Source: Colwellia sp. RSH04 (GTDB lineage Bacteria; Pseudomonadota; Gammaproteobacteria; Enterobacterales; Alteromonadaceae). Taken from it: a stretch of 64,000 nucleotides of DNA. This document shows, piece by piece, positions 1 through 64,000 of the stretch; within the stretch, counting starts at the first letter, position 1; every line of letters begins with the position of its first letter. The translations under genes were made by a program, and so were the position numbers. The stretch spans positions 124,001-188,000 of the forward strand of contig NZ_QXIO01000002.1 in the NCBI RefSeq assembly GCF_003545765.1, in the 5' to 3' direction. The notes beneath the pieces are model-generated. The model did not search any database, was not told the origin of the DNA, and worked only from the letters and a program-made list of their open reading frames with translations.

Positions 1-1065
1 TTCTCTAAATTAGATCGAGGCAGCGACGACAGTGATGAAGATGATGACGATTACGAGAGAACGATAGATGATCTTGATAAAATAACGTTAGCACAACAAC
101 AAGAGCAACAAAAAAGTGCCCAAATAAAAGTTGATTTAGACTTACCTTCTGCTTCAGAAGACGACATTCCATTAGGTGATGGTATTAAATTACCCGAATG
201 GGATTATAGAAAGCAATTATTGTTAGAAGATCATTGTTTATTGCAACCTATGCTACCCAGAGACTCAAAACCTTCAAAATTACCGGTTAAATTGCAAAAA
301 ACAGCTAAAACAATTCAGGCACAGTTTGAGCAATTGCAAAGTGTTAGGTATTGGTTAAAAGCTCAGCCTCAAGGTGAAGAATTAGATCTTTCTGCTTGGC
401 TTGATTTTCACGTTGAAAGTAAAACATCTGCAACAGCAGAAAAAGGCTTGTTTCAATCATTTAGAGGTAATCATCGAGACTTATCTTGTTTATTACTTGC
501 CGATTTATCCATGTCAACAGATTCACATTTAGATAATGATAATAGAGTGATAGATGTAGTAAAAGATAGCATGCTGTTATTTGGTGAAGCTCTACAAGCT
601 GTGGGTGATAATTTTGCCATGTATGGGTTTTCTTCAGTAAAGCGCTCAAATGTTCGTTTTACTATGTTAAAGAACTTTAAAGAGAAATATAACGATGATG
701 TCAGAGGCCGCATTCAAGCAATAAAACCGGGTTTTTATACTCGAATGGGCGCAGCTATACGTCAAGCGACTAAAGTTATTAATGAGCAAAATACCAGTGA
801 AAAACTACTATTAATTCTTACTGATGGTAAACCCAATGATATTGACCATTATGAAGGTCGTTTTGGTATCGAAGATACTCATCAAGCAATATGTGAAGCA
901 AAAAGGTTAGGTATAAAACCATTCTGTATTACGATTGATGTTGACGCTCAAGATTATTTGCCTTACTTGTTTGGAAGTGATGGTTTTACGCAAATTTTAA
1001 GACCAGCTCAGTTACCCACAAGGTTACCTCAGCTTTACCATCAATTAACGTCACAAAATGGATAA
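1..1065 (+). CDS. norD: NorD, nitric oxide reductase activation protein (5' truncated)
   Basis: The frame is open from base 1, so the gene starts before the window; 354 residues are visible. After an acidic, low-complexity stretch comes the NorD-type von Willebrand A domain. It has the metal-binding DLSMS motif near base 502, the segment GFYTRMGAA and the segment TDGKPNDIDHYEG, all characteristic of NorD. Known for the family: NorD works with the MoxR-type ATPase NorQ to mature or activate the cytochrome bc-type NO reductase NorCB, so the organism probably reduces NO. The usual partners (norC, norB, norQ) would lie upstream, outside the window. The shorter open frame starting TTG at base 220 is internal to this gene and is not a real start. 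Confidence 0.92.
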   Translation, partial: FSKLDRGSDDSDEDDDDYERTIDDLDKITLAQQQEQQKSAQIKVDLDLPSASEDDIPLGDGIKLPEWDYRKQLLLEDHCLLQPMLPRDSKPSKLPVKLQKTAKTIQAQFEQLQSVRYWLKAQPQGEELDLSAWLDFHVESKTSATAEKGLFQSFRGNHRDLSCLLLADLSMSTDSHLDNDNRVIDVVKDSMLLFGEALQAVGDNFAMYGFSSVKRSNVRFTMLKNFKEKYNDDVRGRIQAIKPGFYTRMGAAIRQATKVINEQNTSEKLLLILTDGKPNDIDHYEGRFGIEDTHQAICEAKRLGIKPFCITIDVDAQDYLPYLFGSDGFTQILRPAQLPTRLPQLYHQLTSQNG

Positions 1066-1081
1066 TAGGGTTTTATTGTCG

Positions 1082-1264
1082 ATGAAAACTTGTTTGTATT
1101 GCCAAAATGAAAACTTAGCAGAGTCGAAGCAATGTTCACGTTGTGGAATGGAGCTTCCTACTAAACAACCCCAAAGTAAAAAAGCAAAATTGCTCTTTTT
1201 CACAAAAGCCTTTTGGTTTATTGTAATTTTCTGCATTATTATGGTTATTTACTTACCAAGATAA
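1082..1264 (+). CDS. small zinc-ribbon single-pass membrane protein (DnrP-like)
   Basis: About 60 residues. The N-terminus has two CxxC-type pairs (CLYC and CSRC), a treble-clef or zinc-ribbon pattern, then a basic linker and one hydrophobic segment (about 18 residues) before a short tail. Small proteins of this design are found after norCBD in pseudomonads, where I recall them being called DnrP; function unknown to me. An in-frame ATG at 1058 overlaps the norD stop, but the family pattern begins MKTCLYC, and an AGGG sits about 11 bases before 1082, so I prefer 1082. Probably co-transcribed with norD. Confidence 0.6.
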   Translation: MKTCLYCQNENLAESKQCSRCGMELPTKQPQSKKAKLLFFTKAFWFIVIFCIIMVIYLPR

Positions 1265-1317
1265 AATATACACGCGTTTATTACATCTTGGTTAGTTTGT
1301 AGCGACTACACATAAAT

Positions 1318-1370
1318 ACCACGTTACTTTAGGCTATAAGTCTGGGCGTGGTTTCTATTTTCTTTATACT
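1318..1370 (+). terminator. possible terminator after norD/zinc-ribbon gene
   Basis: ACCACG at 1318-1323 pairs with CGTGGT at 1347-1352, with an inner ACTT/AAGT pair, followed by a T-rich stretch (ttctattttcttt). The stem is interrupted, so this is weak. Confidence 0.3.
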
Positions 1371-1545
1371 AAAACTTAATTTTCCCCTTCCATACATACT
1401 CGAATATGCAACGTTTCAATTAACAGAGCCTAATTAAGTACCATAAATAGGCTTAACGGCTAGTTTTTTCTATTTTATATGATTATTAAAATATCACTTG
1501 ATCACTTAATCGCCTAATTTTATTAAAAATTTTATTGCTAATTTC

Positions 1546-1573
1546 TTGATTTAGCTAAAATCTGTCATATAGT
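1546..1573 (+). promoter_or_regulatory. candidate sigma-70 promoter of the chemosensory operon
   Basis: TTGATT at 1546-1551, 16-base spacer, TATAGT at 1568-1573, 40 bases before the STAS gene. Matches 4/6 and 5/6 to consensus; no experimental support. Confidence 0.35.
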
Positions 1574-1612
1574 TAATCTTAGTTTAATAATAAATATTGA
1601 AATGGATGGCAT

Positions 1613-1888
1613 ATGATCAAGCTTCCCAGCGAGTTAACCATTGCTCAAGTTGACTCATACCAACCTCAAATCATTTCAGAAATTGATGATAATACGGTTA
1701 TCACCATTGATGACAGTGAACTGACAAGAATTGATACTATTGGTGTGCAGTTTATTCTTGCTGTAGTGACTTATATTATTGCACAAGGTAAAGAGATTAA
1801 GTGGCAATCTACCTCTTCCATATTAAGAGAAAGCATCAACCAACTTGGAATAAATGATGCAATTTTGATGCAATACTTATCGGATTAA
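1613..1888 (+). CDS. STAS-domain protein, first gene of chemosensory cluster
   Basis: 91 residues, a lone STAS domain (anti-sigma-factor-antagonist/MlaB-like fold). At the site where classic antagonists have DSSG it reads RIDTIGVQ, so the phosphorylatable serine is replaced by threonine or the protein is not phosphorylated. It sits directly before cheY and cheA. Small STAS proteins at the head of che operons of this type are common; the role is not established and I infer only that it belongs to the signalling complex. Preceded by GGATGG about 4 bases before the ATG. Confidence 0.8.
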   Translation: MIKLPSELTIAQVDSYQPQIISEIDDNTVITIDDSELTRIDTIGVQFILAVVTYIIAQGKEIKWQSTSSILRESINQLGINDAILMQYLSD

Positions 1889-1940
1889 TTAAACGTTTTT
1901 ACATCACAGATGTTACTTATATATTTATGAGGAAGTACAC

Positions 1941-2303
1941 ATGACAAAGGTGTTAGTTGTAGATGATTCCAACTCAATTAGAGACATGGTGAGTTTTACA
2001 CTTAAAAGTGCAGGTTATCAAACTACTGAAGCTAAAGATGGACAAGAAGGATTAGTAAAAGCAAAAGGTGGTAATTTCGATTTAGTTATTTCTGATGTCA
2101 ATATGCCGAACATGGATGGCATAACTCTCTGTACAGAATTGAGAAAACTTGCAAATTTTAAATTTACACCAATTCTTATGCTTACCACAGAAAGCTCTAC
2201 CGATATGAAAATGAAAGGGAAAGCTGCTGGTGCCACTGGCTGGTTAGTCAAGCCTTTTAATCCAGAGAAACTTTTAGCTACAATTAAGCGTGTAGTACGT
2301 TAA
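1941..2303 (+). CDS. cheY: CheY-type single-domain response regulator
   Basis: 120 residues, only a receiver domain: acidic pair DD8-9, phospho-acceptor Asp52 (ISDVNMPNMDG), Thr in MLTTES and Lys in LVKPFNP. No output domain. As the CheY of this cluster it would be phosphorylated by the CheA directly downstream. A good ribosome site (gaggaag) precedes the ATG. In related accessory chemosensory systems the CheY often does not control the flagellar motor, and nothing here shows which output it has. Confidence 0.92.
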   Translation: MTKVLVVDDSNSIRDMVSFTLKSAGYQTTEAKDGQEGLVKAKGGNFDLVISDVNMPNMDGITLCTELRKLANFKFTPILMLTTESSTDMKMKGKAAGATGWLVKPFNPEKLLATIKRVVR

Positions 2304-2321
2304 ATTTACTAGGTACTCTTT

Positions 2322-4424
2322 ATGACTGTTGATTTATCACAATTTATACCTAGCTTTTTAGAAGAGAGCTTTGAAGGCCTAGAGTTAATGGAATCAGGCT
2401 TGTTAAATCTTCAAGCGGGGGATAGTGAATTAATTCACTCTATTTTTCGTGCAGCGCATTCGATTAAAGGTGGTGCAGGTACATTTGGTTTTGAAAATGT
2501 GACCGATTTCACCCATTTAGTAGAAACTTTATTGGATGAAATGCGCGATGGCCGTCGTGAAATTACCAATGATGATACTGAAATTTTATTAGAATCTGTT
2601 GATTGCATACGCTTGCTAATAGAAGCAGCTCGCGATGGTGATGAATATGATAGCGATAAAATTGAGCAAACGTCTGATAGACTAACAATAGCCTTAGAAA
2701 AAAAGCCAACAACTGATAATAATGATTCTTTTAAAGAAGAAAAATGTACTAAAGAAAAGCATTATATCATTAATTTTGTTCCTGAATTAAGTTTAGCAAA
2801 AACGGGGAATGACCCTATATTTTTATTATCTGCTCTTGCTGAACTTGGCACGTTAACAGTAAAGGCTGACTCATCTACGCTACCTGCATTAAATGATATA
2901 GACCCACTTGAACTCTATCTCAGCTGGCAATTAAGGCTGATAAGTGATGCAAGTATCGAAGATATTGAAGAAATTTTTGAATGGGTTGAAGATGAGTGTG
3001 AGTTAGATATTACAATAGATGAAGCCAATCAACCTGAAAAAAATCCTGAACAAACAACACTAAATAAAAATCATGAATCAGAAGAACCTTTAAAGCAAAA
3101 TAATGATGAAGAGACTCAGGTTATAACGCCAGAACCGAAAATAGAAGTAGTTAAAGAAAACTCACCAATAACAGCCAAACCTAAAGCTAAATCAGATGTT
3201 GGTTCAATACGAGTTGGCGTTGATAAGGTAGATAGCTTAATTAATTTAGTGGGTGAGTTAGTCATAACACAATCAATGCTTTCAGAGTTAGGTAGTGATT
3301 TTGATTTGTCTAAACTAGACCGTTTAACTAATGGGCTAGAACAATTATTGCAAAACACAAAAGAGTTACAAGAAAGTGTAATGCGTATTCGAATGCTCCC
3401 TATAAGTTTTGCATTCAATCGCTTTCCTCGTTTAGTTCACGATTTAGCAATTAAAACAGGTAAGGAAATGGAGCTCATTATTAAAGGTGAGCAAACAGAG
3501 CTAGATAAAACTGTTATGGAACAGATAGGTGATCCACTTGTTCACCTCATTAGAAATGCAGTTGATCATGGAATTGAACCAAGCGAAATTAGACTCGCTA
3601 ACGGTAAATCTAAGAAAGGTATTATTTCTCTTGATGCTTATCACCAAGGTGGAAATATTGTTATCGAAATATCAGATGATGGTAGTGGAATCAATAGAGA
3701 TAACGTATTTAACAAGGCTGTTGAGAAAGGGCTGATAGATGCTAATGCGACTCTTTCTGATAGCCAAGTCTATGATTTGTTATTTGAACCTGGTTTTTCT
3801 ACCGCTCAAGAAGTTACAGATATTTCTGGTAGGGGTGTTGGCATGGATGTTGTGAAAAGAAATATCCAAGCTCTTGGAGGGAGAATTCAAGTTGACTCAA
3901 CACCAGGTCAGGGCAGTAATTTCAAAGTCAATTTACCATTAACATTAGCGATACTTGATGGTCAGTTAGTAAAAGTTGGAACAGAAACATACATCATTCC
4001 TTTGATATCTATTGTTGAGTCTTTACAAATTGAAAAAGAATTTTTGAATCGAGTCTCTGGTGACATGGATTTATATAGGTTAAGAGAAGATAACGTCCCA
4101 ATTTTACCGGTATTTCAACTATTTAATATAGATGCGCAATGCAATGAACTTGATAACGCGTTACTGGTTGTGGTTGAAGCAGATGGTCAAAAAGTAGGTT
4201 TAATGGTTGATGATTTATTAGCTCAACAACAAGTTGTTATAAAAAGCTTAAAAGATAATTATCAACAAGTGCTAGGGATTTCAGGAGCCACTATCTTAGG
4301 TGATGGCTCGGTAGCAATGATTTTAGACATACCCGGCATGATTCAAATGGCCCTTGAAAAAGCACAACGTTCCCAGCATCAGAAATACCCTAATCAAATA
4401 GAGAAAGTCGGAGGGTATAATTAA
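2322..4424 (+). CDS. cheA: CheA chemotaxis histidine kinase
   Basis: 700 residues, complete domain set. The Hpt domain (about 1-105) has His46 in AAHSIKGGAGTFGF; then a linker with a second folded part (about 145-235) and a charged, low-complexity stretch (240-295); the dimerisation domain (about 295-355); the ATPase with N box (HLIRNAVDHGIEP), DDGSGIN and GRGVGMDVV (about 360-535); and a C-terminal CheW-like P5 domain (about 545-685). Autophosphorylates on His46 and passes phosphate to CheY and CheB. Starts 18 bases after cheY; its stop overlaps the next start by one base. Confidence 0.96.
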   Translation: MTVDLSQFIPSFLEESFEGLELMESGLLNLQAGDSELIHSIFRAAHSIKGGAGTFGFENVTDFTHLVETLLDEMRDGRREITNDDTEILLESVDCIRLLIEAARDGDEYDSDKIEQTSDRLTIALEKKPTTDNNDSFKEEKCTKEKHYIINFVPELSLAKTGNDPIFLLSALAELGTLTVKADSSTLPALNDIDPLELYLSWQLRLISDASIEDIEEIFEWVEDECELDITIDEANQPEKNPEQTTLNKNHESEEPLKQNNDEETQVITPEPKIEVVKENSPITAKPKAKSDVGSIRVGVDKVDSLINLVGELVITQSMLSELGSDFDLSKLDRLTNGLEQLLQNTKELQESVMRIRMLPISFAFNRFPRLVHDLAIKTGKEMELIIKGEQTELDKTVMEQIGDPLVHLIRNAVDHGIEPSEIRLANGKSKKGIISLDAYHQGGNIVIEISDDGSGINRDNVFNKAVEKGLIDANATLSDSQVYDLLFEPGFSTAQEVTDISGRGVGMDVVKRNIQALGGRIQVDSTPGQGSNFKVNLPLTLAILDGQLVKVGTETYIIPLISIVESLQIEKEFLNRVSGDMDLYRLREDNVPILPVFQLFNIDAQCNELDNALLVVVEADGQKVGLMVDDLLAQQQVVIKSLKDNYQQVLGISGATILGDGSVAMILDIPGMIQMALEKAQRSQHQKYPNQIEKVGGYN

Positions 4425-4957
4425 TGAATATACAAGCCATGGCAAATGAGATACCTGTTGAGGGTGAGCATTCAATTGAAGGTATCGATTTTATTACTAG
4501 TGCTGATCAATACCTGACTTTTACATTAGCTCATGAGCAATATGCGGTAGACATTCTTTGTGTAGAAGAAATTAGAAGCTGGGAAAGACCAACAATTATT
4601 CCTAATTCACCTTCTTATATTCAAGGTGTTATCAATATGCGTGGTGTTATTGTGCCTATTATCGATCTTCGATTGAAATTTTCAATTGGTGAAGCATCTT
4701 ATACTGAAACGACAGTCGTGATTGTTTTAACTTACCAAGCAGAAAGCTCTTCGAGGACAATGGGCTTTGTCGTAGATGCTGTTTCAGATGTATTAAATGT
4801 AGAGTCTGGAGATATTAAACCTGCACCTCATTTTGGTGGGTGTGTCCCACCACAGTATATTGAAGGGCTAATAAATGCTGATTCTAAAGTGGTCACGTTA
4901 TTAAACGTAGCTAATTTACAGCTATTAGAGAAAGACGACAACCATGCATCAATATAA
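4424..4957 (+). CDS. cheW: CheW coupling protein 1
   Basis: 177 residues, one CheW domain (about 27-165) after a short N-terminal extension. It has the family core INMRGVIVPIIDLRLKF and FVVDAVSDVL. CheW bridges receptor tips to the P5 domain of CheA. The ATG overlaps the cheA stop (TAATG), so translation is probably coupled. A second cheW follows immediately; the two differ over most of their length, so this is an old duplication and the two may hold different positions in the array. Confidence 0.94.
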   Translation: MNIQAMANEIPVEGEHSIEGIDFITSADQYLTFTLAHEQYAVDILCVEEIRSWERPTIIPNSPSYIQGVINMRGVIVPIIDLRLKFSIGEASYTETTVVIVLTYQAESSSRTMGFVVDAVSDVLNVESGDIKPAPHFGGCVPPQYIEGLINADSKVVTLLNVANLQLLEKDDNHASI

Positions 4958-4978
4958 TACTTAGTAATGGGAAATATC

Positions 4979-5491
4979 ATGATAGATAGCGAACAAGAGT
5001 ATTTAACATTTTTGCTTCAAGGTGAAGAATACGGTATTGATATTCTTTGTGTACAAGAAATTAGAGTATGGAGCTCTATCACTGAGCTACCCAACAAGCC
5101 TGATTATATCAAGGGAGTTATAAACTTACGCGGAGTTATCATTCCTATCATTGATTTAAGGTTACGGTTTGGTCAAGAGGCGCTTGAGTATAACGATCAA
5201 ACAGTTACTATTATTTTAAAACAAACTAATGCACATAGAACAATGGTTGTTGGTTTGGTTGTTGATGCAGTCTCAGAAGTATACAAATTTACTCATCAAT
5301 CTATTAGGCCGGCGCCTGCTTTTGGTAACAACATAGATAGTTGTTTTTTAAAGGGCTTAGCAAGTGTAGAGGAAAAACTCATTATTCTGTTAGATAGTGA
5401 CACTTTGCTGAACGAAGATGATCTTTATTGTATAGAGCACTCCTCAGTTGATGAAAGTCAAACTGAAGCAGTAGAACAAACCATAATGTAA
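4979..5491 (+). CDS. cheW: CheW coupling protein 2
   Basis: 170 residues, one CheW domain with INLRGVIIPIIDLRLRF and LVVDAVSEVYKF. I chose the ATG at 4979 because a GGGA lies 7 bases before it; the in-frame ATG at 4967 has no ribosome site. It partners CheA and the receptor, as for the first cheW. Paired cheW genes are typical of this operon type. Confidence 0.93.
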   Translation: MIDSEQEYLTFLLQGEEYGIDILCVQEIRVWSSITELPNKPDYIKGVINLRGVIIPIIDLRLRFGQEALEYNDQTVTIILKQTNAHRTMVVGLVVDAVSEVYKFTHQSIRPAPAFGNNIDSCFLKGLASVEEKLIILLDSDTLLNEDDLYCIEHSSVDESQTEAVEQTIM

Positions 5492-5545
5492 TGCATTTAC
5501 TTACCCATTAGATAATAAAAAGATTAAACAATACAGGAATTTGAT

Positions 5546-7954
5546 ATGACTCCAAAGCAAATAAGCTTAGTGCAAGAAAGTTGGATAAAAGTTCTCCCAA
5601 TAGCTCCTAAGGCAGCGGAAATATTTTATCAAACATTATTTGAAATGGACCCCGCCTTAACTTCACTTTTTCCTGAAGATTTAACTGAGCAGGGTAAGAA
5701 ACTTATGTCGATGCTCGACACAGCGGTAAAATTGCTAAATGATCCAAATAAGTTAATTCCAGCCGTTGAAAAGTTAGGTATAAAGCACCTTGAATATGGC
5801 ACGAAAGAAGAACATTACGCTACTGTAGGTGCTGCATTAATAAAGACTCTAACTGTGGGCTTGGGTGATGAGTTTACTCCGTCTGTTAAACGAGCTTGGA
5901 CAGCTGTTTATAAAACGTTATCAACAACGATGATAACTGCTGCCAATAATTCTGCTAGAGAGAATAAGCAATCTAACAAAAGTAACAAGAAAGGTGCAAT
6001 GATGAACAATAAAACTAAGGAAGGAAATGATTTAGCTGTACGTTTGCAAGGCGCTTTAGATCAATCTATGACAGCATTTATGATGATAGACAGGAATTTT
6101 ACTATCACATATTTTAATAAAGCCACACTTGATTTACTGAAGAAGCATGAAGAAACGTTTGTTAAAAAGTGGCCAAGCTTTAAAGCTGATGCAGACTCTA
6201 TGATGGGCATTAATATAGATATGTTCCATAAGAACCCTGAGCATCAACGCAAGCTATTATCAGATCCTGCTAATTTACCATTTACTACCGATATAAAAAT
6301 ATTGCATTTGACGATAGAGCTAAATGTTACTGCGATAATGGATTTAAACGGGGAATATATCGGAAACTCTTTAGAGTGGTCAGACGTAACAGAAATAAGA
6401 TCTAAATCTTTAGAAGTAGGCCGTTTAACCTCAGCGGTTGAAGGAATGACAACTAATTTAATGATGGCCGATACCCAAGGTAACATCGTGTATGCTAACC
6501 CTGCGGTATTAAATATGTTACGTAGAAGAGAAGAGCGACTTCGTACCGCTCTACCATCATTTAGTGTTGACAAAGTCATAGGGACAAATTTTGACTCTTT
6601 TCATAAGAACCCTGCACATCAACAAAATTTACTAGGAAATCCTGATAATCTTCCATACTCAGCTGAAATTAATGTCGTAGGACTCACCTTTCAACTCATT
6701 GCAATCCCTTTAAGAGATGATAAAGGGAATCATGTAGGAAATGCAGTGCAATGGTTAGATCTTACTGAAGAGAAAGATGCGCAAAAACAAATTGAAAATT
6801 TAATCACAGATGCTATTTCAGGCAAATTAGATAGTCGTATTGATACAGAAAACTATGAAGGCTTTATGAATGTTTTAGGGACTAACATTAATAATTTGAT
6901 GGATGCTATCGTTGAACCGATTAATGATGCAATTAATATAGCTCAGGCACTTGCTGATGGCGATCTAACTCAGTCAATGAATGATAACTATGGGGGGGAA
7001 TTTTTAGCACTAGCTAATGCTATGAATGGCTCTATAGAAAATTTAACTAATATGGTTGGGGAAATACGAGGGGCTTCTACTAACGTTTTTGATTCAGCGC
7101 GTGAAATTGCTGAAGGAAATAACGAATTAAGTCACAGAACAGAATCGCAAGCATCTAGCCTTGAAGAAACAGCTTCTGCTATGGAAGAGATAACTAGCAC
7201 TGTTCAGCAAAATGCTGAAAATGCAACTGAAGCGAGTAAATTGTCTGACTCTGTAATGGACAAAGCGACTAACGGTGGCTCTGTAGTTAGAAATGCTATT
7301 ACAGCGATGAGTGATATTAATAAATCGAGTAAGAAAATAGCAGATATTATCAGTGTTATTGATGAAATAGCCTTCCAAACAAACCTATTAGCACTTAATG
7401 CAGCGGTAGAGGCGGCAAGGGCAGGCGAACAAGGTCGAGGTTTTGCCGTTGTTGCAGCTGAAGTGAGAAACCTTGCTCAACGTTCTGCTGGTGCAGCTAA
7501 AGAAATTAAAGGGTTAATTAATGACAGCGTTGAAGCGGTTGGACAAGGAACAAAACTAGTTGATGAAACAGGACAAACATTTAGCGAGTTAGTAACGTCT
7601 ATAGAAGAAGTTAGTAAAATGATTTCAGATATAGACAGTGCAGGTAAAGAGCAATCAGCAGGTATTAGAGAGGTAAGTGCTGCGGTTAGTCAAATGGATG
7701 AAATGACACAACAAAATGCCGCATTAGTTGAAGAAGCAGCAGCATCAAGTAAGTCAATGGAAGAGCAGTCGCAAGCATTATTAGAACAAGTCGCTTTTTT
7801 AAATACTGGTGAAGAAGAACAAAAACCAGTTATTCGTTCACCAAGACAAAATTCTAATAAACGTACATCAAAATTTAGTCCCGCAGTGCCTTCATTAAGT
7901 AGTAAAGCTAAAAGACCGGTAACCCCTGTTGATCAAGAATGGGAAGAGTTTTAG
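5546..7954 (+). CDS. soluble methyl-accepting receptor: globin-PAS-PAS-HAMP-MCP
   Basis: 802 residues, no membrane segment. Residues 1-140 are a Vitreoscilla/flavohaemoglobin-type globin: Tyr28 (B10), Phe42 (CD1), Gln49 (E7) and proximal His81 in GIKHLEYG. Two PAS domains follow (about 165-285 and 293-408), each with FHKNP.H and, exactly 50 residues later, a Trp before the closing acidic motif (His228/Trp278; His353/Trp403), the pattern of Aer2-type haem PAS domains. HAMP-like helices run about 410-505, then the signalling tip (about 600-650, [22 protein letters not shown]). The C-terminus is EWEEF, a CheR-tethering pentapeptide like the GWEEF of Pseudomonas Aer2/McpB. Inferred role: cytoplasmic O2 or NO receptor feeding CheA. 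Haem binding is predicted, not shown. Confidence 0.9.
5989..6004 (+). promoter_or_regulatory. internal ribosome site and double ATG at the globin/PAS junction
   Basis: Within the receptor gene, in the charged linker after the globin, GAAAGG (AGG at 5992-5994) is followed by in-frame ATGs at 5999 and 6002; the second is 7 bases from the AGG. Translation from here would give a globin-less PAS-PAS-HAMP-MCP protein starting at Met152/153. It may be a working second start or a relic of the gene before fusion. Confidence 0.4.
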
Positions 7955-7963
7955 AGAAGTATT

Positions 7964-8848
7964 ATGTCGATACAACCTCGAGATAATCACTTTAAAGTGG
8001 ATAGAGACAATAAAGCTAAGTTATCAAATAGTGAATTTAGCTTTATATGTCAGTTTGTATATCAAACGACGGGCATTGTATTAAATGAAAGTAAACGTGA
8101 AATGGTATATCGCCGATTTACTCGGATTGTAAGAGAAAAGAAGCTTGCTTCTTTTTCAAAATATTGTCAGTTACTTGAAAGTAATCCAGAGCAAGAAAAA
8201 GATTATTTTATTAATGCAATAACAACCAATTTAACTAGTTTCTTTAGGGAGCAACATCATTTTGATTATTTAATACAAACAGAACTTCCTAATTTGTTGC
8301 AAACCAAAAAAAGGCAAGGAAATGGTAAAAAACGCTTAAGAATATGGTCTTCTGCAAGCTCAACAGGAGAAGAACCCTATAGTATTGCGATGACATTGCA
8401 CAGTATTTTTAAAAATGAGCTTTCAGAATGGGATGCTAAAATTCTAGCAACAGATATAGACAGTAATGTATTAAATAAAGGTAAAAGTGGTATTTATGAT
8501 CAAAAAAGAGTTGAGGACATTCCACAGCACTTTTTAGAAGAATATTTTTATCAAGGTAAAGCTCACAATCTTAATAACGTGAAAGTGACGAGTAATCTTC
8601 AACGTTTAATCACTTTTAAACGGTTGAATTTGTTAAACGAGTGGCCAATGAAAGGACCATTCGATATTATTTTTTGTCGTAATGTCATTATATATTTCGA
8701 CAAAGTGACGCAGCAAGATTTATTCGCTCGTTATTATGATTTATTAGCGCCTGGTGGTTTATTTATACTTGGTCACAGTGAAAACCTCGGTGAGTTTCAA
8801 AAATATTTTGAACATGCAGGCAGAACAATGTTTAGAAAACCTGTTTAA
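7964..8848 (+). CDS. cheR: CheR receptor methyltransferase
   Basis: 294 residues. N-terminal helical domain (about 25-90) and a SAM-binding domain with SSASSTGEEPYSIAM, ILATDIDSNVL and IIFCRNVIIYFD. It methylates receptor glutamates using S-adenosylmethionine. The upstream receptor ends in EWEEF, so tethered methylation is likely. Starts 9 bases after the receptor stop. Confidence 0.95.
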   Translation: MSIQPRDNHFKVDRDNKAKLSNSEFSFICQFVYQTTGIVLNESKREMVYRRFTRIVREKKLASFSKYCQLLESNPEQEKDYFINAITTNLTSFFREQHHFDYLIQTELPNLLQTKKRQGNGKKRLRIWSSASSTGEEPYSIAMTLHSIFKNELSEWDAKILATDIDSNVLNKGKSGIYDQKRVEDIPQHFLEEYFYQGKAHNLNNVKVTSNLQRLITFKRLNLLNEWPMKGPFDIIFCRNVIIYFDKVTQQDLFARYYDLLAPGGLFILGHSENLGEFQKYFEHAGRTMFRKPV

Positions 8849-8870
8849 AACATTAATCATAGAGGTGTAT

Positions 8871-9530
8871 GTGCGTCGAAATGATCATCCTGAAGTAGAA
8901 CAATCTAGATTATCTTGTTTGCCTGAGTTTAGTAATATTAATCATTACTGGGATAAGCAAAGAGACATGGTTGTCGCTAAAATATTACCTGGAGAATTTT
9001 ATTCAACCTCAGATAATATTGCGATATCAACGACATTAGGCTCATGTATCTCTGCATGTGTTTGGGATAATAAAACTTTTATTGGCGGCATGAATCACTT
9101 TATGTTGCCGATCACTAATAAAGAAGCCCATGAAATAAACTGGGGCAGTCGTGAAAAAATGAGTGATGCAACTCGCTATGGAAATTTTGCCATGGAGCAT
9201 TTAATAAATACTATTTTAAAATTGGGTGGAAGAAAAATTAACCTAAAAGCAAAGTTGTTTGGCGGTGCAAAGGTGCTAAATAATATGACCGATGTAGGAC
9301 AGCGTAACATTGACTTTGCCATACATTATTTGGCGCAAGAAAACATCCCTGTAGAAAGTTGTGATATTGGTGATATTTACCCAAGAAAAGTGATTTTTGA
9401 ACCTAGCAGTGGTAGAGCTTTTGTAAAAAGGCTTGATAACCTACATAACGATACAATTTCTAAACGTGAATATAATTATCGTAGCCAGATAGAACAAGAA
9501 CAAGTTGATGGCGATGTAGAGCTGTTTTAA
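8871..9530 (+). CDS. cheD: CheD receptor glutamine deamidase
   Basis: 219 residues from a GTG at 8871, chosen because GAGG lies 5 bases before it. The open frame reaches back to 8754 inside cheR, but that part is out-of-frame cheR sequence. Catalytic Cys sits in TTLGSCISACVWD and His in GGMNHFMLP; KLFGGAKVL and the GDIYPRKVIFEPSSGRA segment are also family hallmarks. CheD deamidates receptor glutamines. The protein has extensions at both ends compared with the minimal (~160 residue) family, and it ends GDVELF, a tail shared with two other proteins of this cluster. Confidence 0.92.
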   Translation: MRRNDHPEVEQSRLSCLPEFSNINHYWDKQRDMVVAKILPGEFYSTSDNIAISTTLGSCISACVWDNKTFIGGMNHFMLPITNKEAHEINWGSREKMSDATRYGNFAMEHLINTILKLGGRKINLKAKLFGGAKVLNNMTDVGQRNIDFAIHYLAQENIPVESCDIGDIYPRKVIFEPSSGRAFVKRLDNLHNDTISKREYNYRSQIEQEQVDGDVELF

Positions 9531-9581
9531 TAGCTTATTTAGTACTCTCTTAATTTTATATGTACAGTAGGACAAAGATAT

Positions 9582-10676
9582 ATGGCGTTAATAAAAGTTT
9601 TAGTAGTAGACGATTCTGCTGTCATTAGAAGTATTGTTATAGAGTCTCTAAAGCAGGCATGTAATATTGAAGTGGTTGGGGAAGCTGAGGATCCTTTAGA
9701 AGCGAGAGAGCTCATTAAAAAACTTAATCCTGATGTGATTACTTTAGATGTGGAAATGCCTAAAATGGACGGTATTACTTTTTTAAAGAATTTAATGCGC
9801 CTCAGACCAATGCCAGTTGTCATGCTTTCTACATTAACAACTAAAGGGGCTGATATCACATTACAAGCATTAGAGCTTGGTGCGGTAGATTTTATTGCAA
9901 AACCAAGTGTGAAAGAGCTCATTGCAACTCAAGCTAATTTTCAAGACTTATTAATTGAAAAGATTCGTGAAGCTGTCTCAGTCGATCAACGTAATTTTAA
10001 GTTGATTGATGTGGTTGGAAAAAATAAACCTGATAAGCCCAAAAAAATAAATACCTTCAAAGGAATAGAGCGCTCCAATCACTTAATTGCTATTGGGGCT
10101 TCAACAGGTGGTACTGATGCCATTAAGAAAATATTGACTAGGTTGCCTAGTAACAGCCCGCCAATCGTTATCACACAGCACATTCCAAAATCATTTAGTT
10201 TACGGTTCGCCGAGCGATTAAATAGTCAGTGTGATGTTGAAGTTAAAGAAGCAAGCCATGGGCAAAAAATAAAACCAGGCCATGTTTATATAGCACCAGG
10301 TGATAAACATCTTGAGGTTGTCAATAAAAATGGTTCTTTGTTTACAACATTAACCGATGGAAATGAAGTGAATAGGCATAAACCTTCTGTTGATGTCTTA
10401 TTCGATTCTTTAGTGGAGCTAGCAGACAATGTTCAAGCAGTTTTATTAACAGGTATGGGCCAAGATGGCGCGCATAGCATGCTTAGGTTAAAAGAACATG
10501 GGGCAAGAACAATTATTCAAGATAAATTTACGAGCTTGATATGGGGGATGCCAGGCCGAGCTTTTAACTTAAATGCTCATAGTCTTGAAGCTCCTTTAGA
10601 TGATATTCCCAATTTATTACTTGATTATGCTCAACTATCTAAGAATGAAATGAAGGAGGAACTTAATGAGTCTTAA
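9582..10676 (+). CDS. cheB: CheB receptor methylesterase/glutaminase response regulator
   Basis: 364 residues. Receiver domain with Asp56 ([11 protein letters not shown]) and Lys in FIAKPS, a linker, then the esterase domain with catalytic Ser in GASTGG, His in TQHIP and Asp in GMGQDGA. It removes receptor methyl groups and is activated by CheA phosphorylation, opposing CheR. The last 11 bases overlap the next gene, whose ribosome site (AAGGAGG) lies inside cheB. Confidence 0.96.
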
Positions 10677-11853
10677 ACGATATGTACTAGGTTCATCTTT
10701 AATATTGATCACGTTGTTAGTACTAAACCAATTAGTATTCCATAGTGCTTATTTATTTTTTATAGTCATTATATTGCTAATATCTTGCACTATTTATCAA
10801 TTTCAAATGGCAGTGAAAACTGATTTATCTCAAGAAGTTGATGAATTTGGTCAACATATTCCTGATGTCGATAATGAATTAATACACAAGGTTATCTTTG
10901 AGTTACAGCAATTTCTGCAACAAGAAGTACTTGTCATTGAAGCTGAGTTAAAAAGAACAAAGTCTTTAATTGAAGAAGCGATTATTGGTATGTCAGATAG
11001 TTTTAAGGAGATGCAGCAATTAACAGATGAACAGCAGATAATGATTGTTCAATTAATAGAAAATAGTCATAGCTTTGCTGGTGGTGAAGGGACTTTAGAA
11101 GATTTTGTAAAAGATTCAGATAAAACACTGGATGATTTTGTTAGTGTTATAGTTGAAACTAGTAAACAAAGCCTTGAAACAATGGGCTATACCGACCAAA
11201 TGGTGGAACGGTTTGATGGTATCTTCAATATTTTATCTCAAGTTGAAAGCTTATCTTCGCAAACAAACCTATTAGCATTAAATGCTGCTATTGAAGCTGC
11301 AAGAGCTGGAGATGCTGGGCGCGGATTCGCTGTAGTCGCTAATGAGGTTAGATCACTCTCTGTCGATTCAACAGAACTCAACCAAGAAATAAGAAATGAA
11401 ATAAATCAAGCAAAAGAAACCATTTCTAATCTTCGCGAGTCAGTTGAAATAATGGCCTCTGCTGACATGACATCAACTTTGGAAGCGAAAGATAAAATGT
11501 CTGTAATGATGAAACATGTCGACAGTTTAAACCAGTATACAAACTCAAGTGTTGATAAATTGAGTAATCTATCACCTAAATTGACTAATGCTGTTGCAAC
11601 TGGTGTTCGTTCATTGCAATTTGAAGATATGACTCGACAATCGTTACATTCTCTTGAATTAAATGTGGAAAGTATATTGTCTATCAGTCAAGTGTTAGCA
11701 GATTTTAAAAATATACCCAGTGCTGAGGTACATCATCAATTGCTTAATTTAAAAAATAAATGCCAAGCTGTATATAAAGAGACAAATAAAGCTGAAAGTC
11801 AACGTAGTGTTAAGCAATTAAATATGGATGAAGGAGACATTGAGCTTTTTTAG
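10666..11853 (+). CDS. membrane-anchored receptor-like protein with CheZ-like motif
   Basis: 395 residues. Two closely spaced hydrophobic helices (about 8-28 and 29-46) form an N-terminal hairpin with almost no external loop, so there is no sensing domain. A long helical region contains the receptor signalling tip (about 195-232, [20 protein letters not shown]). Near the C-terminus, LQFEDMTRQ (Asp321, Gln325) resembles the CheZ active site FQDLTGQ, in which Asp and Gln also lie four apart. The protein ends GDIELF after an acidic linker, comparable in placement to the CheY-binding tail of CheZ. It could be an array scaffold, a CheY-P phosphatase, or both. Excellent ribosome site (AAGGAGG); overlaps cheB by 11 bases. 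Confidence 0.8.
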
Positions 11854-11889
11854 TTTTATATCGTAATCATGTAAATTAGGGAGTTTGCT

Positions 11890-12195
11890 ATGACAGTAAA
11901 ATCAACTGTAAAAACCGAAGAAAATAAAGTAATTATTTCTGTAGATGATCGATTTGATTTTTCATTACATCAACAGTTTAGGGATTCCTATAGTGAAATA
12001 AATAACAAAGGGCAAGAATATATTTTAGATCTAAGCAATACAAAATATATGGATAGCTCGGCATTAGGTATGATCCTGTTGCTTAAAGATCATGTTGAAA
12101 TGAATGCGAGTACTTTAACAATTAGCAACCCTAGTGATACAGTAAGTAAAATATTAGAAATAGCACAATTTCATCGTTTAATGACAATTAAGTAA
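11890..12195 (+). CDS. STAS anti-sigma-factor-antagonist-like protein (HsbA/CrsA type)
   Basis: 101 residues, a single STAS domain with the conserved phosphorylation segment YMDSSALGM, so unlike the STAS protein at the head of the cluster it keeps the serine. Preceded by a ribosome site (AGGGAG). It is followed at once by a REC-PP2C-ATPase protein, the pairing seen in HsbR-HsbA of Pseudomonas and CrsR-CrsA of Shewanella, in which the STAS protein is phosphorylated and dephosphorylated to switch partners such as FlgM or an anti-sigma factor. That role is inferred from context. Confidence 0.88.
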   Translation: MTVKSTVKTEENKVIISVDDRFDFSLHQQFRDSYSEINNKGQEYILDLSNTKYMDSSALGMILLLKDHVEMNASTLTISNPSDTVSKILEIAQFHRLMTIK

Positions 12196-12209
12196 ATGGA
12201 AATCTAGCT

Positions 12210-13931
12210 ATGTTTTCTATTGAAAGGCTTGCTCTGATTGTTGATGATTCTAAGACTCAATGCTTAGTATTATCTAAGCTATTAGAAGAAGAGAATTATA
12301 CTGTTATAGTAGCCAATGATGGCGCAAGTGGTGTTCAAAAATATATTAAGCACAAACCTGACTTAGTGTTAATGGATATTAACATGCCGATTATGAATGG
12401 ATTTGAAGCAGCGAGGCAAATAAAAAACCTCTCAGGTACTAATGATCTCGCACCATTAATTTTTATTACCAGTATGAATACTGATCAAGCATATATTGAT
12501 AGCGTTGATTCAGGCGGTGATGGTATTTTAGTAAGACCATTTTCTCCCGCTGTGTTCAAAGCAAAAATAAAATCCATACAACGAATTAGTAATTTATATC
12601 AGCAAGTCAAGTCATTACAACAAGAGCAGCAGCAAGATGCTGAGCTTGCAGAAAAAATGATGTCGGAAGTGATTGAATCTAGAAACTATGCGCTAGATAG
12701 AGTACAAGTCATTAAAAAACCAGCTACAATTTTTAGTGGTGATATTCAGTTAACTGCCTTATGTCCTAATGGTGATATCCATGTGTTACTAGGAGACTTT
12801 ACTGGCCATGGTCTGCGCTCATCAATTGGCGCTATCCCTGTTACTGAAACATTTAGAGCAATGACAAAGAAGGGTTTTTCTGTCATTGATATTATCGCTC
12901 AACTTAATAAGCAACTTAATCAATTATTACCCGCTGACTTATTTTTTGCTGCTGGTATTGTCTGTATATCTGAACATGAAAAATCAGCATATATTTTTAA
13001 TGCTGGCTTACCTGATGGTTACCTTTTTAATAATAAAGGCAAGATAAAGAAACAATTTGAATCAACACATCCTCCTTTAGGTATTTTGCCTGATTTACTT
13101 CCTGACGCAAAAGTAGAGTTAATTAATATTGATTTGTCGGATCACGTTGTCTTTATTTCTGACGGAATAATTGAGGCGAGAAATGAGCAAGGAGAACTTT
13201 TTGGTGTAGAAAGATTTGAGCATGCAGCAACGGAAGGAATAGCTGAAAACAATCTAGTAAGTAATGTAGAACAGTATTTAGCAACGTTTTGTCGGGGAGT
13301 TCCACAAGAAGATGACATTTCACTTGTCGCTGCCCCTTGTAATAATTGGCTTAAGAAAGTTGTGAGCAATAGGGCGTCTATACCCGAGGAAATATATCAA
13401 GAAGAGTTTAATGATAAATCAATACCAGCTTGGTCTTGGCAATTGAAACTTTCAGGAAAACTTCTAAAAAACGTTAATCCTATACCAATGATAATGAATC
13501 AAATTAATGATATAGAGGGTGCAGGTGAACATTGGCATAGTTTGTACACAATATTAACAGAGCTATTTGTAAATTCACTTGATCATGGTGTATTAGGATT
13601 AAGTTCTTCCTTAAAACAATCAGCAGAAGGGTTTAGTCAGTTTTTTCATGAAAAAGCTCATCGGTTAGAAAAGCTGGATTCTGGTTATGTAATGATTTCA
13701 TTAAAGTATTTTCCTTTTACGGGTGGGGGAAGGATGGAAATCAACATTAAAGACAGTGGTAAAGGGTTTGATATCAAACAGGTAATGCAAAAGAATCAGA
13801 GTAAATCCATGGATTCTGGTGCGTTAAGTGGTCGAGGTATTGAATTAGTGAAGCAGTTATGTGACTCCTTAACATTTGTTGAAGACGGAACCTCTGTTAT
13901 TGCAAACTTTGTATGGCAAATTAATCAGTAA
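12210..13931 (+). CDS. REC-PP2C phosphatase-ATPase partner-switching regulator (HsbR/CrsR type)
   Basis: 573 residues in three modules. The receiver (about 5-125) has phospho-acceptor Asp56 in LMDINMP, but the usual Lys-Pro is Arg-Pro (ILVRPFSP), an uncommon change. The PP2C/SpoIIE phosphatase (about 165-385) has GDFTGHG, FISDGI and EDDIS metal-binding aspartates. The C-terminal GHKL ATPase (about 430-570) has N box ELFVNSLDHG, DSGKGFD and SGRGIELV, as in RsbW-type serine kinases. One protein therefore has both the kinase and the phosphatase for the upstream STAS protein, with the receiver choosing between them. No DNA-binding domain. Confidence 0.9.
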   Translation: MFSIERLALIVDDSKTQCLVLSKLLEEENYTVIVANDGASGVQKYIKHKPDLVLMDINMPIMNGFEAARQIKNLSGTNDLAPLIFITSMNTDQAYIDSVDSGGDGILVRPFSPAVFKAKIKSIQRISNLYQQVKSLQQEQQQDAELAEKMMSEVIESRNYALDRVQVIKKPATIFSGDIQLTALCPNGDIHVLLGDFTGHGLRSSIGAIPVTETFRAMTKKGFSVIDIIAQLNKQLNQLLPADLFFAAGIVCISEHEKSAYIFNAGLPDGYLFNNKGKIKKQFESTHPPLGILPDLLPDAKVELINIDLSDHVVFISDGIIEARNEQGELFGVERFEHAATEGIAENNLVSNVEQYLATFCRGVPQEDDISLVAAPCNNWLKKVVSNRASIPEEIYQEEFNDKSIPAWSWQLKLSGKLLKNVNPIPMIMNQINDIEGAGEHWHSLYTILTELFVNSLDHGVLGLSSSLKQSAEGFSQFFHEKAHRLEKLDSGYVMISLKYFPFTGGGRMEINIKDSGKGFDIKQVMQKNQSKSMDSGALSGRGIELVKQLCDSLTFVEDGTSVIANFVWQINQ

Positions 13932-13949
13932 ACAAGGTAAGGAAGCTTT

Positions 13950-15116
13950 ATGAGAAAACATAATATTTTAATCATTGATGACAATATAGATTACTTAAAG
14001 TTATTAGCGGAAAGTTTGGAAGATATTTTTGATGTAAAATGCGCAAGTAACATAAACGTTGCGAATGACTTACTACAAGAGAATGTGCATTTTGATATTG
14101 CGCTTGTCGACGAAAATATAGGGAGTGATAAGGGCTCTGATTGGATAAGAACTCATCATGGCTCTCAAAGAGCGCCAACCTCTTTTGTACTTTATTCAGG
14201 CCTTGCAACTGAAGAAGCTATTTTAAAAGGGTTAGAATGCGGTGCGGATGATTTCTTAGCTAAGCCTATCTCACTACTTGCTCTTCATTCAAAATTAGAA
14301 AAACTCATTGATTATCAAGATAAAATCCATGATTTTGAGCATGAAATAAAGTCCAAAGAAAATGTCATCAACATATCAATGGCGCAGGCTTCAAAGTATG
14401 GTAGCTGTATGCAGCTAACTTCAAAGTTGAATAATTGCTTTTCCATTGAACAAATTCGTGATGAAGTCTTTTCTTATTTGTACTCAACCGGTCTACATGG
14501 CTGTATTTCCTTTTATCCATTAAACGAAAAACCAAAATTTTTTAGTGCCCAAAAAGGCTTATGTTCGCCTGTAGAAATAGAAGTGATGGAACTTCTAAAA
14601 GTCAAACCTAGGTTATATCGTTTCGGTAGTAGGACAATTTTCAATCACGCATTGGTATCTCTTTTAATATTAAATTTAGAGGACGGTAATGTAGACACAG
14701 ATATATACGTTGATGCTTTAGCGTCAGTGATTGAATGTATAGGTGCTAGAATGGCGTTTATCACTTACAAAAACTCCTTGGTAAATGTTCAAGAACAAAT
14801 TAAACAAGCGGTACACACTACCAAAAAAATGTTGCAAATTTCAAAACACCACCAACAAGAAGTCATGAATGAAATAGTACAAAATATAGGAACAAGTTTC
14901 CACATTCTTGATATGAGCGAAAAACAAGAAGATTATTTAACTAACCTAGTTCATACAGCACTGAAGAAACATAGCCAAGACGATATAAACTTTTTGGAAG
15001 TGACACAATTATTAGATCAAGCATTAGTCAGTGTTGACCAACTCCAATCTTTAAGTATTGAACAAAAAGCAGTTATTACTGACGATACTTTTGACGACGA
15101 GGATGAATTGTTTTGA
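13950..15116 (+). CDS. response regulator with unrecognised C-terminal region
   Basis: 388 residues. N-terminal receiver (about 4-125): Asp pair 10-11, phospho-acceptor Asp54 (ALVDENIGSD) and Lys in FLAKPIS. A coiled-coil-like linker follows, then a region of about 110 residues that might be GAF-like but has no motif I can name, and a helical C-terminal part. No DNA-binding, cyclase or phosphodiesterase motif. It ends in an acidic stretch and ELF, like CheD and the membrane receptor-like protein. The stop overlaps the kinase start that follows, so the two are translationally linked and it may be that kinase's partner. Confidence 0.78.
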   Translation: MRKHNILIIDDNIDYLKLLAESLEDIFDVKCASNINVANDLLQENVHFDIALVDENIGSDKGSDWIRTHHGSQRAPTSFVLYSGLATEEAILKGLECGADDFLAKPISLLALHSKLEKLIDYQDKIHDFEHEIKSKENVINISMAQASKYGSCMQLTSKLNNCFSIEQIRDEVFSYLYSTGLHGCISFYPLNEKPKFFSAQKGLCSPVEIEVMELLKVKPRLYRFGSRTIFNHALVSLLILNLEDGNVDTDIYVDALASVIECIGARMAFITYKNSLVNVQEQIKQAVHTTKKMLQISKHHQQEVMNEIVQNIGTSFHILDMSEKQEDYLTNLVHTALKKHSQDDINFLEVTQLLDQALVSVDQLQSLSIEQKAVITDDTFDDEDELF

Positions 15117-17287
15117 AAACTGAAGCACTAAGTTTTGCCTATAAAGTATTAGAAGCTGTTGATGATGCATATTTTGAATGGCATCCAGCCAAAGATATTA
15201 TCGTTTATTCTGCTAAATTAATGTCAATGCTCGGTTATGAAAATGAGAGTTTCACTGATTCTCCAGCACTATTAGCAAAACACATTGAAGAAGCTGATTT
15301 TCAAGAATTACTTAGTCAACTAAAACAACATCTTAAAGGTATAACCAATAAAATTGATATAACATTACCCATTAAAACTAAGTTTAATAAAGCATTATGG
15401 TTTCATTGTGTTGCAAGAGTGGTTGATAAACAAGATGGCAAAGCCAATTTATTATTTGGTACTGTTCGTGATATCAGTGCAACCAAACAGATGATGCATC
15501 AGCTTAAAAAGCAGAATGATTGGCTAATGTTAACAGAGCGTATCAGTAATGCAGGTCATTGGCGTTACGACATTGAGCAGGAAACTTTAACCTGGTCACA
15601 AGAGATTTTTCGAATTCATAATTTAGTTGTTAATCAATTTACTCCGACCATCGATAAAGCAATAGATTTCTTTATCTCAAAAGATAAAACAAAAATTAAA
15701 GCAATGATGAACAATGCCATTGTTCATCATCAAGCTTTCCATATTAAATCATGCCTAAAATTATCGAATAATGTTAAAAAGAAAATTGAGTTAAATGCTG
15801 AGATTGAAAGAGATGCTGTAGGTAGACCCAAGGCAATTTTTGGCGTTTATAAAGACATTACTCGTAGTGAGAATATGTTTGAGAAATTAAAGTTACTTGC
15901 CATGGTAAATTTTACCATACGAGTACCTATATTTTTCATTGATGACAACGATAATGTTGTATATCAAGATATTTCTCCTCATTACGATGAAAAAAGTTCG
16001 GTGTTATTTAACTATATTAATTTCAGCATTTCTGAATATATGGCGTTTAAAAATCAAGCCAAAGAAGCGGGACAGGTAAAACAGACAAATGTTAGTTTTG
16101 ATAAATACAATTCGGTTTTTGATTTATCTGTTACTTATGAAGCTCAGGAAGGCATATATATTTGGATAGTAGAAAATGTCACCGAAAAATTTAGAAAAGA
16201 GCAACAACAGATCATTTCAAACAGACTTGCTTTATTAGGAAACACGTTTGGTAATGTTTCTCACGATATTAATAATGTATTGGGAGTAGCTCTTGGTGCA
16301 ATTGAAATGTTGGAATTAAAGTTTGCTCGAGGAGAAAAGGATATATCAACCTATATTGATAGAGTAAAAAATGCTATCGATAAAGGTAAGGATGTGACAG
16401 AGCGCTTATTAGCCTTTACTCGAAAGCCGACAGTTAAAGTGGTTACTTTTGATCCTATACAAGAAATATTAGACAACCAATATTTATTCAAGCAGTTACT
16501 ATTAAGTACCATCAATATACAATTTGATTTTAAACCGCTTAATTGCATAATCAACTTTCCGCAAGGCGAGTTTATTAATATATTACTTAACATAGTATTG
16601 AATGCTCAAGATGCAATACAAGAGAAAGGTTTAAGTGGGCAGATTGAAATATCAGCAAATCTAATAGCAGGTAATAAGCTTGAAATTCATGTAAAAGATA
16701 GTGGTGTAGGTATTAAAAGTGAAAACTTAACTAAAATATTTGATCCGTTTTATAGTTCTAAATCGGTAAACAAAGGGAATGGAATTGGTCTTGCTAACGT
16801 TTATAGTACTATGTACAAACATAATGGCCAAATTCAAGTAGAAGGCTCCTGTGAGTTAGGAGGAGCACATTTTACTTTAGTGTTCAAATGTAAAGCGCTT
16901 CACGAACAGTTCCTACCGAAACAAAGCAAAAAAGAATTTTTAAGTTATGAAAATACTAATATTTTAGTTCTTGATGATGAGGTGAGTATAGCGGAATTTG
17001 TTGCTCTTTTTTTAGAAAGCAAAGGAGCAAATGTTGTCGTGGCAAATAACAAAATTGAATTACTCGACAGGCTTAACAAAGATATTAATTTTGACATGTT
17101 TATTACGGACATGATTTTACCGGATTTGTCAGGAAAAGAAGCTGTAAATATAGTCAAAGCACAGTATCCTAACATTAAAGTATTTTCTATCAGTGGTTAT
17201 ATAGCGATAGAAGATAGTAGTTGGGATTATCCCGTTTTGAGAAAACCTTTTAATTCTAAGGAACTCGCTGAATTTTTATCTATATGA
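15113..17287 (+). CDS. cytoplasmic hybrid histidine kinase (PAS-PAS-HisKA-ATPase-REC)
   Basis: 724 residues, no membrane segment. Two PAS domains (about 10-125 and 140-252), a third PAS-like region (about 262-357), a dimerisation helix with His384 in NVSHDINNVLG, the ATPase (about 470-595: N box IVLNAQDAI, DSGVGI, GNGIGLANV), and a C-terminal receiver with Asp666 (ITDMILPDLSG) and Lys in VLRKPF. The start is TTG at 15113, overlapping the previous stop; GAGGA at 15099-15103 is 9 bases upstream and supports it. A free Hpt protein follows, so a His-Asp-His-Asp relay back to a receiver in the cluster is likely. Confidence 0.9.
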   Translation: MKTEALSFAYKVLEAVDDAYFEWHPAKDIIVYSAKLMSMLGYENESFTDSPALLAKHIEEADFQELLSQLKQHLKGITNKIDITLPIKTKFNKALWFHCVARVVDKQDGKANLLFGTVRDISATKQMMHQLKKQNDWLMLTERISNAGHWRYDIEQETLTWSQEIFRIHNLVVNQFTPTIDKAIDFFISKDKTKIKAMMNNAIVHHQAFHIKSCLKLSNNVKKKIELNAEIERDAVGRPKAIFGVYKDITRSENMFEKLKLLAMVNFTIRVPIFFIDDNDNVVYQDISPHYDEKSSVLFNYINFSISEYMAFKNQAKEAGQVKQTNVSFDKYNSVFDLSVTYEAQEGIYIWIVENVTEKFRKEQQQIISNRLALLGNTFGNVSHDINNVLGVALGAIEMLELKFARGEKDISTYIDRVKNAIDKGKDVTERLLAFTRKPTVKVVTFDPIQEILDNQYLFKQLLLSTINIQFDFKPLNCIINFPQGEFINILLNIVLNAQDAIQEKGLSGQIEISANLIAGNKLEIHVKDSGVGIKSENLTKIFDPFYSSKSVNKGNGIGLANVYSTMYKHNGQIQVEGSCELGGAHFTLVFKCKALHEQFLPKQSKKEFLSYENTNILVLDDEVSIAEFVALFLESKGANVVVANNKIELLDRLNKDINFDMFITDMILPDLSGKEAVNIVKAQYPNIKVFSISGYIAIEDSSWDYPVLRKPFNSKELAEFLSI

Positions 17288-17359
17288 TTATTAAAATATA
17301 GGTATACTTAAATAGACACTTTTTAATTTAATCCACAAGAACGATTTATAAGTATAGCC

Positions 17360-17758
17360 ATGAATGATAATTTTACAGATTTTGATAACTTAGGTTCACA
17401 ATCACCTGAAATAAATATTGCAGGCATAGACGCATCTGTTGGTCTTAATAATGTGCTCGGTGATGAGTCTTTATTTTTAGAGATTTTATCAATGTTTTAT
17501 CAGGATCATAATGGTGATGGGATAAAGCTTGAACAAGCAATATCATCAAATGATTATGCAAGTTTGAAGCATATAGTACATACCTTAAAAGGAGTATCTT
17601 GCTCGGTAGGAGCAATGCCATTGTTTGAAAAAACAAAGGCATTGGATGAAGCAATTAACAAAGAGATGAAGCAAGATTATTTACCTCTTTACCAAGCGTT
17701 AATCCCTGAGTTTGATAAAGTGATGAATAGCATATCTGTTAAAATAATAAATAAATAA
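17360..17758 (+). CDS. histidine phosphotransfer (Hpt) protein
   Basis: 132 residues, one Hpt domain. The phospho-histidine is in LKHIVHTLKGVSCSVGA, the usual HxLKG core. It follows the hybrid kinase by 72 bases without a strong ribosome site, and would carry phosphate from that kinase's receiver to a response regulator, plausibly the REC protein or the REC-PP2C protein upstream. It is the last plus-strand gene of the cluster; the next gene is convergent. No clear terminator between them. Confidence 0.88.
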   Translation: MNDNFTDFDNLGSQSPEINIAGIDASVGLNNVLGDESLFLEILSMFYQDHNGDGIKLEQAISSNDYASLKHIVHTLKGVSCSVGAMPLFEKTKALDEAINKEMKQDYLPLYQALIPEFDKVMNSISVKIINK

Positions 17759-17776
17759 TTCGAGTATAATTTTTTA

Positions 17777-18100
17777 TTATTCTATTTCGAGTTTTATATC
17801 AGTTACTGGTACACAACAACAGGGGAGTATTTCATTAGGGTTTACAAATGCGAGAGGCTCCCCATTAGGATAATGAATCTCTCCCTCATGTAACGTTACT
17901 CTGCATGCACCGCAAAAGCCATCTCGACAATGGTAATGAACTTCAACATCAGCAGCTTCTAAACATTCTAATAAAGTTTGCTTTGAATTTTTAAAAGCTA
18001 TTTTTTGATCATCTACTGATATTACAGGAATTAATTCGCCTAGTGTATCTAGCAGATTAGGTGTACTTTTATCTTTCATCATCGATAAATAGTTCAGCAA
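17777..18100 (-). CDS. yfaE: 2Fe-2S ferredoxin YfaE, ribonucleotide reductase maintenance
   Basis: 107 residues. Plant-type 2Fe-2S motif CRDGFCGAC plus the fourth cysteine in LPCCCVP. Third gene after nrdA and nrdB, as in enterobacteria, where YfaE reduces the di-iron centre of NrdB to regenerate the tyrosyl radical. An in-frame ATG at residue 7 or 8 may be the true start, because the first residues are not conserved in the family. Confidence 0.9.
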   Translation of the reverse strand: MLNYLSMMKDKSTPNLLDTLGELIPVISVDDQKIAFKNSKQTLLECLEAADVEVHYHCRDGFCGACRVTLHEGEIHYPNGEPLAFVNPNEILPCCCVPVTDIKLEIE

Positions 18101-18127
18101 TAGTACACCTAGTAATGATATTCATGA

Positions 18128-19258
18128 CTAAAGATCAAAATCGTCAAAATCATCTGCATCCACTGTTGAGTCGACTTGACCAACAAGGTAGCTTGAAATT
18201 TCAGACTCTTGTGGCGCAACTTGCACATTGTCACTAACTAAATAAGCGTTCATCCATGGTAACGGGTTACTTTTTATAGTGAAAGGTGCATCGAAGCCTA
18301 AAGCAGCAAGCCTTTGATTTGAAATGTATTCTATGTACTGGTTTAGTATTTCAGCGTTAAGACCTATCATTGAACCATCTTTGAATAGGTATTGCGCCCA
18401 TTCTTTTTCTTGTTCAACTACATCAAGAAATATTTGTAAACCTTCTCCTTTCATTTGTTCACTTATTTCTTTCATTTCAAGGTCATCTTTACCGGCAGCC
18501 CAATTATTTAATATATGTTGAGTTCCAGTTAAATGTAGAGCTTCATCTCGCGCAATTAATCGAATGATTTTCGCATTACCTTCAAGTAACTCTCGCTCAG
18601 CAAAAGCAAACGAGCAGGCAAAACTGACATAAAATCGGATTGCTTCAAGCGCATTAACTGAGCATACAGCTAGGTAAAGTCTTTCTTTAAGCTTTCTTTT
18701 ACTTACGTCAAAGATTTGTCCTTCAACTTCATATTGTCCTTCACCTTGAGATTGCAATAATTGCGTTGTTAAGATGACGTCATCAAAATATTTAGCGATG
18801 CTTGATGCTCGTTTTAAAATAGCAGGGTTAACAACAATATCATCAAAAACTTCACCAGGTTCGTTGAATAGGTTACGTAATATGTGTGTGTATGAGCGTG
18901 AGTGAATCGTTTCACTAAATGCCCATGTTTCTACCCAAGTTTCAACTTCAGGCAACGAAACAAGTGGTAATAAAACGGCATTCACAGAACGCGCAGCCAT
19001 AGAGTCCAATAGCGTTTGATATTTCAAATTAGAAATAAAAATATGCTTTTCTGAATCCGTCAGGCTTTGCCAGTCAGCTCTATCTTTAGATACATCAATT
19101 TCTTCAGGTCGCCAAAAAAAAGATAACTGTTTTTCAATTAACTTTTCAAATGCAGAGAATCTTTGCTGATCGTAACGTGAAACATTAACACTATTACCTA
19201 AAAACATTGGTTCTAACAATGCATCATTAGGAATTTGATTAAAGGTAGTATAAGGCAT
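18128..19258 (-). CDS. nrdB: class Ia ribonucleotide reductase beta subunit
   Basis: 376 residues, the usual length. Iron ligands and radical tyrosine are visible: [12 protein letters not shown] (Glu, His and Tyr), [10 protein letters not shown] and [11 protein letters not shown]. The acidic C-terminal tail is the part that binds NrdA. It makes the tyrosyl radical needed for ribonucleotide reduction. It lies 87 bases after nrdA and 27 bases before yfaE, one operon. Confidence 0.97.
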
Positions 19259-19345
19259 GACTGTTTATCCTAAATTGCCGTTATATGGCAGCATAAAGAG
19301 AATTTTTTATGCTGCTTGAATAATTGGTTCAATAATTCTGGGAGG

Positions 19346-21616
19346 TTATATTTTACAAGCACCACCTGCACAACTATCGTCTTCAACTTCAACATCGTCA
19401 GATGCGCCATCGCGAGTGTTGTGATAGTACATAGTTTTAACACCAAGTTTATAAGCCGTTAAAATATCTTTCAGTATTTGTTTTACTGGCACTTTGCCAC
19501 CTTCAAATTTAGAAGGGTCATAATTAGTATTTGCAGAAATGGTTTGGTCAACAAACTTTTGCATTATGCCGATTAATTCAAGATATCCATCATTGCTTGG
19601 AATATTCCAAAGTAATTCGTAATTATCTTTTAAGTTTTTATAATCAGGAACAACTTGTTTTAAAACACCATCTTTGCTTGATTTAACGCTTATTAAGCCT
19701 CTGGGTGGTTCAATACCGTTAGTAGCATTTGATATTTGTGAAGACGTTTCAGACGGCATTAAAGCGGATACAGTAGAGTTTCTTACGCCAAATTCTTGAA
19801 TACTAGTACGAAGGCTTTCCCAATCTAAATGAAGCTTTTCACCAGAAATATCATCAATTGATTTTTTATACGTGTCGATAGGTAGTATGCCTTTTGACAA
19901 ACGTGTTTCATCGAATTTAGGGCATGCGCCTTGTTCTTTTGCTAATAAGTTACTGGCTTTCAATAAATAATACTGAATTGCTTCAAAGGTTCTGTGGGTC
20001 AGGTTGTTCGCACTACCGTTAGAGTAATACAAGCCATTTTTAGCCAAATAGTATGCGTAGTTAATAACACCTATACCTAAAGTTCGTCTTGACATCGACG
20101 CATTTCGTGCAGCAGCAATAGGGTAGTCTTGGTAATCTAATAAACTATCTAATGCACGAACTGCTAAATCGGCTAACCCTTCTAATTCGTCTAATGAATC
20201 AATAGCACCAAGGTTAAAAGCTGATAGCGTACAAAGTGCAATTTCGCCATTTTCATCATTAATGTCATTCATCGGTTTAGTCGGTAAAGCTATTTCTAAA
20301 CACAAATTACTCTGACGAATAGCTGCTTTAGATGGTTCAAACGGACTATGAGTATTACAATGATCTACATTTTGTAAATAAATACGACCAGTACTTGCGC
20401 GTTCTTGAGCAAATAACGTAAATAACTCTATTGCTTTAATACGCTTTTTACGAATGTTTTCATCATTTTCATATTGTAGGTAGAGTTCTTCAAACCTCTC
20501 TTGATCTTCGAAAAATGCATCATATAAACCAGGTACATCACTTGGACTAAATAAGGTAATAGAACCACCTTTTATTAGGCGTTGGTACATCAACTTATTA
20601 AATTGAACACCATAATCAAGATGTCTAACACGGTTTTCTTCTACACCACGGTTATTTTTTAAAACTAATAAACTTTCAACTTCTAAATGCCAAAGTGGGT
20701 AGAATAATGTTGCTGCTCCGCCACGAACTCCCCCTTGAGAACAACTTTTAACCGCTGTTTGGAAGTGCTTATAAAAAGGTATACACCCCGTATGGAATGC
20801 CTCGCCATTTCTTATCGTACTACCAAGGGCTCTAATACGACCAGCATTAACTCCAATGCCCGCACGTTGAGATACATATTTTACGATTGCACTCGAGGTT
20901 GCATTAATTGAATCTAAACTATCATCGCACTCAATTAATACACAAGATGAAAATTGTCTTGTTGGCGTTCTAACGCCTGCCATGATCGGGGTAGGTAATG
21001 ATATCTTAAATTGTGAAATGGCATGGTAAAAGTCTTCTACATATTGCAAACGTGTCTCTGCTGGGTATTTAGCAAATAAACACACAGAAACTAAAATATA
21101 TAAAAACTGAGCGCTTTCATATATTTCACCACTAACACGGTTTTGAACTAAGTATTTACCTTCTAGCTGCTTAACTGCGGCATAACTAAAATCAAGGTCT
21201 CGACTGTGATCTAAGAAGCCTTCAATCTTCTTAAAGTCTTCAATTGTATAGTCTTGTAAAATGTGTTGGTCATACTTTCCTGCTTCAACAAGTTTAACCA
21301 CATGTTCATAAAGGTTTGGTGGTTCAAATTGACCATAAGCTTTTTTTCTAAGATGAAAAACAGCTAACCTTGCTGCTAGATATTGGTAATCTGGTGTTTC
21401 TTCTGAAATAAGATCAGCTGCAGCTTTAATGATGGTTTCATGAATATCTTCTGTTTTAATTCCATCATAGAATTGAATATGGGACTTCAATTCAACTTGT
21501 GAGACTGAAACGTCTTCAAGGCCGTCTGCAGCCCATGCGATGACTCGGTGAATTTTTTCTAAATCAATGGCTTCTTTTTCACCATTACGTTTAGTTACAA
21601 AAAGATTATTATTCAT
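19346..21616 (-). CDS. nrdA: class Ia ribonucleotide reductase alpha subunit
   Basis: 756 residues. N-terminal ATP-cone (about 5-95) for dATP inhibition, then the barrel with active-site segments SNLCLEIALPT and the radical-transfer region, and the C-terminal redox pair CAGGACKI, the same CX4C shape as E. coli (CESGACKI). It reduces ribonucleoside diphosphates to deoxy forms. First gene of nrdA-nrdB-yfaE; two NrdR-box-like sites 31 bases apart lie 110-156 bases upstream. Confidence 0.97.
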   Translation of the reverse strand: MNNNLFVTKRNGEKEAIDLEKIHRVIAWAADGLEDVSVSQVELKSHIQFYDGIKTEDIHETIIKAAADLISEETPDYQYLAARLAVFHLRKKAYGQFEPPNLYEHVVKLVEAGKYDQHILQDYTIEDFKKIEGFLDHSRDLDFSYAAVKQLEGKYLVQNRVSGEIYESAQFLYILVSVCLFAKYPAETRLQYVEDFYHAISQFKISLPTPIMAGVRTPTRQFSSCVLIECDDSLDSINATSSAIVKYVSQRAGIGVNAGRIRALGSTIRNGEAFHTGCIPFYKHFQTAVKSCSQGGVRGGAATLFYPLWHLEVESLLVLKNNRGVEENRVRHLDYGVQFNKLMYQRLIKGGSITLFSPSDVPGLYDAFFEDQERFEELYLQYENDENIRKKRIKAIELFTLFAQERASTGRIYLQNVDHCNTHSPFEPSKAAIRQSNLCLEIALPTKPMNDINDENGEIALCTLSAFNLGAIDSLDELEGLADLAVRALDSLLDYQDYPIAAARNASMSRRTLGIGVINYAYYLAKNGLYYSNGSANNLTHRTFEAIQYYLLKASNLLAKEQGACPKFDETRLSKGILPIDTYKKSIDDISGEKLHLDWESLRTSIQEFGVRNSTVSALMPSETSSQISNATNGIEPPRGLISVKSSKDGVLKQVVPDYKNLKDNYELLWNIPSNDGYLELIGIMQKFVDQTISANTNYDPSKFEGGKVPVKQILKDILTAYKLGVKTMYYHNTRDGASDDVEVEDDSCAGGACKI

Positions 21617-21725
21617 GAATTACCTATACGCAATTATTGTGATTGTTCCCTAATAAAAAATCCTACACTTGACTGGAACCTGATCAAAGGTATGTAAGTG
21701 CTGAAATAGCAATTGAACATTGAAT

Positions 21726-21772
21726 GCACAATATCTAGGGATTTTTATAATTATAAGCACAAGATAATGAGG
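21726..21772 (-). promoter_or_regulatory. pair of NrdR boxes controlling nrdA-nrdB-yfaE
   Basis: GCACAATATCTAGGGA (21726-21741) fits the NrdR consensus acaCwATATaTwGtgt at most positions. A weaker copy, GCACAAGATAATGAGG (21757-21772), starts exactly 31 bases later, the three-turn spacing known for NrdR operators. NrdR is the zinc-ribbon/ATP-cone repressor of ribonucleotide reductase genes; nrdR itself is not in this window. Confidence 0.7.
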
Positions 21773-21978
21773 TTTTGGATATTTTGCAAGAGGAAAAATA
21801 AGGCGTATTTAGGTTGAAAATAACTTATAAAAATTCGGTTAGTCTTTACTAACCTACTAAAGCCAATTTATTTTGGATTAGGGTAAAAGCAACGATTATT
21901 TTCGACTATTTTTAAAGATAAAAATATATTTCTTTAAAATATGATTAAGTGATTAATTGCTAATCAGTTTATGATTGC

Positions 21979-22010
21979 AAAAAAAAATAACTCACTATAT
22001 CAGTGAGTTA
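21979..22010 (-). terminator. terminator of ubiG
   Basis: TAACTCACT (21988-21996) pairs perfectly with AGTGAGTTA (22002-22010) around a 5-base loop; on the minus strand the 9-bp stem is followed by a run of nine U residues (A-run at 21979-21987). Confidence 0.85.
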
Positions 22011-22064
22011 TGATTTCAGTTCGGTTAAGCTTATTGTTTACTCAGGCTGTTGTTTTTTCAAACA

Positions 22065-22808
22065 TTACCCTACTACTTTTCTACAGCAAATGATGTAATT
22101 GACATCTAATGATGAAGTCAACGTATGGTTCTCTGTAATGGGGTTGTAATGAATGCCACTTGTATCAATACATTTTAAACCACTGTGTTCGGCCCAAGAT
22201 ATTAATTGTGAGGGACGAATAAACTTATCATGGTCGTGTGTACCTTCTGGAACAAGTTTTAATACCTTTTCAGCAGCTAAAATTGCCAGTAGATACGACT
22301 TTATGCTTTTATTCAAAGTAGAGAAAAAAACTAAACCACCAGGCTTCACAAGTTTTGAACACGATGCAACAACCGACGATGGATCCGGCACATGTTCAAG
22401 CATTTCCATGCAAGTAACAATATCAAAGTATCCTGCATTGTCATTTGCTTTATCTTCTACTGTTGTTTTTTCATAATTAATCGTTAGTTGAGATTCTAAA
22501 GCATGTAGTTTTGCCACATTTAAGGGTTCTGTCCCCATATCTATACCTGTCACCTTAGCGCCTAACTTTGCTAAAGACTCAGACAATATGCCGCCACCGC
22601 AGCCAACATCAATGACCTGTTTATCAAAAATACCGTTTTGCTTGTATTCTTGATGTTCGGCAATATGCTGATTAATAAACTGTACTCTTAAAGGATTGAT
22701 TTGATGTAGTGGTTTAAAATCACCGTTTAAATCCCACCATTGGTGAGCAACACTTTCAAACTTTTCAATTTCTTTTGGGTTTACGTTTTCTGTTTGGTTC
22801 ATGGACAA
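22065..22808 (-). CDS. ubiG: UbiG, ubiquinone biosynthesis O-methyltransferase
   Basis: 247 residues. The family's N-terminal motif FESVAHQWWDLNGDFKPLH, SAM motif I VIDVGCGGGILSESLAKLGA and EMLEHVPDP are present. It performs both O-methylations of the ubiquinone ring. The position between nrdA and gyrA matches E. coli. Transcribed alone, with its own terminator, divergent from gyrA. Confidence 0.96.
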   Translation of the reverse strand: MSMNQTENVNPKEIEKFESVAHQWWDLNGDFKPLHQINPLRVQFINQHIAEHQEYKQNGIFDKQVIDVGCGGGILSESLAKLGAKVTGIDMGTEPLNVAKLHALESQLTINYEKTTVEDKANDNAGYFDIVTCMEMLEHVPDPSSVVASCSKLVKPGGLVFFSTLNKSIKSYLLAILAAEKVLKLVPEGTHDHDKFIRPSQLISWAEHSGLKCIDTSGIHYNPITENHTLTSSLDVNYIICCRKVVG

Positions 22809-23124
22809 TACAATCTATTCAGTAGGAGTTAGCATAAAGTTGATTCTAAACTAAAGCGTTTTTGAAACAAAGGGGATAGTTGTAGAGACGATAAATTATC
22901 ATGATAATGAACAATTTATAGTCATATTGTTGACTATAATTTCACCGAAATAATATGATTAAATAAAGCAGTATTGTCGATGAAAATTTTATGATAGTAT
23001 GCTGCGTTGATTACTAAATTAGTAATATTAAGATAACAATAAGAATCTTTGTATTTTGATGTCAGTTTTGATAATTATTTCATTATTAAAACGACAAGAT
23101 TAAGTTAAGGGATACCGTCAATTT
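22809..23124. other. divergent intergenic region ubiG-gyrA
   Basis: No open frame of note. It holds a perfect 14-bp palindrome, ATTATCATGATAAT (22895-22908), and a good promoter facing gyrA (22930-22959), leaving a gyrA leader of roughly 160 bases. I see no further structure. Confidence 0.6.
22930..22959 (+). promoter_or_regulatory. sigma-70 promoter of gyrA
   Basis: TTGACT at 22930-22935, 18-base spacer, TATGAT at 22954-22959: 5/6 matches at each box. Confidence 0.55.
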
Positions 23125-25824
23125 ATGTCCGATCTGGCCAAAGAAATAGTTCCAGTTAATATTGAAGATGAACTAAAAACCTCCTATTTAGATTATGCCA
23201 TGAGCGTTATCGTTGGGCGTGCATTGCCTGATGTTCGTGATGGTTTAAAACCAGTGCATCGTCGTGTGTTATTTGCGATGGATGTATTAGGTAATGATTG
23301 GAACAAAGCATATAAAAAATCAGCACGTGTTGTTGGTGATGTAATAGGTAAGTATCATCCCCATGGTGATACTGCAGTTTACGACACTATCGTTCGTATG
23401 GCTCAACCATTTTCTATGCGTTACATGTTGGTAGATGGGCAGGGTAATTTCGGTTCTGTAGATGGTGATAGCGCTGCTGCAATGCGTTATACCGAAATTA
23501 GAATGGATAAAATTGCCCATTCAATCTTAGCCGATTTAGATAAAGAAACGGTTGATTTCGTACCTAACTATGATGGTACAGAATTTATTCCTGCGGTGAT
23601 GCCAACTCGTATTCCTGCACTATTAGTTAATGGTTCATCTGGTATTGCTGTTGGTATGGCGACAAACATACCGCCACATAACCTAACAGAAGTTATAGAT
23701 GGCTGCTTAGCATTAATAGATAACAAGGACATTACTATTGATGAGCTTCTACAGTTTATCCCAGGACCTGATTTTCCAACAGCTGGTATTATCAGTGGCC
23801 GTGCGGGTATAGAAGAAGCTTACCGAACAGGTCGAGGCAAAATTAAAATTCGCGCTCGTGCTGAAATCGAAGTGAATGAAACAACAGGTAAAGAGACGAT
23901 TGTTGTTCATGAATTGCCTTATCAAGTAAACAAAGCCCGTTTAATTGAAAAAATGGCAGAGCTAGTAAAAGAAAAGCGCTTAGAAGGTATCTCTGCTTTA
24001 CGCGATGAGTCTGATAAAGACGGTATGCGTATGGTTATTGAGGTTAAGCGTGGTGATGTAGGTGAAGTGGTATTAAATAACCTTTACAAATTGACACAAA
24101 TGCAAGTTTCATTTGGTTTGAATATGGTGGCATTGACTAATGGTCAACCAAAAATATTCAACTTAAAAGAGATGCTTGAAGCGTTTGTATTGCATCGTCG
24201 TGAAGTTGTAACTCGAAGAACCATTTTTGAATTAAGAAAAGCACGTGAGCGTGCACATATCTTAGAAGGTTTATCTATTGCATTAGCAAATATAGACCCG
24301 ATCATCGAAATGATTAAGAGTTCAAGCAATAGAAAAGAATCTGAAGAGAAATTAATTTCTCAAGGTTGGCAGCTAGGTAATGTTGAACACATGCTTAGTG
24401 CGGCTGGCAATGATGCTGCACGCCCTGAATGGTTAGAACCAGAGTATGGTATCCGTGATGGTTTATATTATTTAACCGCAGAACAGGCAAAAGCGATTGT
24501 TGATTTGCAGTTATATAAACTTTCAGGCATGGAACATGAAAAAATTCTAAGTGAGTATAAAGGGTTATTAGACGTAATCGCTGAATTAATGCATATTCTT
24601 GCTTCACCAGAACGTTTAATGGAAGTTATTTGTGAAGAATTAGCGGCGATTAAAGAAGAGTTTGGTGATGAAAGAAGAACAGAAATTACCAATGCATCAC
24701 ATGATTTATCACTAGAAGATCTTATTACAGAAGAAGATGTTGTGGTTACGCTTTCTCATGAAGGCTATGTAAAATATCAAGTACTTTCTGATTACGAAGC
24801 ACAGCGTCGTGGTGGTAAAGGTAAAGCTGCTACCAAAATGAAAGAAGAAGATTTTATTGAGCGTTTATTAGTGGCTAATACGCACGATACTATTTTATGT
24901 TTCTCTGATCGCGGTAAGTTATATTGGTTAAAAGTTTTCCAATTACCTTTAGCAAGTCGTACAGCAAGAGGTAGACCAATTGTTAATATTCTTCCATTAG
25001 AAAATGATGAAAGAATTACGGCTATTTTACCTGTTCGTGAATACGAAGAAGATAAATACATTATCATGGCAACTGCGTCAGGTACGGTCAAGAAAACAGC
25101 CTTAACGGCTTATTCTAACCAACGAGCTAACGGTATTATTGCGTTGAATCTACGTGATGACGATACCTTAATTGGTGTTGATATTACTGATGGTAATAAC
25201 GACATCATGTTATTCTCAGATGCTGGTAAAGTAGTGCGCTTTAACGAGAAAGTTAAAGATAGCGAAACAGGTGAAATTAAGATTGATCCTGAGACAGGTG
25301 AGCAACGTTGGGCACTTAAACCTATAGGTCGTACTGGTACTGGTGTACGTGGTATCAAACTCGAAGGTGATCAAAAAGTTGTGTCGCTAATCGTACCTAA
25401 AAACGATGGTGCAATTTTAACGATTACGCAAAATGGTTATGGTAAACGTACTGACTTAGAAGAATACCCAGCTAAGAGTCGAGCGACTAAAGGTGTGGTA
25501 TCAATCAAAGTCAGTGAACGTAATGGTCCAGTTGTTGGAGCGGTTCAAGTTGAAGAGCAAGATGAAATCATGCTAATCACTGACAACGGAACTTTAGTTA
25601 GAACGCGTGTTAATGAAGTTAGTGTGATTGGCCGAAACACACAAGGTGTTCGTATGATTCGTACTGCTGAAGATGAACATGTAGTTGCTCTTCAGCGTAT
25701 AGATGAAATTGAAGACAATGAAATTGATATAACTGATGAGCCATCAGTTATTGAAGGCCAAGTTAGTCCTGAGCATGACGCTCAACAGAGCGAAGATGAT
25801 AACGCTGAACCATCAGCAGAATAG
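23125..25824 (+). CDS. gyrA: DNA gyrase subunit A
   Basis: 899 residues. N-terminal breakage-reunion domain with the quinolone-determining segment [19 protein letters not shown] and the catalytic Tyr in AMRYTEIRM; a coiled-coil tower; then the six-bladed C-terminal wrapping domain (with QRRGGKGK, the GyrA box) and an acidic tail. It introduces negative supercoils with GyrB. Residue 83 is Thr, not the Ser of E. coli, and Asp87 is kept; Thr occurs naturally here in several gammaproteobacteria. Single gene with its own promoter and terminator. Confidence 0.98.
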
Positions 25825-25840
25825 TTTCTAAGTTCTACAT

Positions 25841-25868
25841 AAAAAGGCGGCTAATAACCGCCTTTTTT
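25841..25868 (+). terminator. terminator of gyrA
   Basis: AAAAAGGCGG (25841-25850), a 7-base loop, CCGCCTTTTTT (25858-25868). Strong GC stem with a T tract. Confidence 0.92.
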
Positions 25869-25996
25869 ATATTTATTTTTTAGTACAGTACGACTCAAAA
25901 TGACAACTTTTAATAATCCTTATGTCACTTTTGAGAACAGCGCTGTCATGTGTTATCAGATATTTTAATTAAAAGTATAATAAGTTAGGAAAATCT

Positions 25997-27079
25997 ATGT
26001 CAGAAATATTTAATTTTTGTGCGGGTCCTGCCATGTTACCAAAAGCGGTAATGGAACAAGCTCAACGCGAATTCATTAATTGGCAATCTACTGGCAGTTC
26101 AGTAATGGAATTGAGTCACCGTAGCAGTATTTATATGGAAATGGCTAAACAAGCTGAACTTGATTTAAGAGAACTGATGTCTATCCCTGACAATTATCAT
26201 GTATTGTTTTGTCATGGCGGTGGTAGAGGACAATTTTCTGCAGTGCCTTTAAATTTATTGCCTCAAGGTAAAACTGCTGATTATATTATATCTGGTTCTT
26301 GGTCAAAAGCAGCAGCGGTTGAAGCACAAAAATTTGGCTATATTAATACTATAGATATCACCTTAACAGGTGAGCAAACTAGTGTGAAACCTTCAAGTGA
26401 ATGGCAATTATCACCAGATGCTGCATATGTTCATTATTGCCCAAACGAAACGGTTAATGGTATAGAGATTTTCGATATTCCTGAAACGAATGGTGTACCG
26501 TTAGTTGCCGATATGTCTTCAACTATATTATCTCACGAAATAGATGTTACTAAGTTTGGGCTTATTTATGCTGGAGCTCAAAAGAATATTGGCCCATCGG
26601 GCTTAACCATTGTCATTGTTCGTGATGATCTTATTGGTAAAGAGCAACCAGCAACACCTTGTATTATGAACTATAAAACATCAGCTGATAACGACTCCAT
26701 GTACAATACACCACCAACTTATGCTTGGTACTTGGCGGGATTAGTATTCAAATGGCTAAAAGCTAAAGGTGGCGTAAAAGCAATAGCAAAGATCAATCAA
26801 GAGAAGGCTGAACTGTTATATAACGCGATAGATAAAAGTGAATTTTATGAAAACAATATAATTAAACAATATCGAAGTAAAATGAATGTACCATTTTGGT
26901 TGAAAGATGAAAGCTTAAATAGTCAATTTTTGCAAGAAGCAGAAAAAGCAGGCTTAACCGCATTAAAAGGTCACCGTATAGTCGGCGGAATGCGTGCTAG
27001 CATATACAACGCAATGCCAATAGAAGGTATTAAAGCACTTGTTACGTTTATGCAACAGTTTGAAGAGAGGAATAAGTAA
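25997..27079 (+). CDS. serC: phosphoserine aminotransferase
   Basis: 360 residues. Class V aminotransferase fold; the PLP lysine is in [14 protein letters not shown]-terminal [11 protein letters not shown] and HGGGRGQF (phosphate loop) are typical. Makes phosphoserine in serine synthesis, and also acts in pyridoxal phosphate synthesis in gammaproteobacteria. Its stop and the aroA GTG are separated by one base. Confidence 0.97.
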
Positions 27080-27080
27080 A

Positions 27081-28361
27081 GTGGAGCAGTTAACATTAAA
27101 TCCAATTGATAAAATCAATGGTGAAGTTTTTTTACCCGGTTCTAAAAGTTTATCTAATCGCGCTTTACTCATTGCAGCTTTAGCAAACGGTGTAACCAAA
27201 ATAACTAATTTATTAGTGAGTGATGATATTAACCATATGTTAAATGCATTACGCACTTTAGGTATCGATTATACGTTAAGTGATTGCGGTACAGAGTGTA
27301 CTGTTGTAGGTAACAATGGTTTTTTTAGCACAAATAAACCATTAGAGTTGTATTTAGGTAATGCAGGTACTGCAATGCGCCCTTTATGTGCAGCACTTGC
27401 TGCGAGTGAAGGAGAATATGTTTTAACCGGCGAACCCAGAATGAAAGAACGTCCCATAGGGCACTTGGTTGATGCGTTAGCTCAACTTAATGGGGATATA
27501 GAGTATATTGAAAATAAAGATTACCCGCCGGTAAAAATACATGGCAAAGCTTTATCAGGTAATACCATTAGCATTGACGGCTCTATATCTAGCCAATTTC
27601 TAACGGCAATACTCATGATCACGCCATTACTAGCAAATGATACTCAAATTGTAATTGAGGGTGATTTAGTCTCAAAGCCTTATATAGATATCACATTAGA
27701 TATCATGTCTCGTTTTAATGTAACTGTTCAAAATAATGACTATAAGTCTTTCTCGGTATCAGGTAACCAGTCATACCAAGCTGTTGAAAAGTATATGGTT
27801 GAAGGTGACGCGTCTTCAGCATCATATTTTCTTGCAGCGGGTGCGATTAAAGGTGGTGAAATTACCGTACACGGTATCGGTAAATTAAGTGTTCAAGGTG
27901 ATAAACATTTTGCTGATGTACTTGAAAAAATGGGTGCAGAAGTTCGCTGGGAAGATGAGTCAATCACTGTTATTGGCAAACCACTTATTGCTGTTGATAT
28001 GGATATGAACCACATACCTGATGCAGCAATGACTATTGCGACCACCGCATTATTTGCCAAAGGCACTACGAGTATTCGAAATATCTATAATTGGCGTGTT
28101 AAAGAAACAGATCGATTAAATGCAATGGCAACAGAATTACGAAAGGTTGGTGCTGAAGTTATCGAAGGTGAGGATTTTATTTCAATTACACCACCAAGTG
28201 TTTTCACACATGCTGAAATTGATACTTATAACGATCATCGTGTTGCTATGTGTTTTTCTTTAGTGGCCTTAAGTGATACCCCTGTGACAATAAATGATCC
28301 TAAGTGTACAGCTAAAACATTTCCTGATTATTTTGATAAACTGTCGCAAATTTCTGTTTAA
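27081..28361 (+). CDS. aroA: EPSP synthase (3-phosphoshikimate 1-carboxyvinyltransferase)
   Basis: 426 residues from GTG at 27081, with GAGAGG 10 bases upstream; this matches the start and length of E. coli AroA (427). The open frame extends back to 27039 inside serC, but that part is not family sequence. Motifs [27 protein letters not shown] and the C-terminal NDHRVAM are visible. Sixth step of the shikimate pathway. serC-aroA is the classic mixed operon. Confidence 0.97.
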
Positions 28362-28408
28362 TTATCGCAGAGAGTAATATTTTTGGCGATTTTACAAGAC
28401 AAATCCCG

Positions 28409-28414
28409 TATAAT
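28409..28414 (+). promoter_or_regulatory. possible -10 element before cmk
   Basis: Perfect TATAAT at 28409-28414, 33 bases before the chosen cmk start, but no good -35 at normal spacing. cmk may also be read through from aroA. Confidence 0.3.
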
Positions 28415-28446
28415 CTCGCCGATTTTTGATGTTAGGAGATATGTGT

Positions 28447-29145
28447 ATGCAGGAAAGCATTCCAGTTATTACTATAGATGGACCTAGTGGTGCAGGTAAA
28501 GGAACAGTCGCTAGAATAGTTGCAGACCAATTAGGTTGGCATTTATTAGACAGTGGAGCGATTTATCGTGTTCTTGCCGTTGCACTGCAACATCACAACG
28601 TAAGTTTAGAAGAAGAAGAGCCGCTTATTCCTTTGGCAGCACATCTTGATGTGCAGTTTGAAATTAACAGTCAAGGTGAAGCGAAAGTTATTTTAGAAGG
28701 CGAAAATGTTACTGACTCTATACGTACAGAAGAGGTAGGTGCATTAGCTTCTCAGGTAGCAGCTTTTCCAAGAGTAAGAGAAGCGCTATTAAGAAGACAA
28801 CGTGCTTTTAGTGTTTCTCCAGGGCTTGTTGCAGATGGTCGTGACATGGGAACTGTCGTTTTCCCTAAAGCACCTGTTAAGGTTTTCTTAACTGCTAGCG
28901 CAGAAGAAAGAGCTCAGAGAAGATTTAATCAGTTGAAAGAGAAGGGCTTTAATGTTAAAATCGGGCGCCTTTTGGATGACATACGTCAAAGAGATGAGCG
29001 AGATCAGAACCGCAAGGTGGCTCCGCTTATTCCAGCTGAGGGTGCGTTAACCCTTGATTCTACTGACCTTTCCATACAAGAAGTGGTCAATAAAGTCCTT
29101 TCGTTTGCGAATGAAAAGTTAACACAATTACAATACTCTTCTTAA
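28447..29145 (+). CDS. cmk: cytidylate kinase
   Basis: 232 residues from ATG 28447; AGGAG lies 8 bases before it, whereas the ATGs at 28426 and 28441 are badly placed for it. P-loop [11 protein letters not shown], the CMP-binding [13 protein letters not shown] and the lid RDERDQNR are visible. Phosphorylates CMP and dCMP. Next to rpsA as in E. coli. Confidence 0.96.
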
Positions 29146-29168
29146 TGTGTAATTAGCTAAAAACTAGC

Positions 29169-29174
29169 TATAAT
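29169..29174 (+). promoter_or_regulatory. possible -10 element of rpsA
   Basis: TATAAT at 29169-29174, about 113 bases before the rpsA start, beside an inverted repeat TTAGCTA/TAGCTA. No clear -35. A long rpsA leader fits the known autoregulation of S1 in E. coli, but I cannot show it here. Confidence 0.3.
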
Positions 29175-29286
29175 TAACATATTTAAGAATAACTTTAGGC
29201 CTACTGTAAGGATGCACTGGGCTATTTTAACAACCCCATGATACAAGAACGTAGATTGGATTAATAACTGAGTTTATATACAAGTT

Positions 29287-30948
29287 ATGACTGAAAATTT
29301 TGCACAACTTTTTGAAGAAAGTTTAAAAGAAATCGAAACTCGTCCGGGTTCAATTATCCGTGGTACTATCGTTCAAGTTAACAAAGACAATGTAATTGTT
29401 GATGCTGGCTTAAAATCTGAGAGTGTTATCTCAATTGATCAATTCAAAAACACTGCTGGTGAAGTAGAAGTAAGTGTTGGTGATGAAATTGATGTTGCAT
29501 TAGATGCAACTGATGATGGTTTCGGTGAAACAATTCTTTCTCGCGAGAAAGCAAAACGCCACGAAGCATGGCAAGTGCTTGAAAAAGCATACGAAGAAAA
29601 AGAAACTGTTATCGGTGTTATCAACGGTAAAGTTAAAGGTGGTTTCACAGTTGAAGTTAGCAATATCCGTGCTTTCTTACCTGGTTCATTAGTAGATGTA
29701 CGTCCAGTACGTGACACTGCTCACCTTGAAGGTAAAGATTTAGAATTCAAAGTTATTAAGCTTGATCAAAAGCGTAATAACGTAGTTGTTTCACGTCGTG
29801 CAGTTATCGAAGCTGAAGGTAGCGCAGAACGTGATGAATTACTTGAGTCATTAGCTGAAGGTCAAGAAGTTAAGGGTATCGTGAAAAACCTTACTGACTA
29901 CGGTGCATTCGTAGATCTTGGCGGTATTGACGGTTTATTACATATCACAGATATGGCTTGGAAGCGTGTTAAGCACCCAAGTGAAATCGTAAACGTTGGC
30001 GATGAAATCCAAGTTAAAGTACTTAAATTCGACCGTGAGCGCACTCGTGTTTCTCTAGGTATGAAACAGTTAGGCGAAGATCCATGGGTAGCAATTGCTA
30101 ACCGTTACCCAGAAGGTTCTAAACTTTCTGGTCGCGTAACTAACTTAACTGATTACGGTTGTTTCGTTGAAATCCAAGAAGGCGTTGAAGGTTTAGTTCA
30201 CGTATCTGAAATGGATTGGACTAATAAAAACATCCATCCATCTAAAGTTGTTAACTTAGGTGATACTGTTGAAGTACTTGTATTAGAAATTGACGAAGAA
30301 CGTCGTCGTATTTCTTTAGGTCTTAAACAATGTATTGCTAACCCTTGGGAAGAGTTTGCTAAGAACTTCAACAAAGGTGATAAAGTTTCAGGTAAGATCA
30401 AGTCAATTACTGACTTCGGTATCTTTATCGGCTTAGACGGTGGTATTGACGGTTTAGTTCACTTATCTGATATATCTTGGAACGGCGGTGATGAAGCTGT
30501 TCGTGATTATAAGAAAGGTGATGAAATCACAGCAATCGTATTACAAGTTGATCCTGAGCGTGAGCGTATTTCTCTTGGTGTTAAACAAGCAGAAGACGAC
30601 CCGTTCAATATGTATCTGACAGATAAGAAAAAAGGTGCTATTGTTACAGGTAAGGTTGCTGAAGTAGATGCTAAAGGTGCTAAGATTGAATTAGCAGAAA
30701 GCGTTGAAGGTTACCTTCGTGTTGCTGATATCTCTGTTGAGCGTGTTGAAGATGCTTCTACAGTACTTTCTGTTGGTGATAGCGTTGAAGCTAAGTTTAT
30801 GGGTGTGGATCGTAAGAACCGTACTATTAGCTTATCAATCAAAGCTAAAGACCAAGCAGATGAGCGTGAAGCTATGGATAACTTAAACCAAAATGAAGAA
30901 ACTGGTTTAAGTGCGATGGCAGCAGCGTTTAAAAACGCACAAAACTAA
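29287..30948 (+). CDS. rpsA: 30S ribosomal protein S1
   Basis: 553 residues, close to E. coli (557). Six S1 repeats, with the typical [21 protein letters not shown] and TDFGIFIGL segments. Binds mRNA leaders for translation initiation. Preceded by a 141-base leader and followed by a hairpin. High-expression codon use compared with its neighbours. Confidence 0.98.
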
Positions 30949-30994
30949 TTTATTTTAGTTTACTTTGTAACGTTACACATAGGTGTAACTCGCG

Positions 30995-31027
30995 AGTAGA
31001 GTATATTAATTACTCTACTTTTACTTT
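30995..31027 (+). terminator. terminator after rpsA
   Basis: AGTAGAGTA (30995-31003), 7-base loop, TACTCTACT (31011-31019), followed by ttttacttt. The stem is AT-rich, so it may be partial and allow read-through into ihfB. Confidence 0.5.
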
Positions 31028-31086
31028 ACCACCTCATGGCGCAACGCTAGCTTTGACGCGGTGCTTAGTGAATACTGGAGGGTCAA

Positions 31087-31374
31087 ATGACCAAGTCAGA
31101 ACTCATTGAAAAATTAGCAGAAAAATTTAATCATGTTCCTGCTAAGGATGTTGAAAAGTCTATAAAAGAAATCTTAGAGTTGATGGCGCAATCTTTGTCA
31201 AAAGGTGAGCGTATTGAGATTCGTGGTTTTGGAAGTTTTTCATTGCATTACCGTGCACCTCGTGTAGGGAGAAATCCTAAAACAGGTGAGTCTGTTGAAT
31301 TAAGTGGAAAATATGTTCCACATTTTAAGCCAGGTAAAGAATTGCGAGAAAGAGTTAATCTTTCAGTAGCATAA
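31087..31374 (+). CDS. ihfB: integration host factor beta subunit
   Basis: 95 residues, the standard length. HU/IHF fold with [24 protein letters not shown], including the Pro in the DNA-intercalating arm. Forms IhfAB and bends DNA. Strong ribosome site (GGAGG) 6 bases before the ATG. Order rpsA-ihfB-lapA-lapB-pyrF as in enterobacteria. Confidence 0.97.
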
Positions 31375-31404
31375 ATTGCAAAGTGAACTAAGAAGTTAGA
31401 TAAT

Positions 31405-31437
31405 AAACGGCATACATTAAAGTATGCCGTTTTTTTT
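31405..31437 (+). terminator. terminator of ihfB
   Basis: AAACGGCATAC (31405-31415) pairs with GTATGCCGTTT (31422-31432), loop ATTAAA, then a T run. This hairpin covers the ATG at 31424 that might be taken as the lapA start. Confidence 0.9.
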
Positions 31438-31459
31438 ATATTTTTTAAGGCAAAACATA

Positions 31460-31696
31460 GTGCGTTTATATTTCACCTTATTTTTACTGTTACTCTTTAT
31501 TTCTATAGCGTTTGTATTTGGTAGTCAAAATAACCAAATTATCACCTTGAATTACCTTATTGCACGCAGTGATATTACCGTTGCTGAAGCGGTAAGTATA
31601 TTCTCAGCTTTAGGTTTTATTATCGGTATTCTTGTGACAATAGTTTGGCGCTTAATACGAAAAGGTAAAAAAGCTTTATCTAGTCCCCAGCAATAA
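31460..31696 (+). CDS. lapA: LapA, small inner-membrane protein (DUF1049)
   Basis: 78 residues from GTG at 31460 with AAGG 9 bases upstream. I reject the upstream ATG at 31424 because it lies in the ihfB terminator. Two membrane helices and the FGSQNNQIITLNYL segment of the family, then a basic tail. LapA works beside LapB in lipopolysaccharide assembly; it starts 20 bases before lapB. Confidence 0.88.
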   Translation: MRLYFTLFLLLLFISIAFVFGSQNNQIITLNYLIARSDITVAEAVSIFSALGFIIGILVTIVWRLIRKGKKALSSPQQ

Positions 31697-31716
31697 CTTT
31701 GGTTGATAACGTTTAA

Positions 31717-32883
31717 ATGATTGAGCTTCTATTTCTTCTATTACCTGTTGCTATGGCTTATGGCTGGTTTATGGGTCGTAACAGTGTTAAACAAAATCAG
31801 CAAACAGAAAAACAAGATCTTTCGATCAAGTATTCTACCGGTTTGAATTACCTTCTTTCAAATCAACAAGATAAAGCTATTGATTCTCTTTTAGATGCAT
31901 TAAAAGTTGAAGATGACAGTGTTGAAGCCCATTTTGCTATGGCGAATTTATTTAGAAAGCGGGGTGAACTTGATCGTGCTTTAAAAGTACATGAACACTT
32001 AGTTAGATTAGGTGGGTTACCAACTAAAGCTAAGCAACAAGCTGTATTTGAATTAGGCAAAGACTTTCTCAGTGCTGGTTTATATGACAGAGCTGAAAAA
32101 ATGTTTAGCAAGTTACTTAAATCCAAAACATATGGGTTAAAGTCGATTAGTTACTTATTGCAAATTTTTCAATCAACTAAAGATTGGCAACAAGGTCTAT
32201 CTCATAAAAAACAAATTATTAAAGTTAATGATAAAAGGCAACTACATACGTTAGCTAATTTTTATTGTGAATTAGCAACAACAGCGTTTGAACAAGATAA
32301 ATTCATTGATGTTATTGAACTTCTTGAAGAAGCTTTGGCTTTAGACCCTAATTCTTGTCGTGCTAATTGGCTAATGGCTAAGATTTATGAAAATCATGAA
32401 CAATGTGAGCAAGCTGCTCAATGTTATCAGGAGATTTATGAACAGGATAAAGAATTTTTTCCTGATGTTATAGCACAAATGCAAGCCTGTTATACTAGAT
32501 TGGATGATCTTGAAAGTTTTTATAAATTTATTAAGAAAGTTTATGATGAAACCGCCAGTTCAAGCGCATTAATTACATATCTAAATTATATTCAAGAAAA
32601 ACATGGCCATAAAAAAGCTAAAGAATTCATATTAACCGCGTTAAAGCGTCGACCAACAATACGTGGATTTCAACATTTCATTAAAATGCAGATGAGTCAA
32701 TCTGATAATGTTGACAATACCAGTTTAGATTTGATCAAAGAATTAATAAGTGAATATATAAGTATAAAGCACAGGTATAGTTGTAGAACTTGTGGTTTCA
32801 ATAGTTCTACGCATTATTGGTCTTGCCCTTCTTGCCATGAATGGGAACAACTGAAACCAGTTAGGGGCCTAGAAGGGGAATAA
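31717..32883 (+). CDS. lapB: LapB, LPS assembly and LpxC turnover regulator
   Basis: 388 residues. An N-terminal membrane anchor (about 1-18), a series of TPR repeats (about 40-345) and a C-terminal rubredoxin-like knuckle with two CxxC pairs (SCRTCGF and SCPSC). Known for the family (YciM): directs FtsH to degrade LpxC and is opposed by YejM/LapC, which is also encoded in this window (55866-57599). Operon with lapA. Confidence 0.95.
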   Translation: MIELLFLLLPVAMAYGWFMGRNSVKQNQQTEKQDLSIKYSTGLNYLLSNQQDKAIDSLLDALKVEDDSVEAHFAMANLFRKRGELDRALKVHEHLVRLGGLPTKAKQQAVFELGKDFLSAGLYDRAEKMFSKLLKSKTYGLKSISYLLQIFQSTKDWQQGLSHKKQIIKVNDKRQLHTLANFYCELATTAFEQDKFIDVIELLEEALALDPNSCRANWLMAKIYENHEQCEQAAQCYQEIYEQDKEFFPDVIAQMQACYTRLDDLESFYKFIKKVYDETASSSALITYLNYIQEKHGHKKAKEFILTALKRRPTIRGFQHFIKMQMSQSDNVDNTSLDLIKELISEYISIKHRYSCRTCGFNSSTHYWSCPSCHEWEQLKPVRGLEGE

Positions 32884-33073
32884 TAAACCTTTCCTTTATT
32901 GTAAAGCTCAAGAGCAGCTTCGAATGTACACACTGACTATCGTCGGCTACGTGCAATCTCTTTGTTCTAGAGTTATATCATGTTGAAACGAATCATTATT
33001 AGTTTGATAAATTGTTTTATTTAGCAGATGACGCTTACAATTTTAAATTAATAAGTAATAAAAAGTTAATGTC

Positions 33074-33121
33074 ATTCCCGAACCTTCCATGTTTCATTCC
33101 TTGTAATGAACTGTCGGGAAT
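33074..33121 (+). promoter_or_regulatory. hairpin in the pyrF leader
   Basis: ATTCCCGA (33074-33081) pairs with TCGGGAAT (33114-33121), enclosing a second small hairpin TCATT/AATGA (33094-33109). It ends 25 bases before the pyrF ATG and could influence translation or transcription of pyrF. No T run follows, so it is not a simple terminator. Confidence 0.35.
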
Positions 33122-33146
33122 CTATAGTTTAAAAGCAGGAAATATC

Positions 33147-33845
33147 ATGTTAGATCCAAAAGTAGTTGTCGCATTAGATTTTGATAAAAAAAGTGATGCT
33201 TTATCCTTTGTCGATAAAATTGAACCTAGTGATGCGAGGTTAAAAGTCGGCAAAGAAATGTTCACTTACTACGGGCCTGAATTTGTTAAACTGTTAACAA
33301 ATAAAGGTTTTGATGTATTTCTTGACCTTAAATTTCATGATATTCCCAACACGGTTGCTAAGGCCGTTACCGCAGCTGCAGATCTAGGTGTGTGGATGGT
33401 AAATGTTCATGCAAGTGGTGGTGAGCAAATGATGGTAAAATCTCGTGAAGCTTTAAGTCAATTTGGTAATGACGCTCCATTATTAATTGCTGTAACAGTG
33501 TTAACAAGTATGGGACAAGAAGACCTTCTAGGATTAGGTATTACTAAAACACCTGCAGAGCAAGTGATGTCGTTAGCCAAGTTAACACAAAAAAGTGGCT
33601 TAGATGGTGTGGTATGTTCAGCATGGGAAGCTAATCTATTAAAAGAAAATCTTGGTAAGGAGTTTAAGTTAATTACACCGGGTATTAGACCAGCGGGTGC
33701 GAGTAGCGATGATCAAAAAAGAATTATGACACCGCAAGAAGCTATTGATGTCGGTGTTGATTATTTAGTTATAGGCAGACCTATTACCAAAGCCAGTGAC
33801 CCTCAATCCGTATTACAACAAATTAACCTTTCTTTAAATACTTAA
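33147..33845 (+). CDS. pyrF: orotidine 5'-phosphate decarboxylase
   Basis: 232 residues from ATG 33147 with GCAGGA 6 bases upstream. The open frame runs back to 33012, but those 45 residues are not family sequence and cover the leader hairpin. Catalytic [10 protein letters not shown] is intact, plus VALDFD and IGRPIT. Last step of UMP synthesis. Confidence 0.97.
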
Positions 33846-33852
33846 TTAGTAA

Positions 33853-33887
33853 TAAAAAGGGTCAAGCACTTTTGCTTAACCCTTTTC
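33853..33887. terminator. bidirectional terminator between pyrF and gap
   Basis: AAAAGGGT.AAGCA (to 33868) pairs with TGCTT.ACCCTTTT (33873-33886) with one internal mismatch; T runs on both strands serve the convergent genes. Confidence 0.85.
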
Positions 33888-33911
33888 TCAAATACTTAGA
33901 TTCAATATACT

Positions 33912-34934
<1,023 letters not shown>

Positions 34935-34937
34935 TTA

Positions 34938-34952
34938 TGTAGTAAAATTACA
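34938..34952 (-). promoter_or_regulatory. HexR-type operator before gap
   Basis: TGTAGTAAAATTACA (34938-34952) fits the gammaproteobacterial HexR consensus TGTARTwwwAYTACA, as I know it, at every position. HexR is the KDPG-responsive regulator of gap, the Entner-Doudoroff genes and related genes in Shewanella and Pseudomonas. It is placed to act on gap (minus strand) and is over 200 bases from gnd. Confidence 0.72.
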
Positions 34953-35059
34953 CCATTTAAGAAAAAAAACAAGATAAAGTGCTATTATTTGACATAAATT
35001 TACATTGTCACATCATTTTTGTGTAAATTTACTAAAATCATAGCTGTTAATTGAATATT

Positions 35060-35088
35060 TTAGCCAATTTGTACGAATATTTTATAAT
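35060..35088 (+). promoter_or_regulatory. candidate promoter of gnd
   Basis: Perfect -10 TATAAT at 35083-35088 with a weak -35 TTAGCC 17 bases before it; 68 bases upstream of the gnd ATG. Confidence 0.35.
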
Positions 35089-35156
35089 TGCATGTTAGAA
35101 TATTAGAAAAATAATAAATTGTGAATAACACTCTCGATTTCATAAAGGAAAAATTT

Positions 35157-36689
35157 ATGACACAAGATAAACTTTTGTGTGACATTGGCTTCATTGGTTT
35201 AGGCGTAATGGGTAAAAATCTTGTATTAAACTTAGCAGATAATGGCTATAACATTGCTGCCTTTGATTTAAGCGATGAAAAAGTTCAAGCAGTAATTGCG
35301 CAAGACAAACAAGAAAATAATACGACAACCCCTCGAGTCTATGGATGTTCATCATACACTGAATTATTATCTCAACTGAAAGCCCCTCATCTTATTGTAC
35401 TAAGTGTTCCAGCAGGAGCGCCTGTAGATCAAGTCTGTGAAAATTTAATTGGTGCTGGTATTCAACCTGACGATATCATTATTGATACAGGTAATAGTTT
35501 ATGGGTAGATACCGTAGCAAGAGAAAAAAAATACAAGAACAACTTTTTATTATTTTCTTCTGCAGTATCTGGTGGTGAAGTTGGAGCAAGATTTGGTCCA
35601 TCATTAATGCCTAGCGGAGCACCATATGCTTGGGCAAGGGTTAAGCCTATTTGGGAAGCCATTTCCGCAAAAGTTGATGCCGTCACAGGTAAGCCTATTG
35701 AGCGAAATCAACCTGGCCAAACTGTTGATACGGGTGAACCTTGTGCTGCTTATATAGGGCCAGCAGGTGCAGGGCATTATGTTAAAATGGTACATAATGG
35801 TATTGAATATGCTGACATGCAAATTATATGTGAAGCATATCATGTTCTTAGAATAGGTCTTGGTTTGTCATGTGATGAAATAGCAGACATTTTCGAGCAC
35901 TGGAATAATGGCTTGTTAGATAGCTATTTAATGGAAATATCAGTGGAAGTATTGAGGCAAAAATCATCTGATACTAATACGGCATTGGTTGATTTGATTC
36001 TTGATAAGGCAGGGCAAAAGGGTACTGGCTTGTGGACTGCTATGAGTAGTTTAGAAGTAGGTTGTCCAGCTCCAACTATTGCACAAGCAGTGTATGCTCG
36101 CTCAATATCATCTTTTAAAGAATTAAGAGAACAAGCGAGCAAAGATTTATCAGGTCCAACTGTTGTATCAGTCTCAAAAGAAGAATCTCAAGCAATTATT
36201 GAGCAACTCCATGATGCGATTTATTGCGCTAAGATATGTGCTTATGCACAAGGCTTTCAGTTAATGAAGTTAGCGGAAAAAGAGCATGGTTGGACGCTTG
36301 ATTTCGCTAGTATTGCTAAAATTTGGCGAGCAGGATGTATTATTCGTGCTGTTTTTTTACAGTCAATTACAGAAGCTTTTACAAGAAACGAAAATCTAGA
36401 TAATTTATTATTAGATAAATTCTTTGCTGAACAACTTAGTGAGCGTCATGTGAATTGGCGTAAGTCTATTTGTTTTGCCACAATGAATGGAATACCTACA
36501 GGTGCACTTTCTTCAGCTTTGGCCTATTATGACTCTATGCGAGCTGCAGTTTTGCCTGCTAACCTTTTACAAGGGCAGCGCGACTTTTTTGGAGCGCATA
36601 CCTTTGAAAGAGTAGATAAACCTGCTGGAAAAAAATACCATGTGGAATGGTCCTCAGATGAACGTAAAACAATATTAATAGATGATTAA
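35157..36689 (+). CDS. gnd: 6-phosphogluconate dehydrogenase (decarboxylating)
   Basis: 510 residues from ATG 35157, with AAGGA 8 bases upstream; the GTG at 35121 has no such site. N-terminal IGFIGLGVMGKNLVLN dinucleotide fold, SGGEVGARFGPSLMPSG, and GAGHYVKMVHNGIEYADMQ with the catalytic Lys. It is about 40 residues longer than E. coli Gnd (468), with the C-terminal HTFERVDKPAGKKYHVEW segment retained. NADP-dependent oxidative decarboxylation to ribulose-5-phosphate. Confidence 0.95.
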   Translation: MTQDKLLCDIGFIGLGVMGKNLVLNLADNGYNIAAFDLSDEKVQAVIAQDKQENNTTTPRVYGCSSYTELLSQLKAPHLIVLSVPAGAPVDQVCENLIGAGIQPDDIIIDTGNSLWVDTVAREKKYKNNFLLFSSAVSGGEVGARFGPSLMPSGAPYAWARVKPIWEAISAKVDAVTGKPIERNQPGQTVDTGEPCAAYIGPAGAGHYVKMVHNGIEYADMQIICEAYHVLRIGLGLSCDEIADIFEHWNNGLLDSYLMEISVEVLRQKSSDTNTALVDLILDKAGQKGTGLWTAMSSLEVGCPAPTIAQAVYARSISSFKELREQASKDLSGPTVVSVSKEESQAIIEQLHDAIYCAKICAYAQGFQLMKLAEKEHGWTLDFASIAKIWRAGCIIRAVFLQSITEAFTRNENLDNLLLDKFFAEQLSERHVNWRKSICFATMNGIPTGALSSALAYYDSMRAAVLPANLLQGQRDFFGAHTFERVDKPAGKKYHVEWSSDERKTILIDD

Positions 36690-36697
36690 CTTTTAAA

Positions 36698-37075
36698 GTG
36701 ACAGACGATATCTATAAAAATAAGCTAAGCGATGATGCCTATAAGGTATGTCGCTTAGCTGCCACCGAACAACCTTTCTCTGGTGAATACTATAATCACT
36801 GGGAGAAAGGCGAGTATGCTTGTGTTTGCTGTGGACAAGTTTTATTTGATAGTTCAGCTAAGTTTAATTCAGGTTGTGGTTGGCCAAGTTTTTTTCAAGC
36901 TGTGGAAGGTGCTATAGAGTATATCAAAGATACATCTCATAACATGGTCAGAACAGAAGTAAGATGTAAGCACTGCCAATCTCACTTAGGTCATGTCTTT
37001 GATGATGGTCCACAACCCACCTATAAACGTTATTGTATTAACTCTTTAAGTCTTCAGTTTTCTAATAATAAATAA
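36698..37075 (+). CDS. msrB: peptide methionine-(R)-S-oxide reductase
   Basis: 125 residues with a GTG start, 8 bases after gnd. Zinc cysteines in CVCC and CKHC, GCGWPSF, and the catalytic Cys in YKRYCINS. It reduces methionine-R-sulfoxide in proteins. The tight spacing suggests co-transcription with gnd, which makes NADPH. Confidence 0.95.
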   Translation: MTDDIYKNKLSDDAYKVCRLAATEQPFSGEYYNHWEKGEYACVCCGQVLFDSSAKFNSGCGWPSFFQAVEGAIEYIKDTSHNMVRTEVRCKHCQSHLGHVFDDGPQPTYKRYCINSLSLQFSNNK

Positions 37076-37327
37076 CGTTTAATTCTTATCATAATGAATA
37101 AACGGCATTCTTCTTTCTTCTTTGCTTAAGGCGTGTTGACCTATACCATAGTTTGATTTAAGGCAATTAGGCTAAAAATAATTCTGTAACCTGTAGAGAA
37201 ATATTTCACGCTGCATTACAATACGCACCAAATCTAACTATCCGCTATTATTTACTACTAATTTAATTAAGATTATTCAATTAAATAATAGTTTGTGTTC
37301 AATTGACTGAAATAAAAGGTTCAAATA

Positions 37328-38779
37328 ATGACTTCTCATCTTGAGGAAAAGTATCAAGCAAGCTGGCAAGAGCGTCAAACATTTGCAGAAAACATGCAAC
37401 CTATCATAGGGCAACTTTTTAGAAATAAAGGTATTGAGATATCTGTTTATGGTCGTCCATTATTAAACGCTTCTCCTATCGATATCATTAAGGCTCATAA
37501 ATCGGTGGCTTTGCATGAAGAAAACAAGTTGCGTTTAAGAGAAAGCTTTCCTTTTGTTGAAGCATTGAACTCAATGACTTTAGCTCCAGCAAGAATTGAT
37601 ATTGGTAAATTAGCATACGGTTACTTATACCAAGGTCAAGCAAATGATTTATCAATTGAACAATATTTAGAAAAACAACTCACCGCTATTTCTCGTGAAA
37701 ACATTGATCAAGAAAGCCAAAACGTTGTTTTATATGGTTTTGGTCGTATTGGCCGCTTACTTGCCAGGTTGTTAATTGAACAAACAGGACCTAACGCCAA
37801 ACTTAATTTACGTGCGATCGTTTTACGTCCAAGTAAAGGTGATGATGATTTAGAAAAACGTGCTAGTTTATTACGTCGTGACTCTGTACATGGTGCTTTC
37901 AATGGCAGTATTACAACAGACAGTGAGAATAATGTTATTAAAGCAAATGGTGCTTTTATAAAAGTTATTTATGCTAAGTCACCTTCAGAAGTGGATTACA
38001 CTTCTTACGGTATTAACGATGCTTTAGTTGTAGATAATACCGGTATATGGTCTGATGAAGACGGCTTAGGTCAACATCTTCAATCTAAAGGTGTAGCAAA
38101 AGTATTACTAACAGCACCAGCTAAAGGCGATATCAAAAACATCGTTTACGGTGTAAACCAAGATATGATTTTACCTGAAGATAAAATTGTTTCTGCTGCA
38201 AGTTGTACTACTAATGCCATTACGCCTGTTTTAAAAGCCATTAACGATAAGTTTGGTATTAAAAATGGTCATGTTGAAACGGTTCACTCGTATACCAATG
38301 ATCAAAACTTAATTGACAACTATCATAAAGCACCTCGACGTGGACGTAGTGCACCATTAAACATGGTAATAAGTACTACAGGTGCTGCTAAAGCTGTTTC
38401 TAAAGCACTTCCTGAATTAAAAGGGTTACTAACAGGTAATGCAATTCGAGTTCCAACGCCAAATGTTTCAATGGCTATAATGAATTTAAACTTGAAGGCT
38501 GAAACAGATAAAACTGCGCTAAATGATTACTTACGTCAAATTTCTTTAGATTCAGATTTACAAAACCAAGTAGATTACACTGCGTCTACAGAAATTGTAT
38601 CTACTGATCTTGTTGGCTCACGTTATGCTGGTGTTGTAGATTCTCAAGCAACTATTGTCGATGGCGACCGTGCTGTATTATACGTTTGGTATGATAATGA
38701 GTTTGGTTATAGCTGTCAGGTTGTTCGTGTTATGTTAGAAATGGCTGGTATTACAGTACCTACATTGCCACTTAAATAA
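37328..38779 (+). CDS. glyceraldehyde-3-phosphate dehydrogenase paralogue with N-terminal extension
   Basis: 483 residues. The first ~130 residues are an extension absent from classic GAPDH; then NVVLYGFGRIGRLLARLL (dinucleotide fold), catalytic Cys in SAASCTTNAITP, HSYTNDQN and WYDNEFGYS. Long GAPDHs of this kind are a distinct clade in marine gammaproteobacteria and are often proposed to run in the gluconeogenic direction; that assignment is inference. Separate transcript with its own terminator; no HexR box seen in the 252 bases upstream. Confidence 0.9.
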   Translation: MTSHLEEKYQASWQERQTFAENMQPIIGQLFRNKGIEISVYGRPLLNASPIDIIKAHKSVALHEENKLRLRESFPFVEALNSMTLAPARIDIGKLAYGYLYQGQANDLSIEQYLEKQLTAISRENIDQESQNVVLYGFGRIGRLLARLLIEQTGPNAKLNLRAIVLRPSKGDDDLEKRASLLRRDSVHGAFNGSITTDSENNVIKANGAFIKVIYAKSPSEVDYTSYGINDALVVDNTGIWSDEDGLGQHLQSKGVAKVLLTAPAKGDIKNIVYGVNQDMILPEDKIVSAASCTTNAITPVLKAINDKFGIKNGHVETVHSYTNDQNLIDNYHKAPRRGRSAPLNMVISTTGAAKAVSKALPELKGLLTGNAIRVPTPNVSMAIMNLNLKAETDKTALNDYLRQISLDSDLQNQVDYTASTEIVSTDLVGSRYAGVVDSQATIVDGDRAVLYVWYDNEFGYSCQVVRVMLEMAGITVPTLPLK

Positions 38780-38798
38780 CGCTTAATTAGTGATTTCT

Positions 38799-38832
38799 AA
38801 AAAACCTGTACATTACGTGCAGGTTTTTTTTT
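38799..38832 (+). terminator. terminator of the second GAPDH gene
   Basis: AACCTGTAC pairs with GTGCAGGTT (one G-U pair) across a 5-base loop, followed by nine T residues. Confidence 0.88.
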
Positions 38833-38897
38833 GAAATAAGCTAAAGTTATCATAATAACCGCCGATATATATTTGAATACTTAAATAGGAGTTTTTT

Positions 38898-39095
38898 ATG
38901 TCAATTGTTTTAGGTTCACCTTCATCCGTTCAAACGAATACAGATACTGGTTTTGCATTAAAAACTGCGACGCTTGCCAAAGACCAACAAGAGCTTGAAG
39001 GTCAAATGGCAATCAAACTTATCCAAACTGCAGATTTAAGTAATGTACCTGCACCTTCAGGAAGTAGTGGTAGCCAAGTAAATATAAAAGTTTAA
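38898..39095 (+). CDS. small YjfB-like protein
   Basis: 65 residues, no signal or membrane segment. Ser/Thr-rich N-terminus, a central helix (LAKDQQELEGQMAIKLIQTA) and a Gly/Ser-rich tail. The central segment resembles the short YjfB family annotated as putative motility proteins, but the match is by eye. Good ribosome site (TAGGAG) 7 bases before the ATG. Function unknown. Confidence 0.65.
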   Translation: MSIVLGSPSSVQTNTDTGFALKTATLAKDQQELEGQMAIKLIQTADLSNVPAPSGSSGSQVNIKV

Positions 39096-39108
39096 CCTGA
39101 CTATACGG

Positions 39109-39447
39109 TTATATACAACGTGCAGGCTTTGGTAAACCTGCATATTTTGTTGCTTGTTTTGCAGGTCCTTCTGGGAACAATTTATATAAATAACGACTAT
39201 TCGCTTTTTCTTCTCCAAACTCTGCTTTCATCGCTTTTGTTAATGCTCTGATTGCAGGTGATGTTTTATAAGTAAGATAAAACGCTCTGACAAAATTAAT
39301 CACTTCCCAGTGTGCCTGTGTTAACTCAATACCATCTAGTTCTGCAATATATGTTCCTAAGTCTTCGCTCCACACTTGATGATCTTCAAGGTAGCCATGC
39401 TTGTCAGTTGTAATGGTTTCGCCTTTAAAGCTTAATGTTATTGCCAT
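39109..39447 (-). CDS. tusE: TusE/DsrC-family sulfurtransferase
   Basis: 112 residues. DsrC fold with [12 protein letters not shown] and [25 protein letters not shown]; the penultimate Cys is the sulfur-accepting residue. Receives sulfur from TusBCD and passes it to MnmA for 2-thiouridine at the tRNA wobble position. Overlaps tusB by 10 bases; here it sits directly in the tusDCB operon. Confidence 0.94.
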
Positions 39448-39731
39448 GTGATCACATTTTCTGTTTCAAAAGTTAAACTAACTAAATCACTCATACTTAT
39501 CCTCTCAATATCTTTTGGTACATACTGTCCACGAGCTGCAGCATGGTGTTTAATGACTTTTATGTGTTTAACACTAATAATCTCTTTAATGTCTGCCAAC
39601 AGGTCGTGATTTAGGTTATAGCAGCCATCGTCTATCAATATTAATATATCTAATGATGTTAAAACCTGACAACATTGTAATAACTCTTGGCTATTAAATG
39701 CTGACTTTCTTACTAAGTGTAATGTTGCCAT
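39438..39731 (-). CDS. tusB: TusB sulfur relay subunit
   Basis: 97 residues, DsrH/TusB family by size, by the N-terminal [12 protein letters not shown] and by its place after tusC. Forms the TusBCD hexamer. Family members are short and poorly conserved; the assignment leans on context. Two bases separate it from the tusC stop. Confidence 0.88.
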
Positions 39732-39733
39732 AA

Positions 39734-40096
39734 TTAAAACCTTAATATACAGTCATGTTGCTTTAATTTAGCAGCGAACTCTTTAGCAGGTAATATATTT
39801 ACCTTCTCTATATGAAATGCATTTGAAAGTTTGCGTTCTTGAAGTGATTCTAAACAAACATAAATATCTTCAATGTCATAAAATTCGAATGCTGAAAATG
39901 TTTTCAAATAATCCTTCATGGATAACTGTTGGCCATCTTGGTTAGGTATTAATTGAAATACACCTTCTCCTTGAAAAAACAAAGACACACCTTGTTCATA
40001 TGAGCCAAAAATTAACGCAATATCTAAAGAATCTTTACCGAAGGTAGAGGAATAGGGCGCTTTACTGTTAAGAATAGCTAAAACTTTATTTGCCAT
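39734..40096 (-). CDS. tusC: TusC sulfur relay subunit
   Basis: 120 residues, DsrE/DsrF fold: LAILNSKAPYSSTFGKDSLDIALIFGSYEQGVSLFF is typical. Second gene of tusDCB; overlaps the tusD stop by one base. Part of the TusBCD complex. Confidence 0.92.
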   Translation of the reverse strand: MANKVLAILNSKAPYSSTFGKDSLDIALIFGSYEQGVSLFFQGEGVFQLIPNQDGQQLSMKDYLKTFSAFEFYDIEDIYVCLESLQERKLSNAFHIEKVNILPAKEFAAKLKQHDCILRF

Positions 40097-40479
40097 CAGA
40101 ATTGTACTACCCGATCAGCATAATTAGTTAATTCAACTAATTCACCTAAACCTGATACAGCAAACGCATTATCAATGTTTGATAATTGTGAATCTGGCTT
40201 TATTGTTTCATCAATACACAAACCACGTTTACTCGCTGCAGTAGCACAAAGATGAAGAGGTAACTTAAATTTGTTTTTTAACGTTAACCATTTTGCATTA
40301 GCCTGATATTCATCACTTGGAATATCAACATAGCTGTTAGCATGCATAACGCCATCTTGGTAAAAAAAGACCCCGACAATGTCAATCTGCATAGCTAAAG
40401 CTGCTTCAACATATTCAATTGCGGTTACCGACAAGTTACTACTTGGCGGTGATGTAATAATTACAGCGAGTTTATTCAC
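40096..40479 (-). CDS. tusD: TusD sulfurtransferase subunit
   Basis: 127 residues from GTG at 40479, with AGGA 6 bases upstream on the minus strand. The ATG at 40524 is rejected: it lies in the preceding terminator, and E. coli TusD is also about 128 residues. Sulfur-carrying Cys in LHLCATAASKRGL. It accepts sulfur from TusA and hands it to TusE. Confidence 0.92.
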   Translation of the reverse strand: MNKLAVIITSPPSSNLSVTAIEYVEAALAMQIDIVGVFFYQDGVMHANSYVDIPSDEYQANAKWLTLKNKFKLPLHLCATAASKRGLCIDETIKPDSQLSNIDNAFAVSGLGELVELTNYADRVVQF

Positions 40480-40502
40480 GTTATATCCTGAAAAAAATCC
40501 AT

Positions 40503-40532
40503 AAAAAAAAGCCTCGTTAATCACGAGGCTTT
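40503..40532 (-). terminator. terminator of yccA
   Basis: GCCTCGT (40511-40517) pairs with ACGAGGC (40523-40529) around TAATC; on the minus strand it is followed by a U run (A-run 40503-40510). Separates yccA from the tus operon. Confidence 0.9.
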
Positions 40533-40578
40533 AAATTATAGCAATAAGCTAATAAGCAAACTACATATTTGGTAGCAA

Positions 40579-41247
40579 TTAATCATCGCTACCAAATGCA
40601 CCTAATAAATGAAGTAGGTGTACAAAAATATTATAAATATTTAAATATAATGAAATTGTTGCTCTGATATAGTTACGCTCACCGCCATTAATGATACGGC
40701 TTGTATCGTATAAAATTAAACCAGACATAATCATAATAATAGCAGCACTAATCGCTAAAGATAATGCAGGGATTTGGAAAAACATATTTGCCAAGCTCGC
40801 TACAATTGCAACGATTAAACCCACCATTAAAAAGCCACCCATAAATGAGAAGTCTTTTTTACTGGTTAATGCATAGCCAGATAATGCAAAGAAGATTAAT
40901 GCCGTACCACCTAATGCTTGCATAATTAAAGTGCCGCCGTTAGGCATTGCTGCATAAGCGTTTAACATTGGCCCTAATGAAGCCCCCATTAAACCAGTGA
41001 AAGCGAAAATCCAGTAAATACCACTTGCTTGATCTGCTTTTTTGTTAACAACAAACATTAATCCAAATGCTACTAGGGTCATTACTAGCGCAGTCATATG
41101 TGACAAGTTCATTGCCATCGATATACCTGCAGTAACAGCACTAAATGCTAAGGTCATTGATAACAACATATAGGTATTTTTTAATACCTTATTAATTTCA
41201 ATAGCAGAACTATGGCTAGCTGTTTGAAAATTCATATTTGATTGCAT
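40579..41247 (-). CDS. yccA: YccA, Bax-inhibitor-1 family membrane protein
   Basis: 222 residues, seven hydrophobic segments and the BI-1 features GLILYDTSRII and a C-terminal LYLNIYNIFVHLLHLLGAFGSDD. In E. coli YccA modulates the protease FtsH and lies beside tusE; the same proximity is kept here. Monocistronic, with its own terminator. The 167 bases upstream hold no visible gene. Confidence 0.95.
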   Translation of the reverse strand: MQSNMNFQTASHSSAIEINKVLKNTYMLLSMTLAFSAVTAGISMAMNLSHMTALVMTLVAFGLMFVVNKKADQASGIYWIFAFTGLMGASLGPMLNAYAAMPNGGTLIMQALGGTALIFFALSGYALTSKKDFSFMGGFLMVGLIVAIVASLANMFFQIPALSLAISAAIIMIMSGLILYDTSRIINGGERNYIRATISLYLNIYNIFVHLLHLLGAFGSDD

Positions 41248-41414
41248 AATCTTTCCTTTAAAAATTATTATACTTATTTAGATAGGGTTAAAAATAATAA
41301 GTTCAAGTCTTATTGCAAAGTTAACCATTCAATCCTTGACATATTATGGCACGGGTTATTTTTAATTACTATGCTATTACCTGCATATTAATGATAATAA
41401 ATTGTTTTCTTTTG

Positions 41415-41996
41415 TTAACCATTTATAACTTGCTCTCTTCTATAACAAGATAAAGCATGATCATTTATCAAGCCACAGGCTTGAAGGTGAGCATAGCATA
41501 TCGTTGAACCAAAAAACTTTATACCTCGTTTTTTTAAGTCTTTACTAATATTGTCAGAAAGTGCTGAAGTAGCAGGGTAGTCAGACAAATCTTTTAGTTC
41601 ATTTATTATTGGTGTACCGTTAACAAAGCCCCACAAGTAATTGCAGAAGCTACCAAACTCTTTTTGAATCGCTATAAATATTTGAGCATTATTTATAGCT
41701 GCGTTTATTTTCGCTCTGTTGCGAATGATACCTTCATTAAGCATTAACTCTTCAACTTTAGCTTGATCAAATTTCGCGACACGTTGCACATCAAAATTGG
41801 CGAATGCTTTTTCATACCCCTTACGACGCTTTAAAATTGTGTACCAACTTAACCCGGCTTGAGCAGATTCTAAAATTAAAAACTCAAACATCTTTTTATC
41901 ATCGTGCACAGGTACACCCCATTCTTTATCATGGTATTCAACATAATCAGGTTTACTTAGATCTAACCATGGGCATCGACAGTTATTTTTAGTCAT
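41415..41996 (-). CDS. tag: DNA-3-methyladenine glycosylase I
   Basis: 193 residues from ATG at 41996, matching the E. coli start region (CPW...YHDKEWGVP). Residues upstream in the frame (to 42062) are not family sequence. Glu in FEFLILESAQAGLSW, zinc Cys at the N-terminus and His/Cys near the end, CYAHLQACGLINDH. It removes 3-methyladenine from alkylated DNA. Confidence 0.95.
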   Translation of the reverse strand: MTKNNCRCPWLDLSKPDYVEYHDKEWGVPVHDDKKMFEFLILESAQAGLSWYTILKRRKGYEKAFANFDVQRVAKFDQAKVEELMLNEGIIRNRAKINAAINNAQIFIAIQKEFGSFCNYLWGFVNGTPIINELKDLSDYPATSALSDNISKDLKKRGIKFFGSTICYAHLQACGLINDHALSCYRREQVING

Positions 41997-42094
41997 AATA
42001 TTCTCAACATTTATATGAATTGCCTGATTTAAAAGCAAGTTGTCTATTTTATTAGCAAACAATCAATAAACTGTATTAATTAGTAAAATAGTGC

Positions 42095-42123
42095 TTTACA
42101 ACGTTCATTAGAGACTTTAATAT
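42095..42123 (+). promoter_or_regulatory. promoter of first tRNA-Ser gene
   Basis: TTTACA (42095-42100), 17-base spacer, TAATAT (42118-42123), followed by the GC-rich TCGCCTCG typical of stable-RNA discriminators. The second tRNA-Ser copy has the same arrangement. Confidence 0.6.
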
Positions 42124-42161
42124 TCGCCTCGTCTTCAAGCAAGCATTGTTTTAAGACGATT

Positions 42162-42252
42162 GGTGAGATGGCTGAGTGGTCGAAAGCACTGGTCTTGAAA
42201 ACCAGCAAGGGTTTGTAGCCCTTCTAGGGTTCAAATCCCTATCTCACCGCCA
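42162..42252 (+). tRNA. tRNA-Ser(UGA), copy 1
   Basis: 91 bases including encoded CCA. Acceptor GGTGAGA/TCTCACC, long class II variable arm (around 42206-42223), anticodon TGA at 42196-42198 in loop CTTGAAA, and T arm with GTTCAAATC. Identical base for base to the copy at 46494. Confidence 0.97.
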
Positions 42253-42258
42253 TATATT

Positions 42259-42289
42259 AAAGCCCGTTACGAAAGTAACGGGCTTTTTT
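42259..42289 (+). terminator. terminator after tRNA-Ser copy 1
   Basis: AGCCCGTTAC (42261-42270), GAAA tetraloop, GTAACGGGCT (42275-42284), T run. Perfect 10-bp stem. Confidence 0.95.
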
Positions 42290-42310
42290 GCTTTCTAGAT
42301 TTAGACATTT

Positions 42311-42805
42311 ATGAAAATTATTTTACTGACCCATGAACGTGAAGTGAAAAGAATCACTAATACAGGCTTTCTTGCACTAGATGGTTCAAATAATATTGTT
42401 GAACGGGTGGTGTGGAATAGGGTAAACCCAAACAAATACCTTGTTAACTTAATAGAAAACGATGAAGCCATATTGCTCTATTCTAAGAGTGATATTTCAA
42501 CGACGAACATAGTGACTACTCAGTCAACTTTCAAAAAACCAGCTTTCATTGAGCATTACGAAAATATCATTATTATTGATAGTACTTGGCAAGAAGCTAG
42601 GAAAATATTCAATCATAGTGCCTATTTAAAAAGTGCGCCACGATGTACGTTAAACACAGGTAGTCGCTCGCTATATAACCTTAGAGCCAACCAACCGCAC
42701 GGCGGTCTTTGTACAATAGAGTGTATAATTGAAGTACTAAAACTTAAAAATGAACATAAAATAGCCGCTGATTTATTAATAAAATTTCAGCTATTTAACG
42801 GTTAA
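42311..42805 (+). CDS. DTW-domain protein (TapT/YfiP-like tRNA acp-transferase family)
   Basis: 164 residues. The DTW signature (DxTW) appears as IIIDSTWQEARKIF, followed by R.ANQPHGGLCTIECII, the family's second block. Members transfer the aminocarboxypropyl group of SAM to uridine in tRNA (acp3U). It is shorter than YfiP (232) and lacks the N-terminal zinc cysteines, so the exact target is open. Lies directly after the tRNA-Ser terminator. Confidence 0.82.
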   Translation: MKIILLTHEREVKRITNTGFLALDGSNNIVERVVWNRVNPNKYLVNLIENDEAILLYSKSDISTTNIVTTQSTFKKPAFIEHYENIIIIDSTWQEARKIFNHSAYLKSAPRCTLNTGSRSLYNLRANQPHGGLCTIECIIEVLKLKNEHKIAADLLIKFQLFNG

Positions 42806-42904
42806 TAACGCGCTACACCAAAACAATACTTCGAAACTCTTCAGCAATCAAAGTATAATTGCTGTATTACCATTAACGGTATTCAATTAAGGCAGTTTTT
42901 TCGC

Positions 42905-44488
42905 ATGGCAGTACCAACGTGTAATCCCGAACTTTCAACCTCTAAAGTTCTTATTGATAGCAATAACTCTCAATACCCCCCAAAAATTATACTTGCTACA
43001 CTTAATGCTAGGTATTTTCACACTAGCTTTGGTTTACGCTATCTTTATGCCAACTTACAAGAATTGCAGCCATTTTGTCAGATAAAAGAGTTTATTATTC
43101 AAATGCGAGCGTTAGATATTGTCGAACAAATATTAGCCTCTAAACCTAGTATTGTTGGTTTTGGTGTCTACATTTGGAATATCGTTGAAACCACCAATGT
43201 CGTTAATTTATTAAAAGTGATTGCACCAGAGGTAAAAGTTATTTTAGGCGGCCCTGAAGTTAGTTATGAAACAGAGCAGCAAGCTATTGTTGAATGTGCC
43301 GATTACGTATTAACAGGGCCAGCTGATATTAGCTTTTATCAATTGTGCAAAGATATTATTAATCAAACACCACCAGATAAAAAAGTTCTAAACTCCAAGC
43401 CAGTGCCACTAGAAGACTTAGCTTTACCTTATGAATATTACACTGATGAAGATCTAGAAAAACGCCTTTTGTATGTTGAGGCGTCACGCGGCTGCCCCTT
43501 TAAATGTGAGTTTTGTTTATCGTCACTAGATAAATCATCTGTGCCATTTGAGTTAAATAACTTTTTAGACCAAATGGAAGTTCTTTACCAACGGGGCGCT
43601 AGAAACTTTAAATTTATTGATAGAACTTTCAATTTAAATATTAATACGACCATGCAAATTATGCTGTTCTTCTTAGATAAGATGACAGACGACCTTTATT
43701 TACACTTTGAAGTAGTACCTGATCACCTGCCTAGAAAACTTAAAGCGCTGTTGTCGCAATTTCCGCAAAATAGTTTGCAATTTGAAATTGGTATACAGAC
43801 TTTTAATACTGATGTTCAAGCCAATATTAACCGAAAACAGAATAACGATAAATCGAAAGAAAACTTGTTATGGCTGAGAGAAAACACCAGTGCGCATATA
43901 CATGCCGACCTCATTTTTGGTTTACCGGGTGAAACCTTAGAAACCTTTAAAGATAGTTTTAACCAGCTTTATCATTGTCGTCCTCATGAGATACAAATGG
44001 GTATATTGAAGCGTTTAAAAGGTAGCCCAATAATTAGGCATACACAAGCGTTTGATTTACGTTTTAACCCTTTACCACCCTTTGATATTTTGAGCACCGA
44101 TAGAGTCAGTTTTAATACTATGCAACGAGTTAATCGCTTTGCTAGATATTGGGACATGATAGGTAACTCGGGACGATTTAAAAATACATTACCTTATATA
44201 TTGTCTGAGAAACCTTTCGACGATTTTATGGCGATTACTGAGTGGATATTTAGTAAAACAGGGCAAATTCATAAAATAAACCTGAAAAAGCTTTTTGAAT
44301 TAATTTCACAAGCAGTTGAAGCGTTATTTCCAGAAAAACACCAAGTAGTTATTTCAAAAATTGAGATTGATTACAAGGCATCCCAATTAAAAAGTATTTT
44401 TAGTGGGCTAAAGCTCTATGCTGTTCAACAAGTCGAAACCGTCAGTAAAAATAAAGCGTTGAAACGTCAACAACAACATATGAGCTAA
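42905..44488 (+). CDS. B12-binding-domain radical SAM protein
   Basis: 527 residues. An N-terminal Rossmann-like cobalamin-binding domain (about 25-140: ILATLNARYFHTSFGLRYL, GFGVYIWN, ILGGPEVSYE) is followed by a radical SAM barrel with the cluster motif CPFKCEFC. The C-terminal ~150 residues correspond to the DUF4080 region. Substrate unknown; I make no functional claim beyond radical chemistry, and cobalamin dependence is predicted, not shown. Confidence 0.87.
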   Translation: MAVPTCNPELSTSKVLIDSNNSQYPPKIILATLNARYFHTSFGLRYLYANLQELQPFCQIKEFIIQMRALDIVEQILASKPSIVGFGVYIWNIVETTNVVNLLKVIAPEVKVILGGPEVSYETEQQAIVECADYVLTGPADISFYQLCKDIINQTPPDKKVLNSKPVPLEDLALPYEYYTDEDLEKRLLYVEASRGCPFKCEFCLSSLDKSSVPFELNNFLDQMEVLYQRGARNFKFIDRTFNLNINTTMQIMLFFLDKMTDDLYLHFEVVPDHLPRKLKALLSQFPQNSLQFEIGIQTFNTDVQANINRKQNNDKSKENLLWLRENTSAHIHADLIFGLPGETLETFKDSFNQLYHCRPHEIQMGILKRLKGSPIIRHTQAFDLRFNPLPPFDILSTDRVSFNTMQRVNRFARYWDMIGNSGRFKNTLPYILSEKPFDDFMAITEWIFSKTGQIHKINLKKLFELISQAVEALFPEKHQVVISKIEIDYKASQLKSIFSGLKLYAVQQVETVSKNKALKRQQQHMS

Positions 44489-44500
44489 TAAACAATAAAG

Positions 44501-45106
44501 CTACTTTTTTATAAATACTAATAATTGATTATTAGCGGGCATAGGGTAGTCATGTTTTAAATATAACTTAGCAGAATCAGCTAATGCTATAATGTTTTCA
44601 AAATCACGTACTCCGCTATTTATATCACGTTCTTTTAACCACAGATCAAAATTAGCGTTACTTTCACTGGTAAATTTGTTTTTATATTTAAATGGACCAT
44701 AAATGCAAAGCGTAGCTCCCTTTGATAAATTATCAGCAATTGATTGAAAAAATTTAATCACAAGTTGCCAGCTTATAATATGTAGCGTATTTGCAGTGAA
44801 AACGGTATCGATGGGTGTTTTAATGTTAGTTTTAGGCCAAGGGTTGTTTAAATCAAATTCAATCGGTTTTTGAATATTTTTAGCAGGGTAGTCTTTAATC
44901 CATGCATTTATACTCCCATGGTTTAAAGATAAATCGCTAGGTTGCCAAGTTAAGTGTTGTAAATGTTTAGCTAGAAATACGGTATGTTGGCCAGTACCTG
45001 AACCTATCTCGAGTAAGTGTCGTGAATTCTGAAGTTCTTTCATTAAAATATTTAAAATAGGTGTTTTATTATTCTCGCACGCTTGCGAATAAAGTTTGTT
45101 AGTCAT
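44501..45106 (-). CDS. DUF938 SAM-dependent methyltransferase
   Basis: 201 residues. SAM motif LLEIGSGTGQHTVFLA and the DUF938 features WQPSDLS, FTANTLHIISW and YGPFKY. Substrate unknown. Five bases after the next minus-strand gene, so the two form a pair. Convergent with the radical SAM gene. Confidence 0.88.
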   Translation of the reverse strand: MTNKLYSQACENNKTPILNILMKELQNSRHLLEIGSGTGQHTVFLAKHLQHLTWQPSDLSLNHGSINAWIKDYPAKNIQKPIEFDLNNPWPKTNIKTPIDTVFTANTLHIISWQLVIKFFQSIADNLSKGATLCIYGPFKYKNKFTSESNANFDLWLKERDINSGVRDFENIIALADSAKLYLKHDYPMPANNQLLVFIKK

Positions 45107-45111
45107 GATGC

Positions 45112-46242
45112 TTATTCAAATTCAGTTTTAAATGGCAGTAAGTTACTACAACGTTGCTGGTACATTAACATATGCTGTTGTTCTTGCTTGCAAAAGTTTT
45201 CTACTGCCGACCTAAACGGTATATGTTTTATCCAATGGTAAGAGTAGGTCAGCACAGGCTCAAAACCACGCTGAATTTTATGTTCGCCTTGCGTGCCTGG
45301 GTTAAAGCGCTTTAATTTATTTTCAATACAAAACTCAATACCACGATAATAACAAAGCTCAAAATGTAGATTTTTATATGGTTTAGTACTTCCCCAATAA
45401 CGTCCGAACAATTGCTGTTCATCAAAAAAGAATAGTGCACTTGCTATGTCTTCTTCACCATTATTTGCAATGATTAATAAGATGTTGCTTGCCATGTTCT
45501 CTAAACACAGTTCAAAAAAGCTATAGCTTAAATGTAGTTGATGACCTCTTTTAAGATACGTGAGTTGATATGTTAGATAAAAGAATTTTAGATCGTCAGT
45601 CGTTATTTCATCACCTGTTAATTGACGTATAGTTAACCCTTGCTGTGTTACTGACTTACGCTCTTTTAAGGTGTTTTTTCTTTTTCTTGACGTAAAAGTA
45701 TTCAGAAAATCATTAAAGGTTTCATAATTACGGTTAAACCAATGAAACTGAACGGTATTGCGTTCATATATATTGTTTGGTAGTGGTTTAGTTATTTGCT
45801 CGGTAAATAAAAGGTGCCAGCTATTGATGTCATTCTGCAGGCAATGGTCTGACAATGAATTAAGTAGCTCAACGATATCAATGTGGTTTGAAAATAACTT
45901 GGTACTTTCAATTGGCGTAAACGGGCATGTAGCAACTAATTTAGGATAGTAATTAAGGTTGTGCTCTTGATATGCATCTGCCCAACTCCAATCGAATACG
46001 TATTCCCCCCAAGAGTGTGATTTTAAATACATTGGCATTATTGCGCTAACATGGCTTTGGTCACAAACGACTAAATGGTGAGGTTGCCATCCTTGTTCAA
46101 TACTAACAGATTGGCTTCGTTCAAGATTACATGCAAAGTTATAGTGTTCAAACGGACAGGAAGATTTTTTTAGTGCTTGCCAGTCAGCGGGGTTAATTTT
46201 ATCTATTGAGCTGAGGAAATTGATGTTGAAGTCATTCATCAA
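45112..46242 (-). CDS. GNAT-fold protein, peptidogalycan/DUF482 family
   Basis: 376 residues. The N-terminal INPADWQALKKSSCPFEHYNF and the C-terminal LHFELCYYRGIEFCIENKLKRFNPGTQGEHKIQRGFEP match the FemAB-like DUF482 group, known only by sequence. Possible acyltransferase; no substrate evident. ATGs at residues 1 and 2 are both possible. Likely operon with the DUF938 gene. Confidence 0.82.
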   Translation of the reverse strand: MMNDFNINFLSSIDKINPADWQALKKSSCPFEHYNFACNLERSQSVSIEQGWQPHHLVVCDQSHVSAIMPMYLKSHSWGEYVFDWSWADAYQEHNLNYYPKLVATCPFTPIESTKLFSNHIDIVELLNSLSDHCLQNDINSWHLLFTEQITKPLPNNIYERNTVQFHWFNRNYETFNDFLNTFTSRKRKNTLKERKSVTQQGLTIRQLTGDEITTDDLKFFYLTYQLTYLKRGHQLHLSYSFFELCLENMASNILLIIANNGEEDIASALFFFDEQQLFGRYWGSTKPYKNLHFELCYYRGIEFCIENKLKRFNPGTQGEHKIQRGFEPVLTYSYHWIKHIPFRSAVENFCKQEQQHMLMYQQRCSNLLPFKTEFE

Positions 46243-46406
46243 TGAAAACCTTTATTACTGACACTTTTTTACATCATAACCTTAAATATCAATGTTTAAC
46301 TACCAGTTTAATCACTGCAGTTATCATGTATTTGCTGTTTTAATCACTATTTAGCCATACTATTTAAAAAATATTAGTTTTTTTTTGAATAATCCTCATT
46401 TATTTC

Positions 46407-46435
46407 TTTACAAACAGTTAACGACTATTTAGAAT
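46407..46435 (+). promoter_or_regulatory. promoter of second tRNA-Ser gene
   Basis: TTTACA (46407-46412), 17-base spacer, TAGAAT (46430-46435), then TCGCCCC. Same layout and discriminator as the promoter of copy 1. Confidence 0.6.
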
Positions 46436-46493
46436 TCGCCCCGCTTTTAAGGAAACTTTAAAAGTTTCTAACTTATTAAGCTTAAAAGTAATT

Positions 46494-46584
46494 GGTGAGA
46501 TGGCTGAGTGGTCGAAAGCACTGGTCTTGAAAACCAGCAAGGGTTTGTAGCCCTTCTAGGGTTCAAATCCCTATCTCACCGCCA
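46494..46584 (+). tRNA. tRNA-Ser(UGA), copy 2
   Basis: 91 bases with encoded CCA, identical to the copy at 42162-42252. Flanking sequence differs apart from the promoter layout and a few bases on either side, so the copies are not part of one large recent duplication. Confidence 0.97.
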
Positions 46585-46592
46585 TATATATT

Positions 46593-46624
46593 AAAAGCCG
46601 CTACCAGTTAGCGGCTTTTTTTTT
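46593..46624 (+). terminator. terminator after tRNA-Ser copy 2
   Basis: AAGCCGCTA (46595-46603), loop CCAGT, TAGCGGCTT (46609-46617), T run. Confidence 0.92.
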
Positions 46625-46644
46625 AGTGTTAATTCTATAAAGGA

Positions 46645-48048
46645 ATGAATGTGTTTAAACCAAACAATAAGAAAAACAACTTTCTTACCAAATATGCTAA
46701 ATCATGTTTATGTTTTGTTGCAGTATCTTCTTCCTTTAATACCCATGCCAATTCAACACCTGTTGAATTAAAACCAGCTATCAGCACTGAAAACATTGAA
46801 GAAGTTTATAAAAAATCGATTACCAATACGAGCTGGGAAAACTTAACTCCTAATGAAGACTTTTACCAATCTCCCTATAAAATGTCTTTGTTTAACCCGA
46901 AAAGTGGTGAAGATGGCGCAAGACTTTGGTCACAAACCAGTTCAATATTTGCCTATGGTTTTGGTGTTATAGGGCTAATCGCTTTGTTACCAGAAGATAT
47001 CTCTAATTGGGATAAAGAAGAAGGTATTTTTAATAAGTGGTCTGATAATGTTAAAGAAGGTCCTGTGTGGGATCGTGATACGGGTATGCTTAACTTTGTT
47101 GGCCACCCTTATTTTGGTGGTGTTTATTATCAAGTTGCTCGTAAATCAGGCTATAGGCAGTGGGATGCCTTTTTATATTCCACGTTAATGTCTACTTTTT
47201 ATTGGGAATATGGTATTGAATCATTTGCAGAAGTCCCCTCTATTCAAGACTTAGTCATAACACCTGTTCTTGGTTGGGCTTATGGTGAGTGGGCATATAA
47301 TACTGAAATGGATATCCGAGAAGATGGTGGAACTATTTGGGGTTCAAGTGCGTTAGGCAGTACAGTATTAGCTATATTAGATCCTGTTGATAGTTTAAGT
47401 GTTGGTGTTAACAACTTATTTGGTCGAGAAATTATTCGAGCAGGTACCGGATTTGTTAGCTTTAACGAAGTACCCGTAGATGATATTGGCAACACAGAAA
47501 ATCAAATTAAACTTAATATATCATTGCAATTAGGTGAGGGCGGTACTTACTCAGGTAATCATAAAACCTATAAACGAGTAAACGACCCTGTTGATACGGG
47601 TATTATCGGTATGTCTTATGGGGTTGGTCATATTGAACTTGACGAATCATGGATGATAGAAGGAGGAACTACAACAGAATATACTTTAGGCTTATATTTT
47701 TCTAAGCAGTTCTCGAGTAGAGTAAGTTATTCAAAAGCACAATTAACAGAGATACAAACAAACCAACCAATTGCCTACGAAAGTTATCGATTAAATGGAC
47801 AATATTATTTCAATACTGAAAGTAACTTTAGGCCTTATATTACAGCAGGTTTTGGCGAAATTATGTGGAAAAAAGACAATGACTACAAAAAACTTCAACT
47901 AAATGGTGGTATAGGGATGCACTACAAAATCAACAATAATTTTGCTATACAAGCCGATTGGCGTCATCATTACAGCACCAATGCTAAAACGTCTGAAAAT
48001 GCGTTTGCAACAAACCTGATTTACTTTTTTGGTACAGGCGAACGTTAA
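46645..48048 (+). CDS. DUF3943 outer-membrane beta-barrel protein
   Basis: 467 residues. Basic N-terminus and hydrophobic stretch ending FNTHA, probably a signal peptide (about 1-36). The DUF3943 segment FVGHPYFGGVYYQVARKSG lies at about 151-169. The C-terminal ~180 residues alternate polar and hydrophobic residues with aromatic girdles, as in an OmpA-type barrel. Function unknown. Followed by a lipoprotein and a secreted peptidase on the same strand. Confidence 0.82.
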   Translation: MNVFKPNNKKNNFLTKYAKSCLCFVAVSSSFNTHANSTPVELKPAISTENIEEVYKKSITNTSWENLTPNEDFYQSPYKMSLFNPKSGEDGARLWSQTSSIFAYGFGVIGLIALLPEDISNWDKEEGIFNKWSDNVKEGPVWDRDTGMLNFVGHPYFGGVYYQVARKSGYRQWDAFLYSTLMSTFYWEYGIESFAEVPSIQDLVITPVLGWAYGEWAYNTEMDIREDGGTIWGSSALGSTVLAILDPVDSLSVGVNNLFGREIIRAGTGFVSFNEVPVDDIGNTENQIKLNISLQLGEGGTYSGNHKTYKRVNDPVDTGIIGMSYGVGHIELDESWMIEGGTTTEYTLGLYFSKQFSSRVSYSKAQLTEIQTNQPIAYESYRLNGQYYFNTESNFRPYITAGFGEIMWKKDNDYKKLQLNGGIGMHYKINNNFAIQADWRHHYSTNAKTSENAFATNLIYFFGTGER

Positions 48049-48169
48049 TAACAGTCGCTTATACTTGTAACCAATTTGTAAGAAAGTATTAATATCTTCG
48101 TAGTTTGTTTTTCTTATTTTTTTTATGATCTACACTTTAATTATGATTAGCCATAATTAAGTGAAAAAT

Positions 48170-49354
48170 ATGAAAAAATTAGATGTGTTCGCATTAATTC
48201 TTTTATCAAGCTATACATTCTCTTGTTCTACCATCAATGTCCCTTTACCTACGCACGTCAAACAAAGTAATAATCTCTATTTAGATAATTCATTTAGCAG
48301 TGAAGAAGCTATTAAGGTAGAAACCGAAGAAGAGATATTCAAACTCGATCAACCCATGATTGATCTTGTCGAGAAAAAACTAAACAAACATCCAAGAACT
48401 CGTGATAGAGCAGATGCTTTACTTGATCATATATTTAATCATGAGGATATTTCATTAAAATATGATGGCAATGCCAATGTAACAGCAAGAGACGCCTATC
48501 ATAGTCAAACAGCCAACTGTATGTCTTTAACGGTAATGGCTTATGCATTAGCAACAGCTGCAAAACTCAACGTAAACTTTCAACAAATAGATGTACCTGA
48601 ATATTGGGTAAGAAACGGTAAATATAACCAATTAACTGGTCACATTAATTTAATAGTTAGGGAAGAAGATTCTCCTGGTTTACGTGTCGTTTGGGGTGAA
48701 GATGTTTTTCAAATCGACTTTGATCCAGATGCAGCTAAAAAATCATTTAGAAAACGTATTATTGATAAAAATACGGTGTTAGCAATGTTCTATAATAACA
48801 AAGGTGCTAATGCGTTAGTGAGCAAACAGTATAAAGTGGCTTATCAATACTTTAAAGCAGCTACAATATCTGATGGGGAGTTTAGTCCAGCTTGGGGTAA
48901 TTTAGGTATTCTTTATAAATTGAATGGCTATGAAAAACAGGCTGAAAAAGTCTACAGACATGCGATAAGCCTAAAAAATGATAATTTAACTTCATTATCT
49001 AATTTAGCATTGTTGCTTAAAAAGCAAAACCGATATGATGAAGCAAACAAAATAGAAAATTATATTGTTAAAATTAGAGCTAAAAACCCTTATTATCATG
49101 CGGTATTAGCTGATGAAGCCTTCTATATTGGTAATTATGAACAAGCGCTCATACATTATAACGATGCAATAAAACTAGATGATAACGAGCATGAGTTCTA
49201 TTTTGGTTTAGCAAAAGTTTACTATAAACTTGAACGATTGAAAGCAGCTAAACGTGCAATGAAAATGGCAATGACATTAAATAGAGCGAAAGATGTTGAT
49301 CGTTTGTACCTTGCTAAATTAAACCTATTAAGAGAACCTAAAACGAAACTATAA
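48170..49354 (+). CDS. lipoprotein with transglutaminase-like domain and TPR repeats
   Basis: 394 residues from ATG 48170 (a GTG at 48161 is also in frame). Signal peptide with lipobox-type Cys19. A papain/transglutaminase-like domain (about 75-190) shows Cys in TANCMSLTVMAYALA, His in TGHINLIV and Asp in IDFDPD, the SirB1-like arrangement. At least four TPR repeats follow (about 210-385). Probably periplasmic, lipid-anchored and interacting with peptides or proteins. I do not recognise a named homologue. Confidence 0.8.
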   Translation: MKKLDVFALILLSSYTFSCSTINVPLPTHVKQSNNLYLDNSFSSEEAIKVETEEEIFKLDQPMIDLVEKKLNKHPRTRDRADALLDHIFNHEDISLKYDGNANVTARDAYHSQTANCMSLTVMAYALATAAKLNVNFQQIDVPEYWVRNGKYNQLTGHINLIVREEDSPGLRVVWGEDVFQIDFDPDAAKKSFRKRIIDKNTVLAMFYNNKGANALVSKQYKVAYQYFKAATISDGEFSPAWGNLGILYKLNGYEKQAEKVYRHAISLKNDNLTSLSNLALLLKKQNRYDEANKIENYIVKIRAKNPYYHAVLADEAFYIGNYEQALIHYNDAIKLDDNEHEFYFGLAKVYYKLERLKAAKRAMKMAMTLNRAKDVDRLYLAKLNLLREPKTKL

Positions 49355-49400
49355 TAGATAAATTAGCTTGTTATAATAGTTGAATTACAATAGGTCTTAC

Positions 49401-50354
49401 GTGATACGTTTTGCATTTCTAATTACCACCTTTATATTTCATCACTCGCTTTCTTTAGCAAGTGATGAAATAAACTCTCGGTTTACCCTTAAACCACAAA
49501 CACTTCTTCAATACATAGAAACCTTATCTAGTGATGCTATGCATGGAAGAAAATTTGCATCTAGCACTAGTCATTTAGCAAGTGATTTTATTATTAACGA
49601 ACTAATAACATATAGAATACAGCCCTTTAAAGGTAAGTATTTGCACCGTTTTATGCATGAGAATTTATTTACTAATAAGCAGGGCGCAAATGTCATTGGA
49701 TTTATACCAGGTTATCAATATTCGGATAAATATATTGTTCTAACGGCACATTATGACCATTTGGGTACTAAAGGGAATTCTGTTTATAACGGTGCGGACG
49801 ATAATGCATCAGGCGTTGCAGCATTACTAGTTTTTGGAAAGCAAATTAAAGAAACCCCTTTAAAACACAATGTAATTTTGTTGTTTACTGATGGTGAAGA
49901 AATTAATTTACTTGGCGCTAAAAGTTTTATTAAAGAGAATGAATCAATCATAGATGGTATTAAGCTCAATATTAATATCGATATGATAGCTGGTGACAGT
50001 AAAACGAAAAAACTTCATTATATATATGGAAACTTCGATAACTTCATAAATAAAAAATTAGTAACACAATTCACATCGATGAAATCTAAAAAGATTAAAG
50101 TTAAAAAAGGCTTTAAGCAATTGGGTCGCTATAGTATTCAAGATCGAAGAACTAATTGGAAGATGGCAAGTGACCATGGTATTTTTGCTAAACATAATAT
50201 TCCATATTTGTATTATGGCGTTGGTACTCATAAGAATTATCATTCAGTTTCTGATACTTATGAAAATATAAATAAAGATTTTGTTGTAGCGGCATCACAG
50301 ATAATTTTTAAGCACCTTGTTTTTTTAGATAATAATATTTCAATAACTAAGTAA
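49401..50354 (+). CDS. secreted M28-family aminopeptidase
   Basis: 317 residues from GTG 49401 with AGG 6 bases upstream; signal peptide ending about SLSLAS. Zinc ligands are in order: TAHYDHLG (His), YNGADDNASG (Asp), TDGEEINLLGA (Glu-Glu), INIDMIAGD (Asp) and KNYHSVSDTYENI (His). Complete catalytic set for a co-catalytic di-zinc peptidase acting outside the cytoplasm. Follows the TPR lipoprotein by 46 bases. Confidence 0.9.
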   Translation: MIRFAFLITTFIFHHSLSLASDEINSRFTLKPQTLLQYIETLSSDAMHGRKFASSTSHLASDFIINELITYRIQPFKGKYLHRFMHENLFTNKQGANVIGFIPGYQYSDKYIVLTAHYDHLGTKGNSVYNGADDNASGVAALLVFGKQIKETPLKHNVILLFTDGEEINLLGAKSFIKENESIIDGIKLNINIDMIAGDSKTKKLHYIYGNFDNFINKKLVTQFTSMKSKKIKVKKGFKQLGRYSIQDRRTNWKMASDHGIFAKHNIPYLYYGVGTHKNYHSVSDTYENINKDFVVAASQIIFKHLVFLDNNISITK

Positions 50355-50616
50355 TAACTAAGGCTATCGTAGGCAGTAATTAACTAAACAGTAAAAGGTC
50401 TACAAATTAAGTCTTTAAATTTATAGTCTTTTAAAATATGTATTTTAATAAGTTATAAATATATGTTAATATAGCGATTAATCAGTTGTTTAGTTATTTT
50501 GAAACGCGACGCTGTGTAAATTCTGTGAGTAAAGTTAGCCAAAAGATGTCTATTTTTCACGTAGCGTTGCGGTTTGTTTAACTCTAACAATTCATCTAAT
50601 ACAGTAATGGTAATCA

Positions 50617-51525
50617 GTGTCCTATTCAATGTTCGAAGGAAAAACAGCTTCAGATATCTATTTGCTATCATTACAGTCTAAGCAAAGTCGAGTTACTATG
50701 GCATCTTTATTAAATGTAGTTGCTTTTCACTTTGCTAAAAAGAAAAACCATCAAGATGTTGATTGGTCCATTTTACATTATGAAAGAATTCTTATGTTTC
50801 TTTCATATCTTTCTGAACAAGGAAAATCTCCTGCTACGATTAACGTTTATCTTTCTGCACTTAAAGGCGTGGCTAAAGAAGCGTGGCGAAAAAAATTAAT
50901 TGATGTTGAAACGTATCAACATATCAAAGAGATTAAACGGATTAAAGGTACACGAAGTATCAAAGGCCGTGCATTAGAACTAGATGAGTTAAATATTCTG
51001 ATAGATTATTGCATGGCACAAGATGGCGTTATTGCTATGCGTGATGCTGCTGTAATTGCTTTAGTATATGGCGCAGGTTTAAGGCGTCATGAAGCAGCAG
51101 GATTGCAGTTATCTGATTTAAATACTAGAGAAGGTACAATAAAAGTTCTTGGTAAAGGCAATAAAGAACGAGTTAACGCCCTGCACGATCGTAATTTAGA
51201 TATTATTCACACGTGGTTAGATGAGCGAGGTTTAGCACCAGGTCCTTTATTTCTTCGAGCGAGAAAAGGAAACAGACTTGTCAATGAACCTATTTCTGGT
51301 CAAACAATCTATGACATTATTATTAGACGTTATAAAGAAGCAGGCCTAAAGCGTTTAACACCACATGATTTAAGAAGAACTTTCGCCACTAAATTACTAG
51401 AAAATGGTGAAGATGTTTTTCTTGTACAAGATTTAATGGGTCATTCGTCTGTTGAAACGACTAAAAACTATGATAGACGTGCTGATAAGGCAAAGACTAA
51501 GGCAGCAAAAGCATTACCATTTTAA
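50617..51525 (+). CDS. solitary tyrosine recombinase (integrase)
   Basis: 302 residues. N-terminal SAM-like core-binding domain (about 15-105) and catalytic domain with Arg in GAGLRRHEAAGL, the beta-hairpin Lys in KVLGKGNKER, HDLRRTFA (His and Arg), GHSSVETTKNYDRR (His and Tyr). All catalytic residues are present. Lacks the extra patch of integron integrases and is not XerC or XerD by overall sequence. No excisionase, att repeats or cargo seen next to it. Start GTG 50617 is uncertain; ATG 50629 is possible. Confidence 0.85.
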   Translation: MSYSMFEGKTASDIYLLSLQSKQSRVTMASLLNVVAFHFAKKKNHQDVDWSILHYERILMFLSYLSEQGKSPATINVYLSALKGVAKEAWRKKLIDVETYQHIKEIKRIKGTRSIKGRALELDELNILIDYCMAQDGVIAMRDAAVIALVYGAGLRRHEAAGLQLSDLNTREGTIKVLGKGNKERVNALHDRNLDIIHTWLDERGLAPGPLFLRARKGNRLVNEPISGQTIYDIIIRRYKEAGLKRLTPHDLRRTFATKLLENGEDVFLVQDLMGHSSVETTKNYDRRADKAKTKAAKALPF

Positions 51526-51572
51526 TGCTTTTGCTAATTTTGTGCTGCAAGGCCTTGTTTTTTATGACAAAT

Positions 51573-52421
51573 CTAATTGATTGGCGCTATTTTTAATACT
51601 AACGCAGGGTCAATTTTTACATCAAACCAGTTAATGCGCCAATCTAAATGAGGCCCAGTAGCCCTACCGCTTTTTCCAACAGATGCAACAACTTGACCTT
51701 GCTCTACATAGTCTCCCTCATTAACTGAAGAAGCACTTAAATGTAAAAAAGTTGAGCTAACGCCGTGTCCGTGGTCAATGATCATAGTGCCACCAGAGTA
51801 AAACATATCGGGTACCCAAAGTAAGACCTTTCCTGATGCTGGAGCTTTAACGGGGTCACCAATTTTCCCTGCATAATCAAGACCATAATGGGGTCTTTTT
51901 GGTACGCCGTTATAAACTCTTCGGCTACCATAAACACCAGTAATTGTGCCATCTATTGGCGCAATAAAGCCTGTAGCGAAATGTGTCAAATCACTTGATG
52001 TTTTTCGAGCTGCTTTAACTTGTTTGCTATCTTTTCTTGAGCGTTCTATTGCTTTGGGGTTAGGCTGCATAATACTTTTCTTTATGCCTTCAATCCTTTG
52101 CTCTTTATAAGTGCGCGGTTTCGGTGTAAATATTTTGCGTTGAGTATCACCGTTTGGTGAAGAAACAATTAAGGTATATTCAGTTTTATCATCGCGTGAA
52201 AAGCCAAAAGCATACTCGCCATTTGCAGATACTTTCAGCGGTTTGCCATTTAATGTAACAGTGCTTTTTTTAGCTGCTTTGCCGACAACTAAACCGCCCT
52301 GCTTAATTTCTCCAGCAAGTTTAATATCATTGACTGTTTTTGCATTTGCACTTGCCAATAAAAATGTACTAAGTAAAGCTGCGGTCATCAAAGGCTTATA
52401 AACTTGCTTCTTTTTATCCAT
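51573..52421 (-). CDS. M23-family peptidase (LytM domain)
   Basis: 282 residues. Signal peptide ending ANAK (about 1-28), a beta-rich N-terminal region, then the LytM domain with His/Asp in PHYGLDYAG, HGHGV, FLHLS and GPHLDWR, so all zinc ligands are kept and it should cleave peptidoglycan cross-bridges. The start overlaps the end of the PTPS-like gene by 8 bases. Confidence 0.92.
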   Translation of the reverse strand: MDKKKQVYKPLMTAALLSTFLLASANAKTVNDIKLAGEIKQGGLVVGKAAKKSTVTLNGKPLKVSANGEYAFGFSRDDKTEYTLIVSSPNGDTQRKIFTPKPRTYKEQRIEGIKKSIMQPNPKAIERSRKDSKQVKAARKTSSDLTHFATGFIAPIDGTITGVYGSRRVYNGVPKRPHYGLDYAGKIGDPVKAPASGKVLLWVPDMFYSGGTMIIDHGHGVSSTFLHLSASSVNEGDYVEQGQVVASVGKSGRATGPHLDWRINWFDVKIDPALVLKIAPIN

Positions 52422-53301
52422 TTACGATTGCTCCTTTCGCGACACCTTCATAAGCAATTACCTTTAATCTATTTTCTAATTCAGGGTGAGTTGCTACTAA
52501 TTGTCTTAAGATAAAATCTGCCAATAACTCCACTGTTGAATCACAATCAACTACATCAAGTATTTTAGAAGATACCGCAATATCGAATCGACCTTGCGGG
52601 GCCCAATAAGCAAAAAATTGATGATCGGGTTTCAAATACTCGTCAATATGATCTGATAACTGAATTTCTTCACGTGGAACTCTATCAGCTTCACTGGCAA
52701 TATAAATATCTTCCCAACGTTGACACCATTCATGTTCAAGCGTTCTATCTTTTTTACCATCAACGAAAATTTGAATTTTTGAACGATGACCATGTGCTAT
52801 ACGCTGACAATTACCGTCGTGTAATTTTAATCCATGGGTATAGTGATAGAAATCCCCAGGAATATTTTCAGCTCTTAATGTAAGTGTTAACCCTTTCACA
52901 TTTTCTGGTAATTGCTCAAGGATCACGTCAGTTAAATGTTGGGTTACGGCTTCAATGGTAATGGCTTCAGTTTCAACACTGGCAAAAGCACACGCCGGTG
53001 ATTGCAAATGATAGCTCGCCACCTCACTAAAGAAATCAATCGTTTGATGATTAACTTGATGTGAAGATTCTTTCAACGTGACTGATTTCGATAAAATAGG
53101 CAGTAGTAATTTATGATCAACTGCTTCATCAATAATGGCTTTAATTTGCTTTTTAACAACCGCAAAATCTAATACCATGCTCATTTCATTTAATGAGCCA
53201 TCAAGCAATACATCAACTATCCAACTTTCTCCTACAATTCCACGAATTGGACATAAATAAGAGAAGTCTATTACCGTTAAGTCATCTACAAATAATTGCA
53301 T
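52414..53301 (-). CDS. tandem PTPS-fold protein (QueD-like)
   Basis: 295 residues from ATG at 53301, where family sequence begins (MQLFVDDLTVIDFSYL); the ATG at 53340 would overlap pyrC by 19 bases. Two 6-pyruvoyl-tetrahydropterin-synthase-like domains. The first keeps VLDFAVVKKQI and DHKLLLP but has GES where the zinc HxH is expected. The second has HDGNCQRIAHGHRSK with the HGH pair and Cys, but a changed C-terminal half. The two may make one composite site. Could act in queuosine or pterin chemistry; unproven. Confidence 0.8.
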   Translation of the reverse strand: MQLFVDDLTVIDFSYLCPIRGIVGESWIVDVLLDGSLNEMSMVLDFAVVKKQIKAIIDEAVDHKLLLPILSKSVTLKESSHQVNHQTIDFFSEVASYHLQSPACAFASVETEAITIEAVTQHLTDVILEQLPENVKGLTLTLRAENIPGDFYHYTHGLKLHDGNCQRIAHGHRSKIQIFVDGKKDRTLEHEWCQRWEDIYIASEADRVPREEIQLSDHIDEYLKPDHQFFAYWAPQGRFDIAVSSKILDVVDCDSTVELLADFILRQLVATHPELENRLKVIAYEGVAKGAIVNG

Positions 53302-53321
53302 TAGTTCAAATTTACCTTGGA

Positions 53322-54368
53322 TTAATCTTTTATTTGCCATTGAATGGTTTCATTGGCACGAATTGGTACAACAATATCTTCACCAAATGACATTGTGGCG
53401 GGAACAGTCCAATCTTTTCTTATTAACGTTATTTTATCTGTGTTAACAGGTAGTTGATAAAATGCAGGTCCATTTAAACTCGCAAAAGATTCTAATTTAT
53501 CTAGTGCATTCTCATTTTCAAAAACTTCAGCATACAACTCAATTGCTGCATGAGCTGTATATGATCCCGCACAACCACATGCTGATTCTTTAGCATGTTT
53601 AGCATGAGGTGCTGAATCTGTACCTAAGAAAAACTTAGCATTACCACTTGTTGCAGCTTCGATTAATGCCTGTTGATGAATGTTTCGCTTTAAAACAGGT
53701 AAACAATAAAAGTGAGGTTTAATACCACCAACCAACATGTGATTTCTGTTAAATAATAAATGATGTACGGTTATGGTTGCTGCAACATTATCACTTGCGG
53801 CATTAACAAAATCGACAGCATTCTTAGTGGTGATATGTTCTAAAACAACTTTTAGGGTTGGGTATTTTTTAACAAGAGGCTTAAGGATACTATCAATAAA
53901 CACCTGTTCTCTATCAAAAATATCAATATCGTTAGTCGTAACCTCACCGTGAATAAGTAAAGGCATGCCAACAGATTCCATTGCGGCAAAAACATCAGAT
54001 AGGTTGTCAACATCAGTTACCCCTGATGAAGAGTTAGTTGTTGCACCTGCAGGATAAAGTTTAGCCGCAAACACTAAACCTGAATCTTTTGCTTTAACAA
54101 TATCTTGCGCTGTCGTATTGTCTGTTAAATAAAGAACCATCAGTGGTTGAAAATGAGCGGCAGGTTTCGCTGCCATAATCCTTTGATGATATTCAGTTGC
54201 TTGTTCAGCATTCATTACTGGTGGCACTAGGTTTGGCATTACAATAGCTCGACCAAAATATCGACTTATATCTTCAACAGTATTGGTAAGTACATCACCA
54301 TCTCTTAAATGTACATGCCAATCATCAGGTCTGGTGATAGTCAGTTCGTTTATTGCATTACTAGACAT
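53322..54368 (-). CDS. pyrC: dihydroorotase
   Basis: 348 residues, same as E. coli PyrC. Zinc site [24 protein letters not shown] and [14 protein letters not shown]. It closes the dihydroorotate ring in pyrimidine synthesis. Divergent from nothing nearby; the downstream PTPS-like gene starts about 20 bases after it. Confidence 0.96.
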
Positions 54369-54475
54369 TATTTATTTCCTGTATATCAAATTTTTTATTA
54401 ACCTATTGTAATTATAGGGCTTTCAATAGTTACGCGTTACTTGTGGCTGGGCTTTTTCTTACGTGACTTTTTAAT

Positions 54476-55525
54476 TTATTCGCTATTATCTTCAGTTTGA
54501 TTTGCTAAAAGTGTTAATAATTGTTCTTTTAAATTAGGCGGGACTTTGAAAATGGTAATAGAGTCATTATGCGGATTATAGACCACATCCTCACCCAAAT
54601 GACTACGTTCGAAACTCAAACTTATACCATTTCCATAACCAGAATATTTAGTGATTTTATTTACCACCGCCTGCTCATGAGGAAATGACTCTTCAATCGG
54701 ATAAGACTGCTCCTGACAAAACTGATAAAAATCTGACTCTGCACCAGCAGGCTCTATGACCTTCCCTAACTCTTGTATTGAAACATCTTGTGAGCTTGCT
54801 TTCTGATCTTTACAGTAATTGAGTAGATCTTTACGAGTCTTTTGCTTTTCAGTAGCATCCAATTGATTGACTGAAACATAATCTTCAACGGCTTGAACTA
54901 AAGTTTGCGTTTGCTCTTTAGCATTAAGCCCTTCTTCACACCCAAGAAAATCAAGAAAAAAATCTGATACTTTTCTACCTGCACGACCTTTAATAAAAGA
55001 TATATAGCGGTTGCCTTGGGCATTTTGCTGATAATCAAATAAATCTATTCTAGCCGCAAGTTGTAGCTTATTAGTATCAAGGTGTTGATCCGCTGAAATA
55101 TTTAATTCACCATCAACACTATAATGTTCTGTAATGGGAATAATAGCAGCGAGTAAATATCTACCACCCATGTATTCATAGTGACAAATAATTAAATAGC
55201 CCGTTTCGGCTAAATCATACTTCTCAATTTCATTTTTAAGAACATTACCCGCCTGACAACTAAACGTATAAAAACTCTGTTGTTCATTTAAGTAGCTTTC
55301 CATTAAGTCTACAAATCGTGCAGCATCACCCTCAGCAGGTGATGTTGTAAAACTACCGTAAGCTTTACTACCTTTGGCATTGTAAATACCATGTAAACCA
55401 TCAACAAAGTTAGTTATTTTCTGACTTTGTTCAATTTCTTCAGGCCCTAATCGTAATTGAACCTCTCCTGTTTCTTCTATTTTAGAAAGAAAATGTAGTG
55501 CGATATTTGAAATTATTAAACTCAT
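54476..55525 (-). CDS. yejK: nucleoid-associated protein YejK
   Basis: 349 residues (E. coli 335), NdpA/YejK family: IISNIALHFLSKIEETGEVQL at the N-terminus and ISFIKGRAGRKVSDFFLDFLGC in the middle. Nucleoid-associated; precise role unknown. Divergent from yejL, the arrangement conserved in gammaproteobacteria. Confidence 0.93.
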   Translation of the reverse strand: MSLIISNIALHFLSKIEETGEVQLRLGPEEIEQSQKITNFVDGLHGIYNAKGSKAYGSFTTSPAEGDAARFVDLMESYLNEQQSFYTFSCQAGNVLKNEIEKYDLAETGYLIICHYEYMGGRYLLAAIIPITEHYSVDGELNISADQHLDTNKLQLAARIDLFDYQQNAQGNRYISFIKGRAGRKVSDFFLDFLGCEEGLNAKEQTQTLVQAVEDYVSVNQLDATEKQKTRKDLLNYCKDQKASSQDVSIQELGKVIEPAGAESDFYQFCQEQSYPIEESFPHEQAVVNKITKYSGYGNGISLSFERSHLGEDVVYNPHNDSITIFKVPPNLKEQLLTLLANQTEDNSE

Positions 55526-55613
55526 AGATAAAAGTCAGTCTTTGTCTTATATAGTATATTGTGCAGGCATTTGATAAACTACGAAAATTATAAATTTACG
55601 CGTATATCAACTC

Positions 55614-55820
55614 ATGCCAATTGTATCGAAATATTCCAACGAACGTATAGAAAAAATCATCCAAGAATTAATGGATGTACTTGTTACTGAATCCGCAACA
55701 CCCGATTTAGCATTAATGTGCTTAGGTAATGCGGTAACAAACGTAGTTTCTCAGGTTCCAGAAGAACAACGTTCTGCTATTGTAGACAATTTTACCCGAG
55801 CATTGAAACAATCAATCTAA
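55614..55820 (+). CDS. yejL: YejL family protein (DUF1414)
   Basis: 68 residues, helical, with the family segment [19 protein letters not shown] and [13 protein letters not shown]. Conserved beside yejK and yejM; function unknown. Confidence 0.92.
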
Positions 55821-55865
55821 AAATTACGTAATTAATTCCATTTATTCAGAGAAGAAAATATATCA

Positions 55866-57599
55866 ATGGTTTCGTTTGATAATAAAAGTTATAGCAAAAA
55901 ATTATTACACCTTATTAGTTGGGGCCATTGGTTCACTTTTTTCAATATATTAGCCGCGATAGGTTTTTCATCTTTTTATTTAATAAATGAATCGATACCA
56001 GAAACACTTCTTGGCCAAGCTTACTTGTTTACTACATGGGTAAGCCATATTGCATTTTTAACCTTTATTAGCTTTGTACTGTTACTTTTTCCACTGACAC
56101 TTATTTTTCCACATACCAAGTTTATTAGAACCTCGGGGTCTATAATATTTACGGTTGGATTATTACTGTTAGTGTTAGATGCATTTATATATAACCGCCT
56201 CGGTTACCATTTGAATGCCTCTTCAAGTAGTCAAATTATCGATTTAATTACAGAACAAATAAACGATAACACAACAAAATTTTATTTAATTAGCAGTGTT
56301 TTAGCGTTAGTTATTTTAGCTTTTCAATTGGTAATAAGTAACTTTGCCTGGAAACACTTACTACAATTACAAAAAACCGTTTTTGCACGATTTGTGGTGC
56401 TTTTTCTAGTAATGTCTTTCTTTTTTAGTCATTTAAGTCATATTTGGGCTGATGCAAATTTAGATTATGATATTTTACAGCAAGACACTATGTTGCCGTT
56501 ATCATACCCTGCTACCGCTAAAACGTTGTTAACTAAATACGGGCTATTTAACTTAAATGACTATTTAGAAAGAAAAACAAGCCCACTAGAATTTACCTCT
56601 ACGATACCTGATTACCCTGTATTGAACACATCACAATGCAAGCCAATGCTAGGCGCTATTGATAACCAACAAGCATCAACATTTATCGTGTTAATAGACG
56701 ACGAGTTAAGTGTTGAACAGCTTCAGCAATTACAGCAACGTTCTAGTACGGGTAGTTTATTATTAGAAAATCATATTGATACAGGACTAAATGCGGATTC
56801 TTGGTTTAATTTTTTCTACTCATTACCGAACATTTACCAAGATGGTATTTTAAGTCAAGAACAAGCTCCTATGTTGTTTCAAGCACTTAAACATCATAAA
56901 TTAGATACAACGTTTACAACCATTTCAGCAACAAAAGGTGATTTAAAAGAAGCAAACCAGACTTGGTATAAATCTTTATTTAATCAACATAACTCTTTGG
57001 AAGGTATTTCAACGATATTATTCGCAGATAACTTAAATACCATTTCAGCAGGGTTACATGTTTTTTATTTTTCAAGCAGTGATAAAGGTAATAACCAAGA
57101 CAACTATAACTTTGAATTATTTGTAGATGCCTTGTTACTTGCCCAAAAGCAAAAACAGCTCAAAGATTATATATGGATAAGCTCTATAAATAATAAGCAT
57201 GAAGATACACGTTTATCGACTAAACCAGCCTTATTAGTATACCCTTCTAGCCAACCAGCACAGTTAAAAGAGTTTACCCATTTAACAAGTCATATGGATT
57301 TACAACCAACATTAATGAAAAACTGGCTTAACTGCTTTAATACGCCAAAAAATTATGCCGCTGGCCATGATTTATTAACCTTAAAAAGGGATCGGGTTAT
57401 AGCAAACACGACTGCCAAAGGAATGATGGTATTTAATAAAGATAAATCTGTGTTTGTTGATCAAAATGGTAATTTTCAGAGTTATTCAAGGCAATTAGAA
57501 GCACCGATCACCGTAAATGCTGATTTCCCTTTACTGATTGATGGTGTTCACTATATTAAACAGTTTGGTAACACAGCAAGTAGTAAGCTAAATGATTAA
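55866..57599 (+). CDS. yejM: YejM/LapC (PbgA) inner-membrane regulator of LPS synthesis
   Basis: 577 residues. Five hydrophobic helices in the first ~190 residues (LISWGHWFTFFNILAAIGF is the family start), then a periplasmic sulfatase-like domain whose catalytic metal residues are not evident, as in the non-enzymatic family members. Known: senses periplasmic lipid A and restrains LapB, stabilising LpxC. lapB is in this same window, 23 kb upstream. The gene follows yejL by 45 bases. Confidence 0.92.
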   Translation: MVSFDNKSYSKKLLHLISWGHWFTFFNILAAIGFSSFYLINESIPETLLGQAYLFTTWVSHIAFLTFISFVLLLFPLTLIFPHTKFIRTSGSIIFTVGLLLLVLDAFIYNRLGYHLNASSSSQIIDLITEQINDNTTKFYLISSVLALVILAFQLVISNFAWKHLLQLQKTVFARFVVLFLVMSFFFSHLSHIWADANLDYDILQQDTMLPLSYPATAKTLLTKYGLFNLNDYLERKTSPLEFTSTIPDYPVLNTSQCKPMLGAIDNQQASTFIVLIDDELSVEQLQQLQQRSSTGSLLLENHIDTGLNADSWFNFFYSLPNIYQDGILSQEQAPMLFQALKHHKLDTTFTTISATKGDLKEANQTWYKSLFNQHNSLEGISTILFADNLNTISAGLHVFYFSSSDKGNNQDNYNFELFVDALLLAQKQKQLKDYIWISSINNKHEDTRLSTKPALLVYPSSQPAQLKEFTHLTSHMDLQPTLMKNWLNCFNTPKNYAAGHDLLTLKRDRVIANTTAKGMMVFNKDKSVFVDQNGNFQSYSRQLEAPITVNADFPLLIDGVHYIKQFGNTASSKLND

Positions 57600-57736
57600 T
57601 AACTAAGCAAACAAACATTATTTTTGATTCTAATAGTTAAATAGCATTGCATTAGTTATTGTTTCTATTATTATACAATCCTTAGTAAACATTCCCCCTC
57701 CTTTATGTTTACTCGTTTATGAAAGTGAAAGTATTT

Positions 57737-57813
57737 CGGGGTATAGCGCAGCTTGGTAGCGCGTGCGTCTGGGGGACGTGAGGTCGCAAGTTCGAATCTT
57801 GCTACTCCGACCA
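57737..57813 (+). tRNA. tRNA-Pro(GGG)
   Basis: 77 bases with encoded CCA. Acceptor CGGGGTA/TACTCCG, D arm TAGCGCAGCTTGGTAGCGC, anticodon GGG at 57771-57773 in loop CTGGGGG, T arm GTTCGAATC. Confidence 0.96.
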
Positions 57814-57818
57814 TATAA

Positions 57819-57847
57819 AAAAAATGGAGCCGATTGGCTCCATTTTT
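57819..57847. terminator. bidirectional terminator after tRNA-Pro
   Basis: AAAATGGAGCC (57821-57831), loop GATT, GGCTCCATTTTT (57836-57847). Serves the tRNA and the convergent small gene. Confidence 0.92.
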
Positions 57848-57866
57848 GTTTTAGTCAGATTATTTT

Positions 57867-58154
57867 TTAATGATTTAAAATTAAAGATCTCGCTGATTCT
57901 ATTTCAACAGCACAGTCAGTATTTAATTCATCGGCTAATACTTTTTCTAACGCATTATTAAATGCATCTTGTGTTTGTATGTCTAATTCTTCAAATGCAT
58001 ACATCATGAGTTTATGTGAATCTAAAGTACATGAAGTACAGGTTGATGCTTTGTTATCTAAGTTCGTATTGCCTTCAAGATAGCTATTAAGGCATTTAAT
58101 TTGTAGCAATGAAGTTTCACCTTGCTGAACACCATCAATTGAGTATTTGATCAT
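57867..58154 (-). CDS. small unknown protein with CxxC
   Basis: 95 residues, acidic, no signal peptide or membrane helix. Contains a CTSC motif and two further cysteines, mostly helical by eye. I do not recognise the family. Ribosome site GAGAG about 9 bases before the ATG supports it as real. Monocistronic. Confidence 0.6.
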   Translation of the reverse strand: MIKYSIDGVQQGETSLLQIKCLNSYLEGNTNLDNKASTCTSCTLDSHKLMMYAFEELDIQTQDAFNNALEKVLADELNTDCAVEIESARSLILNH

Positions 58155-58268
58155 AAAATATCTCTCTTACAAAATTTGTTAATTTATTGTAGAGAAACTG
58201 ACTGTTATTTTCTTTAGCAACTTGTTCTATTTTGTAATGATTTAATAGTTTATATCAAAAGCATCATG

Positions 58269-58520
58269 CTACTTAAACCATACTTTCCCGCCGATAAATT
58301 TATACGCTGCAGTACCTCTAATGAGCGTTTCACGAGCAAATTGCTTTTCACAGTTAGGGCAGATACAGGGCTTAACGGTATAGTCTTTAGTTATTCTTTC
58401 AAGAAAACATTTAACCAAAGCCCCCTTTCCTGCTTTGCGATATTTAAACAATGGTTGATTACAAAGCTTGCAGTAAATATCTACGGTTTTAACAGGGCCT
58501 TTTTTATTGGGTTTTGCCAT
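58269..58520 (-). CDS. small double zinc-ribbon protein
   Basis: 83 residues, very basic. Two CxxC pairs (CKLC at about 17-20 and CPNC at about 54-57) plus Cys38 and Cys52, suggesting zinc binding, with KY.KAGKGALVKCF between them. Likely nucleic-acid-associated, by charge only. Family not recognised with a name. Confidence 0.7.
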   Translation of the reverse strand: MAKPNKKGPVKTVDIYCKLCNQPLFKYRKAGKGALVKCFLERITKDYTVKPCICPNCEKQFARETLIRGTAAYKFIGGKVWFK

Positions 58521-58560
58521 AAATTTAATTTTTACGAAAAAACATTTTAATAAGAAACAT

Positions 58561-58929
58561 TTATGGATATGAAACTACATAGGCTGTTGCACGACATCGA
58601 ACGTACTTTTTACAGTCAAAATAAAAACTGCTGTTTTTACATTCATCATATACTATCGCGTTTCCGCCTAAATATTGAGCTTCAACCTTTAATGTTTTAT
58701 GTAGTGACTTTTGTGATGGCATTGGCCCATCAACGAAGAGTTGGCAGTAGTCTGTTTCAACAGGCCCTAATATTTTTGCATTCATCGCAAATATTTCACT
58801 ATGGCTATATTCTTCTACAACACTAGACCTGATAGCACGATCAACATGGCTATCTACATTTGTATTAAAAGAGCCTGAAGAACAGCCTATCAATAGCGTA
58901 TAAACAACACCTAGAATTATTATCTTCAT
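58561..58929 (-). CDS. RcsF-like lipoprotein
   Basis: 122 residues. Signal peptide with lipobox LLIGC (Cys16). The mature part ends in a domain with the RcsF cysteine pattern: Cys in VETDYCQLF, then GGNAIVYDEC, FDC and VRCRATA, close to RcsF (SCQ, HSC, GCY, VCIG), where two disulfides lock the fold. RcsF senses envelope stress for the Rcs relay in enterobacteria; no rcs gene is in the window and marine Alteromonadales usually lack Rcs, so its job is probably different. Confidence 0.68.
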   Translation of the reverse strand: MKIIILGVVYTLLIGCSSGSFNTNVDSHVDRAIRSSVVEEYSHSEIFAMNAKILGPVETDYCQLFVDGPMPSQKSLHKTLKVEAQYLGGNAIVYDECKNSSFYFDCKKYVRCRATAYVVSYP

Positions 58930-58947
58930 ATAATTATCCTCATTAAA

Positions 58948-59550
58948 TCATTTATTAATATCACTATTCATTTTTGGGGTTTGCAAGATAAAAGTAGGCT
59001 TATTGGGAATGTCATTTATATCGTTTCTATAGGTTTGATCCTTTTGATAGCCTTTAGTCAAATAAACGACCCAATATTCAACATGCGGAGAACTCCATTC
59101 TGAAATAAATGCAATACCAAGTTCATCTTGTTCTGCATAAAAAGTATGTTCGCCAAGTAAATGAACTCTGTGCGCATCCGAGTGTTTAAAAGCACTCCAA
59201 ACTTCTTCTGGTGAAGTATATCCACCTGCTATTGCTTCAACCTGATTGCTATTAAAATTACTACCGTAATAATCGGGTAATTCATAGTTTGAACTGCGCA
59301 GTAATGAATTAGGGCTACCGCCTAAATTATGAGTAACTAAACCAAACTCTAGCATTTTCTTTGCTTTAATTAAGGCAATTTCTGAAAGTAACTTATTACA
59401 ACGTATTACTGGCCTAACTTGTTCATCATCAGTGATAATAAGTTTTGCAAGTTGTTGTGCTTTATCTGAAATACCACAATCTTCATAATTGTTAGCATTT
59501 GCTTCTATTGATAATGCTAAGAGAAAAAATAAAAGCAGGTATTTGTACAT
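58948..59550 (-). CDS. secreted CAP-domain (SCP/PR1) protein
   Basis: 200 residues. Signal peptide ending EANA (about 1-19). CAP-domain features: CNKLLSEIALIKAKKMLEFGLVTHN, EEVWSAFKHSDAHRVHLLG and DELGIAFI. His and Glu positions of the CAP cavity appear to be kept. Role unknown; CAP proteins bind or cleave diverse targets. Neighbours are also envelope proteins. Confidence 0.82.
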   Translation of the reverse strand: MYKYLLLFFLLALSIEANANNYEDCGISDKAQQLAKLIITDDEQVRPVIRCNKLLSEIALIKAKKMLEFGLVTHNLGGSPNSLLRSSNYELPDYYGSNFNSNQVEAIAGGYTSPEEVWSAFKHSDAHRVHLLGEHTFYAEQDELGIAFISEWSSPHVEYWVVYLTKGYQKDQTYRNDINDIPNKPTFILQTPKMNSDINK

Positions 59551-59599
59551 AGAGACATCCTTTTCTGTGTTAATTGATTTTTATAAATATGTTTTAAGG

Positions 59600-60397
59600 T
59601 TAAGCTGGGTTAGTTACTTGAAAAAACAACTGATATTCCTGTGTGTTTTTATCTTTTAAATTATAAGTTATTTCTTTATGAGCACTTTTCAATGTTTTAA
59701 ATAAATGAGATTTTAAATGTGGCTTTATTTTTGAAACAGCAATGCCTTTACTCGCGCAAAATAGCGCTAATGCATAAACGGTTTCAACTTCAGGTAAAGC
59801 ATTTTGTCTGTTTAATGCTTTTATATTACATGAGCCACACCCCCCTTTGAATTGATATGCAGTGTTTGAAAAGATAACACCAAACCCTAAAAAGCATGCG
59901 ATAAGGTCAATAGCTTGTGGCTGTAAATCATTACCCCCTGGCACAGTTAATTTAAGTTGAGCCAACATTATACTGGCTAAATGTTGAACTAAATACGCAA
60001 TAAAGTCTTGAGGCTGGCGTATTTGGTCTATTTGGTAAGGTATTTTAATCGTGTTTGAAGGTATTAAGTATTGTATCTTGCTACTCTCTCCTCTTATAGG
60101 CTTAGATAATGCTAATTGAGTCATAGATTCATTACGGTAGTTACTTATATCAACAAGCTCAATAGGCCAATTACTCATGCCTGCATAGCTTAAGGTGTTA
60201 GTAAATATCGTTTGTGCCATTTCTTGTGGGCTTGAACATTTACCCGGATAAAAATCATTACTGGGTAAAATAATTTGTGATTTCTGTTTAAAGTAATCCA
60301 CATCAAAGTTTTGCAAACACCACAAGAAGCTATCGTATATCCATGCTTTTGTACCGTCATCAACTATAGGTGTATTTTTAAATAACTGGCTAAACAC
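59600..60397 (-). CDS. conserved unknown protein
   Basis: 265 residues, no signal peptide or obvious membrane span. Central helical segment and a GGCGSCN motif (about 184-190) with nearby cysteines, possibly a metal or thiol site. I do not recognise the family. Two bases downstream of the creA stop, so it is probably in one transcript with creA. Confidence 0.7.
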   Translation of the reverse strand: MFSQLFKNTPIVDDGTKAWIYDSFLWCLQNFDVDYFKQKSQIILPSNDFYPGKCSSPQEMAQTIFTNTLSYAGMSNWPIELVDISNYRNESMTQLALSKPIRGESSKIQYLIPSNTIKIPYQIDQIRQPQDFIAYLVQHLASIMLAQLKLTVPGGNDLQPQAIDLIACFLGFGVIFSNTAYQFKGGCGSCNIKALNRQNALPEVETVYALALFCASKGIAVSKIKPHLKSHLFKTLKSAHKEITYNLKDKNTQEYQLFFQVTNPA

Positions 60398-60399
60398 AA

Positions 60400-60873
60400 T
60401 TATTCTCCTGTTTTAAGTTCAGTAGCCCACTGCCATGCTTGTGTATTAAATAAGGGCACGGTTGAAAGCGAGTGGTGATGGCTACCTGATGTTTCTTTTG
60501 TCGAATAAGATAAATACATAATTGTTTTTTGCTTAGTATCATAAATTCGTCGAACTTTTAGGCTTTTAAATAAAATACTTAACGACTCTTTAAATACCAC
60601 TTCACCATTTTTAGATAAGCTGACATCTTTGAGCTGCTCAGCAGTTATTGGCCCAGTTTGACGACATGCAATACTCATATCTGATGGATCTGATAAGTCT
60701 AAATTTGCTTCAACATAACTTACATGACAGGTCACCCCTGTTATTTTGGGGTCAAGCATCGCTTTTATAACAACATCTTTGGTGGTAAATAACCCTAAAC
60801 TTACTTGGCCTGCATTATCTGAACAACCAAATAAAAATAACGACGTACAAATCGCTGTTGAAAGAACTTTCAT
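60400..60873 (-). CDS. creA: CreA family lipoprotein
   Basis: 157 residues. Lipobox LFLFGC (Cys17), then the CreA signature QVSLGLFTTKDVVIKAMLDPKITGVTCHVSYVE and ACRQTGPI. Periplasmic, function unknown despite wide conservation. In most proteobacteria CreA has a cleaved signal peptide; here the lipobox suggests membrane anchoring. Confidence 0.9.
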   Translation of the reverse strand: MKVLSTAICTSLFLFGCSDNAGQVSLGLFTTKDVVIKAMLDPKITGVTCHVSYVEANLDLSDPSDMSIACRQTGPITAEQLKDVSLSKNGEVVFKESLSILFKSLKVRRIYDTKQKTIMYLSYSTKETSGSHHHSLSTVPLFNTQAWQWATELKTGE

Positions 60874-60884
60874 AACTGACTCTT

Positions 60885-61769
60885 TTATGTGTGTTTATTG
60901 AGCCAGTCAACTATATCAGGAAAATGATCATTAATCGCTTCAGGATGAGTCAAAATATTAATATGATCATAATCAAGCTTGTTACCATTTTCCTTTGATA
61001 ATAAATTGAATTTAGAGTCTTTGTTATATTCATCAATAAAACCACGCACATCATGTACATTACCTAATAGGCTATCTTTAATGCCTGTGATGTGCCACGT
61101 AGCTGGCCAGTTAACCTGACTTACTTGTCCTATATAGTCGTATTTATCTACAGGGTCTTGCCATTCACCTTTATTGATCCACTGTGAAGATTGCTGAAGA
61201 AAAGATAATGTTTCGCTATCAGCACCAAATTTAAGTTTCTCAGCGTTCACATAACCTGTTTTTCTTGCGATATGAGGTAATAATTTATTCCATAATAAAT
61301 CGAGTTTAATAAATTTTTCAAAAGATTTAATTCGAATGCTACGTTTGGTACCAAAACAAAGTTTACTAGAAATCAAATCAGCTAAATGAGGCTTTCTGAT
61401 CAGTGAACTAGCTAAAATAACGCCCCCCCAAGAATGACATATCAAATGAACTTTCTTACCTGTTTTATCGTGAACATATTGTAATAACTCGGGAACATCC
61501 TGGGTAATCATCTCAAATTGGCCATGATTAGTATCTTCATGTATTGGCGGTAAACTTTTACCTTTACCTCTAAAATCTGCGATAAATACATCAAACCCTT
61601 GATCAGCAAGATAGCAACCTAGGCCTTTACCTTTTTCCGTATAAAATATTTTGCCATTCTCTATTGAACCATGAAGCATCAGTATAGGGGCTCCCCCTTT
61701 AACCTTATAAATATGCCTAAGGTGAAGCTGGTGGTGTCCAGCATGAATAAAAAGAGACTCTTGTTTCAT
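60885..61769 (-). CDS. alpha/beta-hydrolase
   Basis: 294 residues from ATG 61769, where the fold begins; ATG 61787 adds six unlikely residues. Oxyanion segment LHGSIENG, nucleophile Ser in CHSWGG, acid in TGIKDSLLG and His in YDHINIL. Complete triad. Resembles lipase/esterase-type hydrolases; no substrate evident. 11 bases before creA, same strand. Confidence 0.86.
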   Translation of the reverse strand: MKQESLFIHAGHHQLHLRHIYKVKGGAPILMLHGSIENGKIFYTEKGKGLGCYLADQGFDVFIADFRGKGKSLPPIHEDTNHGQFEMITQDVPELLQYVHDKTGKKVHLICHSWGGVILASSLIRKPHLADLISSKLCFGTKRSIRIKSFEKFIKLDLLWNKLLPHIARKTGYVNAEKLKFGADSETLSFLQQSSQWINKGEWQDPVDKYDYIGQVSQVNWPATWHITGIKDSLLGNVHDVRGFIDEYNKDSKFNLLSKENGNKLDYDHINILTHPEAINDHFPDIVDWLNKHT

Positions 61770-62073
61770 TAGCAGTATTCTGATCAAAAAATAGATTAAA
61801 ACACCATAACGAATAAGTGGTTAGACCACAAGGAGATGTGCAATGTTAAACAAGAAACGTTAAATATTTTCCTACTACTAAAGCTTTTCCATGGCCACTT
61901 TTAATATTTGGCTTCACATACTTTTTACAAAATATCGTTTTTTGCCTAATAACACATGACTATAACCAAACTAATTACAGCGCTGATAACCCCTTAACAC
62001 GCATTTTTACATAATTTACATCTACCCCCACTATATAGCGCTATTAATTGTAGTGAATACTTGCTTTATGCCA

Positions 62074-62192
62074 CACAGGGTTGCTGGAGTTATGATTGAA
62101 CCCACTCAAAGAGTTACCAGGGTTGTTCTTGGTTTTTGCTTTAGGGGTTGCCAGGGTTACCCAATACGCGTATTGTAGAGTTATTAGGGTTG
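62074..62192 (+). repeat. direct repeats upstream of hicB
   Basis: GAGTTACCAGGGTTG (62111-62125), GGGTTGCCAGGGTTA (62145-62159) and GAGTTATTAGGGTTG (62178-62192) recur every 33-34 bases; a fourth, partial CACAGGGTTG is at 62074-62083. About three helical turns apart, so proteins bound to them would sit on one face of the DNA. Confidence 0.6.
62162..62175. promoter_or_regulatory. perfect 14-bp palindrome, candidate HicB operator
   Basis: CAATACGCGTATTG, between the second and third direct repeats, 38 bases before the hicB ATG. HicB-type RHH dimers bind palindromic operators; the link is inference. Confidence 0.5.
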
Positions 62193-62212
62193 TAGCTAGT
62201 GAGTGAAAATTA

Positions 62213-62659
62213 ATGAAATATCCTGTATTAATAGAAAAGAATGATCAGAGTGGAACCTACACTGTAACGGTGCCTGATTTACCAGGTTGTAAGGGTAAAG
62301 CTGACAGTATTGATCAAGGTTTTAGTGCCAGTATAGAAATGATAAAAGGTCACTTAAGTATTTTAGCGGAGTACGGTGAAAAAGTGCCTAATGCGACCAG
62401 TATAGAAAAACGACGTGCTTTATGGTGGGAGCATAATAAGCACCTTGTAAATGCAGAACAAAGGTTAGTTGAGTGTATTTGGGGGTTAATTGATTTTGAT
62501 ATAACACCCTATTTAGGTAAAAGTCATAAAATAAACGTGACACTACCTGAGCTTTTGATTAACCAAATAGATGATCGGGTCAGTAAATGTGAACAACACA
62601 AAACACGCTCAGGATTTATTGCAACAGCATGTTTATCAGCATTAGAAAAAGAAGAGTAA
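62213..62659 (+). CDS. HicB-family antitoxin-like protein without HicA partner
   Basis: 148 residues. The N-terminal HicB fold (YPVLIEKNDQSGTYTVTVPDLPGCKGKADS) is typical of the degraded RNase-H-like antitoxin; the C-terminal INVTLPELLINQIDDRV...RSGFIATACLSAL is a ribbon-helix-helix DNA-binding segment. No hicA on either side. Possibly an autonomous regulator or remnant of a toxin-antitoxin pair. Convergent with bioD, with an imperfect hairpin (TGCACG/CGTGCA, 62663-62697) between them. Confidence 0.85.
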   Translation: MKYPVLIEKNDQSGTYTVTVPDLPGCKGKADSIDQGFSASIEMIKGHLSILAEYGEKVPNATSIEKRRALWWEHNKHLVNAEQRLVECIWGLIDFDITPYLGKSHKINVTLPELLINQIDDRVSKCEQHKTRSGFIATACLSALEKEE

Positions 62660-62713
62660 TAATGCACGCAATAACCTCACAAAGAATGTTACGTGCAATT
62701 TAAAACAGGATAC

Positions 62714-63418
62714 TTACAAAAAAGAGGTATTAATAAGCAAGGATGCTTGTTGAATTTTATCTTCTAAAGAAGTTTCGCCATCAAAATAAGGTATTGTAGC
62801 TATCTTAGGTAATTGCAATAATTGATCTAAAGCTGCAATGTTATCTTGCAAATTGTCCATGGTATTACTATCAGCGCAATTTGCTATCCAACCAATACAG
62901 TTTGTTCCAGAATGCTTTATTGCTTGAAGTGTTAATAATGCATGATTCAAACAGCCTAATTTCATATTTACAATAAGTACTACGGGTAGTCTTTCTGTAG
63001 CAACAAAATCAGACAGAAACTTTGCATTACCATTATCGAAACCTATAGGTAACTGCCATCCTCCTGCACCTTCAATTAAAGCATAGTCCGCATCTCTATT
63101 TTTAATTTCTTGAAAATAATTAGCGATGATGTCTAAGGTTATTTGTTTTCCAACACTCTTCGCTGCAATATGTGGCGCAATCGGAGGTTCGAATGCGATT
63201 GGATTTATTTCTTGAATAGTTTGCTGACAATTTGCATGCTCATGTAATAATTTTGCATCTTCATTGACCAAAACATTATCGACAAGGTCGCATCCCGCTG
63301 AAATAGGTTTAAACACCGCAATGTTTTTATCTTGCTTAACTAATGCTTGAATAATGGCGCACGATACAAAAGTTTTACCTGCGTCAGTATCAGTCGCAGT
63401 GATAAATAGTTTTTTCAT
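62714..63418 (-). CDS. bioD: dethiobiotin synthetase
   Basis: 234 residues. P-loop TATDTDAGKTF, FKPISAGCD, IEGAGGWQLPI and GWIANC. Carboxylates diaminopelargonate to dethiobiotin. Five bases after bioC, same operon. Confidence 0.96.
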   Translation of the reverse strand: MKKLFITATDTDAGKTFVSCAIIQALVKQDKNIAVFKPISAGCDLVDNVLVNEDAKLLHEHANCQQTIQEINPIAFEPPIAPHIAAKSVGKQITLDIIANYFQEIKNRDADYALIEGAGGWQLPIGFDNGNAKFLSDFVATERLPVVLIVNMKLGCLNHALLTLQAIKHSGTNCIGWIANCADSNTMDNLQDNIAALDQLLQLPKIATIPYFDGETSLEDKIQQASLLINTSFL

Positions 63419-63423
63419 AATAA

Positions 63424-64000
63424 TTAATTATTTAATTTGACTACTAAACCAGAAAATAAACGATACGTCGCTGGGTATATACCGTTGGGCTCTAAGAAAT
63501 CTTGATAATACTCTGTCATTTTGAACCATTTATCTTTTCCTGAAAGGCCACGGTTCTTTTTGTGTGGTAAATGGTTAGCCCCTAACCCTTTTAATTCCCT
63601 AGCTAAATGAATCACATTTTGATATTCCAACACTATATCCTGACACTTTTGTTCAAGTAGTTTTGATTTGTTGGTATTAAATAAAGTGTTTAACTCTTCT
63701 TCAGATTTAAAGTCAATAACATGTTGATCGTTATCTACCTGCTTCCATGAAGATTTTAACTCATGTAATGTGCCATCAATTAACGTGGTGAAAATAATCA
63801 ATCCTCCGGGCTTTAAAATTCTCAGCATTTCGTTAATAGCAACATCAAGAGGATTAAACCATTGAATAACTAAATTTGAATAGATTAAATCAACACTTTC
63901 ATTAGCTAATGGTATTTTATGCGCATCGCCTTCAATCCATAAAATATCTTCATCGCGCTTTGATTTTGCAAAACGTAACATGTCTTTTGAAATATCTAAC
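63424..64000 (-). CDS. bioC: BioC malonyl-ACP O-methyltransferase (start beyond window)
   Basis: About 192 residues of the C-terminal part are visible; the frame stays open to base 64000 (LDISKDMLRFAK), so the 63981 ATG is internal. Visible motifs: IPLANESVDLIYSNLVIQW, LRILKPGGLIIFTTL and ELKGLGANHL, diagnostic for BioC. Makes the methyl ester that starts biotin pimeloyl synthesis. Neighbour of bioD as in the bioBFCD arrangement. Confidence 0.93.
   Translation of the reverse strand, partial: LDISKDMLRFAKSKRDEDILWIEGDAHKIPLANESVDLIYSNLVIQWFNPLDVAINEMLRILKPGGLIIFTTLIDGTLHELKSSWKQVDNDQHVIDFKSEEELNTLFNTNKSKLLEQKCQDIVLEYQNVIHLARELKGLGANHLPHKKNRGLSGKDKWFKMTEYYQDFLEPNGIYPATYRLFSGLVVKLNN

Follow-up and report, generated by a model that had tools for sequence, protein, structure and literature searches.

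Gene content and organization of the locus

The window, a 64,000-nucleotide stretch of the genome of Colwellia sp. RSH04, carries at 5546–7954 of its forward strand an open reading frame of 802 codons, whose 802-aa product is a soluble receptor with a globin, two Aer2-type haem PAS domains, a HAMP domain, a Tar/Tsr-like MCP tip, and the pentapeptide EWEEF at its C-terminus. Genes for a STAS protein, CheY, CheA, and two CheW proteins lie upstream, followed downstream of the receptor by genes for CheR, CheD, CheB, an McpA-like receptor, a STAS-like protein, and a receiver-PP2C-HATPase protein (Table 1). Two features mark the receptor as Aer2-type: PAS domains in which FH..P.H is followed by Trp 49–50 residues further on, and a position within an F7 cluster between CheW and CheR. 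The gene order is that of stage 1 of the F7 system in the accessible text of Ortega et al. 2020 (PMC7184735), in which the word globin does not occur. The protein is thus the Aer2 receptor belonging to a chemosensory cluster of the "stage-1 F7" kind, at whose end lies a putative CrsA/CrsR-like partner switch.

Table 1. Features of the F7 locus and of the receptor encoded within it (positions are those of the window)
Feature	Position	Strand	Residues and details	Basis
Upstream gene	1613..1888	+		Pfam, cluster gene order
CheY	1941..2303	+		Pfam, cluster gene order
CheA of F7 system	2322..4424	+		Pfam, cluster gene order, CheA comparison
CheW 1	4424..4957	+		Pfam, cluster gene order
CheW 2	4967..5491	+		Pfam, cluster gene order
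Globin domain	5546..5971	+	aa 1–142, core ~3–135	Pfam Globin, PDB matches, residue tables, tree, model
Globin key residues			B10 Tyr28, CD1 Phe42, E7 Gln49, E10 Lys52, F8 His81	
Linker, probably flexible	5969..6046	+	~aa 142–167	pLDDT <50 at 142–167
PAS1	6041..6406	+	aa 166–287; candidate haem ligand His228; Trp278, Leu259	own PAS HMM, alignment
PAS2	6422..6784	+	aa 293–413; candidate haem ligand His353; Trp403, Leu384	6ceq, 3vol, 4hi4
HAMP domain	6881..7045	+	aa 446–500	Pfam HAMP_2, E 4e-11
MCP signalling domain	7238..7708	+	aa 565–721	Pfam MCPsignal, E 9e-55
EWEEF pentapeptide, C-terminal	7937..7951	+	likely CheR/CheB tether	
CheR	7964..8848	+		Pfam, cluster gene order
CheD	8754..9530	+	true start probably further in	sequence by eye, position
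CheB	9582..10676	+		sequence by eye, position
McpA-like receptor	10666..11853	+	N-terminal hydrophobic stretch, KD19 2.5	MCPsignal
STAS-like, CrsA-like anti-sigma factor antagonist	11890..12195	+		sequence by eye, position
CrsR-like response regulator	12210..13931	+	receiver, PP2C phosphatase (SpoIIE), HATPase	Pfam

In Shewanella, CrsA and CrsR hold and release RpoS according to the accessible portions of two papers (PMC9855816, PMC6482189), and the domain order stated for CrsR/HsbR in the literature text at hand is the same as that of the CrsR-like protein in the window. The window genome encodes RpoS. On its contig C42, CheZ adjoins a second CheA with 38% identity to the F7 CheA, so that the flagellar motor probably depends on this second system rather than on the F7 system of the window. 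Beyond the F7 and Crs genes, positions 13950–17287 of the window hold a gene for a 388-aa receiver protein and a 724-aa open reading frame whose sequence resembles that of a PAS-type hybrid histidine kinase with a receiver; relatives of the 388-aa protein were also seen near the cluster in L065, L074, L079, L080, and L091.

For comparison, 40 regions were chosen by hand, comprising 36 in which a long frame starts with a globin-like N-terminus and 4 comparators that lack one; the 37 receptor rows referred to below are these 36 globin-bearing loci plus the window and do not form an unbiased sample. The order CheY-CheA-CheW-CheW-receptor-CheR-CheD-CheB was found in 35 of the 36 globin-bearing loci, L092 being cut by a contig end, with a CrsA-like gene in 34/36 and a CrsR-like gene in 33/36.

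Domain architecture of the receptor

A profile search, one of the checks proposed in an earlier note made from the sequence alone, found a Pfam Globin match at aa 27–129 (E 8.5e-14, 52.5 bits versus a cut-off of 22) and PAS matches covering both PAS regions. Tar/Tsr-class NCBIfam models matched the MCP domain with scores below their own cut-offs; on these matches the signalling tip is a candidate for the 36H class. EWEEF was present in 30 of the 37 receptor rows and near variants in 4, the remaining 3 including L092 and L101, which are cut or masked. The maximum Kyte-Doolittle mean over 19 residues was only 1.28, with no transmembrane-like stretch, so that the receptor is soluble by sequence.

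The AlphaFold2 (AF2) model of aa 1–440 (mean pLDDT 80, pTM 0.37) showed a globin, a low-confidence segment at 142–167, and two PAS folds; given the pTM of 0.37, the domain folds are usable and the domain arrangement is not. The disorder of the linker in this model is a prediction based on 22 rows. Foldseek matched the PAS folds to the Aer2 structures 3vol, 6ceq, and 4hi4, and the globin to HGbI 3s1i (TM 0.89, target length).

Aer2-type PAS domains

Two PAS domains, each with FHKNP.H and a Trp 50 residues after the first His, had been described from the sequence, and this description held: both pairs, His228/Trp278 and His353/Trp403, stayed unchanged across an alignment of six receptors with two PAS domains each, one row of which has a masked letter (X) in place of the second His of the PAS1 motif. 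The distance of 49 given in the earlier note for Pseudomonas Aer2 was borne out by a hand count in the 3vol alignment, from the first His of FHKNPAH to the Trp; the difference between 50 and 49 is due to a one-residue gap in that alignment. PAS2 matched Vibrio Aer2 6ceq at E 1e-32 and Pseudomonas Aer2 3vol at 5e-27, while the globin matched HGbRL 3wfw at 2e-26 and HGbI 3s1i at 1e-22, and at such values the PAS and globin assignments are not due to chance. Our own PAS HMM, built from sets that include the PAS1 unit of the window, scored PAS1 at 201 bits and PAS2 at 179 bits.

Among the 31 receptors with Aer2-type PAS, the number of these domains ranged from 2 to 7 (two in 7 receptors, three in 14, four in 7, five in 2, and seven in 1). 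The ligand-to-ligand spacing was 127 in 38/38 inner steps and 125 in 30/31 last steps, the exception (252) being a missed motif. The first PAS His lay at 219–230 in 26/31 receptors, a 12-residue range, and at 252–291 in 5/31; with PAS spacing constant and the position of the first ligand variable, the PAS domains are in strict register with one another and the globin less so. In some receptors the inner copies were nearly identical (up to 94% in L064 and 100% in L066), so that the PAS row probably lengthens by tandem duplication. The receptor with seven Aer2-type haem PAS domains, encoded at L064:6065–10378, is 1438 aa long and also has one globin, which makes eight predicted haems; it would to our knowledge be the most haem-rich single-chain chemoreceptor known.

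Five receptor rows (L084–L087 and L091) had no Aer2-type PAS; in the two of them that were scanned, Pfam identified PAS_3 domains, and domains similar to these occur in BdlA. In L093:5666–8381 (G018), an Aer2-like receptor with three PAS motifs, an N-terminal hydrophobic, transmembrane-like segment replaces the globin; one CheW was found in its cluster.

Lineage of the globin

Tyr28, Phe42, Gln49, and the proximal His81, all named in the earlier note, were found and line up with identical residues in HGbI and HGbRL. The globin is of the F-lineage, not of the globin-coupled sensor (GCS) lineage, and its nearest relatives are the Hell's Gate globins HGbRL and HGbI together with standalone single-domain globins. 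It has the marks of the HGbI group, being a 3/3 globin with Tyr B10, Gln E7, and His F8 and a model without a separate D helix. PDB matches beyond these two were weaker: neuroglobin at best 8e-14, Vitreoscilla haemoglobin 1vhb 1.4e-10, and flavohaemoglobin 8e-10. The label "Vitreoscilla-type" accordingly stood as regards the F-lineage and the distance from GCS globins and gave way as regards the closest kin, the better description being F-lineage, HGbI-type; on the PDB matches, with 1vhb at 1.4e-10 versus HGbRL at 2e-26, a specifically Vitreoscilla-type identity was set aside.

In the 73-row globin tree, which comprises neither Vitreoscilla haemoglobin nor L101 (a locus interrupted by a masked stretch, kept out of the PAS counts as well, with its CheA in the CheA tree), 25 intact receptor globins fell on one side of a branch with support 55/50, an unstarred value at which the bootstrap had not settled. 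Five flavohaemoglobins (97/56) and four GCS globins (100/100) formed separate groups, so that the globin did not fall with the GCS globins and the stated difference in class from HemAT-type receptors was confirmed. In the tree that includes the histidine kinase open reading frame L204, receptors, standalone single-domain globins, HGbI, and HGbRL were set apart from the flavohaemoglobins (99/96). The receptor label changed 3 times on the tree with L204 and once after L204 was dropped, and the simplest reading of this weakly supported branching is that the fusion probably took place once. Alignment columns of the flavohaemoglobins near E7 are possibly shifted by three, and no reading was drawn from them.

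Other identities were tried and rejected. The receptor had no match to PF11563 or PF01152 at E 0.01, against a GCS or truncated globin, and the window genome as a whole had no PF11563 (Protoglobin) match at E 0.001 and a single PF00042 match. No FAD/NAD reductase domain follows the globin and the sampled flavohaemoglobins group apart, which rules out a flavohaemoglobin. The protein had been put forward as a triple-haem receptor; three plausible haem sites are indeed present, and haem binding is predicted at each of them.

Distribution among genomes

Among the matches listed, the globin domain was found in 122/295 genomes of the window's family at E 1e-5, a count that includes standalone globins and flavohaemoglobins. 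Traced from matches lying on long frames, globin-headed receptors occurred in at least 38/295 family genomes (28 intact, 10 more eroded), within F7 clusters; the search for the same architecture elsewhere, also suggested at the outset, thus found a recurring form and not a single oddity. Within the genus of the window, again among the matches listed, 8/16 genomes had a receptor-type match, 4 a flavohaemoglobin-type match only, and 4 none. Across the phylum, 123 of 398 genomes matched the globin, and frames longer than 700 aa were confined to the window's own family. Three long frames outside it (656 aa in G554, 304 in G584, and 262 in G573) were rejected as upstream extensions of standalone globins without a PAS or MCP motif; the longest, 656 aa, is a frame artefact.

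In a scan of named genomes, which may omit records very near the window's genome, 28 of the best 80 of 282 relatives were fused to Aer2-type PAS, and these belonged to Colwellia, Litorilituus, Thalassotalea, Thalassomonas, Glaciecola, or MAGs placed only as Alteromonadaceae/Gammaproteobacteria. The other 52 of the best 80, from several phyla, had no PAS motif and no frame longer than 294 aa from the match on. Four of the standalone loci (L158, L167, L171, and L172; 291–294 aa, mostly Aquimarina) appear to be tandems of two HGbI-type globins, and L151, L153, L160, L166, L168, and L178, with an open frame of 141–155 aa upstream, possibly are so too.

Conservation and erosion of the globin pocket

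Tyr28, Phe42, Gln49, Lys52, and His81 were all kept in 26 of the 37 receptor rows. The other 11 were eroded, Gln49 being absent in 11/11, Phe42 in 10/11, and His at column 81 in 6/11, and the globin haem is therefore dispensable in some relatives. The best CheA tree, which gives no direction of gain or loss and carries a long-branch warning for L081, L093, and L098, contained 7 changes of pocket state and 4 for His at column 81; we read these changes as repeated loss, a direction that comes from us and not from the tree. Because the haem pocket, on this reading, has been lost repeatedly among relatives, the role of the globin is directly testable.

The eroded globin domain stayed in frame in 11/11 rows, and since hhalign aligned eroded with intact globins at E 2e-38, the eroded domains are still homologous to them. 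Their match to the intact consensus was 66% in helix A, 34% in B, 30% in C-CE, 20% in E, 16% in F, 31% in G, and 33% in H. A model of the eroded L084 globin retained helices A, B, C, E, G, and H and lost F; its Foldseek matches were globins but weak, none reaching E 0.001. Among six eroded proteins scanned, L082 only passed Pfam Globin, with 23.2 bits.

For intact globins, dN/dS was 0.016 between the window and L062 (dS 1.7, near saturation) and 0.026–0.12 in four other pairs. For eroded globins, dS was finite in four pairs, of which three come from a single trio, and dN/dS there was 0.11–0.47, far above the 0.011–0.016 of the MCP domains of eroded pairs, so that constraint on the eroded globins is relaxed. 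The pairs window–L063 and L088–L089 were left out because of saturated dS. One reading of this pattern is a decaying passenger, an old fusion whose globin has become unnecessary and is disappearing bit by bit. The changes of pocket state, to which the tree gives no direction, and the lack of a receptor-type globin in half of the same-genus genomes (8/16, among the matches listed) favour it, but the intact globins are under low dN/dS (0.016–0.12 where finite) with no pocket change and the domain is in frame in every eroded row; we consider this reading very improbable.

Alternatively, the globin might mainly be a structural or membrane-tethering head of the array, with haem optional. F7 arrays sit at the inner membrane though Aer2 has no transmembrane segment, and the window receptor likewise has no such stretch; the membrane attachment of the V. 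cholerae F7 array is listed as open in the accessible text of PMC7534058. HGb-I, a near relative, binds lipids stoichiometrically with a change of haem ligation, as stated in the accessible part of PMC11203436. A tether would also suit the eroded globins, which keep helix A best, can still be aligned under dN/dS of 0.11–0.47, and in the L084 model lack only helix F. However, the whole pocket, unneeded for tethering, is kept in 26/37 rows, the constraint on eroded globins is relaxed relative to their MCP domains, and helix A is not unusually amphipathic (moment 0.33, aa 1–18), a value not striking enough for an amphipathic membrane anchor, which we rejected as a candidate. We find a tethering head unlikely; by analogy with HGb-I, lipid binding by the window globin may be worth a test and no more.

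The globin may also sense gas in its own right, over a range of its own (O2 or NO), and signal by rearranging the receptor dimer, a mode proposed for HGbRL. For that protein, the accessible text of PMC4476040 describes a movement of helix E and closure of Lys52(E10) on the haem, proposed to signal to the fused domain, and the equivalent of Lys52 is a candidate haem ligand in HGb-I in the available portion of PMC11203436. Lys52 was kept in 26/26 non-eroded receptor rows, in HGbI, and in HGbRL, and also in 14/15 standalone globins. The globin was eroded in 5/5 receptors without Aer2-type PAS, as if pocket and haem PAS shared one purpose, but six other eroded globins stand beside Aer2-type PAS, and co-loss of haem PAS and globin pocket amounts to about three independent same-direction events (sign test p 0.25, not significant). 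The linker is of low predicted order, and the model is nearer to HGbI (TM 0.89) than to site-swapped HGbRL (0.47). An independent input is thus a doubtful reading, though one with a precedent. Genome G130 has two F7 clusters; the receptor of L074 has an intact globin, and that of L085 has an eroded one and lacks Aer2-type PAS.

Proposed mechanism

The reading we prefer, for which we see the case as evenly balanced, is that the protein, an Aer2-type receptor, senses O2 for an RpoS-linked F7 array, its tethered haem globin serving as an accessory gas-binding module. The architecture, the conserved pockets, the gene order, selection on the globin, and the second CheA next to CheZ are observed; haem binding, the gas, the direction of signalling, the output to RpoS, and what the globin does are inferred. 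Its N-terminus would have gained a single-domain HGbI-type globin by gene fusion, probably once, within the Colwellia/Thalassotalea/Glaciecola group. In PAS1 and PAS2, His228 and His353 would be the haem ligands, and Trp278 and Trp403 would take part in O2 binding; we think that the PAS pair is the O2 sensor by analogy with other Aer2 proteins as described in the accessible literature. From the PAS domains the signal would reach HAMP and CheA by way of linkers of fixed length. The globin would bind a third haem through His81, with Tyr28 and Gln49, and Lys52 may close the pocket. Being on an apparently flexible tether, it probably does not drive the PAS domains rigidly, and it may handle O2/NO or compete for gas binding as an accessory module next to the PAS sensors. 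CheA output would go to CheY and, as suggested by gene order and linkage, to the CrsR-CrsA partner switch freeing RpoS, rather than to the flagellar motor. Points against this explanation are the 11/37 eroded pockets, the 8/16 receptor-type matches in the same genus among the matches listed, the fusion support of 55/50, and the placing of the first PAS within a 12-residue range in 26/31 receptors while the disorder of the linker is predicted.

In a bolder version, which we hold to be quite improbable, another globin lineage would have been recruited to chemoreceptors, and this HGbI-type globin would read O2/NO through a Lys52-gated haem and hold the F7 array at the membrane by lipid, coupling gas and membrane state to RpoS release, and several relatives would have kept the tether only after haem loss.

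Across relatives, this one conserved cluster comes with globins that are intact or eroded, with 2 to 7 haem PAS domains, and with exchanged PAS types. The natural series allows one to ask how much each haem contributes to a gas receptor, what attaches F7 arrays to the membrane (a question raised in the accessible text of PMC7534058), and how a chemosensory array feeds RpoS.

Comparison with known systems

The view that a globin on an Aer2-like receptor was undescribed proved too strong. The accessible text of PMC6194562 (2018) lists seven PAS+globin+MCP proteins in 8,075 complete genomes, including proteins of Colwellia sp. MT41 and Glaciecola nitratireducens, which probably belong to the receptor family described here, and HGbRL is already a fused F-lineage globin, termed a "putative globin-coupled sensor" outside the GCS lineage in the available part of PMC4476040. 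The listed proteins (Corallococcus Cc_4972 and six others) share PAS, globin, and MCP in one protein with the window receptor. Cc_4972, that paper's own protein, has a globin named Bac_globin with PF01152 reported, unlike the window protein, which has PF00042 and no PF01152 match at E 0.01; the accessible text contains no Aer2, F7, or haem-residue analysis. We found no characterisation of the globin-headed Aer2 family in the open-access literature, where this list was the one prior mention found. Aer2 receptors and HGbI-type globins are both known kinds, and their combination has been seen once in a list, unanalysed as far as the open-access search reached.

The Aer2 proteins of Vibrio cholerae (VCA1092), V. 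vulnificus, Shewanella oneidensis (SO_2123), and Pseudomonas aeruginosa (McpB) have the same haem PAS His/Trp motif, and those of Vibrio, Shewanella, and Pseudomonas share with the window receptor the HAMP domain, the Tar/Tsr-like tip, and the F7 cluster. A C-terminal pentapeptide is stated for P. aeruginosa McpB/Aer2 in the accessible portion of PMC7390727. In contrast to the window receptor, no globin is described for the Vibrio, Shewanella, and Pseudomonas proteins in the literature text at hand. NCBIfam NF041847, the Vibrio Aer2 equivalog, matched the window receptor from aa 157 to the end with 888 bits, below its cut-off of 1200, which was passed by 7/247 genomes of the order; the model describes the Vibrio form. 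A globin hidden in Vibrio Aer2, considered since the 804-aa model matches from aa 157, was rejected because L098, its best scorer, has three PAS motifs there; the comparators L098–L100, all best or near-best scorers, have short N-terminal tails and three PAS motifs.

HGbRL (Methylacidiphilum), the best PDB match, belongs to the same globin subgroup with Tyr B10, Gln E7, Lys E10, and His F8, but its globin is fused to a Roadblock/LC7 output without PAS or MCP, and its site-swapped fold is not favoured for the window globin (TM 0.47 versus 0.89 to HGbI). The globin-coupled sensors HemAT and Atu1027 likewise carry an N-terminal globin on an MCP output, as far as the accessible descriptions go, but belong to the GCS/protoglobin lineage, whose rows formed the separate 100/100 group in our tree. 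With this receptor family, a globin on a chemoreceptor no longer implies the GCS lineage.
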